Origin: Roseivivax sp. THAF197b
GTDB lineage: Bacteria; Pseudomonadota; Alphaproteobacteria; Rhodobacterales; Rhodobacteraceae
NCBI RefSeq assembly: GCF_009363255.1
Contig: NZ_CP045318.1
Coordinates: forward strand, 100,001 to 164,000
Length of the DNA stretch: 64,000 nt
Direction of reading: 5' to 3'
Below the pieces are notes generated by a model, which was not told the origin of the DNA, made no database searches, and saw only the letters and a program-made list of their open reading frames with translations. Position 1 is the stretch's first letter, and every line of letters begins with the position of its first letter. This document shows, piece after piece, positions 1 through 64,000 of the stretch. The position numbers and the translations under genes were made by a program.

Positions 1-40
1 GAATAGGCTTTGATCCAGGGATCTCCGAATGGGGCAACCC

Positions 41-95
41 ACCTGAATGTTTGTTATTATTGCCTTCGGGCAGCTAATAACACTCATGACCAGGT
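41..95 (+). other. extended helix 9 hairpin of 23S rRNA
   Basis: The stem starts with ACCTG (41-45) against CAGGT (91-95). It continues with an AT-rich arm (51-59 against 74-82) and is capped by a CTTCGGG tetraloop-type turn near 64-70. E. coli has a much shorter helix here. Alphaproteobacteria commonly carry a small intervening sequence at this place, so this is a normal clade trait, and cleavage of the mature rRNA here is plausible. Confidence 0.7.
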
Positions 96-533
96 ATTTA
101 TGACCTGAATATATAGGGTTATAAAAGCAAACCCGGGGAACTGAAACATCTAAGTACCCGGAGGAAAGGAAATCAATTGATACTCCCCTAGTAGCGGCGA
201 GCGAACGGGGACCAGCCGAGCCTTGAGCGTGATCAGAACCAGTTGGAAAGCTGGGCCATAGCGGGTGACAGCCCCGTATGAGAAGCGTGATGGGACGTAT
301 TAAGTAGGGCGGGACACGTGAAATCCTGTCTGAAGATCGGGGGACCACCCTCGAAGGCTAAGTACTCCTTGCTGACCGATAGCGAACCAGTACCGTGAGG
401 GAAAGGTGAAAAGCACCCCGACGAGGGGAGTGAAACAGTACCTGAAACCGAGCGCCTACAATCAGTCGGAGCTTGACTGGACTCTTATGACACTCTGAGG
501 CCATGGTCCTCCACGAGGAGTTGAGCGGCAAAA

Positions 534-598
534 GCCCTCAAGTAACGAAGTGGTAGGGCTGTCGGATGCTCTGCCCTCAAGTAACAAAGTGGTAGGGC
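534..598 (+). repeat. two 26-nt direct repeats, each a short hairpin, inside the 23S insertion
   Basis: Copy 1 (534-559) and copy 2 (573-598) are identical at 25 of 26 positions, starting GCCCTCAAGTAAC and ending AAGTGGTAGGGC. They are separated by 13 nt. In each copy GCCCT at one end can pair with AGGGC at the other, so each may fold into a small hairpin. Copy 2 ends 6 nt before the ATG of the enclosed coding frame. They could be traces of the insertion event, RNA processing or protein sites, or a structural cap on the leader. I recognise no named family. Confidence 0.7.
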
Positions 599-604
599 AC
601 TAAC

Positions 605-1120
605 ATGGCTGATGGAACGTTTGCAGTATTGATGTTCGTGGCGGGTCTGACCGACATGGGTCTCAATTATTGCGGCACGGCAACGGGTTGCCTCGGCAAG
701 ACCGATACGACACCGCGCGTGGCCTTCTCGGCCGGGTCGGTGATCGAACGGAATGCCGAAGAAAGCCCGGAAGTTTATCTTCGCTACGATCTCGGACACA
801 AGCGCGGGCCATTCGGCCAGGCCCTGGGTCTGTCGACGGGCGAGGCGGGATCGTGGATCGGCTTTGGGTCGACCTACACGATCAATCTCGGCAACAGCCC
901 GGTTTACGCCGAGCTGCACTCGATGCCTGGCATCTGGGTGGAGAACGAATTCGACCTTGGAGGGCCGATCGCCTTCCGATCCGGGATCGAGTTCGGCTAC
1001 GAGATGCGGAATGGCTGGCGCGCGAGCCTCAGCTATGACCATCGATCGAGCGCCGGGATCTACGAAGACAATCCGGGGATCGAAACGGTGCAATTCCGGG
1101 TCTCCATGCCATTGCGATGA
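605..1120 (+). CDS. PagL-type lipid A 3-O-deacylase (acyloxyacyl hydrolase-like) encoded within 23S rRNA
   Basis: The 171-residue product resembles the PagL family of outer-membrane beta-barrel enzymes that remove the 3-O-linked acyl chain from lipid A. His146, Ser148 and Glu160 fit the PagL catalytic triad, whose members in Pseudomonas (His126, Ser128, Glu140) have the same +2 and +12 spacing. The context SYDHRSS then NPGIE is characteristic. Alternating short strands (EVYLRYDLGH, SWIGFGSTYTINLG, VYAELHSM, AFRSGIEFGYEM, VQFRVSMPL) suit an eight-stranded barrel. The N-terminus has a hydrophobic stretch (residues 5-20) but no basic n-region or clear cleavage site, so it may be a poor signal peptide or a truncated start. 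An in-frame stop at 593 leaves 605 as the first ATG. No Shine-Dalgarno is visible. Whether it is translated from rRNA precursor is unknown. Confidence 0.72.
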   Translation: MADGTFAVLMFVAGLTDMGLNYCGTATGCLGKTDTTPRVAFSAGSVIERNAEESPEVYLRYDLGHKRGPFGQALGLSTGEAGSWIGFGSTYTINLGNSPVYAELHSMPGIWVENEFDLGGPIAFRSGIEFGYEMRNGWRASLSYDHRSSAGIYEDNPGIETVQFRVSMPLR

Positions 1121-1220
1121 ACGTTCCCGACAGAGTTTATAAGTGTCCAGTCTTGTGACGGCGTACCTTTTGTATAATGGGTCATCGACTTGGTCTATCT
1201 AGCAAGCTTAAGCCGTTAGG

Positions 1221-1254
<34 letters not shown>

Positions 1255-1653
1255 ATGAGTTAGATGGATCAGACCCGAAACCGAGTGATCTAGGCATGAC
1301 CAGGATGAAGGTAAGGTAACACTTACTGGAGGTCCGAACCCACACCTGTTGAAAAAGGTCGGGATGAGTTGTGCCTAGGGGTGAAAGGCCAATCAAACTC
1401 GGAGATAGCTGGTTCTCTGCGAAATCTATTTAGGTAGAGCGTCATCCGAATACCCCGGGGGGTAGAGCACTGGATGGGTAATGGGGCCCCACAGGCTTAC
1501 TGATCCTAACCAAACTCCGAATACCCGGGAGTACTAGATGGCAGACACACTGCGGATGCTAACGTCCGTAGTGGAGAGGGAAACAACCCTGACCTACAGC
1601 TAAGGCCCCCAATTCGTGGCTAAGTGGGAAAGCAGGTGGGACGACCAAAACAA

Positions 1654-1684
<31 letters not shown>

Positions 1685-1798
1685 TAAAGATAGCGTAACA
1701 GCTCACTGGTCTAAACAAGTTGTCCTGCGGCGAAGATGTAACGGGGCTCAAGCCACGAGCCGAAGCTTAGGATGCCGTAAGGCATGGTAGCAGAGCGT

Positions 1799-1860
1799 AG
1801 TGTGACATAGGACCTGTCCTCTTTTGCATCCTTCGGGATGTAGCGGAGGAACGGGTTCTT
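1799..1860 (+). other. extra hairpin in the helix 45/46 region of 23S rRNA
   Basis: Compared with E. coli, about 60 nt are inserted between GAGCGT and CTGTGAAGCC. The insert folds on itself. GCATCC (1826-1831) pairs with GGATGT around a TTCG turn, flanked by CCTC against GAGG and by a looser outer stem. It is a small element of the intervening-sequence type and may be another cleavage point in mature 23S. Confidence 0.55.
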
Positions 1861-2420
1861 TCTGTGAAGCCGGGGCGTGAGCCATCCGGTGGAGAGATCA
1901 CTAGCGAGAATGATGACATGAGTAGCGACAAAGAGTGTGAGAGACACTCTCGCCGAAAGTCCAAGGGTTCCTGCTTAAAGCTAATCTGAGCAGGGTAAGC
2001 CGGCCCCTAAGGCGAGGCCGAAAGGCGTAGTCGATGGGAACCAGGTTAATATTCCTGGGCCAGGAGATGGTGACGGATTGCGGAGGTTGTTCATCCTTAT
2101 CGGATTGGATGGGCCGCTGAGCAGTCCCTGGAAATAGCCCTCCTTCGGACCGTACCCGAAACCGACACAGGTGGACTGGTAGAGAATACCAAGGCGCTTG
2201 AGAGAACGATGTTGAAGGAACTCGGCAAAATACCTCCGTAAGTTCGCGAGAAGGAGGCCCGGTTCCTAGGCAACTAGGGGCTGGGGGCACAAACCAGGGG
2301 GTGGCGACTGTTTACTAAAAACACAGGGCTCTGCGAAGTCGCAAGACGACGTATAGGGTCTGACGCCTGCCCGGTGCCTGAAGGTTAAAAGGAGGGGTGC
2401 AAGCTCTGAATTGAAGCCCA

Positions 2421-2503
<83 letters not shown>

Positions 2504-2758
2504 CGACTTCCCCGCTGTCTCCAACATCGACTCAGCGAAATTGAATTGCCTGTCAAGATGCAGGCTTCCCGCGGTTAGACGGAAAGACCCCGTGCACCTT
2601 TACTACAGCTTCAGACTGGCATCAGGCATGTGATGTGCAGGATAGGTGGTAGGCTTCGAAGCAGGAACGCCAGTTTCTGTGGAGCCATCCTTGAGATACC
2701 ACCCTTCGCCTGCTTGATGTCTAACCGCGAACCGTTATCCGGTTCCGGGACCCTCTGT

Positions 2759-2794
<36 letters not shown>

Positions 2795-2936
2795 CGTAAC
2801 GGAGGCGCGCGAAGGTTGGCTCAGAGCGGTCGGAAATCGCTCGTTGAGTGCAATGGCAGAAGCCAGCCTGACTGCGAGACTGACAAGTCGAGCAGAGTCG
2901 AAAGACGGCCATAGTGATCCGGTGGTCCCAAGTGGG

Positions 2937-2985
<49 letters not shown>

Positions 2986-3572
2986 ACTGCCCAAGAGTCC
3001 ATATCGACGGCAGTGTTTGGCACCTCGATGTCGGCTCATCTCATCCTGGGGCTGGAGCAGGTCCCAAGGGTACGGCTGTTCGCCGTTTAAAGAGGTACGT
3101 GAGCTGGGTTTAGAACGTCGTGAGACAGTTCGGTCCCTATCTGCCGTGGGTGTAGGATACTTGAGAGGAGTTGCCCCTAGTACGAGAGGACCGGGGTGAA
3201 CGATCCACTGGTGGACCTGTTGTTGCGCCAGCAGCAGTGCAGGGTAGCTATGATCGGACAGGATAACCGCTGAAGGCATCTAAGCGGGAAGCCCCCCTCA
3301 AAACAAGGTATCCCTGAGGGCCGTGGAAGACCACCACGTCGATAGGCCGGAGATGTAAGCGCAGCAATGCGTTCAGTTGACCGGTACTAATGGCCCGATA
3401 GGCTTGATTTGATCCAGTAACAGACAGGTGGAACCTGCGCTTACCGGATGAAAATCAAAAGCATACACAAACAGTACGCTTGGACAGCGATAAAGGTTGA
3501 TATTGCAGCACCTGGAATGACACCGGTGCGGGAACGCGCATTTGCATGCAAATACGCTGCCTCCCGCTAATT

Positions 3573-3600
3573 AAAACCCAGGTGCCAGCACCTGGGTTTT
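3573..3600 (+). terminator. terminator-like perfect hairpin between 23S and 5S
   Basis: The 13-nt arm 3573-3585 (AAAACCCAGGTGC) is exactly complementary to 3588-3600, with a 2-nt loop and the T-run at the foot of the stem. It sits 4 nt before 5S, so transcription must normally pass it. It may be a processing stem or a weak terminator overridden by rRNA antitermination. GCACCTGG also occurs upstream (3508-3515) and could pair with 3578-3585 instead, giving a mutually exclusive fold. Confidence 0.6.
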
Positions 3601-3604
3601 ACTT

Positions 3605-3722
3605 GGTTTGGTGGTCATAGCACGAGCAAAACACCCGGCTCCATTCCGAACCCGGCCGTTAAGTGCCGTCGCGCCAATGGTACTGCGTCTTAAGACGTGG
3701 GAGAGTAGGTCGCCGCCAAACC
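3605..3722 (+). rRNA. rrf: 5S ribosomal RNA
   Basis: The terminal stem GGTTTGG (3605-3611) pairs with CCAAACC (3716-3722). The conserved core CCATTCCGAACCCGG (loop B/C region) and the end motif GGGAGAGTAGGTC are present. The 118-nt length is standard. It follows 23S by about 195 nt and precedes initiator tRNA, the normal end of an alphaproteobacterial rrn operon. Confidence 0.96.
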
Positions 3723-3779
3723 TAGCAAAACCCAGACATCGTATCTCTCAAAACGGTCAGCGCAAAAAACACCAAGCGT

Positions 3780-3856
<77 letters not shown>

Positions 3857-4471
3857 ATAATACCCAAATCAGCATCAACACCAAACAACGCGCCCCGTTG
3901 GCCCGCGTCAGTAACGGCTGTAAGCATCTCTACACATAAAATGATCAGCGTCCTCCGCTGACACTTGCCCCGACACAGACTGTGGATCATCCCACAGCAA
4001 GTGCAGGGCTTCCAAAAATCGAAGTAAATCGAGAGCAGACACAGTGCGTTTTGATTGCCGCGAAAAACGACGCGTTGCGGATTACACGCGGTAGGACGCA
4101 TCCCCGCAAACGCGGGAGATCTACTAAGTCAAAAGCATCGCGCGCTTATCATCGTCTACGACCGTCTTTATGGCATCCCCATGCAGCTTCATGCGGGATC
4201 GTAAGGCGTAGCTGAATTGAATAACCCGCACCTCACGTGAGCGAAGCGCAGACATGCCTAGGCGCCTACTCCGATAATTCACTCCTCAGAACACGAAATC
4301 GCCGATTTTGCGGGCGTCTCTCGGATCCTGCCGCGGTGGTTCAGACGTATTCAGATATCTGATCTTCGCAGAAAAGATCGCACAGGGGATGACCGAAAGT
4401 CCGCAAACAACCGACGGGTTCAGCTCGCCCAGTTCGGCGTTTACACGCTGACAAAATCGAGAAAAAGCAAT
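3857..4471. other. 615-nt intergenic stretch with no recognisable gene
   Basis: Short frames on both strands look accidental, with no plausible start site and no family resemblance. Two hairpins are visible: CCCGC-AAA-CGCGGG near 4102-4116, and an imperfect one from ATCCCCATG to CATGCGGGAT near 4174-4199. Either could end transcripts, but neither has a T-run. A decayed element is possible, as the base composition is less GC-rich than the coding region to the right. Confidence 0.6.
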
Positions 4472-4556
4472 GGTGCCCAGGAGAGGACTCGAACCTCCAC
4501 GTCCTTGCGGACACCAGCACCTGAAGCTGGCGCGTCTACCATTCCGCCACCTGGGC
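4472..4556 (-). tRNA. tRNA-Leu (CAG)
   Basis: An 85-nt class II tRNA with encoded CCA (TGG at 4472-4474 on the plus strand). The acceptor GCCCAGG pairs with CCTGGGC. The anticodon stem CCAGC/GCTGG encloses loop TTCAGGT, giving anticodon CAG for codon CTG. A long variable arm (GTGTCCGCAAGGACGT type) marks it as leucine. CTG is the dominant leucine codon in the neighbouring genes, so this should be a heavily used tRNA. Confidence 0.96.
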
Positions 4557-4572
4557 AGGTTGCGTGAGGCGC

Positions 4573-4601
4573 GATGTATCCATAGCGACGGGGCGTGTCA
4601 A
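4573..4601 (-). promoter_or_regulatory. sigma70-type promoter of tRNA-Leu
   Basis: Read on the minus strand, a perfect TTGACA (4601-4596) is followed after 17 bp by TACATC (4578-4573), a weak -10. Initiation would fall about 10 nt before the tRNA 5' end at 4556. The consensus -35 and the position make this the likely tRNA promoter. Confidence 0.5.
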
Positions 4602-4702
4602 CGCCTTGCGATCACGTTTTCACCCAAGATCACCGATGTCTTGCCCGCCGTCCCGCAGACCGGTAGGAACAGGCCGAACGGCACCCGTGGAAGGAGCGAT
4701 CC

Positions 4703-5692
4703 ATGCCCAAGTCCAAGCTTGTCACGATCTTCGGTGGCTCCGGTTTCGTGGGCCGCTACATAGCTCGGCGGATGGCCCAGGACGGATGGCGCGTCCGTGT
4801 CGCCTGCCGTCATCCCAATGACGCGATCTACGTGCGGACATACGGCGTGGTCGGCCAGGTCGAACCCGTTTTCTGCAACATCCGCGATGACGAATCGGTC
4901 CGCAATGTCATGAAAGATGCGGATGCTGCGGTGAACTGCGTCGGCGTCTTGGCAGAGACCGGGAAGAACACCTTCGATGCGGTGCAGTCCGAAGGCGCGG
5001 AACGCATCGCGCGGATCGCCAACGAAGAGCAGGTCGGCCGCCTCGTGCAGATCTCCGCGATCGGGGCCGATGCCGACAGCGCAAGCGAATACGCGCGCAC
5101 CAAGGCGCGGGGCGAGGACGCGGTGCTGTCCGCGTTCCCGGACGCGATCATCCTGCGGCCCTCCATCGTGTTCGGACAAGAAGACGAATTCTTCAATCGC
5201 TTCGCGCAGATGACCCGCTTCGGTCCCGTTCTGCCCGTTGTGGGCGCCGATACGAAGTTCCAGCCCGTCTGGGTCGACGACGTCGCACAGGCCGCCTGCA
5301 TGGGTGCTCTGGGGCAGGCTGAGCCGGGGATCTACGAGCTTGGCGGCCCCGACGTCGATACGTTCCGCGAATTGATGATCCAGATGCTCGACATCATCAA
5401 ACGGCGCAGGCTGATCGTGAACATTCCGTTCCCGGTTGCCCGGCTGATGGGTGGTTTCTTCGAGGTGCTGAATACGGCCACGCTGGGCCTGGTGCCCGCG
5501 CAGATCACCCGCGATCAGGTCGCGAACCTGCGGATCGACAACGTCGTGCAGGAGGGCGTGAAGACCTTCACCGATCTCGGGATCGAGCCCACGTCGATGG
5601 AAGCCGTGCTGCCCGACTACCTGTGGCGCTTCCGTCCCTCAGGCCAGTATTTCGCGATTAAGGAATCTGCGGATTCACTGAAGCCCCGCTGA
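4703..5692 (+). CDS. NDUFA9-like NAD(P)-binding protein (complex I assembly/accessory type)
   Basis: A 329-residue atypical short-chain dehydrogenase-like protein. The nucleotide-binding loop GGSGFVG is at residues 11-17, and a YARTK stretch near residue 133 matches the SDR YxxxK pattern. This family is related to the mitochondrial complex I subunit NDUFA9 and is widespread as a single gene in alphaproteobacteria. A role in respiratory complex I stability is inferred from that relationship, not shown here. The start is supported by AAGGAG at 4691-4696. It stands alone between tRNA-Leu and a convergent DUF6455 pair. Confidence 0.85.
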
Positions 5693-5712
5693 GCCGCGGT
5701 GCAAGGCGCCGT

Positions 5713-5970
5713 TCAGGGTTTCAGGCGTTTCAGGATATCCCCGTTGAGACAGCCCGGCATCGCGTCCGGGCTTTCTTCGTGGGTATTGAGCCAGCGATCG
5801 CACCCGGCGGTATCGCCACAGGTCCGGCAGCGCGCGACAATCTCCGCCCAATCGGCATGTTCGATCACACCCGCTTGCCGTGCCGCCGCGGGATCGGCGC
5901 CGACGATCTTGGCCATGCGGCGCACGCGCATGAGATGACGACGCCGGTCGCCCAGGGGCTGGGGCCGCAT
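5713..5970 (-). CDS. DUF6455 family protein (downstream copy)
   Basis: An 85-residue protein with the cysteine pattern CRTCGDTAGCDRWL near residues 48-61 and a further Cys in PGCLNGD. The cysteines suggest metal binding or redox-sensitive disulfides. Function is unknown. Its ATG overlaps the stop of the upstream paralogue (TGATG), so the two are almost certainly co-translated. The product is basic at the N-terminus. A shorter start at an internal Met is possible. Confidence 0.75.
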   Translation of the reverse strand: MRPQPLGDRRRHLMRVRRMAKIVGADPAAARQAGVIEHADWAEIVARCRTCGDTAGCDRWLNTHEESPDAMPGCLNGDILKRLKP

Positions 5971-6230
5971 CAGACGCCTGCTTTAAAAGCGGCAAAGCGC
6001 GTGCGGTTGCGGCAATAGCCCGGCGTCTCTTCTGGCCGTGCGGTGAAATCCATCAGCCATGAGGCGCAGGCATCCGAGCGGTCGCATTGCGTGCAGGCCA
6101 GCACCGCGGCCTCCATCTCTCCCGGTGGCACGCGTCCGCGCTGTCGCAGCGTCTCGATATCGAGGCCAAGCGCCTCGGCCATCATCGACACGATGCGGCG
6201 GTGTTTTTCCAAGGTGGCAGATCCCAACAT
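5970..6230 (-). CDS. DUF6455 family protein (upstream copy)
   Basis: An 86-residue protein with the same layout as the next gene: a short helical N-terminus, then CTQCDRSDACASWL, then GYCRN. The ATG at 6230 is chosen because GGGAG lies 7 nt ahead; a TTG at 6236 would add two residues. Two adjacent copies with divergent sequence but conserved cysteine spacing indicate an old tandem duplication. Function is unknown. Confidence 0.78.
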   Translation of the reverse strand: MLGSATLEKHRRIVSMMAEALGLDIETLRQRGRVPPGEMEAAVLACTQCDRSDACASWLMDFTARPEETPGYCRNRTRFAAFKAGV

Positions 6231-6300
6231 GCGCAACTCCCTTTGACTGGGGGATGCGGGCCAATCTGTCAGGGCAGGGGAGGCATTGCCTTGATCTCAA

Positions 6301-7044
6301 TCAAACGCCGAGGCGCGCCGCCGTCTGCCGCACAATGTCGATCCGTGCCGCATTCGGAGGATGCGTGCCGAGGAAACGATTGCCGGGATCCGGGATGCGC
6401 AGGAAGAACTCCGCGCCGCGAACCGGATCGTATCCCGATTGCGCGGTGATGATCGTGCCGAGCTGATCGGCCTCTAGCTCGAAATCCTTGGAATAGCGTC
6501 GCGCGCCCACCTGCGCGCCGATCTGCTCCGCCTCGCGGACATATTCAGCGCTGGCGCCCGACATCGCAGCGAGGCCGGAAAAGATCACGGCCCCCACGGC
6601 GGCGTTCTGCTGCGTCCGTTCAAGATGGCCGAGGATATGATGCGACGCCTCGTGGCCCATCACGAAAGCGAGCTCGTCCGCATTCTCCACAGAGGCGATC
6701 AGGGCAAGGTTGAAGGCGAGGACCGGACGCCCCGCGCGGTCGAGTGTCTGGAAGGCATTGGGCGCCTGGCCGGGCCGGTCATCGATCACGATGATGAAGT
6801 TGCAATTCGCACCGGGGGCCACGCGTCGGCATTCCCGCTCCGCCACGGGCTCCATGGTTTCCACGACCTCGACGAAGGTGCTCGCGGCCCGGGAGGCCCG
6901 TTCGCTGACATCCGGTGTGGCCGTGGGCTCGTACACGCCCGAAGGCGGTTGCGCAGGCCCGGTTTCGGGCAACGGCGCACAGGCCGCCATCCCGATCAGG
7001 AACAGCGGCAAAAGGCGCGGCAGGATACGGCTCAATGCTTGCAT
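6301..7044 (-). CDS. M48-family zinc metalloprotease, lipoprotein
   Basis: The 247-residue product starts with a lipoprotein signal: a hydrophobic stretch, then GMAAC (lipobox, Cys about residue 22). It should be anchored in the periplasmic face of a membrane. The zinc motif HEASH (HExxH) is followed by the typical downstream Glu in EAEQIG or FELEADQLG. It resembles small periplasmic M48 proteases (YfgC/LoiP-like) that degrade misfolded outer-membrane proteins. The gene lies 71 nt downstream of the DUF6455 pair's ATG and may be its own unit. Confidence 0.85.
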   Translation of the reverse strand: MQALSRILPRLLPLFLIGMAACAPLPETGPAQPPSGVYEPTATPDVSERASRAASTFVEVVETMEPVAERECRRVAPGANCNFIIVIDDRPGQAPNAFQTLDRAGRPVLAFNLALIASVENADELAFVMGHEASHHILGHLERTQQNAAVGAVIFSGLAAMSGASAEYVREAEQIGAQVGARRYSKDFELEADQLGTIITAQSGYDPVRGAEFFLRIPDPGNRFLGTHPPNAARIDIVRQTAARLGV

Positions 7045-7131
7045 GACTCATGGCATATAGCTGCCGATTTCACGAATAAAGCCACAAAGACGTCACTTGG
7101 CAGGCCTTTGCTCACGGCTATCTCCCTGGGC

Positions 7132-7518
7132 ATGACCGAACCCATGACCGTCATCTACAACGATACCTGCCCGATCTGCGCGCGTGAGGTGAAAGGCTAC
7201 AAATCCATCACCCGCAAGCATGACCTGCCGATCCGGTATCATGGCCTCAGCGAAGGCGAGATGCAGGCCTTCGAACTGACCCCGCGGGATGCCGCGCGGC
7301 GGTTCCACGTCGTCAAGAACGGCAAACTCCATGACGGGGTGGACGCCTTCGCGCTGATCTGGGCCGAGATGCCGCGCTTTCGCTGGCTGGCCCGCGTCGT
7401 GCGTCTGCCCATCGTGCATGGGATGGCGAAACTGATCTACGATCATGTCGCAGCGCCCGCGCTCTTCGCGATGCACCGTCGGCGCGTTGCCAAGGGCCAG
7501 GCCCATCGCCGCGGTTGA
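7132..7518 (+). CDS. DUF393 / DCC-family thiol-disulfide oxidoreductase-like protein
   Basis: A 128-residue protein whose N-terminus reads YNDTCPICAREV. This is the DxxCPxC signature of the DCC (DUF393) family, a thioredoxin-like fold with unknown substrates. The frame is open far upstream, but that part is antisense to the M48 protease. The conserved domain begins at the ATG at 7132; a second ATG at 7144 is also possible. It is divergent from the protease gene, with about 90 nt between starts. Confidence 0.8.
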   Translation: MTEPMTVIYNDTCPICAREVKGYKSITRKHDLPIRYHGLSEGEMQAFELTPRDAARRFHVVKNGKLHDGVDAFALIWAEMPRFRWLARVVRLPIVHGMAKLIYDHVAAPALFAMHRRRVAKGQAHRRG

Positions 7519-7576
7519 GCGCGCGTCATGTCGAAAACCGGTTTCCAGATACCGCGGCACGGTCTAGGCTTTCCCC

Positions 7577-7822
7577 ATGTTCAGCATCGAGCACGAATTT
7601 GACGCAACGGTCGTCACACTGGTCGACGAGGGCGCGGCGAACCTTCAGGAGGACGTCGTGGTCAATTCCTTCGAGGAATGCGTCACGATCGAGCAATTCG
7701 ATCCGCGCACGGACCAGGTGATGAAGATCACCCTGTCGATCAGCCAGATGAACGATCTGGCCGCCGCGATCGAGCTGCCGGAAGGCGTCTACCGGCGCGC
7801 GGGCAAAGGCTCCGGCGCCTGA
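7577..7822 (+). CDS. small conserved-looking hypothetical protein
   Basis: An 81-residue acidic protein with no membrane segment or cysteine pair. Beta-rich segments (FDATVVTLVD, VMKITLSIS) and the helix MNDLAAAIEL suggest a small folded domain. The start at 7577 fits the codon pattern, though a Shine-Dalgarno is not obvious. It lies between the DCC protein and a nitroreductase on the same strand. I do not recognise the family. Confidence 0.6.
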   Translation: MFSIEHEFDATVVTLVDEGAANLQEDVVVNSFEECVTIEQFDPRTDQVMKITLSISQMNDLAAAIELPEGVYRRAGKGSGA

Positions 7823-7936
7823 CGCGCGAACCGGCTTTGCGCTTTTCTCGCCAGCGGGATGTCCCCTCGAAGATCGCCGGTTGAAACCGGCGTCTGGAGG
7901 TCAGACATAGGCAATGTCGATGACGAAGGATTGACC

Positions 7937-8515
7937 ATGCCAGACGCAAACCCTGCCGCACTCGATTTCCTGCTGACGCGCCGCTCGCGCCCGGCCAAGA
8001 CGCTGTCGGGTCCCGCGCCGGGCCGGGATGCGCTCGTCCCGCTTCTGACCGCGGCGTCGCGCAGCCCCGATCATGGCAAGCTGGAGCCTTGGCGCTTTAT
8101 CGTGCTCGAACGCGCGGCACTTGACCGGTTGGCCGAGGCCGCCGTGGCGCGCGGTCAGGACATGGGCCTCGATCCCGAGCAGATCGAGAAGGGGCGCAAG
8201 CAATTCGCGGACAGCCCCTTGTGCGTTGCAGTGATCGAGACGCCGAAAGCCTCGCCCAAAGTGCCTGCCCTTGAGCAGACCTATGCCGTGGGCGGCGTCT
8301 GTCTTGCGCTCTTGAATGCCGCGCTCGCAGCGGGCTGGGGCGCCAACTGGCTGACGGGCTGGGTCGCCCATGACCGCACGCTCACCGCATCCGCCCTCGA
8401 TCTTTCCGAGGAGGAGCGGGTCGCGGGGTTCATCCATATCGGGACCGAGACCTCCACCCCGCCGGAGCGGCCCCGCCCCGATCTCGATCGCATCGTGACC
8501 TGGCAGAGCGCATGA
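7937..8515 (+). CDS. nitroreductase family protein (YdjA-like)
   Basis: A 192-residue flavin-dependent oxidoreductase. N-terminal LLTRRSRPAKTL is the typical FMN-phosphate-binding start (RRS). AASRSPDHGKLEPWRFIVL matches YdjA-type small nitroreductases. A Gly-rich stretch (LAAGWGANWLTGW) precedes the C-terminal FMN contact GFIHIGTE. Likely an FMN homodimer using NAD(P)H; the physiological substrate is unknown. The start is set by GAAGGA at 7924-7929. It is coupled to the next gene by an ATGA overlap. Confidence 0.88.
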   Translation: MPDANPAALDFLLTRRSRPAKTLSGPAPGRDALVPLLTAASRSPDHGKLEPWRFIVLERAALDRLAEAAVARGQDMGLDPEQIEKGRKQFADSPLCVAVIETPKASPKVPALEQTYAVGGVCLALLNAALAAGWGANWLTGWVAHDRTLTASALDLSEEERVAGFIHIGTETSTPPERPRPDLDRIVTWQSA

Positions 8516-9210
8516 TCGCGCGGTCCATCACGCGGGCGCTTTCCCAGATGGGGGATCCGCGGTTTCGTTCCGTTCTCTTGAAGGGTGTGGGTCTGGCCGT
8601 AGCGCTTCTTGCGGTGTTCTATGCCGCCTTCGTGACGCTTGTGGGCTGGGTGACGCCTGAGGTCGTGACCATACCCTTCATCGGGGAGGTCCGCTGGATC
8701 GACGACTTGCTGAGCTGGGGCTCGATCCTTTTAATGTTCGTCCTGTCGGTCTTCCTGATGGTGCCTGTAGCCTCCGCCATGACCGGCATTTTCCTCGAAG
8801 ATGTCGCAGCCGCGGTGGAGGATCGCTATTACCCTGATCAAGCACCGCCGGGGCGCATTCCGTTCAACGAGACTGTGCGGGACACGCTATCCTTCCTGGG
8901 GCTGCTGATCGTCGCCAATCTATGCGCGTTGGTCCTGTACCTGCTTTTTGCGCCGCTTGCGCCCTTCATCTTCTGGGGGCTGAACGGCTTTCTGCTCGGG
9001 CGGGAATATTTCACCGTCGCCGCGATGCGTCGGGTCGGACGGCGCGGCGCGCAGGAGATGCGCAAGCGGCATTTCGTGACGATCTGGGTGGCGGGGGCGC
9101 TGATGGCGGTGCCGCTGACCATCCCGCTCGTCAATCTGCTGGTGCCGATTCTGGGCGCGGCCGTCTTCACCCATCTCTATCACGCGCTGGCTGCGTCGCG
9201 CGCGGCGTGA
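8512..9210 (+). CDS. EI24/CysZ-like inner-membrane protein
   Basis: A 232-residue polytopic membrane protein with hydrophobic segments near residues 22-45, 60-85, 125-150 and 190-220. The motif AMTGIFLEDVAAAVEDRYYP is typical of the EI24 domain (Pfam PF07264), which includes the sulfate permease CysZ. Alphaproteobacterial members are usually of unassigned function, so sulfate transport is only a possibility. ATGA overlap with the nitroreductase gene implies co-expression. Confidence 0.82.
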   Translation: MIARSITRALSQMGDPRFRSVLLKGVGLAVALLAVFYAAFVTLVGWVTPEVVTIPFIGEVRWIDDLLSWGSILLMFVLSVFLMVPVASAMTGIFLEDVAAAVEDRYYPDQAPPGRIPFNETVRDTLSFLGLLIVANLCALVLYLLFAPLAPFIFWGLNGFLLGREYFTVAAMRRVGRRGAQEMRKRHFVTIWVAGALMAVPLTIPLVNLLVPILGAAVFTHLYHALAASRAA

Positions 9211-9218
9211 CGCGGGCC

Positions 9219-9506
9219 TTACTCTGCGTCGACCGCCGCAGGCCCCATCCGGTCGAACATGTCGATGTCACGCACGGTGATCCAGCCTGAGGTGATGATC
9301 ACGTAGAGGATGCACCAGAAGACCGCTGCGACCCCCGTCGTGATCCAGGCCTTCTTCTTGAGATGGTGGTTCTCGGGGCTCGACGCGTGGGTGCCGTGGA
9401 CGACATCCCCCAGATCGCCCTGCGTCTCGAGCCGGATCGGGATCGCGATCAGGAAGATCATGAACCATAGGACCGCGTAGAGAACGAAGGCGGAAGTGAT
9501 CGTCAT
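9219..9506 (-). CDS. DUF1467 family membrane protein
   Basis: A 95-residue protein with two predicted transmembrane helices (about residues 3-22 and 54-76) around a polar loop rich in His (THASSPENHHLKKKA). DUF1467 is nearly confined to alphaproteobacteria and has no known function. AGGAGA precedes the start. It is 31 nt downstream of methylmalonyl-CoA epimerase on the same strand, so the two are probably co-transcribed, an arrangement I recall as common in this group. Confidence 0.88.
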   Translation of the reverse strand: MTITSAFVLYAVLWFMIFLIAIPIRLETQGDLGDVVHGTHASSPENHHLKKKAWITTGVAAVFWCILYVIITSGWITVRDIDMFDRMGPAAVDAE

Positions 9507-9537
9507 TGATATCTCCTGGCTGCGCGGATGCGCGCGT

Positions 9538-9942
9538 TCAGACTTGTTCTAGCTCGACCAGGCAGCCGTTGAAGTCCTTGGGGTGCAGAAACAGCACCGG
9601 CTTGCCATGCGCGCCGATCTTCGGCTCGCCCGAGCCCAGGACCCGCGCGCCCGTCTCCTGCAGATGGTCACGCGCGGCCAGAATGTCATCCACCTCGTAG
9701 CAGATGTGATGAATGCCGCCCGCCGGATTCTTCTCGAGAAATCCCTTGATCGGGCTGTCGTCGCCCAGCGGATACAGCAATTCGATCTTCGTGTTGGGCA
9801 ATTCGATGAAGATGACCGTGACCCCGTGATCGGGTTCGTCCTGAGGCGCGCCGACCTTGGCACCGAGCGCGCTGCGGTATTGTGCCGCGGCCGCCTCGAG
9901 GTCCGGCACGGCGATGGCGACATGGTTGAGACGTCCGATCAT
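9538..9942 (-). CDS. mce: methylmalonyl-CoA epimerase
   Basis: A 134-residue VOC-fold protein. It interconverts (2S)- and (2R)-methylmalonyl-CoA in propionyl-CoA catabolism. Family landmarks are LNHVAIAVPDLEAA (metal His near residue 6), IELLYPLGDDSPI, GGIHHICYEVDD and VELEQV (metal Glu near the C-terminus). The ATG at 9942 is preferred over the upstream one because AAGGAG lies just ahead and the domain starts there. Confidence 0.93.
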   Translation of the reverse strand: MIGRLNHVAIAVPDLEAAAAQYRSALGAKVGAPQDEPDHGVTVIFIELPNTKIELLYPLGDDSPIKGFLEKNPAGGIHHICYEVDDILAARDHLQETGARVLGSGEPKIGAHGKPVLFLHPKDFNGCLVELEQV

Positions 9943-10071
9943 GGCGGGCTCCTTTTCTGTTCTGCCTCGCATATGACGTATGGCGTTTCCTTACCGCAAG
10001 AGCGGCCATGCATTAACCGTGCATTAGCTGTTCGGGTGCACCGTGAAGCCAGAACAAAACTGGAGGGTGTG

Positions 10072-10788
10072 ATGAACGATTCGTTGAGTTTCAGTGGTCA
10101 GCTACAGCCTACCGCGGCGCGTCCGCTTCTGGGTCTGACGATCCTCATGGTCGAGGACAGTCGCTATGCCTGCGATGCGGCGCGGCTTTTATGCGTGCAT
10201 AGTGGCGCGCGGCTGCGGCGGGCCGATTGCCTGGCTTCGGCGCATCGCCACCTTGAGGTCTATCGCCCTTCGGTCATCATCATCGATATGGGGCTTCCCG
10301 ACGGCTCCGGCGCCGATCTGATCCGGCAGGTGTCGCAAGCGACGCCGCGCATCTCGGCCATTCTGGCGACCTCGGGCGATCCCTTTGCGGAGCATTGCGC
10401 CCTGGCTGCCGGTGCGGACGGATTTCTCGCCAAGCCCTTGGTCAGTGTCGCGGTCTTCCAGAACAAGATCCTGTCCCTTCTGCCCCAGGAACGGCGTCCG
10501 ATCGGCCCGCGCACCTTGTCCGACGAGTCGGTCGTCGCCGATCCCATCGCCTATCGCGACGACATGGCCCATGCGGCCGAGGTGCTGTCGCGGGAGGAGG
10601 ATCTGCCCGGCCTCGATTATGCCGCGCGTTTCCTATCGGGCGTGGCCCTCAGTGCAGGGGACCGGGCCCTCGCGGATGCCGCCGATGCCCTGTTCGAAGC
10701 GCGGATGTCCGCCTTGCCGATCGGCTCCGCGCTCGCGCGATTGTCGGGTCTTGTCCATGAACGGCTGGAGGATCGCATGGCGGTATGA
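10072..10788 (+). CDS. response regulator: receiver domain plus degenerate Hpt-like C-terminus
   Basis: The 238-residue protein has a receiver domain at about residues 22-145: VEDSR acidic cluster, phospho-acceptor Asp72 in IIIDMGLPDGSG, conserved Lys121 in AKPL. There is no DNA-binding output. The C-terminal 90 residues are helical, and residues 183-210 (YAARFLSGVALSAGDRALAD and on) follow the Hpt pattern HxLxGxxxxxGxxxL. Ala or Arg occupies the place of the phospho-His. It may be a phosphate sink or a protein-interaction regulator. GGAGG precedes the start. It is transcribed away from mce. Confidence 0.82.
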   Translation: MNDSLSFSGQLQPTAARPLLGLTILMVEDSRYACDAARLLCVHSGARLRRADCLASAHRHLEVYRPSVIIIDMGLPDGSGADLIRQVSQATPRISAILATSGDPFAEHCALAAGADGFLAKPLVSVAVFQNKILSLLPQERRPIGPRTLSDESVVADPIAYRDDMAHAAEVLSREEDLPGLDYAARFLSGVALSAGDRALADAADALFEARMSALPIGSALARLSGLVHERLEDRMAV

Positions 10789-10897
10789 CCGGGCCCGTCA
10801 TGGCCGCGTGGCGGATTTGCATGTTCTTCCTATGTTCGCGATTAGATCCACGCGAACCGGGGTGACAATCCCGCCGAAACCGACCATGATCTTGGCC

Positions 10898-11077
10898 ATG
10901 GCTTCTGAGGCAACACAAGATTTGGCGCGAATGCCCGCTTCCGATCGGGACGCGCTGGCTTTTGCGAAGGGACGCATGCGCGTGCGGCCCGACCTTGCCG
11001 CGCGGGAACGCCCATCTCGCCAAGCCGATCTTTGGTACGCATCGCATGAGGGACTGGAATGGACGGCTCGAACCTAG
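10898..11077 (+). CDS. possible small frame ahead of the restriction-modification pair
   Basis: A 59-codon frame (or 63 from 10886) that ends 19 nt inside the methyltransferase gene. It is rich in Arg and Ala, with no recognisable domain and no good ribosome-binding site. Small controller genes sometimes precede type II systems, but nothing here looks like a helix-turn-helix. It may be no gene at all. Confidence 0.2.
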   Translation: MASEATQDLARMPASDRDALAFAKGRMRVRPDLAARERPSRQADLWYASHEGLEWTART

Positions 11078-12039
11078 TCGAGCGTCGGTTCACGTCGCTT
11101 GAAGTCTGCGCGGGTGCCGGGGGGCAGGCCCTCGGGCTTGAACGAGCGCAATTCGAACATCTCGCCCTCTGCGAGATCGAGGCGCGTGCCCGCGAGACGC
11201 TGAAGCTGAACCGGCCGCACTGGAATGTCCTCGAAGGTGCGGATGCGGATATCAAGACGCTCGATGCACGCCCCTATCACGGGGTCGACCTTCTGGCAGG
11301 CGGTCTGCCCTGCCCGCCCTTTTCAGTCGCGGGAAAGAAGCTTGGCGAGAATGATGAGCGCAATCTCTTTCCCGATTTCCTGCGCATCACCGCCGAATGC
11401 GCCCCGCGCGCCATCCTGATCGAGAACGTGAAGGGCCTGATGGCGCCGGATTTCCAAAGCTTCCGGGAGAAGCTGAAGCGGGCGTTCCGAAAACTCGGCT
11501 ACAGAATCGATTTCAAACTGCTCAACGCCTCCGATTTCGGCGTACCGCAACTTCGCCCGCGCGTGGCCATCGTGGGCCTGAAGACGGAGCTGGGCGTGCC
11601 CTTCGTCTGGCCCGAGGATAAGATCGCGGCGCCCAGCGTAGGCGAGGCCCTGATCGCGCAGATGCGCGCGCATGGCTGGGAAGGGGCCGAGGCCTGGGCG
11701 AAGGGCGCGCAGACCATCGCGCCGACGCTTGTCGGGGGCTCCAAGAAACATGGCGGTCCGGATCTCGGTCCGACCCGCGCCCGTGCTGCCTGGGCGGCGC
11801 TGGGCGTCGATGGCAAGACCGTCGCCGAAGAGCCGCCCGCCCCCGGTTTCGAGGGCATGCCGCGACTGACGGTGCAGATGGCCGCCACGATCCAGGGCTT
11901 TCCGGAGAACTGGACATTCGCGGGCAAGAAAACGCCCGCATATCGACAGGTCGGCAATGCGTTCCCGCCGCCCGTGGCCGAAGCGCTCGGCACCTCCATC
12001 GCGCGGGCGCTGACGATGGCCGGCGCCTTGGCCAAATGA
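11059..12039 (+). CDS. type II DNA (cytosine-5) methyltransferase, NgoMIV-type partner
   Basis: A 326-residue C5-methyltransferase. Motif I is CAGAGG (residues 17-22), motif IV GLPCPPFS has catalytic Cys85, motif VI is ENV, motif VIII QLRPRV, and motif X is YRQVGNAFPPPVA. The target-recognition region holds APTLVGGSKKHGGPDLGPTR. It should methylate the site cut by the next gene and protect the host genome. GAGGGA at 11047-11052 supports the start. Its stop overlaps the endonuclease start by ATGA, so protection and cutting activity are made from one message. Site specificity GCCGGC is inferred from the partner. Confidence 0.93.
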   Translation: MDGSNLVERRFTSLEVCAGAGGQALGLERAQFEHLALCEIEARARETLKLNRPHWNVLEGADADIKTLDARPYHGVDLLAGGLPCPPFSVAGKKLGENDERNLFPDFLRITAECAPRAILIENVKGLMAPDFQSFREKLKRAFRKLGYRIDFKLLNASDFGVPQLRPRVAIVGLKTELGVPFVWPEDKIAAPSVGEALIAQMRAHGWEGAEAWAKGAQTIAPTLVGGSKKHGGPDLGPTRARAAWAALGVDGKTVAEEPPAPGFEGMPRLTVQMAATIQGFPENWTFAGKKTPAYRQVGNAFPPPVAEALGTSIARALTMAGALAK

Positions 12040-12881
12040 CGGTCCCGCGCCTTCGGGAATTGCGCGCGAAATTCCACGCGACACTCATGGAGACCACGCT
12101 GACCCGCAACGCGGGCGGGGTGCCCAGCAATGCCGACAGCAGCAGCATTGCCAGCAAGCGCGCCGCCAATGGCATTCTGGACCGTCTGGGGGCGTCGGCC
12201 ACCGCCTCCAAGCTGCCCGGTCAGACCATGGGTGCGAATTTCGAGACGGCCTGCGAAGCCTTCGTGCGCGTCAGCCTTGCTGAGCTCACGCATCTGCGAC
12301 CGGGACGGTTCGAGGTGCGCAAGGGCGGGGGCATCTCCGAATTTGACCAATACGAGCATCTGGACGAATTGCAGATCATCGCGTCCGAAAATCGCGAAAT
12401 CGCCACGGCGCTGGGCTCGGATTACCTGATCAAGCCGGACGTGGTGGTGTATCGCGCGCCGGAAAGCGACGCGGAGATCAATCGCCATGCGGTTCTGGTC
12501 GATGCGGATATCGCGCGGCTCAGCCCGTTGCGCGGCGATCTCTGGGCGAGGCCCAGCCTGCACGCATCGATCAGCTGCAAATGGACGCTGCGCAGCGACC
12601 GCGCGCAGAATGCGCGGTCCGAAGGGCTCAATCTCGTGCGCAATCGCAAGGGCCGCCTGCCGCATATCGCGGTCGTCACCGGAGAGCCGCTGCCGAGCCG
12701 CATCTCATCGCTGGCGCTGGGCACGGGCGATATCGATTGCGTCTATCACTTCGCCCTGCCGGAGCTGCGCGATGCGCTGATCGAGGGCGGGGATGCGGGG
12801 TATCTCGACCAGCTTGAGATGATGATCGAAGGGAAGCGCCTGCGCGATATCGCCGACCTTCCCCTCGATCTGGTCATATGA
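12036..12881 (+). CDS. NgoMIV-family type II restriction endonuclease
   Basis: The 281-residue product aligns by eye with NgoMIV over its length. Shared stretches include PGQTMGANFE, LGSDYLIKPD, HASISCKWTLRSDRAQNA and GTGDIDCVYHFAL. Catalytic positions agree: Glu70, Asp135, Ser180, Lys182 and Asp188 correspond to NgoMIV Glu70, Asp140, Ser185, Lys187 and Asp193. Arg186 and Arg189 match the base-contacting arginines. NgoMIV is a tetrameric enzyme cutting G/CCGGC, needing two sites; the same specificity is predicted. All key residues are intact, so it should be active. Confidence 0.93.
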   Translation: MTVPRLRELRAKFHATLMETTLTRNAGGVPSNADSSSIASKRAANGILDRLGASATASKLPGQTMGANFETACEAFVRVSLAELTHLRPGRFEVRKGGGISEFDQYEHLDELQIIASENREIATALGSDYLIKPDVVVYRAPESDAEINRHAVLVDADIARLSPLRGDLWARPSLHASISCKWTLRSDRAQNARSEGLNLVRNRKGRLPHIAVVTGEPLPSRISSLALGTGDIDCVYHFALPELRDALIEGGDAGYLDQLEMMIEGKRLRDIADLPLDLVI

Positions 12882-12884
12882 GGC

Positions 12885-14666
12885 CTATTCCTCGGGGATC
12901 ACCCGCAGGCGCAGTTCCATGAGCTGATCGCTCGTGGGCTCCGAGGGCGCGTCCATCATCAGGTCTTCCGCGCGCTGGTTCATCGGGAACATGATGACTT
13001 CGCGGATATTGCTCTCGTCCGCCAGCAGCATCACGATCCGGTCGATACCCGCGGCGCAGCCACCATGCGGCGGGGCGCCGTAGCGGAAGGCGTTGACCAT
13101 GCCGCCGAAGCGCTTGCGCACCTCGTCTTCGCCGTAGCCTGCCAGTTCGAACGCCTTGAACATGATCTCGGGCTTGTGGTTCCGGATCGCGCCCGAGACC
13201 AGCTCGTAGCCGTTGCAGGCCAGGTCGTACTGGTAGCCCAGAACGTCCAGCGGATCGCCTGACAGCGCGTCCATCCCGCCTTGCGGCATCGAGAAAGGGT
13301 TGTGCGAGAAGTCGATATCGCCGCTTTCCTCGTCGGCCTCGTACATCGGGAAATCGACGATCCAGGCAAAGGCGAAGCGGTCCTGATCGGTCAGGCCCAG
13401 CTCGTCACCGATGACTGTGCGCGCCTTGCCCGCGACCCGCTCGAACGACGACGGCTTGCCGCCGAGGAAGAAGGCCGCGTCACCGACACCGAGACCCAGC
13501 TGTTCGCGGATCGCTTCCGTGCGCTCGGGGCCGATATTCTTGGCGAGCGGTCCGGCCGCTTCCATGCCGTCGCCCTGATCGCGCCAGAAGATGTAGCCCA
13601 TCCCCGGCAGGCCCTCTTTCTGGGCGAAGGCGTTCATGCGGTCGCAGAACTTGCGGCTGCCGCCACCGGGCGCGGGGATCGCGCGGATCTCGGTGCCCTC
13701 CTGCTCCAGAAGCTTGGCGAAGATGGCAAAGCCCGAGCCGGCGAAATGTTCGGATACGACCTGCATCTTGATCGGGTTGCGCAGGTCGGGCTTGTCCGTG
13801 CCATACCAGAGGGCCGCATCCTTGTAGGAAATCTGCGGCCAGTCCTCGGGCGCATCGACCTTGCGGTCACCGCCGAACTCCTCGAATACGCCTGCGATGA
13901 CGGGGGAGACGGTGTCGAAGACATCCTGCTGCTCGACGAAGCTCATCTCCATGTCGAGCTGGTAGAAGTCGGTGGGCGAGCGGTCGGCGCGCGGATCCTC
14001 GTCGCGGAAACAGGGCGCAATCTGGAAATACTTGTCGAAGCCCGACACCATGATCAGCTGCTTGAACTGCTGCGGGGCCTGCGGCAGGGCGTAGAACTTG
14101 CCCGGATGCAGACGCGAGGGCACGAGGAAGTCGCGCGCGCCTTCAGGCGACGAGGCCGTGATGATCGGCGTCTGGAATTCGCGGAAGTTCCGCTCCCACA
14201 TGCGCTTGCGGATGGAGGCGACCACGTCCGAGCGCAGGGTCATGTTCTTCTGCATGACCTCGCGGCGCAGATCGAGGTAGCGATAGCGCAGGCGCGTTTC
14301 CTCGGGGTATTCCTGATCGCCGAAGACGATGAGCGGCAACTCATCGGAGGCACCCAGCACCTCGACGTCGCGGATATAGACCTCGATCTCGCCGGTGGGC
14401 AGCTTGGGGTTCACGAGGCTTTCGTCGCGCGCCTTCACCACGCCATCGATGCGCACGCACCATTCCGAGCGCAGCTTCTCGACCTCAGCGAAGACCGGGC
14501 TGTCGGGATCGCACAGCACCTGCGTCATGCCGTAATGGTCGCGCAGATCGACGAAGAGAACGCCGCCATGGTCGCGGATGCGGTGCACCCAGCCGGCAAG
14601 GCGGACATCCTGGCCCACATGGTCCTTGCGAAGATCGGCGCAGGTCTGGCTGCGATAGGCGTGCAT
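12885..14666 (-). CDS. aspS: aspartyl-tRNA synthetase
   Basis: 593 residues, the usual bacterial size. It begins [14 protein letters not shown] with an OB-fold anticodon domain ([19 protein letters not shown]), then the class II catalytic core ([31 protein letters not shown] as motif 2), a GAD insertion domain and motif 3 (GIDRIVMLL). The reading frame extends upstream, but the family start is the ATG at 14666. Many alphaproteobacteria use a non-discriminating enzyme that also charges tRNA-Asn; this cannot be decided here. It converges with the restriction endonuclease gene, 3 nt apart. Confidence 0.97.
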
Positions 14667-14835
14667 TGGGTCTGCCCCCGTAAAAATTGCCGGAAAGTTA
14701 GGCGCCGATACACCGCCCCCGGCCCCGGAAGTCAAGCAAAAGGCCCGCCGATTTGGTGGGATACGCGACTTGTCGTATTCTGGGCCGCGGAATCGGCGGA
14801 CCGTTTTGACAGGCCTTTGCAGAAGGAGGCGTTTC

Positions 14836-16068
14836 ATGTGGGACCGGATGTTGGATTCGATCTTGGCGCGCCTGGTCACGCTTGGCGACCTTCGCGTGAC
14901 CTGGCCCGATGGCCGCGAGACGCGCTATGGCGCCGATGCGCCGCCGCGTGCTCATATTATCCTGAAAGAGCCGTCCATCGTGCGGCAGCTCTGCCTGCGC
15001 CCGGTTCTCGCGCTGGGCGAGGGCTACATGGATGGGCGGATCGAGATATCGGACGACGACCTGCATCCGCTTCTGGCCTTGCTGCAGCGCGCCCGTCAAC
15101 GCGGCGGGCGGATGCCGCGATGGCTTGAGATCGCGAATGACGTGAAGCTCGCGATGAGCGTCTTCCTGCAGCGCAACTCGCCGATCTCGGCGCGTCGCAA
15201 CGTGGCGCATCACTACGATATATCGGACGATCTCTACCGGCTCTTTCTGGACGCGGACATGCAGTATTCCTGCGCCTATTTCACCGATCCGGGCATGAGC
15301 CTCGAAGACGCGCAAGCCGCGAAGAAGGCGCATATCGCCGCCAAGCTCCGGCTGGAGCCAGGCATGCGGGTGCTCGATATCGGCTGCGGGTGGGGTGGAA
15401 TGGCGCTGACGCTGGCGCGGGATCACGGCGTGGAGGTGACCGGGGTGACCCTGTCCAGAAACCAGCATGCCACGGCGCAGGCGCGGGCCGAGGTGGCGGG
15501 ATTGTCAGGCAGGATCGACATCCGGCTTCAGGATTACCGCCATGTACGCGACAGCTTCGACCGGATCGTCAGCGTCGGCATGCTGGAGCATGTGGGCCGC
15601 CCGCAATTCCGCACGTATTTCGGCAAAGTGGCCGAACTGCTTCAACCGGGCGGCATCGCATTGGTCCACACGATCGGGTTGAGCCGCCGTCCGACGCCCA
15701 CCTCGCCCTGGATCGACAAGTACATCTTTCCCGGCGGTTACGTGCCCACGATGTCCGACCTTGCGCCCGAAATCGAGCGCGCGAATTTGTGGATGGCGGA
15801 TATCGAGGTGCTGCGCGGGCATTATGCGCGCACCCTGCATCACTGGCGCGACCGGTTCGAGGCCGCGCTCGATCAGGTGCGCGAGATGTATGACGAGCGC
15901 TTCGTGCGCATGTGGCGCTTTTACCTCGTGGCCTGCGAGACGGCCTTCGAGGAGCAGCACCAGGGTGTGTTTCAGTTCCAGCTCTCACATGCGCAGCAGG
16001 CCGTGCCGGTCACGCGCGATTACCTTTACGCCGGCGCAGCGGGGCAGCTGTCACAGGCGGCGGAATAA
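14836..16068 (+). CDS. cyclopropane-fatty-acyl-phospholipid synthase family methyltransferase
   Basis: A 410-residue SAM-dependent enzyme. The N-terminal lipid-binding half is followed by the Rossmann fold with [12 protein letters not shown] (about residues 179-190). [25 protein letters not shown] and YSCAYF are signature blocks of the CFA synthase family, and GMLEHVG and YIFPGGYVP follow. It likely adds a methylene bridge to unsaturated phospholipid acyl chains. A perfect AAGGAGG (14823-14829) fixes the start. It is divergent from aspS and convergent with the bchJ-like gene. Confidence 0.92.
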
Positions 16069-16073
16069 ATCTC

Positions 16074-16679
16074 TCACAAGCTTATGTCGAAGGCGCAGTG
16101 ATCGCTGCCCGTGGCCGAGCAGCACACCTCCTTGCAGGTGAAATCCCGGTGCGACAAGCGCTGGAACATGTGCTCGAACATGGCCGCGTAATATTGGCAG
16201 CAGGGGCCGTCCGCGTTGATGTTCAGTGCAAGCGGGTTGTGAAACAGCGCCAGCCGCGAGGTCGACTGAATGGCGAACATGCCCGATCCGGCGAAGGTCC
16301 ACGCATTGTGCCTTGCCGATTTGCCCACCAGCCAGGCCGAGATCGACCAAGGCATGTTCTGCAACATCAGCCGGGCTTTGGGCGGGATGTAATGCGCCAC
16401 GAAGACCTCTGCCGCGACGCGGCCCGCCATGTCCATCATGCGGGGGGCCTGTTCGGGCCATTTCTCCCAGACAAGCTGATGCAGATGTGCGACCTTGCCC
16501 TCGGGCACGAATTCCGCTTCACCGGGCAGATCGGTAATGCCGGAGGCATGAAAAACGAGGTCGCGGTCCACGCCCCCGATTTCCTTTTCGATGACGGCGT
16601 GAAGCGGCACGACCATGTTCGCCCCCATCAGGCCCGCTTGTCTTTGCGGGGGGTGGCTGTTGTCGAAAGCTGCGGCCAT
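16074..16679 (-). CDS. bchJ: V4R-domain protein, BchJ-type
   Basis: The 201-residue product ends in a V4R domain with the cysteine pattern CKEVCCSATGSDHC near its C-terminus. It matches the BchJ family, linked to bacteriochlorophyll biosynthesis. BchJ was first named as a divinyl (4-vinyl) reductase and later treated as an accessory protein because other enzymes do the reduction. AGGAG precedes the ATG. The promoter region has two CrtJ/PpsR-type boxes, which supports a photosynthesis role. No other photosynthesis gene is in the window. Another V4R protein is the alternative. Confidence 0.7.
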   Translation of the reverse strand: MAAAFDNSHPPQRQAGLMGANMVVPLHAVIEKEIGGVDRDLVFHASGITDLPGEAEFVPEGKVAHLHQLVWEKWPEQAPRMMDMAGRVAAEVFVAHYIPPKARLMLQNMPWSISAWLVGKSARHNAWTFAGSGMFAIQSTSRLALFHNPLALNINADGPCCQYYAAMFEHMFQRLSHRDFTCKEVCCSATGSDHCAFDISL

Positions 16680-16753
16680 TCATCGGCTCCTGCCGGATAT
16701 GTCGGGTCTGTCTCTTGCTGCGGATACCCAAGGTTGGCGTGGCGTGTTAGCCT

Positions 16754-16771
16754 TGTATAGCAGATTAGACA
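16754..16771 (-). promoter_or_regulatory. CrtJ/PpsR-type operator, distal box
   Basis: TGT at 16754-16756 and ACA at 16769-16771 with exactly 12 bp between, the TGT-N12-ACA consensus of the aerobic photosynthesis repressor CrtJ/PpsR. It lies 75-92 bp upstream of the bchJ-like start and 8 bp from a second box. Confidence 0.65.
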
Positions 16772-16779
16772 CATTTGCG

Positions 16780-16797
16780 TGTCAGATTATTGTGACA
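16780..16797 (-). promoter_or_regulatory. CrtJ/PpsR-type operator, second box
   Basis: TGT at 16780-16782 and ACA at 16795-16797, again with 12 bp between. The two boxes are 8 bp apart, the spacing known for cooperative tetramer binding at promoters such as bchC. An inner inverted repeat GACAC/GTGTC (16768-16783) bridges the boxes. carB starts 172 bp away on the other side, so regulation of bchJ is more likely. Confidence 0.65.
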
Positions 16798-16969
16798 ATT
16801 TAGGTCAACGTAGCTGCGACTCCCGTCCGCGGATCGTCCGCACTTGTGGCAACGCGCTTTGCGGGGGGGCTTTCGGCCTTGAACCGGGCCCGCGCATGTC
16901 TATAACGCACGACAATTTGCGACCCGCCCTTTTCAGGGGGTCGGCCACCCTTCGTCTGACGAGGATCCC

Positions 16970-19900
16970 ATGCCCAAACGCACCGATATCTCATCCATCA
17001 TGATCATCGGCGCCGGGCCTATCATCATCGGACAGGCCTGCGAGTTCGACTATTCCGGCGCTCAGGCCTGCAAGGCCCTGCGCGAGGAAGGCTACCGCGT
17101 CATTCTGGTGAACTCGAACCCGGCAACGATCATGACCGATCCGGGGCTTGCGGACGCCACCTATATTGAGCCGATCACCCCTGAAATCGTTGCGAAAATC
17201 ATCGCCAAGGAAAAGCCGGACGCGCTTCTGCCGACGATGGGCGGGCAGACCGGTCTGAACACTGCGCTCAAGCTCGAAGAGATGGGCGTGCTGGCCGAAC
17301 ATGGCGTGGAGATGATCGGCGCCAACCGCGACGCCATCGAGATGGCCGAGGACCGCGCGCTCTTCCGAGAGGCGATGGACCGGATCGGGCTCGAGAATCC
17401 CAAGGCCACCATCGTCACCGCGCCCAAGCGCGAAGATGGCAGCGCGGACCTGAAGGAAGGCGTGCGCATGGCGCTTGCCGAGCTCGAACATATCGGCCTG
17501 CCCGCGATCATCCGCCCTGCCTATACTTTGGGCGGCACCGGTGGTGGCGTCGCCTATAACCGCGAAGATTATGAGCATTTCTGCCGTTCGGGCATGGATG
17601 CCTCGCCGGTGAACCAGATCCTAATCGACGAGTCGCTGCTCGGTTGGAAGGAATACGAGATGGAGGTCGTGCGCGACCGCGCGGACAACGCCATCATCGT
17701 CTGCTCCATCGAGAACGTCGATCCGATGGGCGTGCATACGGGCGATTCGATCACCGTGGCACCCGCGCTCACGCTGACCGACAAGGAATACCAGATGATG
17801 CGCTCGGCCTCGATCGCGGTCCTGCGCGAGATCGGGGTGGAGACAGGCGGCTCGAACGTGCAATGGGCGGTGAACCCCGAAGATGGCCGCATGGTCGTGA
17901 TCGAGATGAACCCGCGCGTGTCCCGCTCCTCGGCGCTGGCCTCTAAAGCCACAGGCTTCCCCATCGCCAAGATCGCCGCGAAGCTTGCGGTGGGCTACAC
18001 GCTCGACGAGCTCGACAACGACATCACCAAGGTGACGCCCGCCTCGTTCGAGCCTTCTATCGATTACGTCGTCACGAAAATCCCGCGCTTCGCCTTCGAG
18101 AAATTCCCGGGCTCCGAGCCATATCTGACCACCGCCATGAAATCGGTCGGCGAGGCGATGGCCATCGGGCGCACCATCCACGAGTCGCTGCAAAAGGCGC
18201 TCGCCTCTATGGAAACGGGGCTGTCGGGCTTCGACGAGGTCCATATCGAAGGCGCGGACGATCCCGCCAATGGCCGCGCGGCCGTCATCAAGGCCATTTC
18301 CAAGGCGACGCCCGACCGGATGCGCACCATCGCGCAGGCCATGCGGCACGGCCTGTCTGACGACGATATCCACGGCGTGACCATGTTCGACCCGTGGTTC
18401 CTCGCGCGGATCCGCGAAATCGTTGAGGCAGAGGACAAGATCCGCGCCGAGGGTCTGCCACAGGATGCGCAGGGCCTGCGCGACCTGAAGATGATGGGCT
18501 TCACCGACATGCGCCTCGCCGCCTTGACAGGCATGGACGAACATGCCGTGCGCGCGCATCGCACGGGCCTTGGCGTTGTGGCGGTCTTCAAGCGGATCGA
18601 CACCTGTGCCGCCGAGTTCGAGGCGCAGACGCCCTACATGTACTCGACCTACGAGGCCCCCTTGATGGGCGAGGTCGAGTGCGAGGCGCGCCCGTCGGAC
18701 GCGAAGAAGGTCGTCATCCTGGGCGGCGGTCCGAACCGGATCGGGCAGGGGATCGAGTTCGATTATTGCTGCTGTCACGCCTGTTTCGCGCTGACCGATG
18801 CGGGCTACGAGACGATCATGATCAACTGTAACCCCGAGACCGTGTCGACCGATTACGACACCTCGGATCGCCTCTATTTTGAGCCGCTGACCTTCGAGCA
18901 TGTCATGGAAATCCTGCGCGTGGAGCAGGAGAACGGTACGCTGCACGGCGTGATCGTGCAGTTCGGCGGCCAGACGCCGCTGAAGCTGGCCAATGATCTC
19001 GAAGAGGCGGGTATCCCGATCCTCGGCACCACGCCCGACGCAATCGACCTTGCCGAAGACCGTGAACGGTTCCAGTCGCTGGTCAACGATCTGGGTCTGA
19101 AGCAGCCCAAGAACGGCATCGCGTCCTCCGACGCACAGGCGCTGGCCATCGCCGACGAGATCGGCTTCCCGCTGGTGATCCGTCCCTCCTACGTCCTGGG
19201 TGGCCGCGCGATGGAAATCGTCCGCGATATGGCGCATCTGGAACGCTACATCCGCGAGGCCGTGGTGGTCTCCGGCAAGTCGCCTGTGCTGCTCGACGGG
19301 TATCTGTCCGGCGCGGTTGAATTGGATGTCGATGCATTGTCCGACGGCACCGACGTGCACGTGGCTGGCATCATGCAGCATATCGAGGAGGCGGGCGTCC
19401 ATTCCGGCGATAGCGCTTGCTCGCTGCCGCCTTATTCGCTGCCGATGGAGATCATCGACGAGGTGAAGCGTCAGACCGTGGCGCTCGCCAAGGGCCTGAA
19501 CGTGGTCGGCCTGATGAACGTGCAATTCGCGGTCAAGGACGGCGAGATCTACCTGATCGAGGTCAATCCGCGTGCATCGCGCACCGTGCCCTTCGTGGCC
19601 AAGGCCACGGACAGCGCCATCGCATCCATCGCCGCGCGGATCATGGCGGGCGAGAAGCTCGCGGATTTCCCGCAGCGTCCGCCCCATGGCGACAAGATCG
19701 ACTACGACACGGACGTGCCCATGGCCGATCCGATGACGCTTGCCGATCCGATGATGCCGTGGTTCTCGGTGAAGGAGGCGGTGCTGCCCTTCGCCCGTTT
19801 CCCGGGCGTCGATACCGTGCTCGGTCCCGAGATGCGCTCCACGGGCGAGGTCATGGGCTGGGACCGGTCCTTCCCGCGCGCCTTCCTCAAGGCACAGCTC

Positions 19901-20314
19901 GGCGCGGGCAACATGCTCCCCGAGAGCGGCCGTGTCTTCCTGTCGATCAAGGACGACGACAAGGGCGAGCAGATGATCGATACCGCGCGGATCCTCATCT
20001 CGCAGGGTTTCAAGATCGTCGCAACGGCGGGCACGGCGGCCTATCTCAAGGAAGCAGGCGTCGACACCGACATCGTGAAGAAGGTCTACGAGGGCCGTCC
20101 GAACGTGGTCGACATGCTCAAGGACGGTGAGATCCAGCTGGTTCTGAACACCACCGAAGGCGCTGCCGCGCTGGAGGACAGCCGCGAAATCCGGTCAGTC
20201 GCGCTCTACGACAAGATCCCGTATTTCACGACGCTCGCAGGTGCGCATGCCGCGGCACAAGCCATCCAGGCCCGTGACGAGGGCGAGTTGGTGGTGAAGT
20301 CGCTTCAGGGCTGA
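16970..20314 (+). CDS. carB: carbamoyl-phosphate synthase large subunit
   Basis: 1114 residues. Two homologous ATP-grasp halves (first about 1-550, second about 560-940) are each introduced by a Gly-rich nucleotide region ([20 protein letters not shown] and [20 protein letters not shown]). A C-terminal MGS-like allosteric domain follows. With CarA it makes carbamoyl phosphate from glutamine-derived ammonia, bicarbonate and 2 ATP for arginine and pyrimidine synthesis. Length and halves are intact. CarA is not in the window, so the subunits are unlinked here. Confidence 0.98.
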
Positions 20315-20321
20315 CGAGATC

Positions 20322-20349
20322 GATCGGCGCGTTCCAAGGCGCGCCGATC
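20322..20349. terminator. bidirectional hairpin between carB and the glycosyltransferase gene
   Basis: GATCGGCGCG (20322-20331) is exactly complementary to CGCGCCGATC (20340-20349), with an 8-nt loop. It lies between two convergent genes and overlaps the glycosyltransferase stop codon. There is no T-run, so termination strength is uncertain. Confidence 0.5.
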
Positions 20350-21235
20350 AGGGCATCGCGGCTTCGGACATCTCGACCAGCACATCCATCAGCTCGGATG
20401 GCAGCTTTGTCGGCAAGGCCAGCTTCTGCATCGGCGTGGCGTCGCACAAAGCCCTGAGGCCTTCCGGGCTGAGCCGCCGGTAATTCCGCTTCCAGTGCCG
20501 CAGATACAGGCAGTCGTAGGAGGTGCGCTTCGGCATGGTCTCCCATTCGCGCCACAGATCCGGGCGTTCCTCCAGCAGAAGGTCGAACAGCATCGCGAGC
20601 GTGAAATACGGGGTGACCCGGCCGCCGCCGCCGCGTGTTACGTCGACCGCCCAGTTCGGATCCTTGGGCTGGTAGATGCGCTTGCCGCTCCGCATCGAGG
20701 GCATGCCTTGAACCGCATCGAGAACGCGCCCCGCCAGCCGGGCCAGATCCCCCTTGGTGCCGCGGTCGAGTTCGCGGCGGAACCGCATCGGCCTGCGCGG
20801 AATGCGCCAGTATTCCACCATCTTGTCGCGCCAGCCTGTGACCAGTGCGTTGTCCTTGTCCGCTGCAAGAAACCAGTTTTCCGACAGCCGTTTCCGGTAG
20901 GGGTCGTGATAGGCGAAAAAGCCCGTCGTCATCAGGGGCGGCAGAAAGGCGTCGAGCGGGCGGAGCGGCACGGTATAGGCGTCGACCCAGACACCGCCTT
21001 GTGTGGCCAGGCAATGCAGGCGCACGATATTGGCAACGCCGTTGAAGGACATCTTTGATCCATCGACGCCGAACTCCTCGAAGTCGAAAGTCACATCCTC
21101 CCATTCGAGGATGCGAACATCCCAGTTCGGGTTCATCCGCGCCCAGAGATCCCAGCAGCGCTTGATATCGTCGGGGGCGGCCTCCCGGCCCTGATGCCAG
21201 TAGCCGAAAACGGTGCGGTTGAATGTCGTATCCAT
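20348..21235 (-). CDS. glycosyltransferase, capsular polysaccharide synthesis type (GT32-like)
   Basis: A 295-residue cytoplasmic protein. FGYWHQGREAAPDDIKRCWD and FNGVANIVRLHCLATQGGVWVDAYTVP form the usual sugar-nucleotide region, with a DxD-like element at WVDAY. It resembles proteins annotated as capsular polysaccharide synthesis / glycosyltransferases with a DXD motif. The donor and acceptor are unknown, and no other polysaccharide gene lies nearby. The ATG at 21235 begins the conserved domain. It is divergent from gpmI. Confidence 0.75.
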   Translation of the reverse strand: MDTTFNRTVFGYWHQGREAAPDDIKRCWDLWARMNPNWDVRILEWEDVTFDFEEFGVDGSKMSFNGVANIVRLHCLATQGGVWVDAYTVPLRPLDAFLPPLMTTGFFAYHDPYRKRLSENWFLAADKDNALVTGWRDKMVEYWRIPRRPMRFRRELDRGTKGDLARLAGRVLDAVQGMPSMRSGKRIYQPKDPNWAVDVTRGGGGRVTPYFTLAMLFDLLLEERPDLWREWETMPKRTSYDCLYLRHWKRNYRRLSPEGLRALCDATPMQKLALPTKLPSELMDVLVEMSEAAMP

Positions 21236-21400
21236 GCGTCCTCTGATCGGGTGCAGTCGGGGCCGCTTGCCTTTCCGATATGTCGCACAGCGCGCGTCTC
21301 GGGGGAATGGGGGAATCTTGCGCCCCTGCGCGTTGTGGCTTTCCCCGCCCCCTCGGCCTCTGATACGTCTTTCCCGACGCCAATGACGAAGGGCTGATCC

Positions 21401-22912
21401 ATGACCAAACCCGTCATCCTCACGATCCTCGATGGCTGGGGCCTGTCGGACACGCGCGAGGCGAACGCCCCTGCGCTCGCGGACACGCCCAACATGGACC
21501 GGCTGATGCGCGATTGCCCGAACGCGACGCTGATCACCCACGGCCCCGATGTGGGCCTGCCCACCGGGCAGATGGGCAATTCCGAGGTGGGCCACACCAA
21601 TATCGGCGCGGGCAGAGTGGTGGCGATGGATCTTGGCCAGATCGATCTGGCCATCGAGGATGGCAGCTATTTCGAGAATGAAGCGATCCTCGCCTTTGCC
21701 GACCGCGTGAAGGCCGCAGGCGCGCGCGCGCATCTCTTCGGGGTGATCTCGGATGGCGGCGTGCATGGCCATCTCGCGCATGTCCTCGCCACGGCGAAGC
21801 TGCTGACGGAGAAGGGCCTGGGCGTCGTGATCCATGCCATCACCGATGGCCGCGACGTGCCGCCCAAAAGCGCCGATGGCTTTATCGACGCGCTTGCCGC
21901 GGATCTGCCCGAGGGCGCGACGATCGGCACCGTGATCGGGCGGTATTACGCCATGGACCGCGACAATCGCTGGGACCGGGTCGAGACGGCCTATCGCGCC
22001 ATCGTGGACGGGAGAGGCGACACCGCGAGCACGCCCGCAGGGGCGGTCGAGCAGGCATGGGATGCGGGCAAGACCGACGAATTCATCCCGGCAACGGTGA
22101 TCGACGGCTATGAGGGCATGGCCTCGGGCGACGGTTTTTTCTGCCTCAATTTCCGGGCCGATCGCGCGCGCGAAATCCTCGCTGCGATCTGTGCGCCGGA
22201 CTTTGACGGCTTCGAGCGCACGGCCCCCGAGCTTTCGGCGCGGCTCGGCATGGTGGAATATTCAGACGCGCACAACGCCTACATGGAGACGGCCTATCCC
22301 AAGCGGAAGATCGTCAACACGCTGGGTGAATGGGTGGCGAAACATGGGCTCACCCAGTTTCGTCTGGCCGAAACGGAAAAATATCCGCACGTCACCTTCT
22401 TTCTCAATGGCGGCCGCGAAGTGCCCGAAGGGGGCGAGGACCGCTTCATGCCGAAATCGCCCGGCGTTGCGACCTACGACCTGCAGCCCGAGATGAGCGC
22501 GCCTGAGGTGACGAAGAAATTCGTTGAGGCCGTGCATGCGGGCTACGACCTGATCGTGGTGAACTACGCCAATCCCGACATGGTCGGACATACCGGCGAT
22601 CTGGAAGCGGCCATGGCCGCCTGCGCCGAGGTGGACCGCGGCCTCGGCGAGGTGCTGGAGGCGCTGCACGAGGTCGGTGGCGCGATGATCGTCACCGCCG
22701 ATCACGGCAATTGCGACGTGATGGTCGATCCGGAGACGGGCAATCCGCACACGGCGCATACGCTCAACCCGGTGCCGGTGATCCTCGTGGGTGGGCCGGA
22801 GGGCACGCGCCTTGCCGAGGGGCGTCTTGCGGATCTGGCCCCCACACTGCTGGAGCTGATGGGCCTTGAGCAGCCCGAGGAAATGACTGGACGGAGCCTG
22901 ATCCGCAAATGA
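21401..22912 (+). CDS. gpmI: 2,3-bisphosphoglycerate-independent phosphoglycerate mutase
   Basis: 503 residues, typical for GpmI. It interconverts 3- and 2-phosphoglycerate in glycolysis using two Mn ions and a phosphoserine intermediate. The first metal site LDGWG is at residues 10-14, and catalytic Ser61 is in MGNSEVGH. AITDGRDVPPKSA, NYANPDMVGHTGD and TADHGNCD supply the other metal ligands. Its stop overlaps the next start by ATGA, beginning a gpmI-envC-ctpA-rppH run, a common order in this group. Confidence 0.97.
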   Translation: MTKPVILTILDGWGLSDTREANAPALADTPNMDRLMRDCPNATLITHGPDVGLPTGQMGNSEVGHTNIGAGRVVAMDLGQIDLAIEDGSYFENEAILAFADRVKAAGARAHLFGVISDGGVHGHLAHVLATAKLLTEKGLGVVIHAITDGRDVPPKSADGFIDALAADLPEGATIGTVIGRYYAMDRDNRWDRVETAYRAIVDGRGDTASTPAGAVEQAWDAGKTDEFIPATVIDGYEGMASGDGFFCLNFRADRAREILAAICAPDFDGFERTAPELSARLGMVEYSDAHNAYMETAYPKRKIVNTLGEWVAKHGLTQFRLAETEKYPHVTFFLNGGREVPEGGEDRFMPKSPGVATYDLQPEMSAPEVTKKFVEAVHAGYDLIVVNYANPDMVGHTGDLEAAMAACAEVDRGLGEVLEALHEVGGAMIVTADHGNCDVMVDPETGNPHTAHTLNPVPVILVGGPEGTRLAEGRLADLAPTLLELMGLEQPEEMTGRSLIRK

Positions 22913-24036
22913 TCCGTGCGCTGGGCCTGTCCCTGATCCTGTCCCTTGCGCTGAACGCATCGCCGCTGGCCGCGCAGGATGCCGGCGCGGCAGCACGGGC
23001 CGCGGCTGCGGCGCTGGATCAGGCCGGGCAGGATCTGGCATCCGCGCGGCGCGCCTCGGACCGGGTGGCGGCGCTGACCGCGACCGTGCGGGCCTACGAG
23101 GACGGTCTGACCGCCCTGCGCGACGGGTTGCGCGATGCCTCCATCCGTGAGGCGACCCTGCGCCGCGATCTCGCTGCCCGCGAGGACGAGGTGGCGTCCC
23201 TGCTGGCCGCATTGCAGACGCTCGGTCGCGCCGAGGTGGCACAGCAGCTTTTGCACCCCGAGGGGCCTCTGGGCGCTGCCCGCTCGGGCATGTTGGTCTC
23301 CGCCGTCACGCCCGGACTTGCCGCCGAGGCGCAGGCGCTGGCGCGCGACCTGCAGGAGGTCGCGACCTTGCGACAATTGCAGGAAAACGCCGCGGACACC
23401 CTGCGCGACGGGCTGTCCGGCGTGCAGGAGGCCCGCGCGGCGCTGAGCCAGGCCGTCTCCGACCGCACCGACCTGCCGCGTCGCTTTACCGAAGACCCCG
23501 TCCAGACCGCCGTTCTGATCGCCGCGACCGAAACGCTCGAAGGCTTTGCCAGCGGGTTGACCGAGATGACGGGCCGCGATGTCGCACCGGATGCGAGCCC
23601 CGCGCTCGCGCAGGGCGCGGTGCCGCTGCCGGTCTCGGGCCGGATCCTGCGTCGCGCAGGCGAGGCGGATGCCGCGGGCGTCGCCCGCCCGGGTATCGTG
23701 CTGGCCACACGCCCCGAGGCACTGGTGACAACGCCCGTGCCCGCCACGATCCGCTACATGGGGCCGCTGCTCGATTACGGGCTCGTCGCCATCCTCGAGC
23801 CGCGGGCCGACCTTCTGTTTGTCTTCGCGGGTCTCGAGACGCTCTTCGGCGCAGCGGGGCAGGTTCTGCCGCAGGGGGCGCCGGTGGGCCTGATGGGCGG
23901 CGGCGGGAATAACACCTCTGTGTTACAGGCCGGAGAGGGGGGTGGAAACACCCGTCCGGAAACGCTCTATATAGAAGTCAGAGAAGGGGATGCGCCGGTC
24001 GATCCGCTGGCGTGGTTCACAACCGACAAGGGATAA
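22909..24036 (+). CDS. EnvC-like murein hydrolase activator with degenerate LytM domain
   Basis: A 375-residue periplasmic protein. Signal peptide is about residues 1-22 (LAAQ end). A long Ala/Arg/Glu-rich coiled coil (about 25-190) is followed by a C-terminal M23/LytM-like domain (about 235-370). The zinc ligands of active LytM enzymes are missing; for example, the usual HxH end reads LYIEVREGD. EnvC-type proteins are inactive in this way and switch on N-acetylmuramyl amidases at the division septum. The match is by architecture. Neighbours CtpA and GpmI fit a cell-envelope operon. Confidence 0.85.
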   Translation: MIRALGLSLILSLALNASPLAAQDAGAAARAAAAALDQAGQDLASARRASDRVAALTATVRAYEDGLTALRDGLRDASIREATLRRDLAAREDEVASLLAALQTLGRAEVAQQLLHPEGPLGAARSGMLVSAVTPGLAAEAQALARDLQEVATLRQLQENAADTLRDGLSGVQEARAALSQAVSDRTDLPRRFTEDPVQTAVLIAATETLEGFASGLTEMTGRDVAPDASPALAQGAVPLPVSGRILRRAGEADAAGVARPGIVLATRPEALVTTPVPATIRYMGPLLDYGLVAILEPRADLLFVFAGLETLFGAAGQVLPQGAPVGLMGGGGNNTSVLQAGEGGGNTRPETLYIEVREGDAPVDPLAWFTTDKG

Positions 24037-24042
24037 CATCTT

Positions 24043-25428
24043 ATGCAGAAATTCGTCATGGCCGCGCTTGGCGGGACGCTCGCCGGCATCGTCGCGACGA
24101 CGCAATTCGTGGGCCCGCTTCTGGCGCAGGAAGAAAACCGCGCCACCAGCGTCTACGAACAGCTCGATCTGTTCGGTGACATCTTCGAACGCATCCGCGC
24201 GCAATACGTCGAACAGGTGGACGAGGAAGACCTGATCGAGGCGGCCATCGACGGCATGTTGACCTCGCTCGATCCGCATTCCAGCTATCTCTCGCCCGAC
24301 GATGCCGCGGACATGCGCGTCCAGACCCGCGGCGAATTCGGCGGCCTCGGCATCGAGGTCACGCAGGAAGACGGCTTCGTGAAGGTCGTCTCGCCCATCG
24401 ACGGCACGCCTGCCGAAATGGCCGGGATCGAGGCCGGTGATTTCATCACCCATGTGGATGGCGAGTCGGTCCTGGGCCTCACGCTCGACGAGGCGGTGGA
24501 CATGATGCGCGGGCCCGTGGGCTCCGAGATCATCATCACCGTCGTGCGCGAGGGCGAGGGCGAGCCCTTCGATGTGGAGATCGTGCGCGACACGATCACC
24601 CTGACCGCCGTGCGCACCCGGACCGAAGGCCAGACCGTGGTTCTGCGCATCACCACCTTCAACGATCAGACCTATCCCAATCTCGAGGAAGGTCTGAACG
24701 AACAGGTGGAAGCGCTGGGCGGCATGGAGAACGTGAACGGCTTCGTCGTCGATCTGCGCAACAATCCGGGCGGTCTTCTGACCCAGGCGATCCGCGTCTC
24801 GGATGCCTTCCTCGATGCGGGTGAGATCGTCTCGACCCGTGGCCGCGATCCGCAGGACGGCGACCGCTTCAACGCCGAAGAGGGCGATCTGGCCGAGGGC
24901 AAGCCCATCGTGGTCCTGATCAATGGCGGCTCTGCCTCGGCGTCCGAGATCGTCGCGGGCGCGCTGCAGGATCATCGCCGGGCCATCGTTGTGGGCACCA
25001 AGTCCTTCGGCAAAGGCTCCGTTCAGACGGTGATGCCGCTTCGCGGCGATGGCGCGATGCGTCTGACGACCGCGCGGTATTACACGCCCTCGGGCCGGTC
25101 GATCCAGGCGCTGGGCGTCTCGCCCGATATCGTCGTGGCTCAGCCCCCGCGCCGCCCCGAAAGCGAGGAGGACGAAGAGGCCAGCGGCCTGCCCACCCGC
25201 ACCGAGGCGGATCTTCGCGGCTCGCTCGACAATGACAGCCTGTCCGAAGACGAGCTGCGCCAGATCGAGGAAGATCGCGAAAAGGCAGAAACCGCCGCTG
25301 CATTGCGCGAAGAGGATTACCAGCTGGCCTATGCCATTGACATCCTCAAGGGCCTTTCGGCGCTGGGTCCCGAAGTGCAGGCCCTGAGCCAGGGCGCGGC
25401 ACCGGCGGCCGAGACCGAGTCCGAGTGA
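24043..25428 (+). CDS. ctpA: carboxy-terminal processing protease, S41 family
   Basis: 461 residues. An N-terminal signal/anchor (about 1-25) is followed by a PDZ domain (about 85-170) and the S41 protease core. The catalytic Ser299 is in GSASASE and Lys324 in FGKGS, 25 residues apart as in known C-terminal processing proteases. The C-terminal region after about 370 is acidic and low-complexity (SEEDEEASG). CtpA-type enzymes trim or degrade periplasmic proteins, including peptidoglycan hydrolases, which suits the EnvC-like neighbour 6 nt upstream. Confidence 0.95.
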   Translation: MQKFVMAALGGTLAGIVATTQFVGPLLAQEENRATSVYEQLDLFGDIFERIRAQYVEQVDEEDLIEAAIDGMLTSLDPHSSYLSPDDAADMRVQTRGEFGGLGIEVTQEDGFVKVVSPIDGTPAEMAGIEAGDFITHVDGESVLGLTLDEAVDMMRGPVGSEIIITVVREGEGEPFDVEIVRDTITLTAVRTRTEGQTVVLRITTFNDQTYPNLEEGLNEQVEALGGMENVNGFVVDLRNNPGGLLTQAIRVSDAFLDAGEIVSTRGRDPQDGDRFNAEEGDLAEGKPIVVLINGGSASASEIVAGALQDHRRAIVVGTKSFGKGSVQTVMPLRGDGAMRLTTARYYTPSGRSIQALGVSPDIVVAQPPRRPESEEDEEASGLPTRTEADLRGSLDNDSLSEDELRQIEEDREKAETAAALREEDYQLAYAIDILKGLSALGPEVQALSQGAAPAAETESE

Positions 25429-25435
25429 TCCACGA

Positions 25436-25461
25436 CCGGGCGCCCTTGCGGGGGCGCCCGG
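25436..25461 (+). terminator. GC-rich hairpin after ctpA
   Basis: CCGGGCGCCC (25436-25445) pairs perfectly with GGGCGCCCGG (25452-25461), loop 6 nt. A short T-run (TTTT) follows only 6 nt later, so it may be a weak terminator or an RNA-stabilising structure between ctpA and rppH. Confidence 0.55.
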
Positions 25462-25482
25462 CGACGTTTTCGAGGATAGCGC

Positions 25483-25965
25483 ATGTCGCCCGAAGAGATC
25501 GCCAAACTGCCCTATCGCCCCTGCGTGGGCGTCGTCCTCGCGAATCCTAAGGGGGAGATCTTCGTCGGTCAGCGTTTCGAGACGAAGGAGCCCGCCTGGC
25601 AGATGCCCCAGGGCGGGATCGACCCGGGCGAGACACCGCGGGAGGCCGCGCTGCGCGAATTGCTGGAGGAGACCGGCGTGCCCGCGGATCTGGTGCGTCC
25701 CGAAGCCGAAACGCGCGATTGGGTGTCCTACGATCTGCCGCATGACATCGTCCCGCCCATCTGGAAGGGGCGGTATCGCGGCCAGAAGCAGAAATGGTTC
25801 CTGCTGCGCTTCTTGGGCGAGGACGGCCAGGTCAATATAGCAACCAAGCATCCCGAGTTTTCCGAATGGCGCTGGCTGGCGCCCGACGCGGTGGTGGAAC
25901 AGATCGTGCCCTTCAAGCGTCCTGTCTATGAAGCCGTGATCGGTGAGTTGAAGGAATACCTGTGA
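25483..25965 (+). CDS. rppH: RNA pyrophosphohydrolase (Nudix)
   Basis: 160 residues, normal for RppH. It removes pyrophosphate from 5'-triphosphate RNA and so starts mRNA decay; older annotation calls it (di)nucleoside polyphosphate hydrolase. YRPCVGVVL opens the domain. The Nudix box [20 protein letters not shown] is complete, with the metal-binding [20 protein letters not shown] and EFSEWRWL are RppH-specific blocks. GAGGAT precedes the start. Confidence 0.95.
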
Positions 25966-26456
25966 TGCGCGCATTCGTTCTGGCCGCCTGCATGGCCCTG
26001 ACCGCAACGCCGGGTCTGGCCCTGTCCTGCATGCCTGCGGACCTGGCTAGGGACTACCAGCAGGCGCAGGAGGACGAGGCCGCCTGGATCGTCGTCACCG
26101 GCAAGCTGACCTTCGACACGAGCCAATTGCCCGATACCGATCTGAGTCAACAGCAGGAGGCCCCGCCCGAGACCGATATCCCCGCGCAGATTTCTGGCGG
26201 GTCCCTGGGCAAGGACGGGTTCACCCGCGCATTCACGCGCGACATCACCCTGCGCGTTCTCTGCCTTGGCCCATGGTGCGGCGGGGCGGAAAGCGGTAGC
26301 GACGTGCTGGCCTTCCTGAAACAGGAGGGCGACGATTACGTGGCGATGGCGTCGCCCTGTCCGGGCATGATCTATTACAATCCCACGCCGGAGATGCTGG
26401 CGACCGTGACGTCCTGCTTCAATGGCGGGGAATGCACGCCGAAGATGGGCCGCTGA
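25965..26456 (+). CDS. small secreted protein with six cysteines, unknown function
   Basis: 163 residues from the ATG at 25965, which overlaps the rppH stop (TGATG); a GTG at 25962 adds one residue. Signal peptide [20 protein letters not shown] is followed by a mature part with six Cys (SCMPADL, VLCLG, PWCGG, SPCPG, SCFNG, ECTPK). These suggest three disulfides in the periplasm. The central stretch is polar and Gln/Pro-rich. The family is not recognised. Translational coupling to rppH is clear. Confidence 0.75.
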   Translation: MRAFVLAACMALTATPGLALSCMPADLARDYQQAQEDEAAWIVVTGKLTFDTSQLPDTDLSQQQEAPPETDIPAQISGGSLGKDGFTRAFTRDITLRVLCLGPWCGGAESGSDVLAFLKQEGDDYVAMASPCPGMIYYNPTPEMLATVTSCFNGGECTPKMGR

Positions 26457-26460
26457 GCCG

Positions 26461-26503
26461 CAGAATTTCACTAAAATTCTGATGAGATTTTTCTAATAAT
26501 CTC
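26461..26503. terminator. two AT-rich hairpins between convergent genes
   Basis: CAGAATTT (26461-26468) pairs with AAATTCTG (26474-26481). GAGATT (26484-26489) pairs with AATCTC (26498-26503), followed or preceded by short T/A runs. They occupy the 56-nt gap between a convergent pair of genes and probably end transcripts from both sides. Confidence 0.55.
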
Positions 26504-26512
26504 GAGACTTGC

Positions 26513-27796
26513 TTATCCGTCGCGCAACCGCTCCAGAACCCGAAGCGATACGTATCCGTCGGGCCGCGCGCCGTCGGCTTTCTGGAAATCCCGCACGGCA
26601 GAGATGGTCAGAGGACCAATGCGCCCGTCGATCTTCTCCGGATCGAAGCCCGCGGCACGCAGCCGGGTCTGCAACTCGATCCGTTCATCGAAACTGAGCG
26701 CGCGATCCTGCCGCGGCCAATCCGCGGTCAGCGGCCCCGCGCCCCCGATCCGGTCGGCGAGGTGACCGACCGCGATCACATAGGCATCGGCGGTATTGTA
26801 CCGCTCCAGCACCTCGAAATTGTCGGAGATGAGGAAGGCCGCGCCATCGGCGCCCGCAGGCAGCAGTAGCGACAGAGGTGTCTCGTCGGGCATTTTGGCA
26901 CGGCCCACGGGCGTCACGCCCAGGCTGCGCCACTCGGCCAGGGTCATGGTGTTGTCGCGTCGCGCCTGCATGTAGTCAAAAGGCTGCGGCAGCAGGACCT
27001 CGATCCCCCAGGGCACGCCGGTTTGCCAGCCATGGTGGGCAAGGTAGGCCGCCGTCGAGGCAAGCGCGTCGCTCGGATCGTCCGACCAGATGTCGCGCCG
27101 CCCGTCGCCCGTATGATCGATGGCCAACTCCAGATATGAGCTCGGCATGAATTGCGTGTGCCCCATCGCGCCTGCCCAGGAGCCGCGCAGCTGATCGGGC
27201 GTCGTCTCTCCCGCCTCCAGAATTGCGAGGGCGGCCAGCACCTCCGCCTCGAAAAACTCCGCGCGGCGGCCCTCATAGGCGAGGGTGGCCAGCGCCGCGA
27301 GTGTCGGCGTGTTGCCGCGATAGCCGCCATAGGCGGATTCGAGCCCCCAGATCGCGGTCACGATCTCTGCAGGCACGCCGTATTCCGCCTCGATCCCCGC
27401 CAGCACGCTTTTCTGTGCGGCCAGCGCCTTGCGCCCGTTGGCGACGCGCGCATCCGACACGGCGGTATCGAGGTAATCCCAGATCGTCTTGGTGAATTCG
27501 TTCTGGTTGCGGTCCCGATCAACGATCTTGGGATCGAAGCGCGCGCCTGCGAAGGCCGCGTCAAAAGTCCGGTCCGAAATGCCCGCCGCGCGTGCCGTCG
27601 CCCGGAAATCGCGGATCCACCGCTCAAACCCGATCTGGGATAGGGTGGCCGGATCGGTCAGCGACACCGTGGATGTCGCCGCCAGGATAAGCGGACGCGC
27701 TTGCGGACGCGGCGCATCGAAGGGCGCGTCCGCGGCCAGCGGTCCGGCCAGCGTGAGAGCGGAAAGAAGGAAGCCGAAAGGGATGTGACTGCGCAT
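26513..27796 (-). CDS. lytic murein transglycosylase (MltB family) with peptidoglycan-binding domain
   Basis: 427 residues from the ATG at 27796, where a signal peptide begins (MRSHIPFGFLLSALTLAGPL). The MltB/GH103 core (about 45-340) carries the catalytic Glu in IWGLESAYGG, plus SWAGAMGHTQFMPSSY. A C-terminal PG_binding_1 domain (RLRAAGFDPEKIDGRIGPLT and on) binds the cell wall. It cuts peptidoglycan between MurNAc and GlcNAc to form 1,6-anhydro ends. The longer upstream frame is less likely because the signal peptide would be internal. Confidence 0.93.
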   Translation of the reverse strand: MRSHIPFGFLLSALTLAGPLAADAPFDAPRPQARPLILAATSTVSLTDPATLSQIGFERWIRDFRATARAAGISDRTFDAAFAGARFDPKIVDRDRNQNEFTKTIWDYLDTAVSDARVANGRKALAAQKSVLAGIEAEYGVPAEIVTAIWGLESAYGGYRGNTPTLAALATLAYEGRRAEFFEAEVLAALAILEAGETTPDQLRGSWAGAMGHTQFMPSSYLELAIDHTGDGRRDIWSDDPSDALASTAAYLAHHGWQTGVPWGIEVLLPQPFDYMQARRDNTMTLAEWRSLGVTPVGRAKMPDETPLSLLLPAGADGAAFLISDNFEVLERYNTADAYVIAVGHLADRIGGAGPLTADWPRQDRALSFDERIELQTRLRAAGFDPEKIDGRIGPLTISAVRDFQKADGARPDGYVSLRVLERLRDG

Positions 27797-27893
27797 GACC
27801 CACCTGTAAAGCGTGCTGCTCTTTTTTGCGCAGTCTACGCCAGTCGGGCCAAGCGGCAAAGCACGGCTTCGTGTCCGCGCGGAGCCTCGCCGA

Positions 27894-30188
27894 TCAGCGC
27901 TGACGGGACCGGCGGGCTTTGACCTTCGCGGTCTTGCCGTCCTTCTTCTTGGCGCGCGTGAGTTTGCGCTTGGGCGATGTGCCGGGCTTCTTGCGGCGTC
28001 CTCCGGGGCGTCCGCCCCCGCCTCGGCCGGAGCCTTGCGGCATCTCCCGATCCTCGAGCGTGATCAGCTCGAAGGCGATCCCGCCCGTGACGGGTGCGGC
28101 CTCCGTCAGCTTCACGGTGACGCGTTGGCCAAGCCCGATGACGGTGCCGGTCTCGGAGCCCATCAGCGTGCCTTCGTCGCGGTCGAAGTGGAAATATTCC
28201 GATCCGAGATTGCGCATCGGGATCAACCCGTCCGCGCCCGTCTCGTCGAGCTTCACGAAAACGCCGAACTTGGCGATCCCTGAGATGCGCCCGGTGAATT
28301 CCGCGCCCACGCGGTCCGACAGGAAGGCCGCGAGGTAGCGATCCGTCGTGTCCCGTTCCGCCACCATCGACCGGCGTTCCGTCTCGGAGATGTGCTGCGC
28401 GGTGGCGTCAAGCTTGTCGAGATCGGTCTCGGACAGCCCGTCATCCCCCCAGCCATGCGCGGTGATCAGCGCGCGGTGCACGATCAGGTCGGAATAGCGC
28501 CGGATGGGCGAGGTGAAATGCGCGTAGTTGCGCAGCGCGAGGCCGAAATGCCCGAAATTCTTGGGGCTGTAATAGGCCTGTGTCATGGCGCGCAGGGTCG
28601 AGAGGTTGATCAGCTCCGCCTCGTCCCGTCCCGCGGCCTGCGCCAGCAGCTGGTTGAGATGCGCGGTCTTCAGGACCTGCCCCTTGGCGAGCGTCAGGCC
28701 TGCCGCCTCGGCGGTGTCGCGCAGGGTGTCGAGCTTGTCGTCTGGCGGCTCCTCGTGCACGCGGAAGAGAAGCGGCGTGTTCTTGGCGCTCAGCGTCTCG
28801 GCGGCGGCGACATTGGCCAGCACCATGAATTCCTCGATCAGGCGATGGGCATCGAGGCGGTCGACGAAGTTCACGCTTTCCACATGGCCGTCCTCGGAAA
28901 GCTGGATGCGCCGCTCCGGCAGGTCGAGGTCGAGCGGTTGCCTGCGGTCCCGCGCGGCCCGCAACGCGGCGTAGGCCTCGTAGAGCGGGTCGATCACGTC
29001 CTCGACCAGGGGCGCGGTCTTGTCGCTTGGCGTGCCATCGCGGGCGGCCTGCACCTCCTGGTAGCTGAGGGCTGCCGAGGACAGCATCAGCCCGCGCATG
29101 AAGCGGTGGCTTTTCTTGTTGCCCTCGGCGTCGATCACCATCCGGACCGCGACGCAGGCGCGGGGCACGTTTTCGTGCAGCGAGCACAGATCGCCGGACA
29201 GACGGTCGGGCAGCATCGGCACGACGCGGTCAGGGAAATAGCTCGAATTGCCGCGTTTTCGGGCCTCGCGATCCAGCGCCGATCCGGGGCGGACGTAGTG
29301 CGCGACATCGGCGATGGCGACCCAGATGACGTAGCCGCCCTTGTTCTTCGGGTCGTCATCGGGTGCGACATAGACGGCGTCGTCCCGGTCACGGGCATCG
29401 GAGGGGTCGATGGTGATCAGGTCCATCTCGCGCAGGTCGACCCGGTCGCCAAGACCCGCGGGCGCCATGCGGTCGGCCTCGTGCATGACCTCGTCGGGGA
29501 AGGCGTCGGGAATGCCGTGCTGGTGGATCGCGATCAGCGACACGGCCCGCGGCTCCGACGGATCGCCGAGACGCGCGGTGATGCGCGCGCGGGGATTGCC
29601 CATGCGGCCCTTGGGGCCGATCTGTTCGGCCTCCACCAGCTCGCCGTCCTTGGCGCCCCCCGTGGCATCGGGCGCCACGCGCCATTCGCGGTCAGCCCCC
29701 TTGTCGATAGGTTTGATCGCGCCGCCTTCGGAGCCTGTCTTGAAGATCCCCACGACCTTGAGCGGATTGGCCCCGATCCGGCGGATGAGCCGCGCTTCGT
29801 AATGGTGATCGTCGGCCTTGACCTCTTGCAGCCGGGCGAGGATGCGATCCCCGGCGCCGAGGGCCGGATCGCTGTCGCGGGCGATGATCAGGATCTGCGG
29901 CTCCGCCCCGGTGCCTGCCCATTCCAGGGGCTTGGCAAAAAGATCGCCATCGTCGTTCGGCGCGCGCACTTCCAGCACGCTCACGGGGGGCAGGCGATCG
30001 GGATCGCGATATGTCTTCTTGCGCTTCTCCAGATGCCCTTCGGCTTCCAGCTCCTTGAGCAGTTTTTTCAGATCGATGCGCTGGGCACCCTTGATCCCGA
30101 AGGCCCGCGCAATGTCGCGCTTGGCCGTCTGGGTGGGGTTCTCGGAGATCCAGTCGAGGATTTCCGCCTTTGTGGGAAGCTTTGCCAT
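27894..30188 (-). CDS. rnr: ribonuclease R
   Basis: 764 residues. N-terminal winged-helix region (KAEILDWISENPTQTAKRDI), cold-shock domains, then the RNB nuclease core with the acidic site DARDRDDAVY near residues 265-275, an S1 domain (VGAEFTGRISGIAKFGVFVK) and a very basic tail (GRRKKPGTSPKRKLTRAKKK). It is a 3'-5' exoribonuclease that degrades structured RNA, including defective rRNA and tRNA. The ATG at 30188 is preferred to a GTG at 30197. Degradation of fragments from the interrupted 23S is a plausible use but not shown. Confidence 0.96.
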   Translation of the reverse strand: MAKLPTKAEILDWISENPTQTAKRDIARAFGIKGAQRIDLKKLLKELEAEGHLEKRKKTYRDPDRLPPVSVLEVRAPNDDGDLFAKPLEWAGTGAEPQILIIARDSDPALGAGDRILARLQEVKADDHHYEARLIRRIGANPLKVVGIFKTGSEGGAIKPIDKGADREWRVAPDATGGAKDGELVEAEQIGPKGRMGNPRARITARLGDPSEPRAVSLIAIHQHGIPDAFPDEVMHEADRMAPAGLGDRVDLREMDLITIDPSDARDRDDAVYVAPDDDPKNKGGYVIWVAIADVAHYVRPGSALDREARKRGNSSYFPDRVVPMLPDRLSGDLCSLHENVPRACVAVRMVIDAEGNKKSHRFMRGLMLSSAALSYQEVQAARDGTPSDKTAPLVEDVIDPLYEAYAALRAARDRRQPLDLDLPERRIQLSEDGHVESVNFVDRLDAHRLIEEFMVLANVAAAETLSAKNTPLLFRVHEEPPDDKLDTLRDTAEAAGLTLAKGQVLKTAHLNQLLAQAAGRDEAELINLSTLRAMTQAYYSPKNFGHFGLALRNYAHFTSPIRRYSDLIVHRALITAHGWGDDGLSETDLDKLDATAQHISETERRSMVAERDTTDRYLAAFLSDRVGAEFTGRISGIAKFGVFVKLDETGADGLIPMRNLGSEYFHFDRDEGTLMGSETGTVIGLGQRVTVKLTEAAPVTGGIAFELITLEDREMPQGSGRGGGGRPGGRRKKPGTSPKRKLTRAKKKDGKTAKVKARRSRQR

Positions 30189-30229
30189 ATCGCGCACGTA
30201 GCACGCGGGCCGGGCTCCGTCACGCGGGA

Positions 30230-30649
30230 TCAGGGCGCGCGGCGCATCATCCGGTGAGGCACGCCTTCGTCGTCATAGACGGGACCGTAGGCCGTGAAGC
30301 CGAGGCCCTCGTAGAAGGGCATGGCGCGGACCTGCGCGCCAAGCGCCACGATGCCCACCTCTCGTGCGGCGTAATGCGCAAGACCCGCGTGCACGAGCGC
30401 GGCCCCGATGCCCCGGCCGCGCCCTTCGGGCAGAACGCAGATGCGCCCGATCCGGCCCTCGCCCCCGTCCATGTACAGCCGCGCGCAGCCGATGGGCCTG
30501 GAGCCGTCGGAGGCCAGAAGATGGGTTGCCGTCGCATCGAGCGCGTCGAACTCGGAGGCCTCGGTGAAGCCCTGCTCGTGCACGAAGACCGCCATGCGCA
30601 GCGCGCGGACAGGCGCGAAGTCCGGGGCTTCGGAGATGGTGACGCTCAT
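30230..30649 (-). CDS. GNAT family N-acetyltransferase
   Basis: 139 residues with the acetyl-CoA-binding motif [14 protein letters not shown] (RGxGxG type) near residues 72-85, and [21 protein letters not shown] at the end. The opening [13 protein letters not shown] is typical of ElaA-like small acetyltransferases. Substrate unknown. Its start overlaps the dapE stop by ATGA, so it is made with DapE. It lies 41 nt upstream of rnr, which may be in the same transcript. Confidence 0.88.
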
Positions 30650-31788
30650 GCGAAAAAATCGCGCAGGATACGGGAATAGATCGCCTTGAGCTGGTGGATC
30701 TGCGCGACCGAAACGCGTTCATCGACCTGGTGCATCGTCTCCCCCACGAGGCCGAATTCCACCACCGGGCAATGATCGCGCACGAAGCGCGCATCCGACG
30801 TGCCGCCCGAGGTCGACAGGACAGGCGCGATGCCGGTCTCTGCCTCGACTGCGCGGGCCACCAGATCCGACAGGGGGCCGGGCGGCGTCAGGAAGGCCTC
30901 GCCCGATATCTTGATCTCCATCTCGGTCACCGTGCCGAACGCGGCATCGACCTTGGCGGCCTCCGCCCGCAGCCAGTCCGACAGCGCGGCGCCGGTATGC
31001 GTGTCGTTGAAGCGGATGTTCAGCAGGCCACGCGCCTCGGCGGGGATCACGTTTGTCGCGGGATTGCCCACATCCATGCTGACGACCTGCAGCGAAGAGG
31101 CGTCGAAGTGATCGGTGCCTCGGTCCAGCTCATGCGTGGCCAACCCGTCCAGAAGCCGCAACAGCGCATGGCAGGGGTTCTTCGCACGATGCGGATAGGC
31201 TGCGTGCCCCTGAACGCCCCGCGTGGTGATCCAGGCCGACATGGAGCCGCGCCGCCCGATCTTCATCATCTCGCCCATGCGGGACGGGCAGGTGGGCTCG
31301 CCCACGAGGCAGACATCCATCGCCTCGCCCTGATTGGCCATCCAGTCGAGCAGCGCGCGCGTCCCGTCGAGCGCGGGGCCTTCCTCATCGCCGGTGATGG
31401 CGAGGATCAGCGCGCCATCGGGCGGGGTATCCTTGACGAAATCCATGGCGGCGGCGGCAAAGGCCGCGACCCCCGACTTCATGTCCGTGGCGCCGCGCCC
31501 CCAGAGCTGGCCGTCCTTTTCTTCCGCGCCGAACGGGTCGACCGACCAATCGGCGAGATTGCCCAAGGGCACCACGTCGGTATGTCCGTTGAAGCCGAAG
31601 GTCCGGGCATGGCCCTTGTCGCCCCAGCGCGCGAACAGATTGGAGACCTCACCGCGATCGGCGCGCATGCAGGTGAAGCCCGCCGCGCTCAGATGGTTTT
31701 CCAAGAGGGCAAGCGCGCCGCCTTCCTCGGGCGTGACGGAGGGGCAGCGGATCAGATCGGCGGTCAGACGAACGGGATCGACGGTCAT
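30646..31788 (-). CDS. dapE: succinyl-diaminopimelate desuccinylase
   Basis: 380 residues, M20 metallohydrolase family. It makes LL-diaminopimelate and succinate in lysine and peptidoglycan synthesis. Metal ligands lie in [28 protein letters not shown] and [20 protein letters not shown] is a DapE signature. The ATG at 31788 opens the domain ([20 protein letters not shown]). With dapD at 37.3 kb and asd at 38.5 kb, three steps of the succinylase route are present in the window but in separate units. Confidence 0.95.
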
Positions 31789-32036
31789 GGCAACTCCAGT
31801 CGCGAGGATGTGGCGCGTTTGCCGCAATTCGATGACGGAAATGCGGCGGTGGTCGTAATTCCTTAACCATTTCAAGGCGCGCGCGGCTAGTGTCTGGAAA
31901 AAATAACACGTCCGAGGCAGGGCAGCTTTTTCAGTTTCGTATCCGATCCCGGTGTGGCGTCAGGCCGCGCGGTGGATCGCGTACCTTTTGCGTGGTGGAT
32001 CAGCCCCAGCCATCGGCCCGTTGAGGCAGATGAGAC

Positions 32037-33608
32037 ATGGTACGCGCGCGCGAACTTCCCATTGATGAAGGCGCATCGGCCACGGAGATGGCGCAGACCA
32101 TCTTCGCCGACGATGTGACCATCGTGGGCGCCAGCTATTCGGGCGATTCCGATGGCTCCGGCGTCTATTCGAACGGCGACGCATTGATGCCGGGCGTGGC
32201 GCCCGGTGATACCGGCGTGATCCTGTCGACCGGCGATGTGGATGATGTCACCAACTCTCGCGGCTCCTCCAACCAGCGAACGAACACCTCGACCAATACC
32301 AGCGGCGAGAACAACAATCCCGATTTCAACGCCGCAGCGGGGGCTGCGACCTATGACGCGGCCTATCTCGACGTGGATCTGATCCCCGAGGGGGATTACC
32401 TGACATTCGATTTCGTCTTCCTGTCGGAGGAATTCCCCGAATACGAGACGGGCATCTATCAGGATTTCGTCGGCGTCTGGATCAATGGCGAATTGGTGCC
32501 CCTGAGCATCGGCGACGGGGATATCGACCCCAACAACCTCAACTCCCAGTCGAACGCCAACCTCTACATCGACAACACCTCCGACCAGTACAACACGGAG
32601 ATGGACGGCTTCACCGTCACGATGTCCGTCGTGATCCCGGTCGAGGCCGGAGAGGTGAATTCCCTGCGCATCGGCATCGCCGATGTCAGCGATTCCAATT
32701 ACGACTCGACGATCATGATCGCTGCAGGCTCTGGCACCACCAAGCTGGTGGCGTTCGACGATGTGGTGCAGCTTGAGCCGGGCGGAAGCCGGACATTCGA
32801 CGTGCTGGCGAACGATATCGACAGCACCAATGGCGCGCTCTTTGTCACGCATATCAACGGGATCGCCGTGTCTGCGGGCGACAGCGTCACCCTGACGACC
32901 GGTCAGGTCATCACGCTGAACGCGGATGGCACCCTGAGCGCCGTGGGCGACACGGACGAAGAAACCGTCAATTTCACCTACCAGATCGAGAACAGCGCGG
33001 GCGACAGCGACACCGGCTTCATCACGATCAACCAGGTGCCCTGTTTCGTGGCGGGCACCGTGATCGACACCGAGAACGGACCGCGGCTGGTCGAGGATCT
33101 GAAACCCGGTGACATGATCCGCACCGCCGACGAGGGCTACCAGCCTTTGCGCTGGATCGGACAGCGCCAGGTCGAGGCAACCGGCAAACATGCCCCGATC
33201 GAGATTGCGGCCAACACCTTCGGCGCGCATCTGCGCCTCCAGGTCTCGCCCTTGCACCGCATCCTCGTTGAAGATGCCCGGGCGGAGCTGATGTTCGGCG
33301 AGGCGGCGGTGCTGGTCTCCGCGAAGTACCTCGTCAACGGGGACACTGTCTTCCCGGTCGAGGGCGGCTCGGTGACCTATGTTCACCTGCTTTTTGACCG
33401 CCACCAGATCGTCTTCGGCAATGGCCTGCCCTCGGAGAGTTTCCTGCCGGGGTCCATGATCACCTCGATCTTCGAACAGGAGGTCCTGGAGGAGATCTGC
33501 GCGCTGTTCCCGGATCTCGATCCCCGCACGGGGAACGGATATGGCGAGGCGGCGCGCCGCATTCTGCGAAATTACGAAGCCAGCGCCCTGTTCGAGCGGG
33601 CCGCATGA
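32037..33608 (+). CDS. choice-of-anchor L / Hint domain protein
   Basis: 523 residues, acidic, Asp- and Asn-rich. The N-terminal half (about 15-235) matches the choice-of-anchor L domain found in secreted adhesin-like proteins (DVDLIPEGDYLTFDFVFLSE). A cadherin/VCBS-like linker follows (FDVLANDID, about 240-330). A Hint (Hedgehog/intein) domain starts at Cys336 (CFVAGTVI) and includes SPLHRILV. Rhodobacterales carry many such proteins, likely exported without a classical signal and perhaps self-processed. Function unknown. The start has weak support (GAGG 14 nt upstream). It overlaps the next Hint gene by ATGA. Confidence 0.85.
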   Translation: MVRARELPIDEGASATEMAQTIFADDVTIVGASYSGDSDGSGVYSNGDALMPGVAPGDTGVILSTGDVDDVTNSRGSSNQRTNTSTNTSGENNNPDFNAAAGAATYDAAYLDVDLIPEGDYLTFDFVFLSEEFPEYETGIYQDFVGVWINGELVPLSIGDGDIDPNNLNSQSNANLYIDNTSDQYNTEMDGFTVTMSVVIPVEAGEVNSLRIGIADVSDSNYDSTIMIAAGSGTTKLVAFDDVVQLEPGGSRTFDVLANDIDSTNGALFVTHINGIAVSAGDSVTLTTGQVITLNADGTLSAVGDTDEETVNFTYQIENSAGDSDTGFITINQVPCFVAGTVIDTENGPRLVEDLKPGDMIRTADEGYQPLRWIGQRQVEATGKHAPIEIAANTFGAHLRLQVSPLHRILVEDARAELMFGEAAVLVSAKYLVNGDTVFPVEGGSVTYVHLLFDRHQIVFGNGLPSESFLPGSMITSIFEQEVLEEICALFPDLDPRTGNGYGEAARRILRNYEASALFERAA

Positions 33609-34678
33609 GCTGGATCGCGCTGTCGGGTCGGGACATCGAATGGACCTGCGAGGACACGTTTGGCGCGACGCCGGCCGACCGCCATGCCTTGCTGACGCGC
33701 GGCTCCATGGTGATCGAGACACGGCTTTCCCCCTATGGTCGTCCGCAGACGCTTTTGGGATATGAGCGCCGTCACCCGTGGTCGGGCCGGATTTCCTTGC
33801 AGGCAGTGCCCGGTGGCGGCGTCGTGGTCGTGCTGAACCAAGGCACGTCGCATTTTCACACCGTCATCCCGCCCGAAAGCGGTGCGCGCACCGAAACGCT
33901 GCGGCTGACACTGTCCTGGGATGCGCCCGCGCGCTGGGGGCGGCTCGTGGTGGAGCGGCCTGAAAGTTCGGGCTTCCGCATGATCGAGACGCCGCCGCCG
34001 CCGCCGCTGATGCTCGAAGACATCTTCACGATGATCCACCGCCCGCAGCTCTGCGAGCGGGACGCGGATGTGGTGTTCTTCGCGGTCTCGAACAAGATCG
34101 AGCCTGTGGGGCCGCAGCCGACCCTTGCCGCCAATTCGAGGATCACGACCGAAACCGGGCCCAAACGCGTCTCGGACATTCGGGAGGGCGATCTGGTGCG
34201 CACATTGGGCGGCGCTCTGCAGCCGGTCGTGAAAGTGGTCAAGCGCAACGTGCCGGCGCTGGGCTCCTTCCAGCCGGTGCGGCTGCGCGCGCCCTATCTG
34301 GGTCTCGTGCGCGATGTTCTCGTGGCGCCGCATCAGAGGCTGGTGATCGGCGGCTCGGAGGTGGAATACATCTTCGGGCATGAAACCGTTCTGATCCCCG
34401 CCGATGCGCTGGCAAACGGGTTTACCGGCCTGCGCGATACGAAACGCAGCTTCGTGCAATATTACCAATTGGTCCTGCCGCGCCATGACGCGCTGATGAT
34501 CGCGGGCGCCGCGTTCGAAAGCCTGTATCTCGGGCGGTTGAGACGCAAGCGCGATATGGTCCCGGCGACGCTTCTGGCCGACATGGACCCGCGCGTATTC
34601 CCCGAACATGTGCGCGCGGGCTATCAGGTCCTGCGCCCCTTCGAGGCTGTGACGCTGGCCGAAGCGCGGGCCGCCTGA
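33605..34678 (+). CDS. Hint-domain protein with Thr at the nucleophile position
   Basis: 357 residues. An N-terminal region of unknown fold (1-165) has a proline run (PPPPPP near 138-143). The Hint-like domain at about 170-310 contains GPKRVSDIREGDLVRT and VAPHQRL. By alignment with the preceding protein, the nucleophilic Cys (CFVAGT) is Thr173 here (TLAANS). Autoprocessing is therefore lost or uses Thr. The translational overlap suggests the two products act together, perhaps one as a partner or regulator of the other. Confidence 0.82.
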   Translation: MSWIALSGRDIEWTCEDTFGATPADRHALLTRGSMVIETRLSPYGRPQTLLGYERRHPWSGRISLQAVPGGGVVVVLNQGTSHFHTVIPPESGARTETLRLTLSWDAPARWGRLVVERPESSGFRMIETPPPPPLMLEDIFTMIHRPQLCERDADVVFFAVSNKIEPVGPQPTLAANSRITTETGPKRVSDIREGDLVRTLGGALQPVVKVVKRNVPALGSFQPVRLRAPYLGLVRDVLVAPHQRLVIGGSEVEYIFGHETVLIPADALANGFTGLRDTKRSFVQYYQLVLPRHDALMIAGAAFESLYLGRLRRKRDMVPATLLADMDPRVFPEHVRAGYQVLRPFEAVTLAEARAA

Positions 34679-34717
34679 GGCCTGATCCTATGCTCGGGTC
34701 GACGCGGTGGCGCGCCG

Positions 34718-35071
34718 TCAGCCCGGATGCGTCGGTTTGTCGAAATAGGGCGTGATCTGGGCCACGACGACGGAGTTTTCCTCAAGCGCGCGGGCCATCA
34801 ATGCTCGCTCCTCCGCCTCGATCTCGTGCCCGGCAGCGAGGCGCTCTTCCTCGGTGCCGTAGCCCGTGACATCGAGCGGGGCCATATCCGCCTGCTTGAG
34901 GATCGCCACCGTCTCGCGCACGGCCTCCGCCTCGTCCACGCCGGACGCATAGCACATGAGTGCAGCACCGGTCGCGCCGTCGGGCAGCCCGTCACCGGAT
35001 TTGCGGCCCAGTTCCACGACCAGCGTGTAGACCTTCTGTTTCGATTTGGGCTTGGCGTCGGGCTTTGTCAT
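34718..35071 (-). CDS. conserved-looking hypothetical protein
   Basis: 117 residues, soluble, with a basic N-terminus (KPDAKPKSKQK), a beta strand VYTLVVELG and an acidic helical C-terminal half (EIEAEERALMARALEENS). The layout YASGVDEAEAVRETVAILKQADMAPLDVTGYGT resembles a small alpha/beta domain. Function unknown. It lies 64 nt downstream of a stress membrane protein on the same strand and converges with the Hint pair. Confidence 0.65.
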   Translation of the reverse strand: MTKPDAKPKSKQKVYTLVVELGRKSGDGLPDGATGAALMCYASGVDEAEAVRETVAILKQADMAPLDVTGYGTEEERLAAGHEIEAEERALMARALEENSVVVAQITPYFDKPTHPG

Positions 35072-35135
35072 GGCGTCGTGCTTGCCGGTCCCGGTGGCGC
35101 CTTGTCAACACCATGCGTCACGCCCGTACCGCTGC

Positions 35136-35381
35136 CTAACGCCGGATTGCGCGCCAGCCGCCGATCAGGATGCAGGCCCCGATCAAGCCGACGACCAACT
35201 GCGACACCCACCATCCCGATGCCATGATGCCGAGGATGCCGAGAAGCCAATTGGCGACGATCGCGCCGACGATGCCGAGGATGATGTTCAGGAAGGGGCC
35301 GGTGTCGGCCTTCATGATCATGCTCGCAAACCAGCCCGCGAGACCACCCACGATGATCGATCCGAAAAATCCTAGTCCCAT
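35136..35381 (-). CDS. GlsB/YeaQ/YmgE family stress-response membrane protein
   Basis: 81 residues with three hydrophobic segments and the family blocks GFFGSIIVGGLAGWFAS, NIILGIVGAIVANWLLG and VGLIGACILIGGW. It belongs to the transglycosylase-associated protein family (PF04226), small inner-membrane proteins induced by stress. Strong AAGGAG 9 nt ahead of the ATG. Exact function unknown. Confidence 0.93.
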   Translation of the reverse strand: MGLGFFGSIIVGGLAGWFASMIMKADTGPFLNIILGIVGAIVANWLLGILGIMASGWWVSQLVVGLIGACILIGGWRAIRR

Positions 35382-35428
35382 GTCTTATCTCCTTTTCCAC
35401 AAAGCGCTGCGGTTTCCACGGCGCCGTT

Positions 35429-36457
35429 TCAGCCGAATAGTTCCGTGACCAGTGCGGTCGCGTAAATGGCCATCATCAGGACGCTTTCGATGCCGATCCG
35501 GCCCGGTCCCTCGCGTTGACGCAGGATCAGCCCGGCCAGCAGCACGGACGTCATCAGCAGGCCCGTGGCCAGCCAATAGGCATCGTTTGTGCCGATGGCG
35601 TGATAGAGCGAGCCGTCGCGATAGGCGACATCGCCCGCCACGAGGAAGAGCGTGTCGAAGGTGTTCCCGCCGATGATGCCGCCGACCGCCAGTTGCAGCG
35701 CGCCCCGGCGCACGGCCACCAATGTCGTGACGAATTCCGGAAGCGACGTGACCACGGCCGTGACAACAGCGCCCACCAGCGACGAGGACAGCCCGAAACG
35801 GGAAATGAAGACGCCCCCGGCCTGGCTTATGACCCAGCCGCCCATGCCCATGACGACCACAAGACCCATGAATTGCAGCGCGGGGCCGCGGGCGGATCGT
35901 TGTGCCTCGTCTCCGTCTTCCGGCGCATCGTCGCGCGTATCCGAGGTGCGCACCGGACGCCACATCGGATCCTCGCGCACGGAGGTCGCGAGCTTCACAC
36001 CGGCCAAATAGACCAGAAACAGCAGGACAGAGGCGGGATGCACGCCGAGATAGGACAATTCCGGCCCGGATAGCGCGCAAAGCGGGATGCTCAGCAGGAT
36101 GATCAGCATCACCGCCTGAAAGAGGTTCGCAGGCTCCGCCGCGGCATGTTCGAGATTGGCGCGTTTATGCAGCAGGTCGGCGATGGCCAAAAACAGCGTC
36201 TGCGCGGCGATGCCGCCCACCGCGTTCGAGAAGGCGTAGCTCGCATCCCCCGACGCCGCGGCGTTCACCGATACGACGACACCGGCAAGCGAGGTTGCCG
36301 CCCCGAGGATCAGGCCGCCCGCCATCGCCTCTCCCATCTGGGTGCGGTCGGCGATGATGTCGGCAAGCTGCGTGGCCTTGATCGACGCCACCACGACCGC
36401 GCTCGCAGCCAGGGCGAACACGGCGAAGAGGAACGGCGAAGAAAGGCTCGCTATCAT
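35429..36457 (-). CDS. CaCA-type sodium:calcium exchanger family membrane protein
   Basis: 342 residues in two five-helix halves joined by a hydrophilic loop (about 165-190, acidic). The second alpha repeat (VVTAVVTSLPEFVTTLVA, then GGNTFDTLFL) keeps the TSLPEF ion-site motif. The first repeat reads AATSLAGVVVSVNA and lacks the Pro-Glu pair, so ion binding may be altered. The start codon lies 2 nt after the T-run of a terminator hairpin and has no visible Shine-Dalgarno; an internal start cannot be excluded. Confidence 0.8.
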   Translation of the reverse strand: MIASLSSPFLFAVFALAASAVVVASIKATQLADIIADRTQMGEAMAGGLILGAATSLAGVVVSVNAAASGDASYAFSNAVGGIAAQTLFLAIADLLHKRANLEHAAAEPANLFQAVMLIILLSIPLCALSGPELSYLGVHPASVLLFLVYLAGVKLATSVREDPMWRPVRTSDTRDDAPEDGDEAQRSARGPALQFMGLVVVMGMGGWVISQAGGVFISRFGLSSSLVGAVVTAVVTSLPEFVTTLVAVRRGALQLAVGGIIGGNTFDTLFLVAGDVAYRDGSLYHAIGTNDAYWLATGLLMTSVLLAGLILRQREGPGRIGIESVLMMAIYATALVTELFG

Positions 36458-36458
36458 G

Positions 36459-36498
36459 AAAAAGGCCCGGCGGTGTCACTCGGAACAACCACCGGGCC
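36459..36498 (-). terminator. intrinsic terminator after dapD
   Basis: On the minus strand GGCCCGGTG pairs with CACCG-CCGGGCC (36464-36498), followed directly by TTTTT (36463-36459). It ends the dapD transcript. Its T-run lies just 5'-adjacent to the ATG of the next gene (36457). Confidence 0.75.
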
Positions 36499-36525
36499 GC
36501 ATTTTTGTTTCCGGCAAGGTCGAAA

Positions 36526-37353
<828 letters not shown>

Positions 37354-37492
37354 GGACCTTGAATCCTTCGCTGTCGTTTTGGTTTGCGCCCTCTTAGCGC
37401 GCGACTTGCCGCAAGGAAAGCCGCTCTGCAGGTGCTGGCGGGCGCCGCCGATCCGGGCTAGGTCTGCCCGGCACATCATGACCGGAGGCCCG

Positions 37493-38335
37493 ATGAAGGA
37501 TAATCGCAAAAGCCAGTTCCGCGACGCGGGCCGGGATCGCAAGACAGCGGCCGAGGTGCCGGAGACGCCGCAGACGCAATCCGCGTCCTACCGGCTGGCC
37601 TTCACCGATGAAGAATTCATGTGTCGCCCCGAGCTTCGGCCCGTGCGGCTGCAGCTGGAACTTCTGAAAACCGAGATGCTGCTTGATGAGGCCGGGATCG
37701 AGACCACGGTCGTGATGTTCGGCGGCGCGCGCATCCCCGCGCCCGAGCGCCGCGACAAGGCCCGGACCGAAACGCTGGCCGAGCTGTCGCGCTACTACGA
37801 CGAGGCGCGCAAGTTCGCCCGCGTGCTGACCGAGCAATCGCTCAAGGCCTATGGCGGCAGCGATGTCGTCGTCACAGGCGGTGGTCCCGGCGTGATGGAG
37901 GCGGGCAATCGCGGTGCCGAGGAGGCGGGCGGTCGATCTGTCGGGCTCAATATCGTGTTGCCGCATGAGCAGGCGCCGAACCCCTACGTGACGCCGGATC
38001 TGGCCTTCAACTTCCATTACTTCGCGATCCGGAAGATGCATTTCCTGATGCGCGCGCGGGCCATTTGCGTGTTCCCCGGCGGCTTCGGCACGCTCGATGA
38101 GCTCTTCGAGGCGCTGACCCTCATCCAGACCGGCCGGATGAACCGCGTGCCGGTCCTGCTTTTCGGTGAGGCCTTCTGGCGCTCCATCGTGAACTGGGAG
38201 GCGCTGGCCGATGCCGGGACGATCGGCGCGGAGGATCTCGAGCTCTTCCGTTTCGTGGAGACGGCGGACGAGGCGCTCGAGGAAATCGCCAAATGGCCGG
38301 TGGAGCCTGCCCGGGACCGGCTCCCGCCGCGCTGA
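37493..38335 (+). CDS. LOG-family protein (TIGR00730, lysine decarboxylase-like fold)
   Basis: 280 residues. The two family signatures are present: [16 protein letters not shown] and [15 protein letters not shown]. These belong to the LOG/TIGR00730 family, whose studied members are phosphoribohydrolases that release cytokinin-type bases from nucleoside monophosphates. The N-terminal 80 residues are extra compared with short LOG proteins, as in the larger PpnN-like bacterial group. Lysine decarboxylase annotation for this fold is misleading. GGAGG precedes the start. Confidence 0.88.
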
Positions 38336-38470
38336 CGGCCAGGGCCTTATCGCGGAACCGCGACCGCGTTGCGCCCCTTTCCCCTCCATGCAGGCTGCGT
38401 TAGATAGCGCGGCAACCAGAGAGCCCGGGCGCGATGATCCTGCCCGGCCAACAGCACAGGAGCCGATCAC

Positions 38471-39493
38471 ATGGGCTACAAAGTTGCCGTCGTTGGTGCC
38501 ACCGGAAACGTGGGCCGCGAAATGCTGAACATTCTCTCCGAGCGGGAGTTCCCCGTCGACGAACTGGCCGCGCTGGCCTCGCGCCGGTCGCTCGGCACCG
38601 AGGTGAGCTTCGGCGATCAGACCCACAAGACGCAGGACCTCGACACGTTCGATTTCACCGGCTGGGATATCGCGCTTTTCGCCATCGGCTCGGACGCGAC
38701 GAAGAAATATGCGCCCAAGGCGGCCAAGGCGGGCTGCGTCGTGATCGATAACTCCTCGCTTTACCGCTACGACCCGGACGTGCCGCTGGTGGTGCCGGAA
38801 GTGAACCCCGAAGCGGTCGAGGGCTATTCCAAGAAGAACATCATCGCGAACCCCAACTGCTCGACCGCGCAGATGGTCGTCGCACTGAAGCCCCTGCACG
38901 ACCGTGCCAAGATCAAGCGCGTCGTGGTGTCGACCTACCAGTCGGTCTCGGGCTCCGGCAAGGAGGCGATGGACGAGCTGTGGGACCAGACCAAGGCGGT
39001 CTACAATCCCACGGATGACGTGAAGCCGAAGGTCTATCCCAAGCAGATCGCCTTCAACGTGATCCCGCATATCGACGTCTTCCTCGAGGATGGCTCCACC
39101 AAGGAAGAGTGGAAGATGGTCGCCGAGACGAAGAAGATCGTCGACGGCTCGATCAAGGTCACCGCGACCTGCGTGCGCGTTCCGGTCTTTGTGGGCCACG
39201 CGGAATCGATCAATATCGAGACCGAAGAGTTCCTCGATGAGGACGAGGCGCGCGACATCCTGCGCGAGGCGCCGGGCATCATGGTGATCGACAAGCGCGA
39301 GGACGGCGGCTACGTCACGCCGGTCGAATGCGTGGGCGATTACGCCACCTTCATCAGCCGCATCCGTCAGGATTCGACGATCGACAACGGACTGAACCTG
39401 TGGTGCGTGTCGGACAACCTGCGCAAGGGGGCGGCGCTCAATGCCGTTCAGATCGCGGAGACCTTGGGCAACCGGGTGCTGAAGAAGGGCTAA
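38471..39493 (+). CDS. asd: aspartate-semialdehyde dehydrogenase
   Basis: 340 residues. NADP-binding GATGNVG near the N-terminus, catalytic Cys in NPNCSTAQ (about residue 135), and VSTYQSVSGSGKEAM. It reduces aspartyl phosphate to aspartate semialdehyde, the branch to lysine, threonine and methionine. AGGAG lies ahead of the ATG. The 3' end overlaps the convergent hypothetical gene by 4 nt. Confidence 0.97.
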   Translation: MGYKVAVVGATGNVGREMLNILSEREFPVDELAALASRRSLGTEVSFGDQTHKTQDLDTFDFTGWDIALFAIGSDATKKYAPKAAKAGCVVIDNSSLYRYDPDVPLVVPEVNPEAVEGYSKKNIIANPNCSTAQMVVALKPLHDRAKIKRVVVSTYQSVSGSGKEAMDELWDQTKAVYNPTDDVKPKVYPKQIAFNVIPHIDVFLEDGSTKEEWKMVAETKKIVDGSIKVTATCVRVPVFVGHAESINIETEEFLDEDEARDILREAPGIMVIDKREDGGYVTPVECVGDYATFISRIRQDSTIDNGLNLWCVSDNLRKGAALNAVQIAETLGNRVLKKG

Positions 39494-39984
39494 TCGTCCT
39501 CGATCACCTGAAAGTCGTCATCATCGCCGTCGTCCCGGGCCTGGGGCGGCGGCGTTGTCGTTTCTAGGAGGCGGGTCACCAGGTGATGGTGGCTGTGCCC
39601 GGGAAAGGGCGCGCCGTAGCGACGCAGGAGGGCACCGTAGGAATGGCCAAGCTCGGATGCCTTGCACAGGCGCAGGCCCTCTGGATGGGAATGCAGCGCC
39701 AGCCCGCCCCCTGCCTCGTGCAGGGCATAGCCCTTGGCCCTGAGCCGCGCGATGAGGTCGCCCCAGTCTTGAGCTGCCGCGAAATCCTGAGCGAGGAGGA
39801 CCCGCAAGGGGCCGAGGAGCTGCTCATCCGCCCGATTGGGCGTCTTCGCGGGATAAGCCCTGCGCTTCAGATCAGCGGCGAGCGCAGAGCGGATCAGATC
39901 ACCCGGAGACATGTCGGCCGCTTTCGCGGCCTGTAGCGTCGCCCGGCGCAGATCCGGTGGCAGAAAGAGATCCATGCGTTCCAT
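39490..39984 (-). CDS. hypothetical protein with RHH-like N-terminus and a domain shared with the next gene
   Basis: 164 residues. The first 45 residues (MDLFLPPDLRRATLQAAKAA) look like a ribbon-helix-helix or MobC-like start. Residues about 70-130 (DWGDLIARLRAKGYALHEAG then LRLCKASELGHSYGALLRRY) match the divergent neighbour. The tail is very acidic (DDGDDDDFQVIEDD). The family is not named by me; the middle domain recalls regions of relaxase-type proteins. Start at 39984 or 39975. Confidence 0.7.
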   Translation of the reverse strand: MERMDLFLPPDLRRATLQAAKAADMSPGDLIRSALAADLKRRAYPAKTPNRADEQLLGPLRVLLAQDFAAAQDWGDLIARLRAKGYALHEAGGGLALHSHPEGLRLCKASELGHSYGALLRRYGAPFPGHSHHHLVTRLLETTTPPPQARDDGDDDDFQVIEDD

Positions 39985-40124
39985 CCCCGCAGGCTACGCC
40001 CGCCGATGTTAACGGATGGTAACCATAGAACCACATTCTGAAGAAAAGGTCCGCCTCGGCCCTAATTTCACCCCGAATCGCGTCTACGCTCACCGAGAAG
40101 CAAAACAGCAAGGCAGACCATGCG

Positions 40125-40439
40125 ATGGCACAGGACATCCCGCAGACCAGCAAGGCGCTCCCCGGCCGCCTCGATTGCGAAACCGCCGCATTGTTCCGCG
40201 GCTTTCTCCGCCCGATTTTCGAACACGCTCAAAGCTGGGCGGATCTCGTCACCAAGCTCACCGCGCGGGGCTATGATCTGTCTTTCCATGAAGGGCGGCT
40301 GGTGATCTCGTCGCGCGATGACGGGCGGCCGCTCTGCACCGGGCGCGATCTGGGCGAGCCGCTCTCCGCGCTTGCCGTGCGGTTCGGTCGGCCGCAGCTC
40401 AAGATCGGGCGCGACGGACGGTCCGGCTGGCTGGCCTAA
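40125..40439 (+). CDS. small protein sharing a domain with the divergent neighbour
   Basis: 104 residues. SWADLVTKLTARGYDLSFHE, GRPLCTGRDLG and LSALAVRFGRP align with the domain of the gene at 39490-39984 in pattern W-x2-L-x3-L-x2-GY, a central strand, LC-x3-DLG and L-x2-RxG. This copy has lost the RHH-like N-terminus and the acidic tail. Divergent starts are 140 nt apart, so a shared control region is likely. Function unknown. Confidence 0.7.
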   Translation: MAQDIPQTSKALPGRLDCETAALFRGFLRPIFEHAQSWADLVTKLTARGYDLSFHEGRLVISSRDDGRPLCTGRDLGEPLSALAVRFGRPQLKIGRDGRSGWLA

Positions 40440-40458
40440 GCAGGGCTGAGCAAGTCTG

Positions 40459-41112
40459 TCAGACGGCGGTATAAATCCCGTTCGCGGGATCGAACTGCTC
40501 TAGGCTGCCTTCCGCGATATCGGTCCAGAGGCCGTGCAGGGACAGCCCGCCCGCCTCGACCGCTTCCTTGACGAAGGGGAAGGTCATCAGGTTGTCGAGC
40601 GAGACGAGCACCGCCTCTTTCTCCAGTGCCCGCGCCGCCTCCGTTTCATCGACGCCGCGCGCCTTCACCCGCTCATAGCCGGGCCGCAGAATATCCATCC
40701 AGCGCCCGACGAAGCTCGTCTTCTCCTCGAGCGCAGGGGCCCGGCCGCTGCACATGTCAAGACAGCCCTGCACGCCGCCGCAGCTGGAATGTCCAAGCAC
40801 GATCAGGTGCGAGACACGCAAGGCGGTCACCGCGTATTCGACGGCCGCAGATGTGCCGTGCTGGTTGCCGTCGGGCTCGTAGGGCGGCACCAGGTTCGCG
40901 ATATTGCGGTGAATGAAGAATTCACCCTGATCCGCACCGAAGATCGAGGTGACATGCACCCGGCTGTCGCAGCACGAAATCACCATTGCGCGCGGGCGCT
41001 GCCCCTCGACCGCGAGCCTGCGATACCATGCGCTGTTGTCTGCATAAGCCGTGGCCTTCCAGCCGTGATAGCGTGTCACGAGGTAACTCGGCAGGGGGCG
41101 GACGAATTTCAT
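40459..41112 (-). CDS. beta-class carbonic anhydrase
   Basis: 217 residues. Zinc ligands are visible: Cys in CCDSRV and the His/Cys pair in LGHSSCGGV, with Asp-Arg next to the first Cys as the catalytic dyad. It hydrates CO2 to bicarbonate, supplying carboxylases and CarAB. The ATG at 41112 fits a GGAG just ahead and the usual N-terminus (RPLPSYLVTRYHGWKA). Longer upstream frames lack support. Confidence 0.94.
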   Translation of the reverse strand: MKFVRPLPSYLVTRYHGWKATAYADNSAWYRRLAVEGQRPRAMVISCCDSRVHVTSIFGADQGEFFIHRNIANLVPPYEPDGNQHGTSAAVEYAVTALRVSHLIVLGHSSCGGVQGCLDMCSGRAPALEEKTSFVGRWMDILRPGYERVKARGVDETEAARALEKEAVLVSLDNLMTFPFVKEAVEAGGLSLHGLWTDIAEGSLEQFDPANGIYTAV

Positions 41113-41263
41113 ACGGCTCTCCGGGGTCTTCCTGTCTTCCCGGATAAGCGTCATTTGCATGAAATTCGAGAGAAAAGGCATTTGGCTGGAAACGTTTTCT
41201 GAAGCCCTTCGTGGCAAAGTCTCCCTTGGGTATACGGGGTATTTGGACGAAGGGAGCCAGGTC

Positions 41264-41644
41264 ATGGCACCGATAAAGATGCTCGCGCCGCACGAACCGG
41301 CGCGACTGGATATAGACACGCTTTCCGATCTCTATGGCGATATGGGCCCCTCGGCGGCTGAGGAAGCGGTCTGCCGCGCGATGGAGGAGCTGGCCTTGCG
41401 TCTGGCCGAGGCGGAGCGCGCTTTTCGAAGCGACGATTGGCCAGAGATGGGCAATGTCTTGCGCCGCGTGATCGCCATCGCACGCCAGATCGGCATGGTG
41501 GGCCTCGTGCGGGTCGCGCGCGATTGCCGGGCCTGCCTCGAGGTCGGTGACAGCGTTGCGTTGGCCGCCACGCTCGCGCGGCTTCTGCGCACCGGCGAAC
41601 GGTCGCTTCTGGCCCTTTGGGATCGTCAGGACCTGACCCTGTAG
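41264..41644 (+). CDS. small all-helical protein, possibly degenerate Hpt-like
   Basis: 126 residues from the ATG at 41264 (GGAG 8 nt ahead). It is helical throughout. Segments NVLRRVIAIARQIGMVGLVR and VARDCRACLEVGDSVALAAT have the spacing of a histidine phosphotransfer bundle, but no His is at the phosphorylation site. A signalling adaptor is possible, but other helical folds are as likely. It is divergent from the carbonic anhydrase. Confidence 0.6.
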   Translation: MAPIKMLAPHEPARLDIDTLSDLYGDMGPSAAEEAVCRAMEELALRLAEAERAFRSDDWPEMGNVLRRVIAIARQIGMVGLVRVARDCRACLEVGDSVALAATLARLLRTGERSLLALWDRQDLTL

Positions 41645-41759
41645 CGGGCTCCCCTGCGGTCCCCCGGGGCGGTCATGGCGCCGTCGGGCAAACTGACCCT
41701 TGTAGCGCGGGCCGCATGGATTAGGCTCCCGCGGAACAGGCCCCATGCCAGAGGACACC

Positions 41760-43145
41760 ATGACGCTCCGCTTTGCATCCGCCACAGACGGCGCACTCGA
41801 TCTTCATGTGCTCGAACAGGGTCAGGTTGCCCAATGGCTGGAGGGGCAGGAGCCCCGTGTCGCGGCCTGGGTCGAGGCCAGCGGCTTCGAAGGCGCCATT
41901 GGCGAAGCGGTTTTGATACCGGGCCCGGATGGGGCGCCGGTCGCCGCGCTGGCAGGCTATGGCACGCCCGCTTCCCGCGCGCGCAGCCATTTCGCATTGG
42001 CCGCCGCCGCTCCCCGTTTCAAGGGGCATGTCCTGCGGGTCGCGGATGGGCTGCCCGCAGACGACGCGGAACGCGAAGCGCTGGGCTGGCTTCTGAGCGG
42101 ATATGGCTTCTCGCGCTACCGCGATCAGACGCCGAAGATCGGGGAACTCGTGGCGCCGGATGGGATCGATGCGGGCCGCGTCGAAGCGCTGGCCGCAGCA
42201 GAAGCGCTGACCCGCGACCTGATCAACACGCCCGCAGCCGATATGGGGCCGGAAGCGCTGGAAGCGGCCGTCAGGGATCTTGCCCGCGATCACGACGCGC
42301 ATGTGGATGTCATCGCAGGGCAGGGCCTGCTCGAGCACAATTTTCCCATGATCCATGCCGTGGGTCGTGCCGCGAAAGATGACCCGAGGCTGATCGACAT
42401 GCTCTGGGGATCCGAAGGGCCGCGGCTGACCCTTGTCGGCAAGGGCGTATGTTTCGACACGGGCGGGCTGAACCTCAAACCCGGCGCCTCGATGGGCTTG
42501 ATGAAAAAGGACATGGGCGGTGCGGCAACCGTGCTCGGCCTCGCCAAGGCGATCATGGAGCTGGACCTCAAGCTGCAGCTGCGCGTCCTTGTTCCGGCGG
42601 TCGAAAATTCCGTCGCAGGCGACAGCTTCCGCCCGCAGGACATCCTGACATCGCGCAAGGGCCTGACGGTGGAGATCAACAATACCGATGCCGAGGGGCG
42701 GCTTGTTCTGGCCGATGCGCTGGCGCTTGCCGATGAGACGACGCCGGATCTGATCCTGTCCATGGCGACGCTGACCGGGGCGGCCCGTGTGGCCGTGGGC
42801 CCCGATATCGCGCCGTTCTTCGCCACAGATGACCGGATTGCGCAGGCGCTGGAGGCAGCAGCACCCGGCGCGGCCGACCCGGTATGGCGCCTGCCTTACC
42901 ACGCCCCTTACGAGACGATGATCGAACCGGGCATTGCCGATCTCGACAATGCGCCGAAGGGCGGGTTTGCCGGGGCGATCACGGCCGCGCTCTTCCTGCG
43001 CCGCTTCGTGACCGATACGCCGCGCTACGCGCATTTCGACATCTACGGCTGGCAGCCGCAGGCCGCGCCCGGTCGCAGCAAGGGCGGGGTCGGACAGGGC
43101 GCGCGCGCCATCCTCGCCGCATTGCCGGAGCTTCTTGACCTGTGA
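41760..43145 (+). CDS. M17 leucyl aminopeptidase family protein
   Basis: 461 residues from 41760; an ATG at 41745 would add five. The M17 metal and substrate motifs are present: VGKGVCFDTGGLNLKPG (Lys and Asp), KKDMGGAA and NTDAEGRLVLADAL. It is a two-zinc exopeptidase releasing N-terminal residues in the cytoplasm. The N-terminal domain is divergent, so PepA or PepB cannot be separated. It is coupled to the NlpC/P60 gene by a GTGA overlap. Confidence 0.93.
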   Translation: MTLRFASATDGALDLHVLEQGQVAQWLEGQEPRVAAWVEASGFEGAIGEAVLIPGPDGAPVAALAGYGTPASRARSHFALAAAAPRFKGHVLRVADGLPADDAEREALGWLLSGYGFSRYRDQTPKIGELVAPDGIDAGRVEALAAAEALTRDLINTPAADMGPEALEAAVRDLARDHDAHVDVIAGQGLLEHNFPMIHAVGRAAKDDPRLIDMLWGSEGPRLTLVGKGVCFDTGGLNLKPGASMGLMKKDMGGAATVLGLAKAIMELDLKLQLRVLVPAVENSVAGDSFRPQDILTSRKGLTVEINNTDAEGRLVLADALALADETTPDLILSMATLTGAARVAVGPDIAPFFATDDRIAQALEAAAPGAADPVWRLPYHAPYETMIEPGIADLDNAPKGGFAGAITAALFLRRFVTDTPRYAHFDIYGWQPQAAPGRSKGGVGQGARAILAALPELLDL

Positions 43146-44014
43146 GCGACGGCACGCAATCCGCAATACCGACGGACCGGCGCCTTCTGGCAGCCAACGG
43201 GCGCGTGGCGGCGGACGCGCTGAAGGGAGAAGTCGCCGCGGATCGCTTCGTCGCCGGGCAAGTGCGCCGGGTCGGCGTACCCGTCGCGGACCTCTTGCGC
43301 GATCCCGGCGGGACAAGGGACCGCCAACTCCTGATGGGGGCGCGGATCACGCTGTTCGAGACGCGGGACGGTTGGGCCTTCGTGCAAGCCGATGCGGATG
43401 GCTATGTGGGTTATGTGGCCGAAGACGCCCTCGTCGCGGATCATCCCGTCACACACCGCGTCGCGGCCCGGGCCACGCATCTTTACGAGGCCCCCTCGAT
43501 CAAGGCGCCGGAGCGCGCGACGCTCAGCCTTGGCACGATTGTCGCCGTCTCGGGCGCCGACGGAGCCTTCGCCCGGACAGAGGCGGGGTACATCCCCAGC
43601 GTTCATCTCGAGGCGATCGACACGGTGCACGCCGATCCAGTCGCCGTGGCGGAGCGCCTGCTGGGCACGCCTTATCTCTGGGGCGGAAACTCGGCCCAGG
43701 GGATCGATTGCTCGGGCCTTGTTCAGATCGGCTGTCACTTTGCGGGCCTCGATTGCCCTGGCGACAGCGACCTGCAAGAGGCCGCCTTCGCCCCCTTTCG
43801 CACGCAAGACGCGCCGCGCCGGGGCGATATTCTGTTCTGGCGGGGCCACGTGGCCTGGGTGTCCGCGCCCGACACGATCCTGCATGCCAATGCGCATCAC
43901 ATGGCCGTCGCCTATGAAGGGCTCGATGCCGCTGTCGCCCGGATCGCGGCACAGGGCGATGGTTCCGTCACGTCCCATGTCAGGCTCCAGCTAGAGGTTT
44001 CCCATGACCCATGA
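43142..44014 (+). CDS. NlpC/P60 family peptidase with SH3-like domains
   Basis: 290 residues, GTG start overlapping the aminopeptidase stop. Two bacterial SH3-like segments (about 35-90 and 100-155) precede an NlpC/P60 domain with catalytic Cys in GIDCSGLVQIG and His in WRGHVAWV. It has no signal peptide, so a cytoplasmic role in cleaving recycled gamma-D-Glu-DAP muropeptides is likely, working with the aminopeptidase upstream. This fits YkfC-like enzymes. Confidence 0.9.
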   Translation: MSDGTQSAIPTDRRLLAANGRVAADALKGEVAADRFVAGQVRRVGVPVADLLRDPGGTRDRQLLMGARITLFETRDGWAFVQADADGYVGYVAEDALVADHPVTHRVAARATHLYEAPSIKAPERATLSLGTIVAVSGADGAFARTEAGYIPSVHLEAIDTVHADPVAVAERLLGTPYLWGGNSAQGIDCSGLVQIGCHFAGLDCPGDSDLQEAAFAPFRTQDAPRRGDILFWRGHVAWVSAPDTILHANAHHMAVAYEGLDAAVARIAAQGDGSVTSHVRLQLEVSHDP

Positions 44015-44957
44015 TCCCTTCTTCCAACCGGTCTCGGGCTTCGATTTGCCGCGCTTTGCCGGTGTGCCGACCTTCATGCGTTTGCCCCATGTGCCGCTCG
44101 ATCATCCGCGTCTGGGCGAGGTCGAGGTCGGGCTCGTTGGCGTGCCCTGGGACAGCGGGACGACGAACCGGCCCGGCCCGCGTCATGGGCCACGGCAGCT
44201 CCGCGACGCGTCCACCATGATCCGGGCGCAGCATCCGGTGACCGGTCATCGCCCGTTCGAGGCGGTGCGCTGCGCCGATCTGGGCGACGTCGGCCCGAAC
44301 CCCGCGGATATTCCCGCCACGATGGAGCGGATTACCGCCTTCTATCAGGATCTGCGCGCCTCCGGCATCCGGCCGCTGACGGCGGGCGGCGATCACCTGA
44401 CCTCGCTTCCGATCCTGCGCGCGCTGGCTGCGGATGGGCCGCTCGGCATGGTGCATTTCGACAGCCATACGGACCTTTTCCATTCGTATTTCGGCGGCAC
44501 GATGTACACCCACGGAACACCGTTCCGGCGTGCGGTCGAGGAAGAACTGCTCGATCCGAAGCGGATCGTGATGATTGGCATTCGCGGCACCGCCTATGAC
44601 ACGGAGGATCGGGATTTCGCCAAGGCTTGCGGCATCCGTGTGATCCCGATCGAGGAGTTTCACGGCCGCGGCGTCAAGGACGTGATGTCCGAGGCGCGTG
44701 ACGTGGTGGGGCAGGACCGGACCTATGTGAGCTACGACATTGACTTCGTGGACCCGGCCTTCGCGCCCGGCACGGGAACGCCGGAGGTGGGTGGCCCCAA
44801 TTCGTTTGAGGCGCTGTGCGTCTGTCGGGAACTGACCGGTCTGAACATAGTGGGGGCGGATATGGTCGAGGTGTCGCCGCCCTTCGATCCGTCCGGCGCG
44901 ACGGCCTATCTTGGCGTGTCGATCATGTTCGAACTTTTATGTGCGATGACCGCGTAA
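44004..44957 (+). CDS. speB: ureohydrolase (agmatinase or guanidinobutyrase type)
   Basis: 317 residues. Mn-binding motifs of the arginase/agmatinase superfamily are intact: GGDHLTS, FDSHTDL and SYDIDFVDPAFAPGTGTPE. It overlaps the NlpC/P60 gene by 11 nt, in a different frame. The reaction releases urea from a guanidino compound. Agmatine is the default guess, but guanidinobutyrate or another substrate is possible. Followed by two palindromes that probably end the operon. Confidence 0.85.
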   Translation: MTHDPFFQPVSGFDLPRFAGVPTFMRLPHVPLDHPRLGEVEVGLVGVPWDSGTTNRPGPRHGPRQLRDASTMIRAQHPVTGHRPFEAVRCADLGDVGPNPADIPATMERITAFYQDLRASGIRPLTAGGDHLTSLPILRALAADGPLGMVHFDSHTDLFHSYFGGTMYTHGTPFRRAVEEELLDPKRIVMIGIRGTAYDTEDRDFAKACGIRVIPIEEFHGRGVKDVMSEARDVVGQDRTYVSYDIDFVDPAFAPGTGTPEVGGPNSFEALCVCRELTGLNIVGADMVEVSPPFDPSGATAYLGVSIMFELLCAMTA

Positions 44958-44959
44958 AC

Positions 44960-45005
44960 TAAACCATTAATTAATGGTTTAGGAACGATCTTAATTAAGA
45001 TCGTT
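44960..45005. terminator. two perfect 22-bp palindromes, AT-rich
   Basis: 44960-44981 and 44984-45005 are each a perfect palindrome, 2 bp apart. Both are centred on TTAATTAA, with arms TAAACCA and AACGATC respectively. They fill the gap between the convergent ureohydrolase and DUF2794 genes, with T/A runs at the feet. Bidirectional termination is the simplest role. A protein-binding or replication-related role is possible. Confidence 0.65.
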
Positions 45006-45028
45006 TTAAAGATGTGCGTGAATCTGGA

Positions 45029-45367
45029 TCAAACGGCGCGGATCAGCTTGCGCTCCAGCACGCGCAGGACCGTCTTCAGATCATGACCCCGTTTCAAGAT
45101 CTGACCGTCCATGCCGACGACCGAGTACATCCCTTGCCGGTTGCGCAGCTTGGGGCGCTTCTCGATCCTGTAGATCGGCTGCTCCGCCGCGCGGCGGAAA
45201 ATGGAAAAGACAGCGGCATCGCGCAAAGCCGATATGCCGTAATCCCGCCATTCGCCCGCAGCGACCATGCGTCCGTAAAGCGACAGGATCTCGTTCAACT
45301 CGAGCCGGTGGAACATCACCGTTTCGGTCAGCTCGGGCCGGTTAGGGAAGGGCGTGAGCGAGTTCAT
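45029..45367 (-). CDS. DUF2794 family protein
   Basis: 112 residues from the ATG at 45367. Blocks TVMFHRLELNEILSLYGRMV, GEWRDYGISAL and AVFSIFRRAAEQPIYRIEK are those of DUF2794, an alphaproteobacterial family of unknown function. The final segment is basic. An upstream in-frame extension to 45484 overlaps the phosphatase gene and is unlikely. Confidence 0.9.
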   Translation of the reverse strand: MNSLTPFPNRPELTETVMFHRLELNEILSLYGRMVAAGEWRDYGISALRDAAVFSIFRRAAEQPIYRIEKRPKLRNRQGMYSVVGMDGQILKRGHDLKTVLRVLERKLIRAV

Positions 45368-45416
45368 GAACCAAAGGTGCGGTGCAGGCCCGCTGAAATC
45401 AAGGCTTTTGCGGACC

Positions 45417-46073
45417 TTAAAGATGCGTACGGGACAGGCGCCGCTCCTGCGGCTCGAGATGCGGGCAGGCATTGAACTGCGCAAGGGCGAGGCCCGAGGG
45501 CATCATTTGCAGCCGGTGCACGGAGGTGTTCTCGATCGAAAGGCACATCAGCGCGAAGGCGTCGATATCGAGGCGCAGGGCGATCCGCATCGCCATCCCG
45601 ATGACGCCGCCCGAGGTCACCGCGACGCTGGGTCCATGCCCGGCGGACAGCTCGCGCAGGACGTCCGCCACGCGCGTCTCGAAGCTCTCGAAAGTTTCCG
45701 GCGCACCCGCGATTTCGCCGCGCGCCCATGCACCGAACATGCGTGGCAGATGGGTCAGGAAAGCGGCCCTGTCCTGGGGCATCGCCACCCCGTGCTCGGC
45801 CTCGAAGGCCTGGGCGAGGGTGAAATATTCTAGCTCGTTCAGTCGCGGATCTCGTGCGGGTGGGGTCTCCGCCACGGCCATTTCCGCGAGTGTCTCCGAT
45901 TGGCGCTGCAAGGTGCCCGAGACCGCGTGGGAGAACCGCTCGCCATTGTCGCGCAGATGGGCCCCGAGCCAGCGCGCTTGGATCCGCCCGAGATCGCTGA
46001 GGCGGTCGTAGTCCGTGTCGTCCCGCGCACCCGAATTGGCCTGACCGTGACGGACGAGAAGGATCTGGGACAT
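45417..46073 (-). CDS. histidine phosphatase family protein
   Basis: 218 residues. The phosphate pocket LVRHGQANSG near the N-terminus contains the phospho-accepting His of the RHG motif, and VAVTSGGVIGMAMR holds the second-half loop. The usual second catalytic His of this loop (often SHGG) reads TSGG here, so activity may be reduced. Substrate unknown. It lies 49 nt upstream of DUF2794 on the same strand. Confidence 0.85.
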   Translation of the reverse strand: MSQILLVRHGQANSGARDDTDYDRLSDLGRIQARWLGAHLRDNGERFSHAVSGTLQRQSETLAEMAVAETPPARDPRLNELEYFTLAQAFEAEHGVAMPQDRAAFLTHLPRMFGAWARGEIAGAPETFESFETRVADVLRELSAGHGPSVAVTSGGVIGMAMRIALRLDIDAFALMCLSIENTSVHRLQMMPSGLALAQFNACPHLEPQERRLSRTHL

Positions 46074-46269
46074 GAAGGGTGCTCCAAGCGGCGTTGCCCG
46101 GACCTAGACCCGATCCCGCAAAAGGAAAACCCGCACATAGTCCGAAAGTCCTACAGACTTTCGTCGCGGGCTTTGGAAATCTTGACGTCTGCACAATTGG
46201 CGCGGTCAAGACAGGCTATCCGACATTCCGGGTGGCCAGGCCTGTGCCCCGCATCCCTAGGAGACAGCC

Positions 46270-46563
46270 ATGTGCCAGGTTTATGCCGGTCAGGACCGGT
46301 CGCGGTATCGGTCCACCACGCGCCGGGTGCGCATCAACGGGCAATCCACCTCGATCCGGTTGGAGAATGCCTTCTGGGCGACCCTCGATGAGATTGCCAC
46401 CGGCGAGGGCGTCAGCACGCCCACGTTCCTGTCCAAACTCCATTCCGAAGTGCTGGAGCGGCAGGGCGAGCCGGAGAATTTCTCGTCGCTCCTGCGCACG
46501 ACCTGCCTGATCTATGCGGGTCGGAGCGCAGCCGCCGCGCCGCTCGTCATCGCGGCGGAGTGA
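46270..46563 (+). CDS. ribbon-helix-helix domain protein
   Basis: 97 residues. Residues about 16-70 (RRVRINGQSTSIRLENAFWA, TLDEIATGEGVSTPTFLSKL) form the RHH_4-type fold common in alphaproteobacterial small regulators. AGGAGA precedes the ATG. A hairpin GAAAGTC/GACTTTC (46144-46162) lies in the upstream region between it and the phosphatase. Likely a DNA-binding dimer, target unknown. Confidence 0.82.
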   Translation: MCQVYAGQDRSRYRSTTRRVRINGQSTSIRLENAFWATLDEIATGEGVSTPTFLSKLHSEVLERQGEPENFSSLLRTTCLIYAGRSAAAAPLVIAAE

Positions 46564-46657
46564 CAAAGGCGGCGCTGTAGTAACAGTCTACTACCCACGC
46601 CGGAGCGTGCCTTCCTAGGCTTGGATCAATCGCGACGATTTTTCCAAGGGAGGCTTC

Positions 46658-47053
46658 ATGGCCAAGGCCATTCACAGCATGATTCGCGTTCTCGATGAGG
46701 ACCGGTCCGTAGCATTCTACCGAAAGGCGTTCGGGCTCGAGATCGCCGACAGGCTGGATTTTGACGATTTCACGCTGATCTACCTGTCGAACGCCGAGCA
46801 GGAATTCGAGCTCGAGCTGACCGTCAACAAGGGCCAGAGCGAGCCCTATGATCTCGGCAATGGCTACGGGCATCTTGCGGTCTCGGTGGCCGATCTCGAT
46901 GCCGAGCATGCGCGCTTCGAGGCGGAGGGCCTGGAGCCGCGCAAGCTCGTGGAGTTTGCACCCGGCGGCACGCTGGTCGGGCGTTTCTTCTTCGTGGCCG
47001 ATCCCGATGGCTACCAGATCGAGGTTCTGGAACGCTCAGGCCGCTTCAAATGA
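46658..47053 (+). CDS. VOC-family protein, lactoylglutathione lyase-like
   Basis: 131 residues. MIRVLDEDRSVAFYRKAFGLE, LELTVNKGQ, GYGHLAVSVADLDA and FFFVADPDGYQIEVLER follow the glyoxalase I pattern, with His and Glu metal ligands. Glyoxalase I detoxifies methylglyoxal with glutathione; that role is likely but not certain because the family is broad. GGGAGG supports the start. Confidence 0.85.
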   Translation: MAKAIHSMIRVLDEDRSVAFYRKAFGLEIADRLDFDDFTLIYLSNAEQEFELELTVNKGQSEPYDLGNGYGHLAVSVADLDAEHARFEAEGLEPRKLVEFAPGGTLVGRFFFVADPDGYQIEVLERSGRFK

Positions 47054-47062
47054 CATGAGACC

Positions 47063-47095
47063 GAAAAGGGCCGCACGTGACGTGCGGCCCTTTTC
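47063..47095 (+). terminator. intrinsic terminator after the VOC gene
   Basis: A perfect 15-bp stem (47063-47077 with 47081-47095), three-base loop, A-run on the left and TTTT on the right, 10 nt after the stop codon. Confidence 0.9.
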
Positions 47096-47128
47096 GCATC
47101 CGATATCGGTGAAAAGGGAGGAAAACTG

Positions 47129-47653
47129 ATGACCGATACACCAACCATCCGCACGCTCACGCGGCGGCAGCTTCTGTCGCAAGGTGTCGCGGCGGGTGCG
47201 GGCCTTGTCGTGGGCTCGGGCTTCGTGGCGGGCAGCGATGCGGCCTGGGCCACGGAAATGAACGCGCTGAAGCCGGACACGATGGCCACGCTCATCCAGA
47301 TGGCGCGCGACATCTACCCCCACGACAAGGTCGGGGACCAGTATTACGCCGCCGCGGTCAAGGGCTACGACGTGCCGGACGAGGTCGATTTCGTCGAGGG
47401 CGGCATCGAGATGCTGAACGAAAAGGCGCAGGTCTCGGGCGCGGGCCGGTACCTCGACCTCGGTTGGGAGTCCGAGCGCGTGGAGGTGCTGCGTACGATC
47501 GAGGACACCGCGTTCTTCCAACGCGTGCGGGGCGGGCTGGTTACAGGCCTCTACAACCAGAAAGCCGTCTGGCCGATCTTCGGCTACGAGGGCGAGTCCT
47601 ACAGCCAGGGTGGATATATGTACCGCGGCTTCGACGACATTTCGTGGATCTGA
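47129..47653 (+). CDS. gluconate 2-dehydrogenase subunit 3-like protein with Tat signal
   Basis: 174 residues. The N-terminus TRRQLLSQGVAAGAGLVVGS is a twin-arginine signal. The rest matches small subunits of membrane dehydrogenases (MARDIYPHDKVGDQYYAAAV; DDISWI at the C-terminus). It lies 18 nt before a GMC dehydrogenase that lacks its own export signal, so the folded complex is probably carried out by this subunit's Tat signal. GGGAGG precedes the ATG. Confidence 0.88.
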   Translation: MTDTPTIRTLTRRQLLSQGVAAGAGLVVGSGFVAGSDAAWATEMNALKPDTMATLIQMARDIYPHDKVGDQYYAAAVKGYDVPDEVDFVEGGIEMLNEKAQVSGAGRYLDLGWESERVEVLRTIEDTAFFQRVRGGLVTGLYNQKAVWPIFGYEGESYSQGGYMYRGFDDISWI

Positions 47654-47671
47654 GGCGGGGGGAACCGAACC

Positions 47672-49240
47672 ATGACAGCACCTTTTGACAAGAATGACGA
47701 CAGCGTCGTCGTCGTCATCGGCACCGGCGCAGGCGGCGGTGTCCTGGCAAACGAACTGGCGCAGAAAGGCGTCAGCGTCGTCGCGCTGGAAGCGGGCGGG
47801 CGCTACCTGCCGGACGATTTCATCAATGACGAATGGGACAGCTTCGGCCAGCTCGCCTGGCTGGATCCGCGCACCACGTCGGGCGATTGGCGCGTGGCCA
47901 AGGACTTCTCCGGGTTGCCCGCCTGGATCGTGAAGGCCGTCGGCGGCACCACAACGCATTGGGCGGGTGCAAGCCTGCGCTTTCAGGAGCATGAGTGGAA
48001 AGCCCTGACCAATTACGGCGCGGTCGAGGGCGCCAACCTTCTCGACTGGCCGATCGAGGCCGCCGAGATGGACCCTTGGTATGACCTTGCCGAGAAAAAG
48101 CTCGGCGTGACCCGCACCAACGGCATTCCCGGCCTGCCCGGCAACAACAACTACAAGGTCTTCGAGGCCGGCGCGAAGAAGCTCGGCTACAAGGAGGTCC
48201 ATACGGGCCGCATGGCCATCAACAGCCAGGAGCGCGACGGCCGCATGGCGTGCCAGCAGACGGGGTTCTGTTTCCAGGGCTGCAAATGGGGCGCGAAGTG
48301 GTCCTCGGCCTATACCGACATCCCGGCGGGTGAGGCGACGGGCAACCTTGAAGTGCGCGAGCGCGCCCATGTCGCCCGCATCCTGCACAACGAGGCGGGC
48401 AAGGTGACGGGCGTCGAGTATTTCGACGCAGACGGCAACCTGCAGATGCAGAAGGCGCGCATTGTCGCGGTTGCGGGCAACTCATTCGAGAGCCCGCGGA
48501 TGCTGCTGAACTCGGCCTCCTCGATGTTCCCGGACGGGCTCGCCAACTCCTCGGGGCAGGTCGGGCGCAACTACATGCGGCACATGACCGGGTCGGTCTA
48601 TGCGACCTTCGAGGAGCCGGTCCGCATGTGGCGCGGCACCACGATGGCGGGCATCATCCAGGACGAGGCGCGGCACGATCCTTCGCGCGGCTTCGTCGGC
48701 GGCTACGAGCTCGAGACGCTCGCGCTGGGCCTGCCCTTCATGGCGGCCTTCCTCAATCCCGGCGCCTGGGGGCGCGAGTTCACGACGGCACTCGATGCCT
48801 ACGAGAACATGGCCGGCATGTGGATCGTCGGCGAGGACATGCCGCAGGAAGGCAACGGCGTCACCCTGTCCGAGACCGAGGATCAATACGGGCTCAAGGT
48901 CGCGAACGTGCATTTCGACGATCACCCGAACGACATCGCGATGCGCAACCACGCCTATGACCGGGGCCGCGCGGTCTATGACGCGATCGGCGCCACGCGT
49001 ACGATGCCGACGCCGCCTTATCCGTCGACGCATAACCTCGGCACCAACCGGATGTCGGCCAATGCGCAGGACGGCGTGGTGAACAAGTGGGGTCAGACCC
49101 ACGACATCGCGAACCTGTTCATCTCGGACGGCTCGCAATTCACAACGGGTGCTGCGGAGAACCCGACGCTGACCATCGTGGCGCTGGCGATCCGTCAGGC
49201 CGATCACATCGCTCGCGAGATGGCGGCGCAGAACCTCTGA
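47672..49240 (+). CDS. GMC-type FAD-dependent dehydrogenase
   Basis: 522 residues. FAD-binding GTGAGGGVLANELAQKG at the N-terminus, GGTTTHWAGASLRF, a Cys-containing segment (CQQTGFCFQGCKWGAK) and NLGTNRM near the C-terminus, as in the large subunits of gluconate/sorbitol/fructose dehydrogenases. It probably oxidises a sugar or alcohol in the periplasm and passes electrons to the respiratory chain. No cytochrome c subunit is next to it, so the electron acceptor is unknown. Confidence 0.9.
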   Translation: MTAPFDKNDDSVVVVIGTGAGGGVLANELAQKGVSVVALEAGGRYLPDDFINDEWDSFGQLAWLDPRTTSGDWRVAKDFSGLPAWIVKAVGGTTTHWAGASLRFQEHEWKALTNYGAVEGANLLDWPIEAAEMDPWYDLAEKKLGVTRTNGIPGLPGNNNYKVFEAGAKKLGYKEVHTGRMAINSQERDGRMACQQTGFCFQGCKWGAKWSSAYTDIPAGEATGNLEVRERAHVARILHNEAGKVTGVEYFDADGNLQMQKARIVAVAGNSFESPRMLLNSASSMFPDGLANSSGQVGRNYMRHMTGSVYATFEEPVRMWRGTTMAGIIQDEARHDPSRGFVGGYELETLALGLPFMAAFLNPGAWGREFTTALDAYENMAGMWIVGEDMPQEGNGVTLSETEDQYGLKVANVHFDDHPNDIAMRNHAYDRGRAVYDAIGATRTMPTPPYPSTHNLGTNRMSANAQDGVVNKWGQTHDIANLFISDGSQFTTGAAENPTLTIVALAIRQADHIAREMAAQNL

Positions 49241-49264
49241 TCTGCGCGATCCACGAGAGCACTG

Positions 49265-49293
49265 AAAGGCGCGTCCTAGCGGGCGCGCCTTTT
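49265..49293 (+). terminator. intrinsic terminator after the GMC gene
   Basis: AAAGGCGCG (49265-49273) pairs with CGCGCCTTT (49284-49292), and T-rich sequence (TTTTCCTTT) follows. It separates the dehydrogenase pair from fdhA. Confidence 0.8.
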
Positions 49294-49395
49294 CCTTTGG
49301 GAGGAAGGCCGTAAATTCCGCACATCAGGTCGGAATTGGGGGTGGGGCGCCATCGGGCCTTGGCATAGACAGGAAGTGAATGAAGGAGATGCGAC

Positions 49396-52182
49396 ATGGC
49401 CGAAACGATCCGCTTCACGCTTGATGGCGACAGTGTCGAGGTGCCCAAGGGCACGACGATCTGGGAAGCGGCGCATGGGCGCGGTCTGGTCATCCCGCAT
49501 CTCTGCCACCGGCCCGAGCCGGGCTACAAACCCGACGGCAATTGCCGCGCCTGCATGGTCGAGGTCGAGGGCGAGCGTAATCTCGTCGCTTCCTGCATCC
49601 GCGAAGCAGCCGAGGGCATGGAGGTGCGCAGCGCCACCCCGCGCGCCGAAAGCGCGCGCAAGATGGTCATCGAGATGCTGATGGCCGACCAGCCCGAACG
49701 TGACGCGGCGCATGATCGGTCGTCGCATTTCTGGGACATGGCCGATCAGGTCGGCGTCAGCGAAAGCCGCCTGCCGACGATGGAGCCCGACCGCATCCCG
49801 CTTCTGGACGACAGCCACGTCGCCATGCGCGTCAACCTCGATGCCTGCATCCAGTGCAACCTCTGCGTCCGGGCCTGCCGTGACGTGCAGGTGAACGACG
49901 TGCTCGGCATGGGCGGTCGCGGGCACGATGCCTTCCCGGTCTTCGATCAGGACGACCCGATGGGCGCCTCGACCTGCGTGGCCTGCGGCGAATGCGTTCA
50001 GGCCTGCCCCACAGGCGCGCTGATGCCCGCGACCGAACTGAACGCCGCGCAGGAAGGCGATAGCCGTGATTTCGACGAAGAGGTCAAATCCGTCTGCCCG
50101 TTCTGCGGCGTGGGCTGCCAGGTGTCGATCAAGGTCAAGGATGGCGCGGTCAAGCGCGTGGACGGCATCAACGGGCCCGCGAATGAAGGGCGTCTCTGCG
50201 TGAAGGGGCGGTTCGGCTTCGACTACATCCAGCACCCCGACCGGCTGACGAAACCCCTCATTCGCCGCGAAGACGCGCCCGACAAGGGGCTTAATGTTGA
50301 CCCGGCAAACCCCTGGACGCATTTCCGCGAAGCGACCTGGGAGGAGGCGCTGGAGGTCGCGGCGCGCGGGCTCGTGGATCTGCGCTCCTATTTCGGCGGG
50401 CAGTCGGTGGCGGGCTTCGGATCCGCGAAATGCACCAACGAGGAGGCGTATCTCTTCCAGAAGTTCATCCGGCAGGGCTTCAAGCACAACAACGTGGACC
50501 ATTGCACGCGGCTCTGCCACGCCTCCTCCGTCGCGGCGTTGCAGGAGAACGTGGGCTCGGGTGCGGTCACCGCCAGCTTCAACGAGATCGAGAACGCGGA
50601 TGTCGCCATCGTCATCGGCGCCAACCCGACCGAGAACCATCCCGTCGCGGCGAGCTATTTCAAGCAATTCGCCAAGCGCGGCGGCAATCTGATCGTCATG
50701 GATCCGCGCTTGCAGAACGGGCTGAAGCGGCACGCGACGCATAACCTGCAGTTCAAGCCCGGCACCGATGTCGCGCTGCTGAACGCGATCATGAACGTGA
50801 TCGTCGAGGAAAAGCTCTACGACCGGCAATACATTCAGGGCTTCACTGAAGGCTTCTTCGAGTTCCGCGATCACATTCGCGCCTTCCCGCCCGAGAAGAT
50901 GGCCGAGATCTGCGGCATCGACGCGGACACGATCCGCGCTGTGGCGCGGGACTTCGCAAGCGCGCAGCGCGGCATGATTTTCTGGGGCATGGGCGTGAGC
51001 CAACATATCCACGGCACCGACAATGCGCGCTGCCTGATCTCGCTCGCGCTCCTCTGCGGGCATGTGGGGCGTCCCGGCACGGGCCTGCATCCCCTGCGCG
51101 GTCAGAACAACGTGCAGGGTGCGTCCGATGCCGGCCTCATCCCGCATGTCATGCCCGATTATCAGACCGTCACGGACGGTCATGTGCGCGACCTCTTCCG
51201 GCATATCTGGCAGGGTACCGAGATCGACGCCGCACCCGGCCTGACGGTCGTCGAGATCATGGACCGCGTCTATCGCGGCTCGATCCGGGGCATGTACGTT
51301 CTGGGCGAAAACCCGGCCATGTCCGACCCGGATGTGGAACACGCGCGCAAGGCGTTGGCCAAGCTCGACTGCCTCGTGGTGCAGGACATCTTCCTGACCG
51401 AGACGGCGATGTTCGCGGACGTGATTCTCCCGGCCTCGGCGCTCTTCGAGAAGACGGGCACCGTCACCAACACCAACCGCACCGTGCAGGTGGTGCGCGC
51501 GGCGACCGAGCCGCCGGGGGAGGCGCGGCAGGACTGGGAGATCCTCGTCGATTTCGCGCGCCGCATCGGGCTCGACTGGGACTACGACGATCCGCGCGAG
51601 GTCTTCGACGAGATGAAGATGTCCATGCGGTCGCTGCACCACATCACCTGGAAGCGGCTCGAGAACGAAGGGGCCGTGACCTATCCCTGCAAGGGGCCGG
51701 ACGATCCGGGCCAGTCGGTGGTGTTCGGGGACGGCTTCCCGCGCCGCGCGGGCCGCGCGCAGTTCACGCCCGCGCGCGTGACACCGCCTGCCGAGAGCCC
51801 GGACAAGGAGTACCCGATGATCCTGATCACGGGGCGGCAGCTCGAACACTGGCACACGGGGTCGATGACGCGGCGGTCGGTGACGCTCGATACCGTGGAG
51901 CCCGAGGCCACCTGTTCGCTGCACCCGTCGACGCTGCGCAGGCTCGATGTGCCGGCGGGCGGGCGCGTTCGACTGACAACGCGGCGCGGCACGATCAGCA
52001 TGCTCGCACGCGCGGATCGCAACGTGGCACCCGAGACGGCCTTCATTCCCTTCGCTTTCGTCGAGGCCGCGGCCAACGTGCTGACCAACCCGCAGCTCGA
52101 TCCGTTCGGGAAGATCCCGGAGTTCAAGTATTCCGCCGTCTTGATCGAAGCGGATGCGGAAAGCCGGGTCGCCGCGGAATAG
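49396..52182 (+). CDS. fdhA: formate dehydrogenase, molybdopterin catalytic subunit
   Basis: 928 residues. N-terminal 2Fe-2S ferredoxin domain (CHRPEPGYKPDGNCRACMVE), then 4Fe-4S clusters (CIQCNLCVRACRD and CVACGECVQACPTGA), then the molybdopterin domain starting CPFCGVGCQV. Cys374-His375 (in TRLCHAS) replaces the selenocysteine-His pair of E. coli FdhF, so it is a Cys enzyme. The architecture is that of NAD-linked FdsA/FdhA, but no NADH-binding or chaperone gene is adjacent. GAAGGAG precedes the ATG. Flanked by terminators or gaps, it looks like a single-gene unit. Confidence 0.93.
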   Translation: MAETIRFTLDGDSVEVPKGTTIWEAAHGRGLVIPHLCHRPEPGYKPDGNCRACMVEVEGERNLVASCIREAAEGMEVRSATPRAESARKMVIEMLMADQPERDAAHDRSSHFWDMADQVGVSESRLPTMEPDRIPLLDDSHVAMRVNLDACIQCNLCVRACRDVQVNDVLGMGGRGHDAFPVFDQDDPMGASTCVACGECVQACPTGALMPATELNAAQEGDSRDFDEEVKSVCPFCGVGCQVSIKVKDGAVKRVDGINGPANEGRLCVKGRFGFDYIQHPDRLTKPLIRREDAPDKGLNVDPANPWTHFREATWEEALEVAARGLVDLRSYFGGQSVAGFGSAKCTNEEAYLFQKFIRQGFKHNNVDHCTRLCHASSVAALQENVGSGAVTASFNEIENADVAIVIGANPTENHPVAASYFKQFAKRGGNLIVMDPRLQNGLKRHATHNLQFKPGTDVALLNAIMNVIVEEKLYDRQYIQGFTEGFFEFRDHIRAFPPEKMAEICGIDADTIRAVARDFASAQRGMIFWGMGVSQHIHGTDNARCLISLALLCGHVGRPGTGLHPLRGQNNVQGASDAGLIPHVMPDYQTVTDGHVRDLFRHIWQGTEIDAAPGLTVVEIMDRVYRGSIRGMYVLGENPAMSDPDVEHARKALAKLDCLVVQDIFLTETAMFADVILPASALFEKTGTVTNTNRTVQVVRAATEPPGEARQDWEILVDFARRIGLDWDYDDPREVFDEMKMSMRSLHHITWKRLENEGAVTYPCKGPDDPGQSVVFGDGFPRRAGRAQFTPARVTPPAESPDKEYPMILITGRQLEHWHTGSMTRRSVTLDTVEPEATCSLHPSTLRRLDVPAGGRVRLTTRRGTISMLARADRNVAPETAFIPFAFVEAAANVLTNPQLDPFGKIPEFKYSAVLIEADAESRVAAE

Positions 52183-52302
52183 GTGCGTCCCTTACAGTCG
52201 GGCCGCGTCCCCTCGCGGCCTGACGGGGTGATTCGCGCCAAAATCGCCCATTTTCGCGCCGTTTCACTTCGACAGGGCAGGGCGGAACACCCCGCAATTC
52301 CG

Positions 52303-52317
52303 TCATTAATTTAATGA
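52303..52317. promoter_or_regulatory. short inverted repeat in an AT-rich patch upstream of the ligase-transport operon
   Basis: TCATTAA and TTAATGA flank one base (52303-52317). This is the only AT-rich spot in the 288-nt gap between fdhA and the acyl-CoA ligase gene. Its shape suits a repressor site for the downstream operon. No family can be named. Confidence 0.35.
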
Positions 52318-52470
52318 GTGTTCAATTTTTTTCTCCCGCGACGCCAAGGGGCTTGACCCAAAGGGCCGGGCCGGACCTAATGTGGTCACAGCCTTGGAGG
52401 AGGCGATGCACTTGCCACGGCAAGGCAGACCGAAAAAGGCCCGGAAAACGGGCTGCCGGGAGGAAACGCT

Positions 52471-54447
52471 TTGACACAGACGTCCGAGGGCGCAGGCGAC
52501 CTGCGCTCCGTTCCTGCACTGTTGCACCGCAACGCGACCCGCTTCGGGACGCGGCCTGCCTTCCGCGAGAAGGAATACGGAATCTGGCAGACCTGGACCT
52601 GGTCCGAGGTGGAAGCCGAGATCGAAGCCTTCGCGCTGGGTCTTCTGGATCTGGGCGTTGCGCCGGGTGATTTCGTCGCCATCATCGGGCGCAACCGTCC
52701 CTCGCTCTACTGGTCGATGGTGGCGATCCAATCCGTGGGTGCCGTGCCGGTGCCGCTCTATCAGGACGCGGTCGCCGAGGAGATGGCCTATGTCCTCGAT
52801 CATTGCGGCGCCAAGCTGGTGATCGCGGAAGATCAGGAACAGGTGGACAAGGTGCTCGAGATCGAGGACCGGCTGCCCGATTTCCACCGCATGATCTATC
52901 TCGATCCGCGGGGCATGCGGAAATACGACCACAGCACCCTGACGTCCTTCGCCGATATTCAGGAAGTGGGCCGCAAAGCCAGTGCTGCGCAGAAGGCCGA
53001 GCTGGACAAGCGGCGCGGGGGCCTCGGCTACGACGATACCTGCGTCATGCTCTACACCTCTGGCACGACCGGCAAGCCCAAGGGCGTGGTGCTGTCCAAC
53101 CGCAATATCATCGAGACCGCGAAGGCCTCCTGCGAGTTCGATCACCTGACCGAAAAGGAAGAGATCCTCGCCTATCTGCCGATGGCCTGGGTCGGCGATT
53201 TCATCTTCTCGGTCGGGCAGGCTTATTGGGCGGGGTTCTGCGTGAACTGCCCCGAAAGCCCGGACACGATGATGACCGATCTGCGGGAAATCGCGCCCAC
53301 CTATTACTTTGCGCCGCCGCGCGTCTTCGAGACGCAGCTGACACAGATCATGATCCGGATGGAGGATGCAGGACCGCTCAAGCGGAAGATGTTCCACCAA
53401 TTCATGGACCATGCGCGCAGGGTCGGCCCGAAGATACTCGACGGCGAAAGCGTGGGTGTCATGGACCGCCTGAAATATCGGCTCGGCGAATTCATGGTCT
53501 ACGGGCCGCTGAAGAACGCGCTGGGCTTTTCGCGCGTCCGCGTGGGCTACACCGCCGGTGAGGCCATCGGGCCGGAGATCTTCGATTTCTATCGCGCGCT
53601 CGGCATCAACCTGAAACAGCTTTACGGCCAGACCGAGGCGTCGGTCTTCATCACCCAGCAACCCGATGGCGAGGTCCGCTCCGACACGGTCGGTGTGCCG
53701 TCCCCGGGCGTCGAGATCCGCATCGAGGAGAACGGAGAGGTCTTCTACCGCTCTCCGGGCGTCTTCGTGGAGTATTACAAGAACGCCGAGTCGACCGCTG
53801 GAACGAAGGACGCGGAAGGCTGGGTCGCCACGGGCGATGCGGGCTTCATCGAGGAAGATACCGGTCATCTGCGGATCATCGACCGCGCCAAGGATGTGGG
53901 CAAGATGGCCGATGGCGCGCTCTTCGCGCCGAAATACGTGGAGAACAAGCTCAAGTTCTACCCCAACATCCTCGAAGCGGTGGTGTTCGGGGCGAACCGG
54001 GACCGCTGCGTCGCGTTCATCAACATCGACCTCGCCGCCGTGGGCAACTGGGCCGAGCGAAACAACATCGCCTATGCCTCCTACCAGGAGCTCGCGCAGA
54101 ACAAGCAGGTGCTCGACACGATCCAGTCCCATGTGGAGGAGGTGAACGCCTCCGTCGCGGAGGACGACATGCTGTCAGGCTGCCAGATCCACCGTTTCTT
54201 CGTGCTGCACAAGGAGCTCGACGCCGACGATGGCGAGCTGACGCGCACCCGCAAGGTCCGCCGCAAGATCATCGAGGAGAAGTTCGCCGATCTGGTCGAG
54301 GGGCTCTATGCCGATGCGGACAGCGTCTACACCGAGACGGAAGTGACCTACGAGGACGGTCGCAAGGGCAAGATCAAGGCCACGCTCTATGCCCGCGCGC
54401 CCAAGGTCGTGCCCGTCGAGACCAAGACGCTGGAGGCGGCAGAGTGA
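52471..54447 (+). CDS. long-chain acyl-CoA synthetase-type AMP-binding protein (TTG start)
   Basis: 658 residues. The ATP loop TSGTTGKPKGV is at about residues 194-204, GQTEASVF and GWVATGDAGF follow, and a long C-terminal domain ends in KVRRKIIEEKF. It resembles large FadD15-like ligases that sit beside liv-type transporters in alphaproteobacteria. It should activate a carboxylic acid with CoA. The start is TTG at 52471 because GGAGGAA lies 6 nt ahead and the frame has no better start. GTGA overlap with the next gene. Confidence 0.88.
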   Translation: MTQTSEGAGDLRSVPALLHRNATRFGTRPAFREKEYGIWQTWTWSEVEAEIEAFALGLLDLGVAPGDFVAIIGRNRPSLYWSMVAIQSVGAVPVPLYQDAVAEEMAYVLDHCGAKLVIAEDQEQVDKVLEIEDRLPDFHRMIYLDPRGMRKYDHSTLTSFADIQEVGRKASAAQKAELDKRRGGLGYDDTCVMLYTSGTTGKPKGVVLSNRNIIETAKASCEFDHLTEKEEILAYLPMAWVGDFIFSVGQAYWAGFCVNCPESPDTMMTDLREIAPTYYFAPPRVFETQLTQIMIRMEDAGPLKRKMFHQFMDHARRVGPKILDGESVGVMDRLKYRLGEFMVYGPLKNALGFSRVRVGYTAGEAIGPEIFDFYRALGINLKQLYGQTEASVFITQQPDGEVRSDTVGVPSPGVEIRIEENGEVFYRSPGVFVEYYKNAESTAGTKDAEGWVATGDAGFIEEDTGHLRIIDRAKDVGKMADGALFAPKYVENKLKFYPNILEAVVFGANRDRCVAFINIDLAAVGNWAERNNIAYASYQELAQNKQVLDTIQSHVEEVNASVAEDDMLSGCQIHRFFVLHKELDADDGELTRTRKVRRKIIEEKFADLVEGLYADADSVYTETEVTYEDGRKGKIKATLYARAPKVVPVETKTLEAAE

Positions 54448-55031
54448 TCGCTCGCCTGCCCGCGATCCCCGGCGCATCGACGTGCTGGACAGGTGCGCTC
54501 TGTGCCGCGCTGATGATCGGACCTGTCGCGGAGGCGCGGGCAAGTGCGGAGTTCGAGGCGACTTGGACGCGGCTGATGGACCAATGCATCGGCTATATCG
54601 CGGGCGAGGACATGGCCGTGGACGGGCTCGGCCCCCTTATCGAGAAGGGCACAGGCCCCGGTGGCATCGCACGGCAGATCCATGCCGAGCCGCATGATCT
54701 GCGGCTGCGCTTCGGTGCGAGTGACGTGGCTGTTCCCAAGAATGCGCGCCATTGCCTTGTCTGGACCGAAACGGAGGTGCCCGCGGAGGCGCTCGAGGCC
54801 GCGCATGCGGCCACGATGGCGCGCTACGACGAGATGCTCGCCGCGGGCTGGACCCAGGGCGATTTCACCTTCAACGACGCGGCGCTTCTGGAAAAGGACA
54901 TCCACCAGCGCAGGCCCTCGGGCTGCCTCGCGGCGGGTCGGATCAATATCGAATGGGCGCCAGGTACGGCCAGCTTCTACGCGCGGCTGATCGGCATGAA
55001 TTGCACCGTCTCCCAAACGGATAAGGGCTAG
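54444..55031 (+). CDS. secreted protein of unknown function in the liv-type operon
   Basis: 195 residues, GTG start overlapping the ligase stop. A signal peptide-like N-terminus (SCWTG region, AALMIGPVAEARA) is followed by a soluble domain with four Cys (QCIGY, HCLVW, SGCLAA, MNCTV), which may form two disulfides. The family is not recognised. Its place between ligase and livG suggests a role in substrate capture or envelope processing of the imported compound. Confidence 0.7.
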   Translation: MIARLPAIPGASTCWTGALCAALMIGPVAEARASAEFEATWTRLMDQCIGYIAGEDMAVDGLGPLIEKGTGPGGIARQIHAEPHDLRLRFGASDVAVPKNARHCLVWTETEVPAEALEAAHAATMARYDEMLAAGWTQGDFTFNDAALLEKDIHQRRPSGCLAAGRINIEWAPGTASFYARLIGMNCTVSQTDKG

Positions 55032-55034
55032 GGC

Positions 55035-55847
55035 ATGAAGGATACCGAAGGCTACATCACCGCGGATGGCCGCCAGATCGGCGGCGTCCTGATGGAGATG
55101 AAGAACATCACTCTGCGCTTCGGCGGTGTGGTGGCGATCAACGACATTTCCTTCGATGTGCGCGAGGGCGAAATACGCGCCATCATCGGCCCGAACGGGG
55201 CGGGCAAGTCGTCGATGCTCAACATTATCTCGGGCTTCTACACGCCGTCCGAGGGCGAAGTGTTCTACAAGGGCGAAAAGCGCCCGCCGATGAAACCGTT
55301 CGAAGTAGCCCGGATGGGCGTCGCGCGGACGTTCCAGAACATCGCACTCTTCGAAGGCATGACCGTGCTCGACAACGTCATGACCGGGCGGCTGACGCAC
55401 ATGAACGCGGGCGTCTTTTCGCAAGCGCTCTGGTGGGGCAAGGCCCGCGACGAGGAGATGGAAAACCGCGAGGTCGTCGAGAAGGTCATCGACTTCCTCG
55501 AAATCCAGAACATCCGCAAGACGCCGGTGGGCCGTCTGCCCTACGGTCTGAAGAAGCGGGTCGAGCTGGCGCGCGCCTTGGCGGCCGAGCCGTCCATCCT
55601 GCTGCTCGACGAGCCGATGGCGGGCATGAACGTCGAGGAGAAGGAGGACATGTCCCGCTTCATCCTCGACGTGAACGACGAGTTCGGCACCACGATCTGC
55701 CTGATCGAGCACGATATGGGCGTGGTCATGGATCTCTCGGACCGGGTCGTGGTGATGGATTACGGCAAGAAGATCGGTGACGGCTCGCCCGACGAGGTGC
55801 GCAACAACCAGGCGGTCATCGACGCCTATCTGGGGGTTCAGCACTGA
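55035..55847 (+). CDS. livG: ABC transporter ATP-binding protein, LivG type
   Basis: 270 residues. Walker A GPNGAGKSS, Q-loop region, LPYGLKKRVELARAL as the LivG-type signature, and Walker B ILLLDEPMAGM are all present. It powers uptake through the LivH/LivM permeases. The N-terminus has about 20 extra residues. It follows the secreted protein by 3 nt. Confidence 0.95.
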   Translation: MKDTEGYITADGRQIGGVLMEMKNITLRFGGVVAINDISFDVREGEIRAIIGPNGAGKSSMLNIISGFYTPSEGEVFYKGEKRPPMKPFEVARMGVARTFQNIALFEGMTVLDNVMTGRLTHMNAGVFSQALWWGKARDEEMENREVVEKVIDFLEIQNIRKTPVGRLPYGLKKRVELARALAAEPSILLLDEPMAGMNVEEKEDMSRFILDVNDEFGTTICLIEHDMGVVMDLSDRVVVMDYGKKIGDGSPDEVRNNQAVIDAYLGVQH

Positions 55848-55970
55848 TGCGCCGAAGATGTCATCAGGCCCTGCGCATGCACGGCGCGCCGGACCCAGCG
55901 GAAGGCGACCAGCCCCGCCACAACCAAGACCTGAAAATCGCCCCGACGCCGCAGCAAGGCAGGAGCTAAC

Positions 55971-56924
55971 ATGTTCTACGAATACCTTATCGCCCCCTTC
56001 GTCGATATGTTCACGGCGCCGGACTTCCTGATGCAGGTGCTGTGGGAGGGGCTCGTCTCGGGCATCCTCTACGCGCTTATCGCGCTCGGGTTCGTGCTGA
56101 TCTTCCGTTCCAGCCGGATCTTCAACTTCGCACAAGGCATCATGGTCGTGTTCGCGGCCCTGACACTTGTGGGCCTGCATGCGCTCGGCGTGCCCGCCTG
56201 GATATCGGTGGGTCTGACGCTGGTGGTGATGTTCGGCCTTGCGGTGACCATCGAACGGGTCGTGTTGCGCCCGCTGGTGGGCCAGCCCGATATCATCCTC
56301 TTCATGGCGACGATCGGCATCACGCTGTTCCTTATTGGCGCGGGCGAGACGATCTTCGGCGGCGAGAACAAGGTGATGATCACCGAGGAGCTGGGCATTC
56401 CCACCGGGGATTTCGTGCTGGAGCCCTTCGGCGGCCTCTTGATCCTGCAGCATCTCGACATCACGGTGGTCGTCGTGGCCACGCTTCTCGTCTTGGCGCT
56501 TCTGGCCTTCCTCAACTACACGCAGATGGGCCGTGCGATCCGGGCGCTGGGCGACGATCACCAGGCCGCCCTGTCCGTGGGCATCTCGCTTCAGACGATC
56601 TGGGTTCTCGTGTGGTTCATCGCAGGCATCATCGCGCTCGTGACGGGCATTGCCTGGGGCGCACGCGCGGGCGTGTCCTTCGCGCTCGAAGTGATCGCCT
56701 ACAAGGCGCTGCCGGTTCTCATGCTGGGCGGGCTGGAGAGCATCACCGGCGCAATCGTCGGCGGCCTGATGATCGGCATGCTCGAGAAACTGTTCGAGAT
56801 CTACTGGGGGCAGCCCTTCCTCGGCGGCAATACCGAGACGTGGTTCGCCTTCGTGCTGGCGCTCATCGTGCTGCTGTTCCGCCCGCAGGGCCTCTTCGGG
56901 GAGCGCATCATCGAGAGGGTGTAG
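55971..56924 (+). CDS. livH: branched-chain amino acid-type ABC permease, LivH type
   Basis: 317 residues with eight or so hydrophobic segments. GLVSGILYALIALGFVLIFR and FNFAQGIM are the LivH opening blocks, and GGLESITGAIVGGLMIGMLE the conserved ending. One half of the membrane channel. AGGAG lies ahead of the ATG. A 123-nt gap after livG has no clear feature. Confidence 0.95.
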   Translation: MFYEYLIAPFVDMFTAPDFLMQVLWEGLVSGILYALIALGFVLIFRSSRIFNFAQGIMVVFAALTLVGLHALGVPAWISVGLTLVVMFGLAVTIERVVLRPLVGQPDIILFMATIGITLFLIGAGETIFGGENKVMITEELGIPTGDFVLEPFGGLLILQHLDITVVVVATLLVLALLAFLNYTQMGRAIRALGDDHQAALSVGISLQTIWVLVWFIAGIIALVTGIAWGARAGVSFALEVIAYKALPVLMLGGLESITGAIVGGLMIGMLEKLFEIYWGQPFLGGNTETWFAFVLALIVLLFRPQGLFGERIIERV

Positions 56925-57007
56925 CGAGGCGCGCGGATCACACCCGATCCGTGCCGCCTCTGACCAGACCGACCCTCACCGACGCCCAATGACGCAGGAC
57001 AAGCCAC

Positions 57008-58084
57008 ATGCTTTATCGCACCGCCGGACAATTCAAGACGAGCTACAAGGCCGATCAGGCGCTGTTTCCGATCCGGCAGGATGCGGTTCTGCTGATCGCC
57101 ATCCTGATCGTGGCCTATGTGATCTTCCCCTTGATCGCGTCCGAATTCGCCTACCAGACCCTTCTGATCCCCGTGATGATCTACGCGCTGGCGGCGATGG
57201 GGCTGAATATCCTGACGGGCTATGCCGGGCAGCTTTCGCTGGGCACTGGCGCCTTCATGGGGGTTGGGGCCTATGCCTGCTACAAGCTGATCACGCTGTT
57301 TCCATGGATGAACCCGATCGTGGCGATCCTGTTCTCGGGCGTGTTCTCCGCGGGGATTGGCGTGGCCTTCGGTATTCCGTCGCTGCGGATCAAGGGCTTC
57401 TACCTCGCCATCGCGACGCTGGCCGCGCAGTTCTTTCTCGTCTGGCTCTTCGAGAAATGGGCGTGGCTTTACAACTACAATGCCTCGGGCGCGATCCAGG
57501 TGCCCAATACGGAGATGTTCGGGGTCTACCTGACCGGCCCCCTCGCAAGCTCCGTGACGCAATATTACCTCGTCCTGGTGATCGTGACGGTGATGACGAT
57601 GCTCTGCATCAACCTCACGCGGGGCAATCTCGGGCGGACGTGGAAAGCCACGCGCGACATGGACATCGCGGCCGAACTCATCGGCATCAACCTGATGAAA
57701 TCGAAGCTCATCGCCTTTGCGATCTCGTCCTATGTCGTGGGCGTCGCGGGCGCGCTTTACGTCTTCATGTGGAAGGGTGCGGCGGAACCCAACCTCTTCG
57801 ACATTCCGCTCAGCTTCCAGGTGCTCTTCATCGCGATCATCGGCGGGCTGGGCTCGATCCTCGGCAATTACCTGGGCGCAATCCTGATCGTCGGCCTGCC
57901 GGTGGTTCTGAACCTGTTGCCCGCAGCACTTGGCCTGTCGATTTCATCTGCGCTGGTCGAGCATCTCAACATCATGATCGTGGGCTCGCTCATCATCTTC
58001 TTCCTGATCGTGGAGCCTCACGGTCTGGCACAGCTTTGGCGTCTCATCCGCGAGAAGCTGATCATCTGGCCGTTCCCGCATTAA
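57008..58084 (+). CDS. livM: branched-chain amino acid-type ABC permease, LivM type
   Basis: 358 residues, polytopic. GLNILTGYAGQLSLGTGAFM and IPSLRIKGFYLAIATLA are LivM signature blocks, and GGLGSILGNYLGA closes the core. It pairs with LivH. It follows livH by 83 nt on the same strand. Confidence 0.95.
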   Translation: MLYRTAGQFKTSYKADQALFPIRQDAVLLIAILIVAYVIFPLIASEFAYQTLLIPVMIYALAAMGLNILTGYAGQLSLGTGAFMGVGAYACYKLITLFPWMNPIVAILFSGVFSAGIGVAFGIPSLRIKGFYLAIATLAAQFFLVWLFEKWAWLYNYNASGAIQVPNTEMFGVYLTGPLASSVTQYYLVLVIVTVMTMLCINLTRGNLGRTWKATRDMDIAAELIGINLMKSKLIAFAISSYVVGVAGALYVFMWKGAAEPNLFDIPLSFQVLFIAIIGGLGSILGNYLGAILIVGLPVVLNLLPAALGLSISSALVEHLNIMIVGSLIIFFLIVEPHGLAQLWRLIREKLIIWPFPH

Positions 58085-58144
58085 TGTGACCGGGGCGACC
58101 CAAAAACAACGATAACGTCGATTCATCCAATGGGAGGAAACAGA

Positions 58145-59446
58145 ATGAGACACTTTACGAAACTCGCCGCGGCGGCGGTGCTGGGCGCGACGCTCGGCAC
58201 GGCGGCGGTGGCGCAGGAGCTTTACGCACCGAACCTCGCCTATCGCACCGGTCCCTTCGCGGCCACGGGCATTCCGCTGATGAACGGTCAGGCGGATTAC
58301 TTCGCCATGCTGAACGCGCGCGATGGCGGCGTCGGCGGCATCATGGTCAACGCCGAGGAATGCGAGACCGGCTATTCCACCGAGAAGGGCGTGGAATGCT
58401 ACGAGAAGACCAAGGGCCGTGCGATCGTGACCCAGCCCTGGTCCACCGGCATCACCCTGCAGGTTCTGCCCAAGACCAACGTGGACGAGATCCCGATCCT
58501 CGCCCCCGGCTACGGCTTCTCGCCGATGGCTGACGGCAAGGTCTTCCAGTGGGCGTTCAACACGCCGTCCGGTTACTGGGACGCGGCCTCGATGATCCTG
58601 CAATACCTGCACGACGAGAACGGCAGCCTTGACGGCAAGAAGATCGCCTTCCTGCATCTCGATCACCCCTACGGCAAGGAGCCGCTGCCGCTGCTGGAGA
58701 AGAAGGCGGGTGAGCTGAACTTCGAGCTTTTGCCGATCCCGGTGGGCCTCAAGGAAATGCAGAACCAGTCCGCGCAGTGGTTGCAGATCCGCCGCGAGCG
58801 TCCCGACTACGTCGTGATGTGGGGCTGGGGTGCGATGAATGCCGGTGCCATCACCGAAGCGGTGAAGACCAAGTTCCCGATGGAAAACTTCATTGGTGTC
58901 TGGTGGGCCGGGCATGATGCCGACCTCAAGATCGTCGGCGCCGATGGCGCGGGCTACAAGTCGATCTCCTGGTCGTTCCCGAACGCCGAAGCACCGGTGA
59001 TGGCCGACATCCAGAAGCATGTCGTCGATGCGGGCCTGTCGCAGTCGAACCCCGAGGAAATGTCGGGCGTCTTCTATGGCCGCGGTATCGTCATCTCTGC
59101 GATCCTCGCCGAAGGCATCACCGCCGCGCAGCAGGAGTTCGGCACAGCCGAGATCGACGCGAGCCAGCTGCGCTGGGGTCTTGAGAACATCAACATGACC
59201 GAGGAGCGCATCGATGAGCTGGGCCTCACCGGCATGGTGCCGCCGTTCTCGACCTCCTGCGCCAACCATACCGGTCATTCCGGTGGCTGGATGCTGGAGT
59301 GGGACGGCGAGCAGTTCGTGAAGGTCTCCGACCACATGCTGCCCGACACGTCGGACTATCAGCAGCTCATCGCCGACAAGGCGGGCGAGTATGCCGAGGC
59401 CAACGCGCCCTGGCCCACGAACGAAGAGTGCAACGCCGAAGGCTAA
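58145..59446 (+). CDS. ABC transporter substrate-binding protein, Leu/Ile/Val-type fold
   Basis: 433 residues. Signal peptide about residues 1-24 (ending AVAQ), then a two-lobed type I periplasmic binding protein. The ATG at 58145 has GGGAGGAAA ahead. It is longer than LivK and has the profile of binding proteins near acyl-CoA ligases, so the ligand is more likely an aromatic or aliphatic acid than an amino acid. The ligand cannot be read from sequence. Confidence 0.9.
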   Translation: MRHFTKLAAAAVLGATLGTAAVAQELYAPNLAYRTGPFAATGIPLMNGQADYFAMLNARDGGVGGIMVNAEECETGYSTEKGVECYEKTKGRAIVTQPWSTGITLQVLPKTNVDEIPILAPGYGFSPMADGKVFQWAFNTPSGYWDAASMILQYLHDENGSLDGKKIAFLHLDHPYGKEPLPLLEKKAGELNFELLPIPVGLKEMQNQSAQWLQIRRERPDYVVMWGWGAMNAGAITEAVKTKFPMENFIGVWWAGHDADLKIVGADGAGYKSISWSFPNAEAPVMADIQKHVVDAGLSQSNPEEMSGVFYGRGIVISAILAEGITAAQQEFGTAEIDASQLRWGLENINMTEERIDELGLTGMVPPFSTSCANHTGHSGGWMLEWDGEQFVKVSDHMLPDTSDYQQLIADKAGEYAEANAPWPTNEECNAEG

Positions 59447-59533
59447 GGCCTGCACGCGAGGGGGGCGGCAGTGCGCCGTCCCCCTTTCTCGAATTCCGGC
59501 ACGCGCCCCTTCCAACCCCGAGACCCTGACGGC

Positions 59534-60298
59534 ATGCGACTTCTGACGGTCATATTCGTGACATGCGGGCTTTTCTTCACCGCGCCCTCCGCGCAGGCAC
59601 AACGCAGCCTGTCGGAAGGTGGCCAGATGGAGATTCAGTCGCCGAAGAAGCCGTATTCCTACGCACGGGTGAGCTTCAGCGATGGCACGAAAGGGGAGCG
59701 GTTCACGTTGAAGGCGGGCGATTGCGTTCGCAATAACGGCGATTGCCGCGATGACCGCGAACGGGTCGAGTTCTTCGACAAACGGCAATCCATCCGGCCC
59801 GGCGACGAGCGCTGGTACGCATGGTCCTTCTACCTGCCTTCGGACGGGTTTCCGCGTCTGCGTGGGAACGGCCCGGGCTACACGTTCGGGCAGGTGCATC
59901 AGCGTGAACGCAGCGGGCCGGAACTTCTGTTTCAACTCTATTCGGACGGGTTCTTCATCAATCTCTCGAACCCGTTTCAGCTCGACGACGATCCGATGAA
60001 CCCGATCGGACCCTATCGCCAGATCCGCATCGCGCGGCAGGACGACCTGACCAACCGCTGGACGCGCATCATGGTGCAGGCCCGGTGGTCACGGGGCGAG
60101 GACGGGTTCATCAATGTCTGGATGAACGGACGGCCGGTCTGGTCGTACCGCGGCGCCACAACGAACGCCAACGATCCGCTCTACTTCAAATACGGGCTCT
60201 ACCGGTCCTTCGTGTCCCGCTGCGGCGGGCCGTGCCCGGATGCCACCGTCTTCTACCGCAATGTCCGACAGGGACGCACGCAAGCCGAGGTACAATAG
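59534..60298 (+). CDS. secreted heparin-lyase-I-like (polysaccharide lyase fold) protein
   Basis: 254 residues. Signal peptide RLLTVIFVTCGLFFTAPSAQ is followed by a jelly-roll domain with ERVEFFDKRQSIRPGDERWY, WSFYLPSDGF, QVHQR and FKYGLYRS. This pattern fits the PF14099 polysaccharide-lyase-like family. Enzyme activity is not certain, and many members only bind glycans. It sits inside the transporter operon 2 nt before livF. The start at 59534 is the one that gives a proper signal peptide. Confidence 0.78.
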   Translation: MRLLTVIFVTCGLFFTAPSAQAQRSLSEGGQMEIQSPKKPYSYARVSFSDGTKGERFTLKAGDCVRNNGDCRDDRERVEFFDKRQSIRPGDERWYAWSFYLPSDGFPRLRGNGPGYTFGQVHQRERSGPELLFQLYSDGFFINLSNPFQLDDDPMNPIGPYRQIRIARQDDLTNRWTRIMVQARWSRGEDGFINVWMNGRPVWSYRGATTNANDPLYFKYGLYRSFVSRCGGPCPDATVFYRNVRQGRTQAEVQ

Positions 60299-60300
60299 CC

Positions 60301-61125
60301 ATGCTCGACGCAGCCAAGACCGACCACGCGCTTCTCGAGGTCAACAACGTGGAGGTGATCTACAACCACGTGATCCTCGTGCTCAAAGGTGTGTCCCTGA
60401 CCGTTCAACAGGGCGGCATCACGGCGCTACTGGGCGGCAATGGTGCGGGCAAGACGACGACGCTCAAGGCGATCTCGAACCTGCTGCATTCCGAGCGCGG
60501 CGAGGTCACCAAGGGCTCGATCCTCTATAAGGGCGAGCGGGTCCAGGGCCTCGATCCCGCGGCGCTCGTGAAGCGCGGCGTCATCCAGGTCATGGAGGGT
60601 CGCCATTGTTTCGGCCACCTGACCGTCGAGGAAAACCTGCTGACCGGCGCCTATACCCGCAAGGACGGCAAGGGCGCGGTCGAGGCGGATCTCGAAATGG
60701 TCTACGACTACTTCCCGCGTCTGAAAGAGCGCCGGAAATCCCAGGCGGGCTACACATCGGGCGGGGAGCAGCAGATGTGCGCCATCGGTCGCGCGCTGAT
60801 GTCGCGGCCCGAGACGATCCTTCTCGATGAGCCGTCGATGGGCCTTGCCCCGCAATTGGTGGAGCAGATCTTCGAGATCGTGAAGGCCGTCAACGAAGGC
60901 GAGGGCGTGTCCTTCCTGCTGGCCGAGCAGAACACCAATGTGGCGCTGCGCTTTGCGCATACCGGGTACATTCTTGAATCGGGTCGTGTGGTCATGGAAG
61001 GCAGTGCTGCCGAACTGCGCGAGAACCCGGATGTGAAGGAATTCTATCTCGGCATGTCGGACGAGGGACGAAAAAGCTTCCGCGACGTGCGGTCCTACCG
61101 GCGCCGGAAGCGGTGGCTGTCCTGA
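60301..61125 (+). CDS. livF: ABC transporter ATP-binding protein, LivF type
   Basis: 274 residues. Walker A GGNGAGKTT, the ABC signature as YTSGGEQQM, Walker B ILLDEPSMGLAPQ and the switch His region replaced by LLAEQN typical of LivF. Second ATPase of the importer. The C-terminus is extended by a basic tail (SYRRRKRWLS). Confidence 0.95.
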   Translation: MLDAAKTDHALLEVNNVEVIYNHVILVLKGVSLTVQQGGITALLGGNGAGKTTTLKAISNLLHSERGEVTKGSILYKGERVQGLDPAALVKRGVIQVMEGRHCFGHLTVEENLLTGAYTRKDGKGAVEADLEMVYDYFPRLKERRKSQAGYTSGGEQQMCAIGRALMSRPETILLDEPSMGLAPQLVEQIFEIVKAVNEGEGVSFLLAEQNTNVALRFAHTGYILESGRVVMEGSAAELRENPDVKEFYLGMSDEGRKSFRDVRSYRRRKRWLS

Positions 61126-61204
61126 GCGCGGGCGTCTAGAGCGACCGAAAGTTTCGGCAAGAGCCGACAAGAAAAATATATGTTTCGTCAGCGCATGATT
61201 CTTG

Positions 61205-61230
61205 GGAACTCTTCCTAACGCCGCCTCGTT
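61205..61230 (+). promoter_or_regulatory. EcfG-like (general stress sigma) promoter
   Basis: GGAAC (61205-61209), 17 bp, then CGTT (61227-61230), the consensus of the alphaproteobacterial general-stress sigma factor EcfG. It lies about 46 nt ahead of the HdeA-like start. Other ECF sigma factors share the GGAAC box. Confidence 0.55.
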
Positions 61231-61276
61231 TTCAGATCATCGTATGCAACACGATGTCCAACGAAGGAGACTTGTT

Positions 61277-61549
61277 ATGAAGACGACGACGACCATTCTC
61301 GCCGCCCTTGGCCTTGCCGCTTCCGGTTCCGCAGCTTTCGCCGCGGCGCATGCCATGGACCCCGCCGCTGTGACCTGCGCCGAATTCATCGACATGGATG
61401 ACGAAGGCAAGATGGGTCTTGCTGAAGCCGTGATGGAGCAGCTCGAAACCCCCGCGGAAGCAGACGCGCTGATGATCCAGATCGACACGGCTTGTTCCGA
61501 GTCGGGTTCCGAGGACCTCACTGTCCTGAACGCGGCGACCGCAGGCTAA
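61277..61549 (+). CDS. HdeA/HdeB-like periplasmic protein
   Basis: 90 residues. Signal peptide about 1-23 (ending AFAAAHA). Mature part has the two Cys of HdeA-type acid chaperones (VTCAEFIDM and DTACSESG), suggesting one disulfide. HdeA keeps periplasmic proteins soluble at low pH; here the role may be general envelope stress, given the EcfG-like promoter. GAAGGAG is 7 nt ahead. It is not part of the transporter operon transcriptionally, judging by its own promoter and terminator. Confidence 0.8.
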   Translation: MKTTTTILAALGLAASGSAAFAAAHAMDPAAVTCAEFIDMDDEGKMGLAEAVMEQLETPAEADALMIQIDTACSESGSEDLTVLNAATAG

Positions 61550-61572
61550 TCTTCGGATTATCTGAATGACCG

Positions 61573-61605
61573 ACCCGAACGTGGGAAACCGCGTTCGGGT
61601 TTTTT
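61573..61605 (+). terminator. intrinsic terminator after the HdeA-like gene
   Basis: ACCCGAACG (61573-61581) pairs with CGTTCGGGT (61592-61600), followed by a run of six T ending at 61605. Confidence 0.92.
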
Positions 61606-61736
61606 CATGCGCTGGCCCTGCAAAAGCCCGCCGCAGCGGGCCCGGCGGGGTCGCGCCCGAGCGGATATCTGATAGCGTCCCCCTCGATATGGAATGACCT
61701 GCGCCGATCTGCGCAGATCGCAGGAGGAGACCCGCA

Positions 61737-62948
61737 ATGACCGAGCCCGATACTCTTGAGATGCGCAGCGCCGACGAGCGCGCGCGCGATCTTGCCGACG
61801 CCCTGCCGCATCAGGTGGCCCGCGCGCAGGCGCTTGAAGGCTTCGCGCATCTGCGCGAGATCGACGCCTCGGATATCACCGATCTCGACGCCCTGGCGCG
61901 TCTGCCGGTGCTGCGCAAATCCGACCTCGTCGCGGCGCAATCCTCCGCCCCGCCCTTTGGCGCGATGGCGGGTCCGCTCGGCTCGTTCAGCCATGTGTTT
62001 CAAAGCCCCGGACCCATCTACGAGCCGGGCCATATCGATGATGACTGGTTCCGCCTGGGCCGGTTCCTGCGCGCGGCGGGCCTGCATAATGGTGACGTCA
62101 TCCAGAATTGCTTCGGCTATCACCTGACGCCTGCGGGGATGATGTTCGAATCGGGCGCGCGCGCCATCGGTGCGACGGTTCTTCCCGCGGGCACGGGCCA
62201 GACCGAATTGCAGGTGCGCGCCGCCGCCGATGTGGGCAGCACGGCCTATGCGGGCACGCCCGATTACCTCAAGGCCATCCTCGAGAAGGCCGATGAAATG
62301 GGGATCGCGCTGTCCTTCGCCAAGGCCGCCGTCTCGGGAGGGGCGCTTTTCCCCTCGCTGCGCGAATTCTACACCGCGCGCGGCATCGACTGCCTGCAAT
62401 GCTATGCAACCGCCGATCTGGGCCTCATCGCCTATGAGAGCGACGCGTTGGAGGGCATGATCGTCGATGAGGGCGTGATCGTCGAGATCGTCACCCCCGG
62501 CACCGGCAATCCCGTGCCCGAGGGCGAGGTTGGCGAGGTTGTCGTGACCACGCTCAATCCCGACTACCCACTCATTCGTTTCGCCACGGGCGATCTGTCG
62601 GCGGTGATGCCCGGTCAGAGCCCCTGCGGACGGACCAACATGCGCATCAAGGGCTGGATGGGACGCGCCGACCAGACCACCAAGATCAAGGGCATGTTCG
62701 TGCGTCCCGAACAGGTGGCCGAGCTTGTCGCGCGTCACCCCGAAATCGAGCGCGCGCGCGTGATCGCGTCCCGCGCCGATGAGCGCGATGTCATGACCGT
62801 GCGTCTCGAAAGCACCGCTTCGGACGGCTCCGCCTTCGAAGCCAGCATCGCCGACATTCTGAAACTCAAGGCGACGGTGGAGATCGTGGCCCCCGGCAGC
62901 CTGCCGCGCGACGGGGTCGTGATCGAGGATACCCGCAGCTACGACTGA
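61737..62948 (+). CDS. phenylacetate-CoA ligase family AMP-binding protein
   Basis: 403 residues. PaaK-like organisation: LPVLRKSDLV near residue 60, AGTPDYLKAILEKADEMG, CYATADLGLIAYES and the closing GMFVRPEQVAELV. It activates an aromatic or other acid with CoA. GGAGG precedes the ATG. This family often accompanies liv-type transporters, so it and the FadD-like ligase at the other end probably act on the imported compound. Confidence 0.88.
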   Translation: MTEPDTLEMRSADERARDLADALPHQVARAQALEGFAHLREIDASDITDLDALARLPVLRKSDLVAAQSSAPPFGAMAGPLGSFSHVFQSPGPIYEPGHIDDDWFRLGRFLRAAGLHNGDVIQNCFGYHLTPAGMMFESGARAIGATVLPAGTGQTELQVRAAADVGSTAYAGTPDYLKAILEKADEMGIALSFAKAAVSGGALFPSLREFYTARGIDCLQCYATADLGLIAYESDALEGMIVDEGVIVEIVTPGTGNPVPEGEVGEVVVTTLNPDYPLIRFATGDLSAVMPGQSPCGRTNMRIKGWMGRADQTTKIKGMFVRPEQVAELVARHPEIERARVIASRADERDVMTVRLESTASDGSAFEASIADILKLKATVEIVAPGSLPRDGVVIEDTRSYD

Positions 62949-62983
62949 TCCCGGCGCCGAACAGGCCCGGAGAAAGGACCTTT

Positions 62984-64000
62984 ATGCTTCGCTTCGGACC
63001 CCTTGTGGGACTTTGCCTCTGGGGCAGCACGGCGCTGGCCGATCCGGCTGTGCTGCTGATCGAGAATGCAGCGCCCTCCGTTCTGGACCGCCTGCGCGGC
63101 TCTGAAGGGATCGCGGGCGCTGTCGGGCCGCTCCGGGACGAGGGTGCGGACGTTCTGGCGCTGCGCGGCGCGGATGCTGCGGAAATGGCCGATGGGCTGG
63201 CTCGTTTCCTTGAGACGTTGGATGAGGACACGGATCGCGTCGCTGTCCTGCTGTCGGGGCGGTTCCTTCATAGCAGCGCGGAAACCTATCTGCTGCCGCC
63301 CGATGCGGAGGCGGCAGATGCCGCCGCGGTTTATGCGGAGGCCATGCCGCTTGCGCCTGTTCTTTCGGTTCTGGCCGAATATCCCGGCCGCGCGCTGTTG
63401 GTCGTGGCCGAAGCGGAGGCCGACGCGGTTTCTGCGCGGTTTTTCGAGGATGGCGCAGGGCCGCTCGAAATGCCCCAAGGCGTCACGCTGATCCGGGGAG
63501 AGGCCGCACCGACAACGCGGCTGATCACCCGCGACCTGCCCGTGCCTGCGCGCACGCTCCTGCCGCTCGCGCGAGAAGCGGAGCTGGATGTCGGGGGATA
63601 TGCGCCCGAGGATTTCGCCTTCCTTCCGCTGCCTCCGGCCGAGGAAGAGGCGCCCCCAAGCGAGGCGGCGGAATCGACCCCACCGCCCTTTGATGTCGAA
63701 GCCGAAGCCCGGCTCTGGCGCGAAGCCGTCTCCGAGGACACGCGCGAAGCCTACGCGCTCTATCTCGCGGCCTTCCCGGCTGGCCCCAATGCGGCTGAAG
63801 CGCGCGACCGGATCGCCGCAATCGCCGCCGATCCTGACCGGGAGGCGCGACAGGCCGAAGAGGCGCTGCAACTCGACCGCGAAGCGCGCGCCGAGATCCA
63901 GCGCGATCTGACGCTGCTTGACTACAACACGCGCGGGATTGACGGCATCTTCGGACCCGGCACCCGCAATGCGATCACCGAATGGCAGCGCAACAACCGG
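62984..64000 (+). CDS. degenerate caspase-like / peptidoglycan-binding protein (partial, runs off the window)
   Basis: 339 residues are visible with no stop. Signal peptide MLRFGPLVGLCLWGSTALA. An N-terminal domain (about 20-200) has caspase-like (peptidase C14) order: strand PAVLLIEN, Gly-rich turns, then VAVLLSGRFLHSSAETYLLP where active members read GHG; the catalytic His is Arg or absent. Residues about 320-339 begin a PG_binding_1-type domain (RGIDGIFGPGTRNAITEWQR). A Pro/Glu linker and Ala-rich coiled segment join them. It is probably a non-enzymatic wall-associated protein. ATG supported by AAAGGA. Confidence 0.75.
   Translation, partial: MLRFGPLVGLCLWGSTALADPAVLLIENAAPSVLDRLRGSEGIAGAVGPLRDEGADVLALRGADAAEMADGLARFLETLDEDTDRVAVLLSGRFLHSSAETYLLPPDAEAADAAAVYAEAMPLAPVLSVLAEYPGRALLVVAEAEADAVSARFFEDGAGPLEMPQGVTLIRGEAAPTTRLITRDLPVPARTLLPLAREAELDVGGYAPEDFAFLPLPPAEEEAPPSEAAESTPPPFDVEAEARLWREAVSEDTREAYALYLAAFPAGPNAAEARDRIAAIAADPDREARQAEEALQLDREARAEIQRDLTLLDYNTRGIDGIFGPGTRNAITEWQRNNR

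Follow-up and report, generated by a model that had tools for sequence, protein, structure and literature searches.

Most of an insert that interrupts a 23S rRNA gene of Roseivivax sp. THAF197b is taken up by a single protein-coding frame of the PagL family, which raises the question of whether an enzyme gene can be housed, and used, inside an rRNA gene. The insert was analyzed within a stretch of 64,000 nucleotides (the window), together with its counterparts in related genomes. Inserts in rRNA genes are usually viewed as junk or as selfish elements. In contrast, this one is a conserved enzyme gene that is present as the sole detected genomic copy in every readable 23S gene. Our preferred reading, to which we assign a probability of roughly 0.7, is that the insert with the genome's only detected pagL is cut out of the rRNA precursor and expressed from the released piece, with a predicted outer-membrane lipid A deacylase as its product.

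The insert, its closing stem, and its leader

The original prediction placed the insert in helix 25 of 23S rRNA, and this is confirmed. The Rfam match to the 23S gene spans positions 1–3411 around the insert (Table 1), and in E. coli 23S numbering the left junction is position 542, which belongs to helix 25 (the 23S gene starts at 284 of the E. coli locus used, and the match ends at 825). The intervening-sequence positions given in the accessible part of PMC6191907 are 131–168, 543–550, and 1176, so the insert adjoins the second of these and lies in a known 23S hot spot. A group I or group II intron was rejected, as none of the Rfam intron families matches the window at the gathering threshold. 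We class the insert in helix 25 as an element of the intervening-sequence type.

Table 1. Features of the interrupted rRNA operon, in window coordinates
Feature	Position	Strand	Basis
23S rRNA gene, helix 25 interrupted	1..3411	+	Rfam RF02541, 2467.9 bits, model 90-2925; 5' end precedes window
Insert in helix 25, 678 nt	475..1152	+	Replaces small hairpin of empty relatives; junction common to 20 genomes
Closing stem, 5' arm	475..497	+	MFE fold: blocks of 8, 7, and 6 bp, set apart by a mismatch and then a bulge
Leader hairpin, copy 1 (GCCCTCAAG...GGTAGGGC)	534..559	+	Sequence; fold
Leader hairpin, copy 2	573..598	+	25/26 bases identical to copy 1
Weak Shine-Dalgarno-like stretch before start codon (tentative)	591..598	+	Anti-SD pairing
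pagL-like gene, 171 codons, ATG to TGA, 516 nt	605..1120	+ (same strand as rRNA)	Pfam PF09411; AlphaFold2
Codons His146 to Ser148 (PagL catalytic His and Ser, assigned from the motif)	1040..1048	+	Alignment to 2ERV
Codon Glu160	1082..1084	+	Invariant in 53-row alignment
Closing stem, 3' arm	1131..1152	+	MFE fold; 20-genome comparison
5S rRNA, downstream of interrupted 23S	3607..3721	+	Rfam RF00001
tRNA-Met (CAT), after 5S	3780..3856	+	ARAGORN

A search of the organism's own genome with the insert reveals two identical copies, the second within G000:C1:1478558-1479248. The genome contains two 23S matches, so both 23S genes are filled. When the same genome was searched with a PagL profile, both in-23S copies were found and no other PagL.

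A long closing stem of the RNase III type had also been predicted, and the fold contains one, with segments of 8, 7, and 6 bp separated by a mismatch and a bulge. The fold of the 751-nt stretch with the insert is better than that of each of 20 shuffled sequences (z −6.6). Across 20 genomes with the insert, and with bulges left out of the count, pairs 1–8, 10, 11, 13, 14, 15, and 20 of the stem are unbroken throughout, and position 9 is unpaired in every genome, as T.T in 19 of them. Compensatory changes, affecting both arms, occur at positions 12, 15, and 18, and positions 12, 16, 17, 18, 19, and 21 are broken in 5, 2, 4, 2, 4, and 3 of the 20 genomes, respectively. The common stem with its common mismatch argues for a single origin of the insert. 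When 385 genomes of the class were searched for an exact 26-nt stem pattern, with no mismatch allowed, the one genome to match was the window's own; few family members had been drawn into that sample, so the result carries little weight.

The 20 inserts are 594–738 nt long, with 56–130 nt before the frame and 19–130 nt after it. In the tightest inserts the stop codon is situated at the base of the 3' arm or within the arm, so that translation and cleavage may compete. In the leader of the window's insert, a 26-nt unit (GCCCTCAAGTAACRAAGTGGTAGGGC) occurs twice in near-identical form, and it is present once in four other aligned Roseivivax copies. TRF reported no array at the duplicated hairpin. 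Similar stretches (CTCAAG...GCGAAG) are found upstream of the start codon in some other genera. For the three leaders that were folded, 12, 8, and 76 of 200 shuffles were as good, so these folds are modestly or not better than shuffles.

The frame and its predicted product

The claim that one intact frame of 171 codons fills most of the insert holds, since the frame covers 516 of the 678 nt. An in-frame TAG at 593–595 limits the choice of start codon. The frame had been identified as PagL from its motif, and an HMM search now makes the homology clear: Pfam PF09411 matches residues 83–168 (profile positions 44–135 of 136) with an E-value of 9.3e-14 and a score of 52.1 bits, against a curated cut-off of 23. 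PagL is the sole match in the Pfam scan of the frame, with no S23 and no endonuclease, and NCBIfam assigns no family to it. Two further frames of the insert, one of 202 codons in antisense and an overlapping one of 129 codons, were considered and have no Pfam match. An S23p identity was rejected as well, as there is no S23 match in Pfam and the structural model is mostly beta.

His146, Ser148, and Glu160 are found at the predicted positions with the +2 and +12 spacing. All three are invariant across the 53-row alignment and are kept in all 20 in-rRNA copies, and the copies outside 23S keep them in 35, 35, and 34 of 35, respectively. A profile built from the 53 homologues matches the solved PagL structure (Protein Data Bank code 2ERV) with an E-value of 7e-4.

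The AlphaFold2 model (pLDDT 88.7) is mostly beta and consists of an N-terminal helix (residues 5–21) and eight long strands. Its best match in the Protein Data Bank is again 2ERV, with an E-value of 8.7e-7, TM scores of 0.60/0.69, and 16–17% identity in the structural alignment. The frame product is thereby predicted to have the 8-stranded outer-membrane barrel fold of PagL, and its membership in the family points to a putative lipid A deacylase activity. The N terminus (MADGTFAVLMFVAG...) is hydrophobic but, having no basic residue before the predicted helix, does not conform to a textbook Sec signal. Two cysteines that follow the helix, Cys-23 and Cys-29 (671–673 and 689–691), are invariant in the 20 in-rRNA and the 35 outside copies. 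We know of no such pair of cysteines in classical PagL.

Filled and empty sites among relatives

At the DNA level the insert was detected in 5 of 60 relatives, in all five inside 23S and at the same junction. Of 394 family genomes searched at the protein level, 90 contain a homologue, which is nearly full length in 58; flanks were read for the stronger protein matches. In 17 of the 394 genomes the gene is situated inside 23S with both flanks visible. Together with three more from the window's genus this gives 20 genomes, which represent 16 genus codes (the window's and 15 others) and share one identical junction. Four genomes were left out of this count: in G033, G381, and G304 the end, or much, of the gene stands immediately before the 3' stem, next to a contig end or an N run, and in G102 the 3' arm alone is visible, after N. 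When 23S matches were counted in 11 genomes, eight had all copies filled (2/2, 3/3, 2/2, and five with 1/1) and three were partly N. Draft assemblies may collapse rrn repeats; among the single-copy genomes, G173 is a single 4.3-Mb contig.

Within the window's genus the gene is present in five of nine genomes, always in 23S. Three of the four pagL-negative genomes (G002, G005, and G008) have no 23S match in the assembly, so that the absence of pagL there is not informative, and the fourth has 23S matches that start past the site. Drafts that lose rrn repeats may therefore look falsely pagL-negative.

A 23S gene was found in 156 of the 394 family genomes, less than half of the sample. Helix 25 was read at 128 loci, 119 of them with both flanks, and these comprise 107 empty sites, 11 with PagL, and one N run. 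With six filled genomes from an earlier reading, 107 of 124 resolved sites are empty and 17 are filled, all 17 with PagL. No other cargo was found in helix 25 among these 124 sites. The one candidate for it, a 731-nt site without PagL (L173), proved to be a run of N. Helix 25 is also a run of N in L123/L230, L097/L124/L229, and L122, and other cargo is possible at these loci. The empty sites contain 2–10 nt between the filled-site junctions, 7 nt in 98 of 107, and form a small hairpin (9–13 nt where alignments end earlier).

Among the 107 genomes with an empty site, 14 contain a nearly full-length homologue elsewhere and 12 a weaker one, and 81 have none at an E-value of 1e-5. In the 17 filled genomes, no homologue outside 23S was found. 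This exclusivity (0 of 17 filled against 26 of 107 empty genomes) is suggestive only. The insert is sporadic, being absent from the same site in relatives, as is the case for rRNA intervening sequences, and many relatives manage without a pagL gene.

Expression, origin, and competing explanations

Because pagL is situated in sense within both 23S copies, its RNA is made whenever rRNA is made. We propose that the insert would be transcribed from the rrn promoters and that RNase III would cut the closing stem, giving a 23S rRNA in two pieces and a released RNA of ~0.6 kb with one complete frame. Ribosomes would translate the released RNA, or the nascent precursor, and the product would fold as an 8-stranded barrel and remove one acyl chain from lipid A. 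The amount of PagL would then track rRNA synthesis, and hence growth rate. One precursor RNA would thus be likely to serve both as a ribosome part and as an enzyme message. If translation takes place, pre-rRNA can double as mRNA, and ribosome synthesis and envelope chemistry are connected by a direct physical link.

Pairing with the anti-Shine-Dalgarno sequence was calculated for the 20 nucleotides upstream of the start codon. For the window's copy the value is −6.0 kcal/mol, and 19% of composition-kept shuffles are as strong. The 20 in-23S copies have a mean of −6.84 kcal/mol. Pairing is weaker before 32 ATGs taken from other parts of the window's 23S (−3.62 kcal/mol, p 3e-6), and the 35 outside copies do not differ from the in-23S ones (−7.46 kcal/mol, p 0.35). 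When each stretch is compared with shuffles of its own letters, a median of 26% are as strong for the in-23S copies and 12% for the outside copies. The in-23S copies do not stand out here, so the signal is partly one of purine richness.

A fuller version of the preferred reading holds that the sole pagL is built into 23S, is released by processing and translated, and ties envelope remodeling to ribosome synthesis in an arrangement that persists in 16 genera and may have been the original location of the free-standing copies; we consider the chances of this to be even. Falling somewhat short of that, yet still a serious possibility, is an account in which pagL is translated and useful and the 23S gene is a safe, well-transcribed harbor maintained by concerted evolution, with no regulatory meaning or growth-rate coupling. 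The identity of both copies in the organism's own genome is in keeping with this. Relatives keep pagL outside 23S (35 such copies were compared), and in a PagL tree of 55 rows the label "in 23S" changes 13 times by parsimony, at least six of these changes being forced by well-supported branches. The outside copies and the changes of location indicate that the 23S site is not needed for PagL function. However, the sole detected copy occupies every 23S gene, even in single-23S assemblies, and four of the 35 outside copies (L067, L075, L079, and L083) adjoin a 5S rRNA within about 0.9 kb. Two of these are co-directional with the operon and two are convergent; Rfam confirms the 5S at two of the four, and at the remaining two the match is short and lies at the end of a contig. 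By our own estimate such adjacency is far commoner than for a random gene, and it suggests a continuing tie to the rRNA operon.

One free-standing locus (L082, in G159) contains, at ~4446–4559, a partial pagL fragment that covers the C-terminal 38 residues with about 58% identity. It is located ~1.4 kb from an intact free-standing pagL, and we read it as a decayed duplicate.

How the gene came to occupy its different locations is a separate matter. On the PagL tree the in-23S copies are interleaved with those outside 23S, with the label only slightly clustered (27 of 500 shuffles as low), and pagL has left or entered the 23S site several times. Between the 23S and PagL distances of the 20 copies, some with incomplete flanks, the correlation (Mantel r 0.23, reached by 247 of 2000 permutations) is too weak to argue for vertical descent. 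The interleaving would also arise if the 23S site had been filled many times independently by a standalone or 5S-adjacent pagL, rather than once with later escapes. The 5S-adjacent copies are possible donors for such captures, and no convincing stem arms were found near the 35 outside copies, the best candidate being one arm at one locus with 6 mismatches in 21 (some flanks are shorter than 700 nt). We nevertheless regard repeated capture as unlikely. All 20 inserts share the junction, the stem, the unpaired position (T.T in 19), and eight invariant pairs, and the empty site has a different hairpin, so that it is hard to see how independent events could have recreated that stem. An identical junction and a stem with this mismatch recur in 16 genera whose PagL proteins are down to 45% identical to that of the window, which indicates that the in-23S arrangement is probably old. 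Many backbone forks of the PagL tree are open, but when the tree is taken together with the common stem, repeated escape after an old insertion seems the likeliest history. A phage or plasmid origin was also considered and rejected; there was no phage record, and the four matches to Sulfitobacter plasmids are distant (36–38% identity over half of the protein).

The original prediction left room for the gene to be a silent passenger, and in its strongest form this alternative describes a selfish or silent intervening sequence that spreads by recombination between the conserved 23S flanks, with a frame that is not translated. The Shine-Dalgarno stretch is indeed weak. The accessible part of PMC6191907 gives 23S fragmentation no convincing role, and according to that of PMC4990558 the S23p frame of Coxiella burnetii is probably not synthesized in vivo. 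The substitution pattern makes such a passenger improbable here. None of the 20 in-rRNA frames is broken, although frame-breaking mutations in relatives had been named as an outcome that would speak against a functional gene, and the catalytic residues are invariant in those 20. A synonymous excess is found in all 190 pairs of the 20 copies (largest p 1.8e-7), and dN/dS is 0.057–0.377 in the 131 pairs with finite dS; for the six in-23S copies first compared it was 0.105–0.307. Two sister pairs in which both members are in 23S have values of 0.105 and 0.178. The closest pair has differences at 34 of 124 synonymous and at 13 of 389 replacement sites; its adjoining 23S sequence shows an identity of 99.6% on the 3' flank of the insert and 93.3% on the 5' flank. 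Shifted frames of this pair show the opposite pattern as well as stops. The in-rRNA pagL frames are under purifying selection, and its strength in lineages whose sole detected copy is inside 23S makes a silent passenger unlikely.

An assembly or contamination artefact can be dismissed almost entirely: rrn operons are repeats that are often misassembled, and several relatives have runs of N at the helix 25 site, but the comparison with other rrn copies and related genomes that had been proposed as a check yields two identical copies on a 3.8-Mb contig of the organism, whose genome has two 23S matches in all, recurrence at this junction in 19 further assemblies (both flanks are visible in all 20 genomes, and G173 is one contig), and divergence of the coding type.

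To our knowledge, the classical intervening sequences of 23S rRNA are mostly without a conserved protein frame. Here, in contrast, a single conserved enzyme gene that is subject to purifying selection makes up nearly the whole insert, and it is present in all 20 fully read inserts. The elements of Salmonella, Rhodobacter, Campylobacter, and others are otherwise similar to it in their hot-spot region, their long RNase III-type closing stem, and their presence or absence among relatives (positions as given in the accessible part of PMC6191907). A closer parallel is provided by intervening sequences with an S23p frame, which PMC4990558, in the part accessible, describes for helix 45 of C. burnetii and also for Leptospira, Brucella, and Xanthomonas. 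These likewise have a protein frame in sense inside a 23S intervening sequence. According to the same part of that source, S23p is a four-helix bundle without an assigned function, and the C. burnetii frame is probably not expressed and is decaying, whereas the present frame belongs to a beta-barrel enzyme family and is intact in 20 of 20 copies. Group I introns with homing endonucleases and the rRNA insertions of CPR bacteria also place protein frames in rRNA genes (accessible parts of PMC3984707 and PMC11270868), but here there is a closing stem instead of a ribozyme, with no match to an intron family or an endonuclease.

The protein-coding rRNA inserts in the open-access literature searched are of the S23p or homing-endonuclease types. 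No report of a PagL or lipid A gene in 23S rRNA was found there among the matches listed (titles and abstract openings, with subscription journals outside the scope). Beyond the original prediction, the insert is widespread (16 genera) and under coding selection, and the same gene is found outside 23S elsewhere, four times beside 5S. For genome annotation this is a warning that rRNA masking may hide real genes. Compared with the PagL of 2ERV (PF09411), the product of the insert has the same catalytic His-x-Ser and Glu and a predicted 8-stranded barrel. It differs in its length of 171 residues, its predicted N-terminal helix, the invariant Cys-23 and Cys-29, an identity of 16–17%, and the location of its gene inside rRNA.
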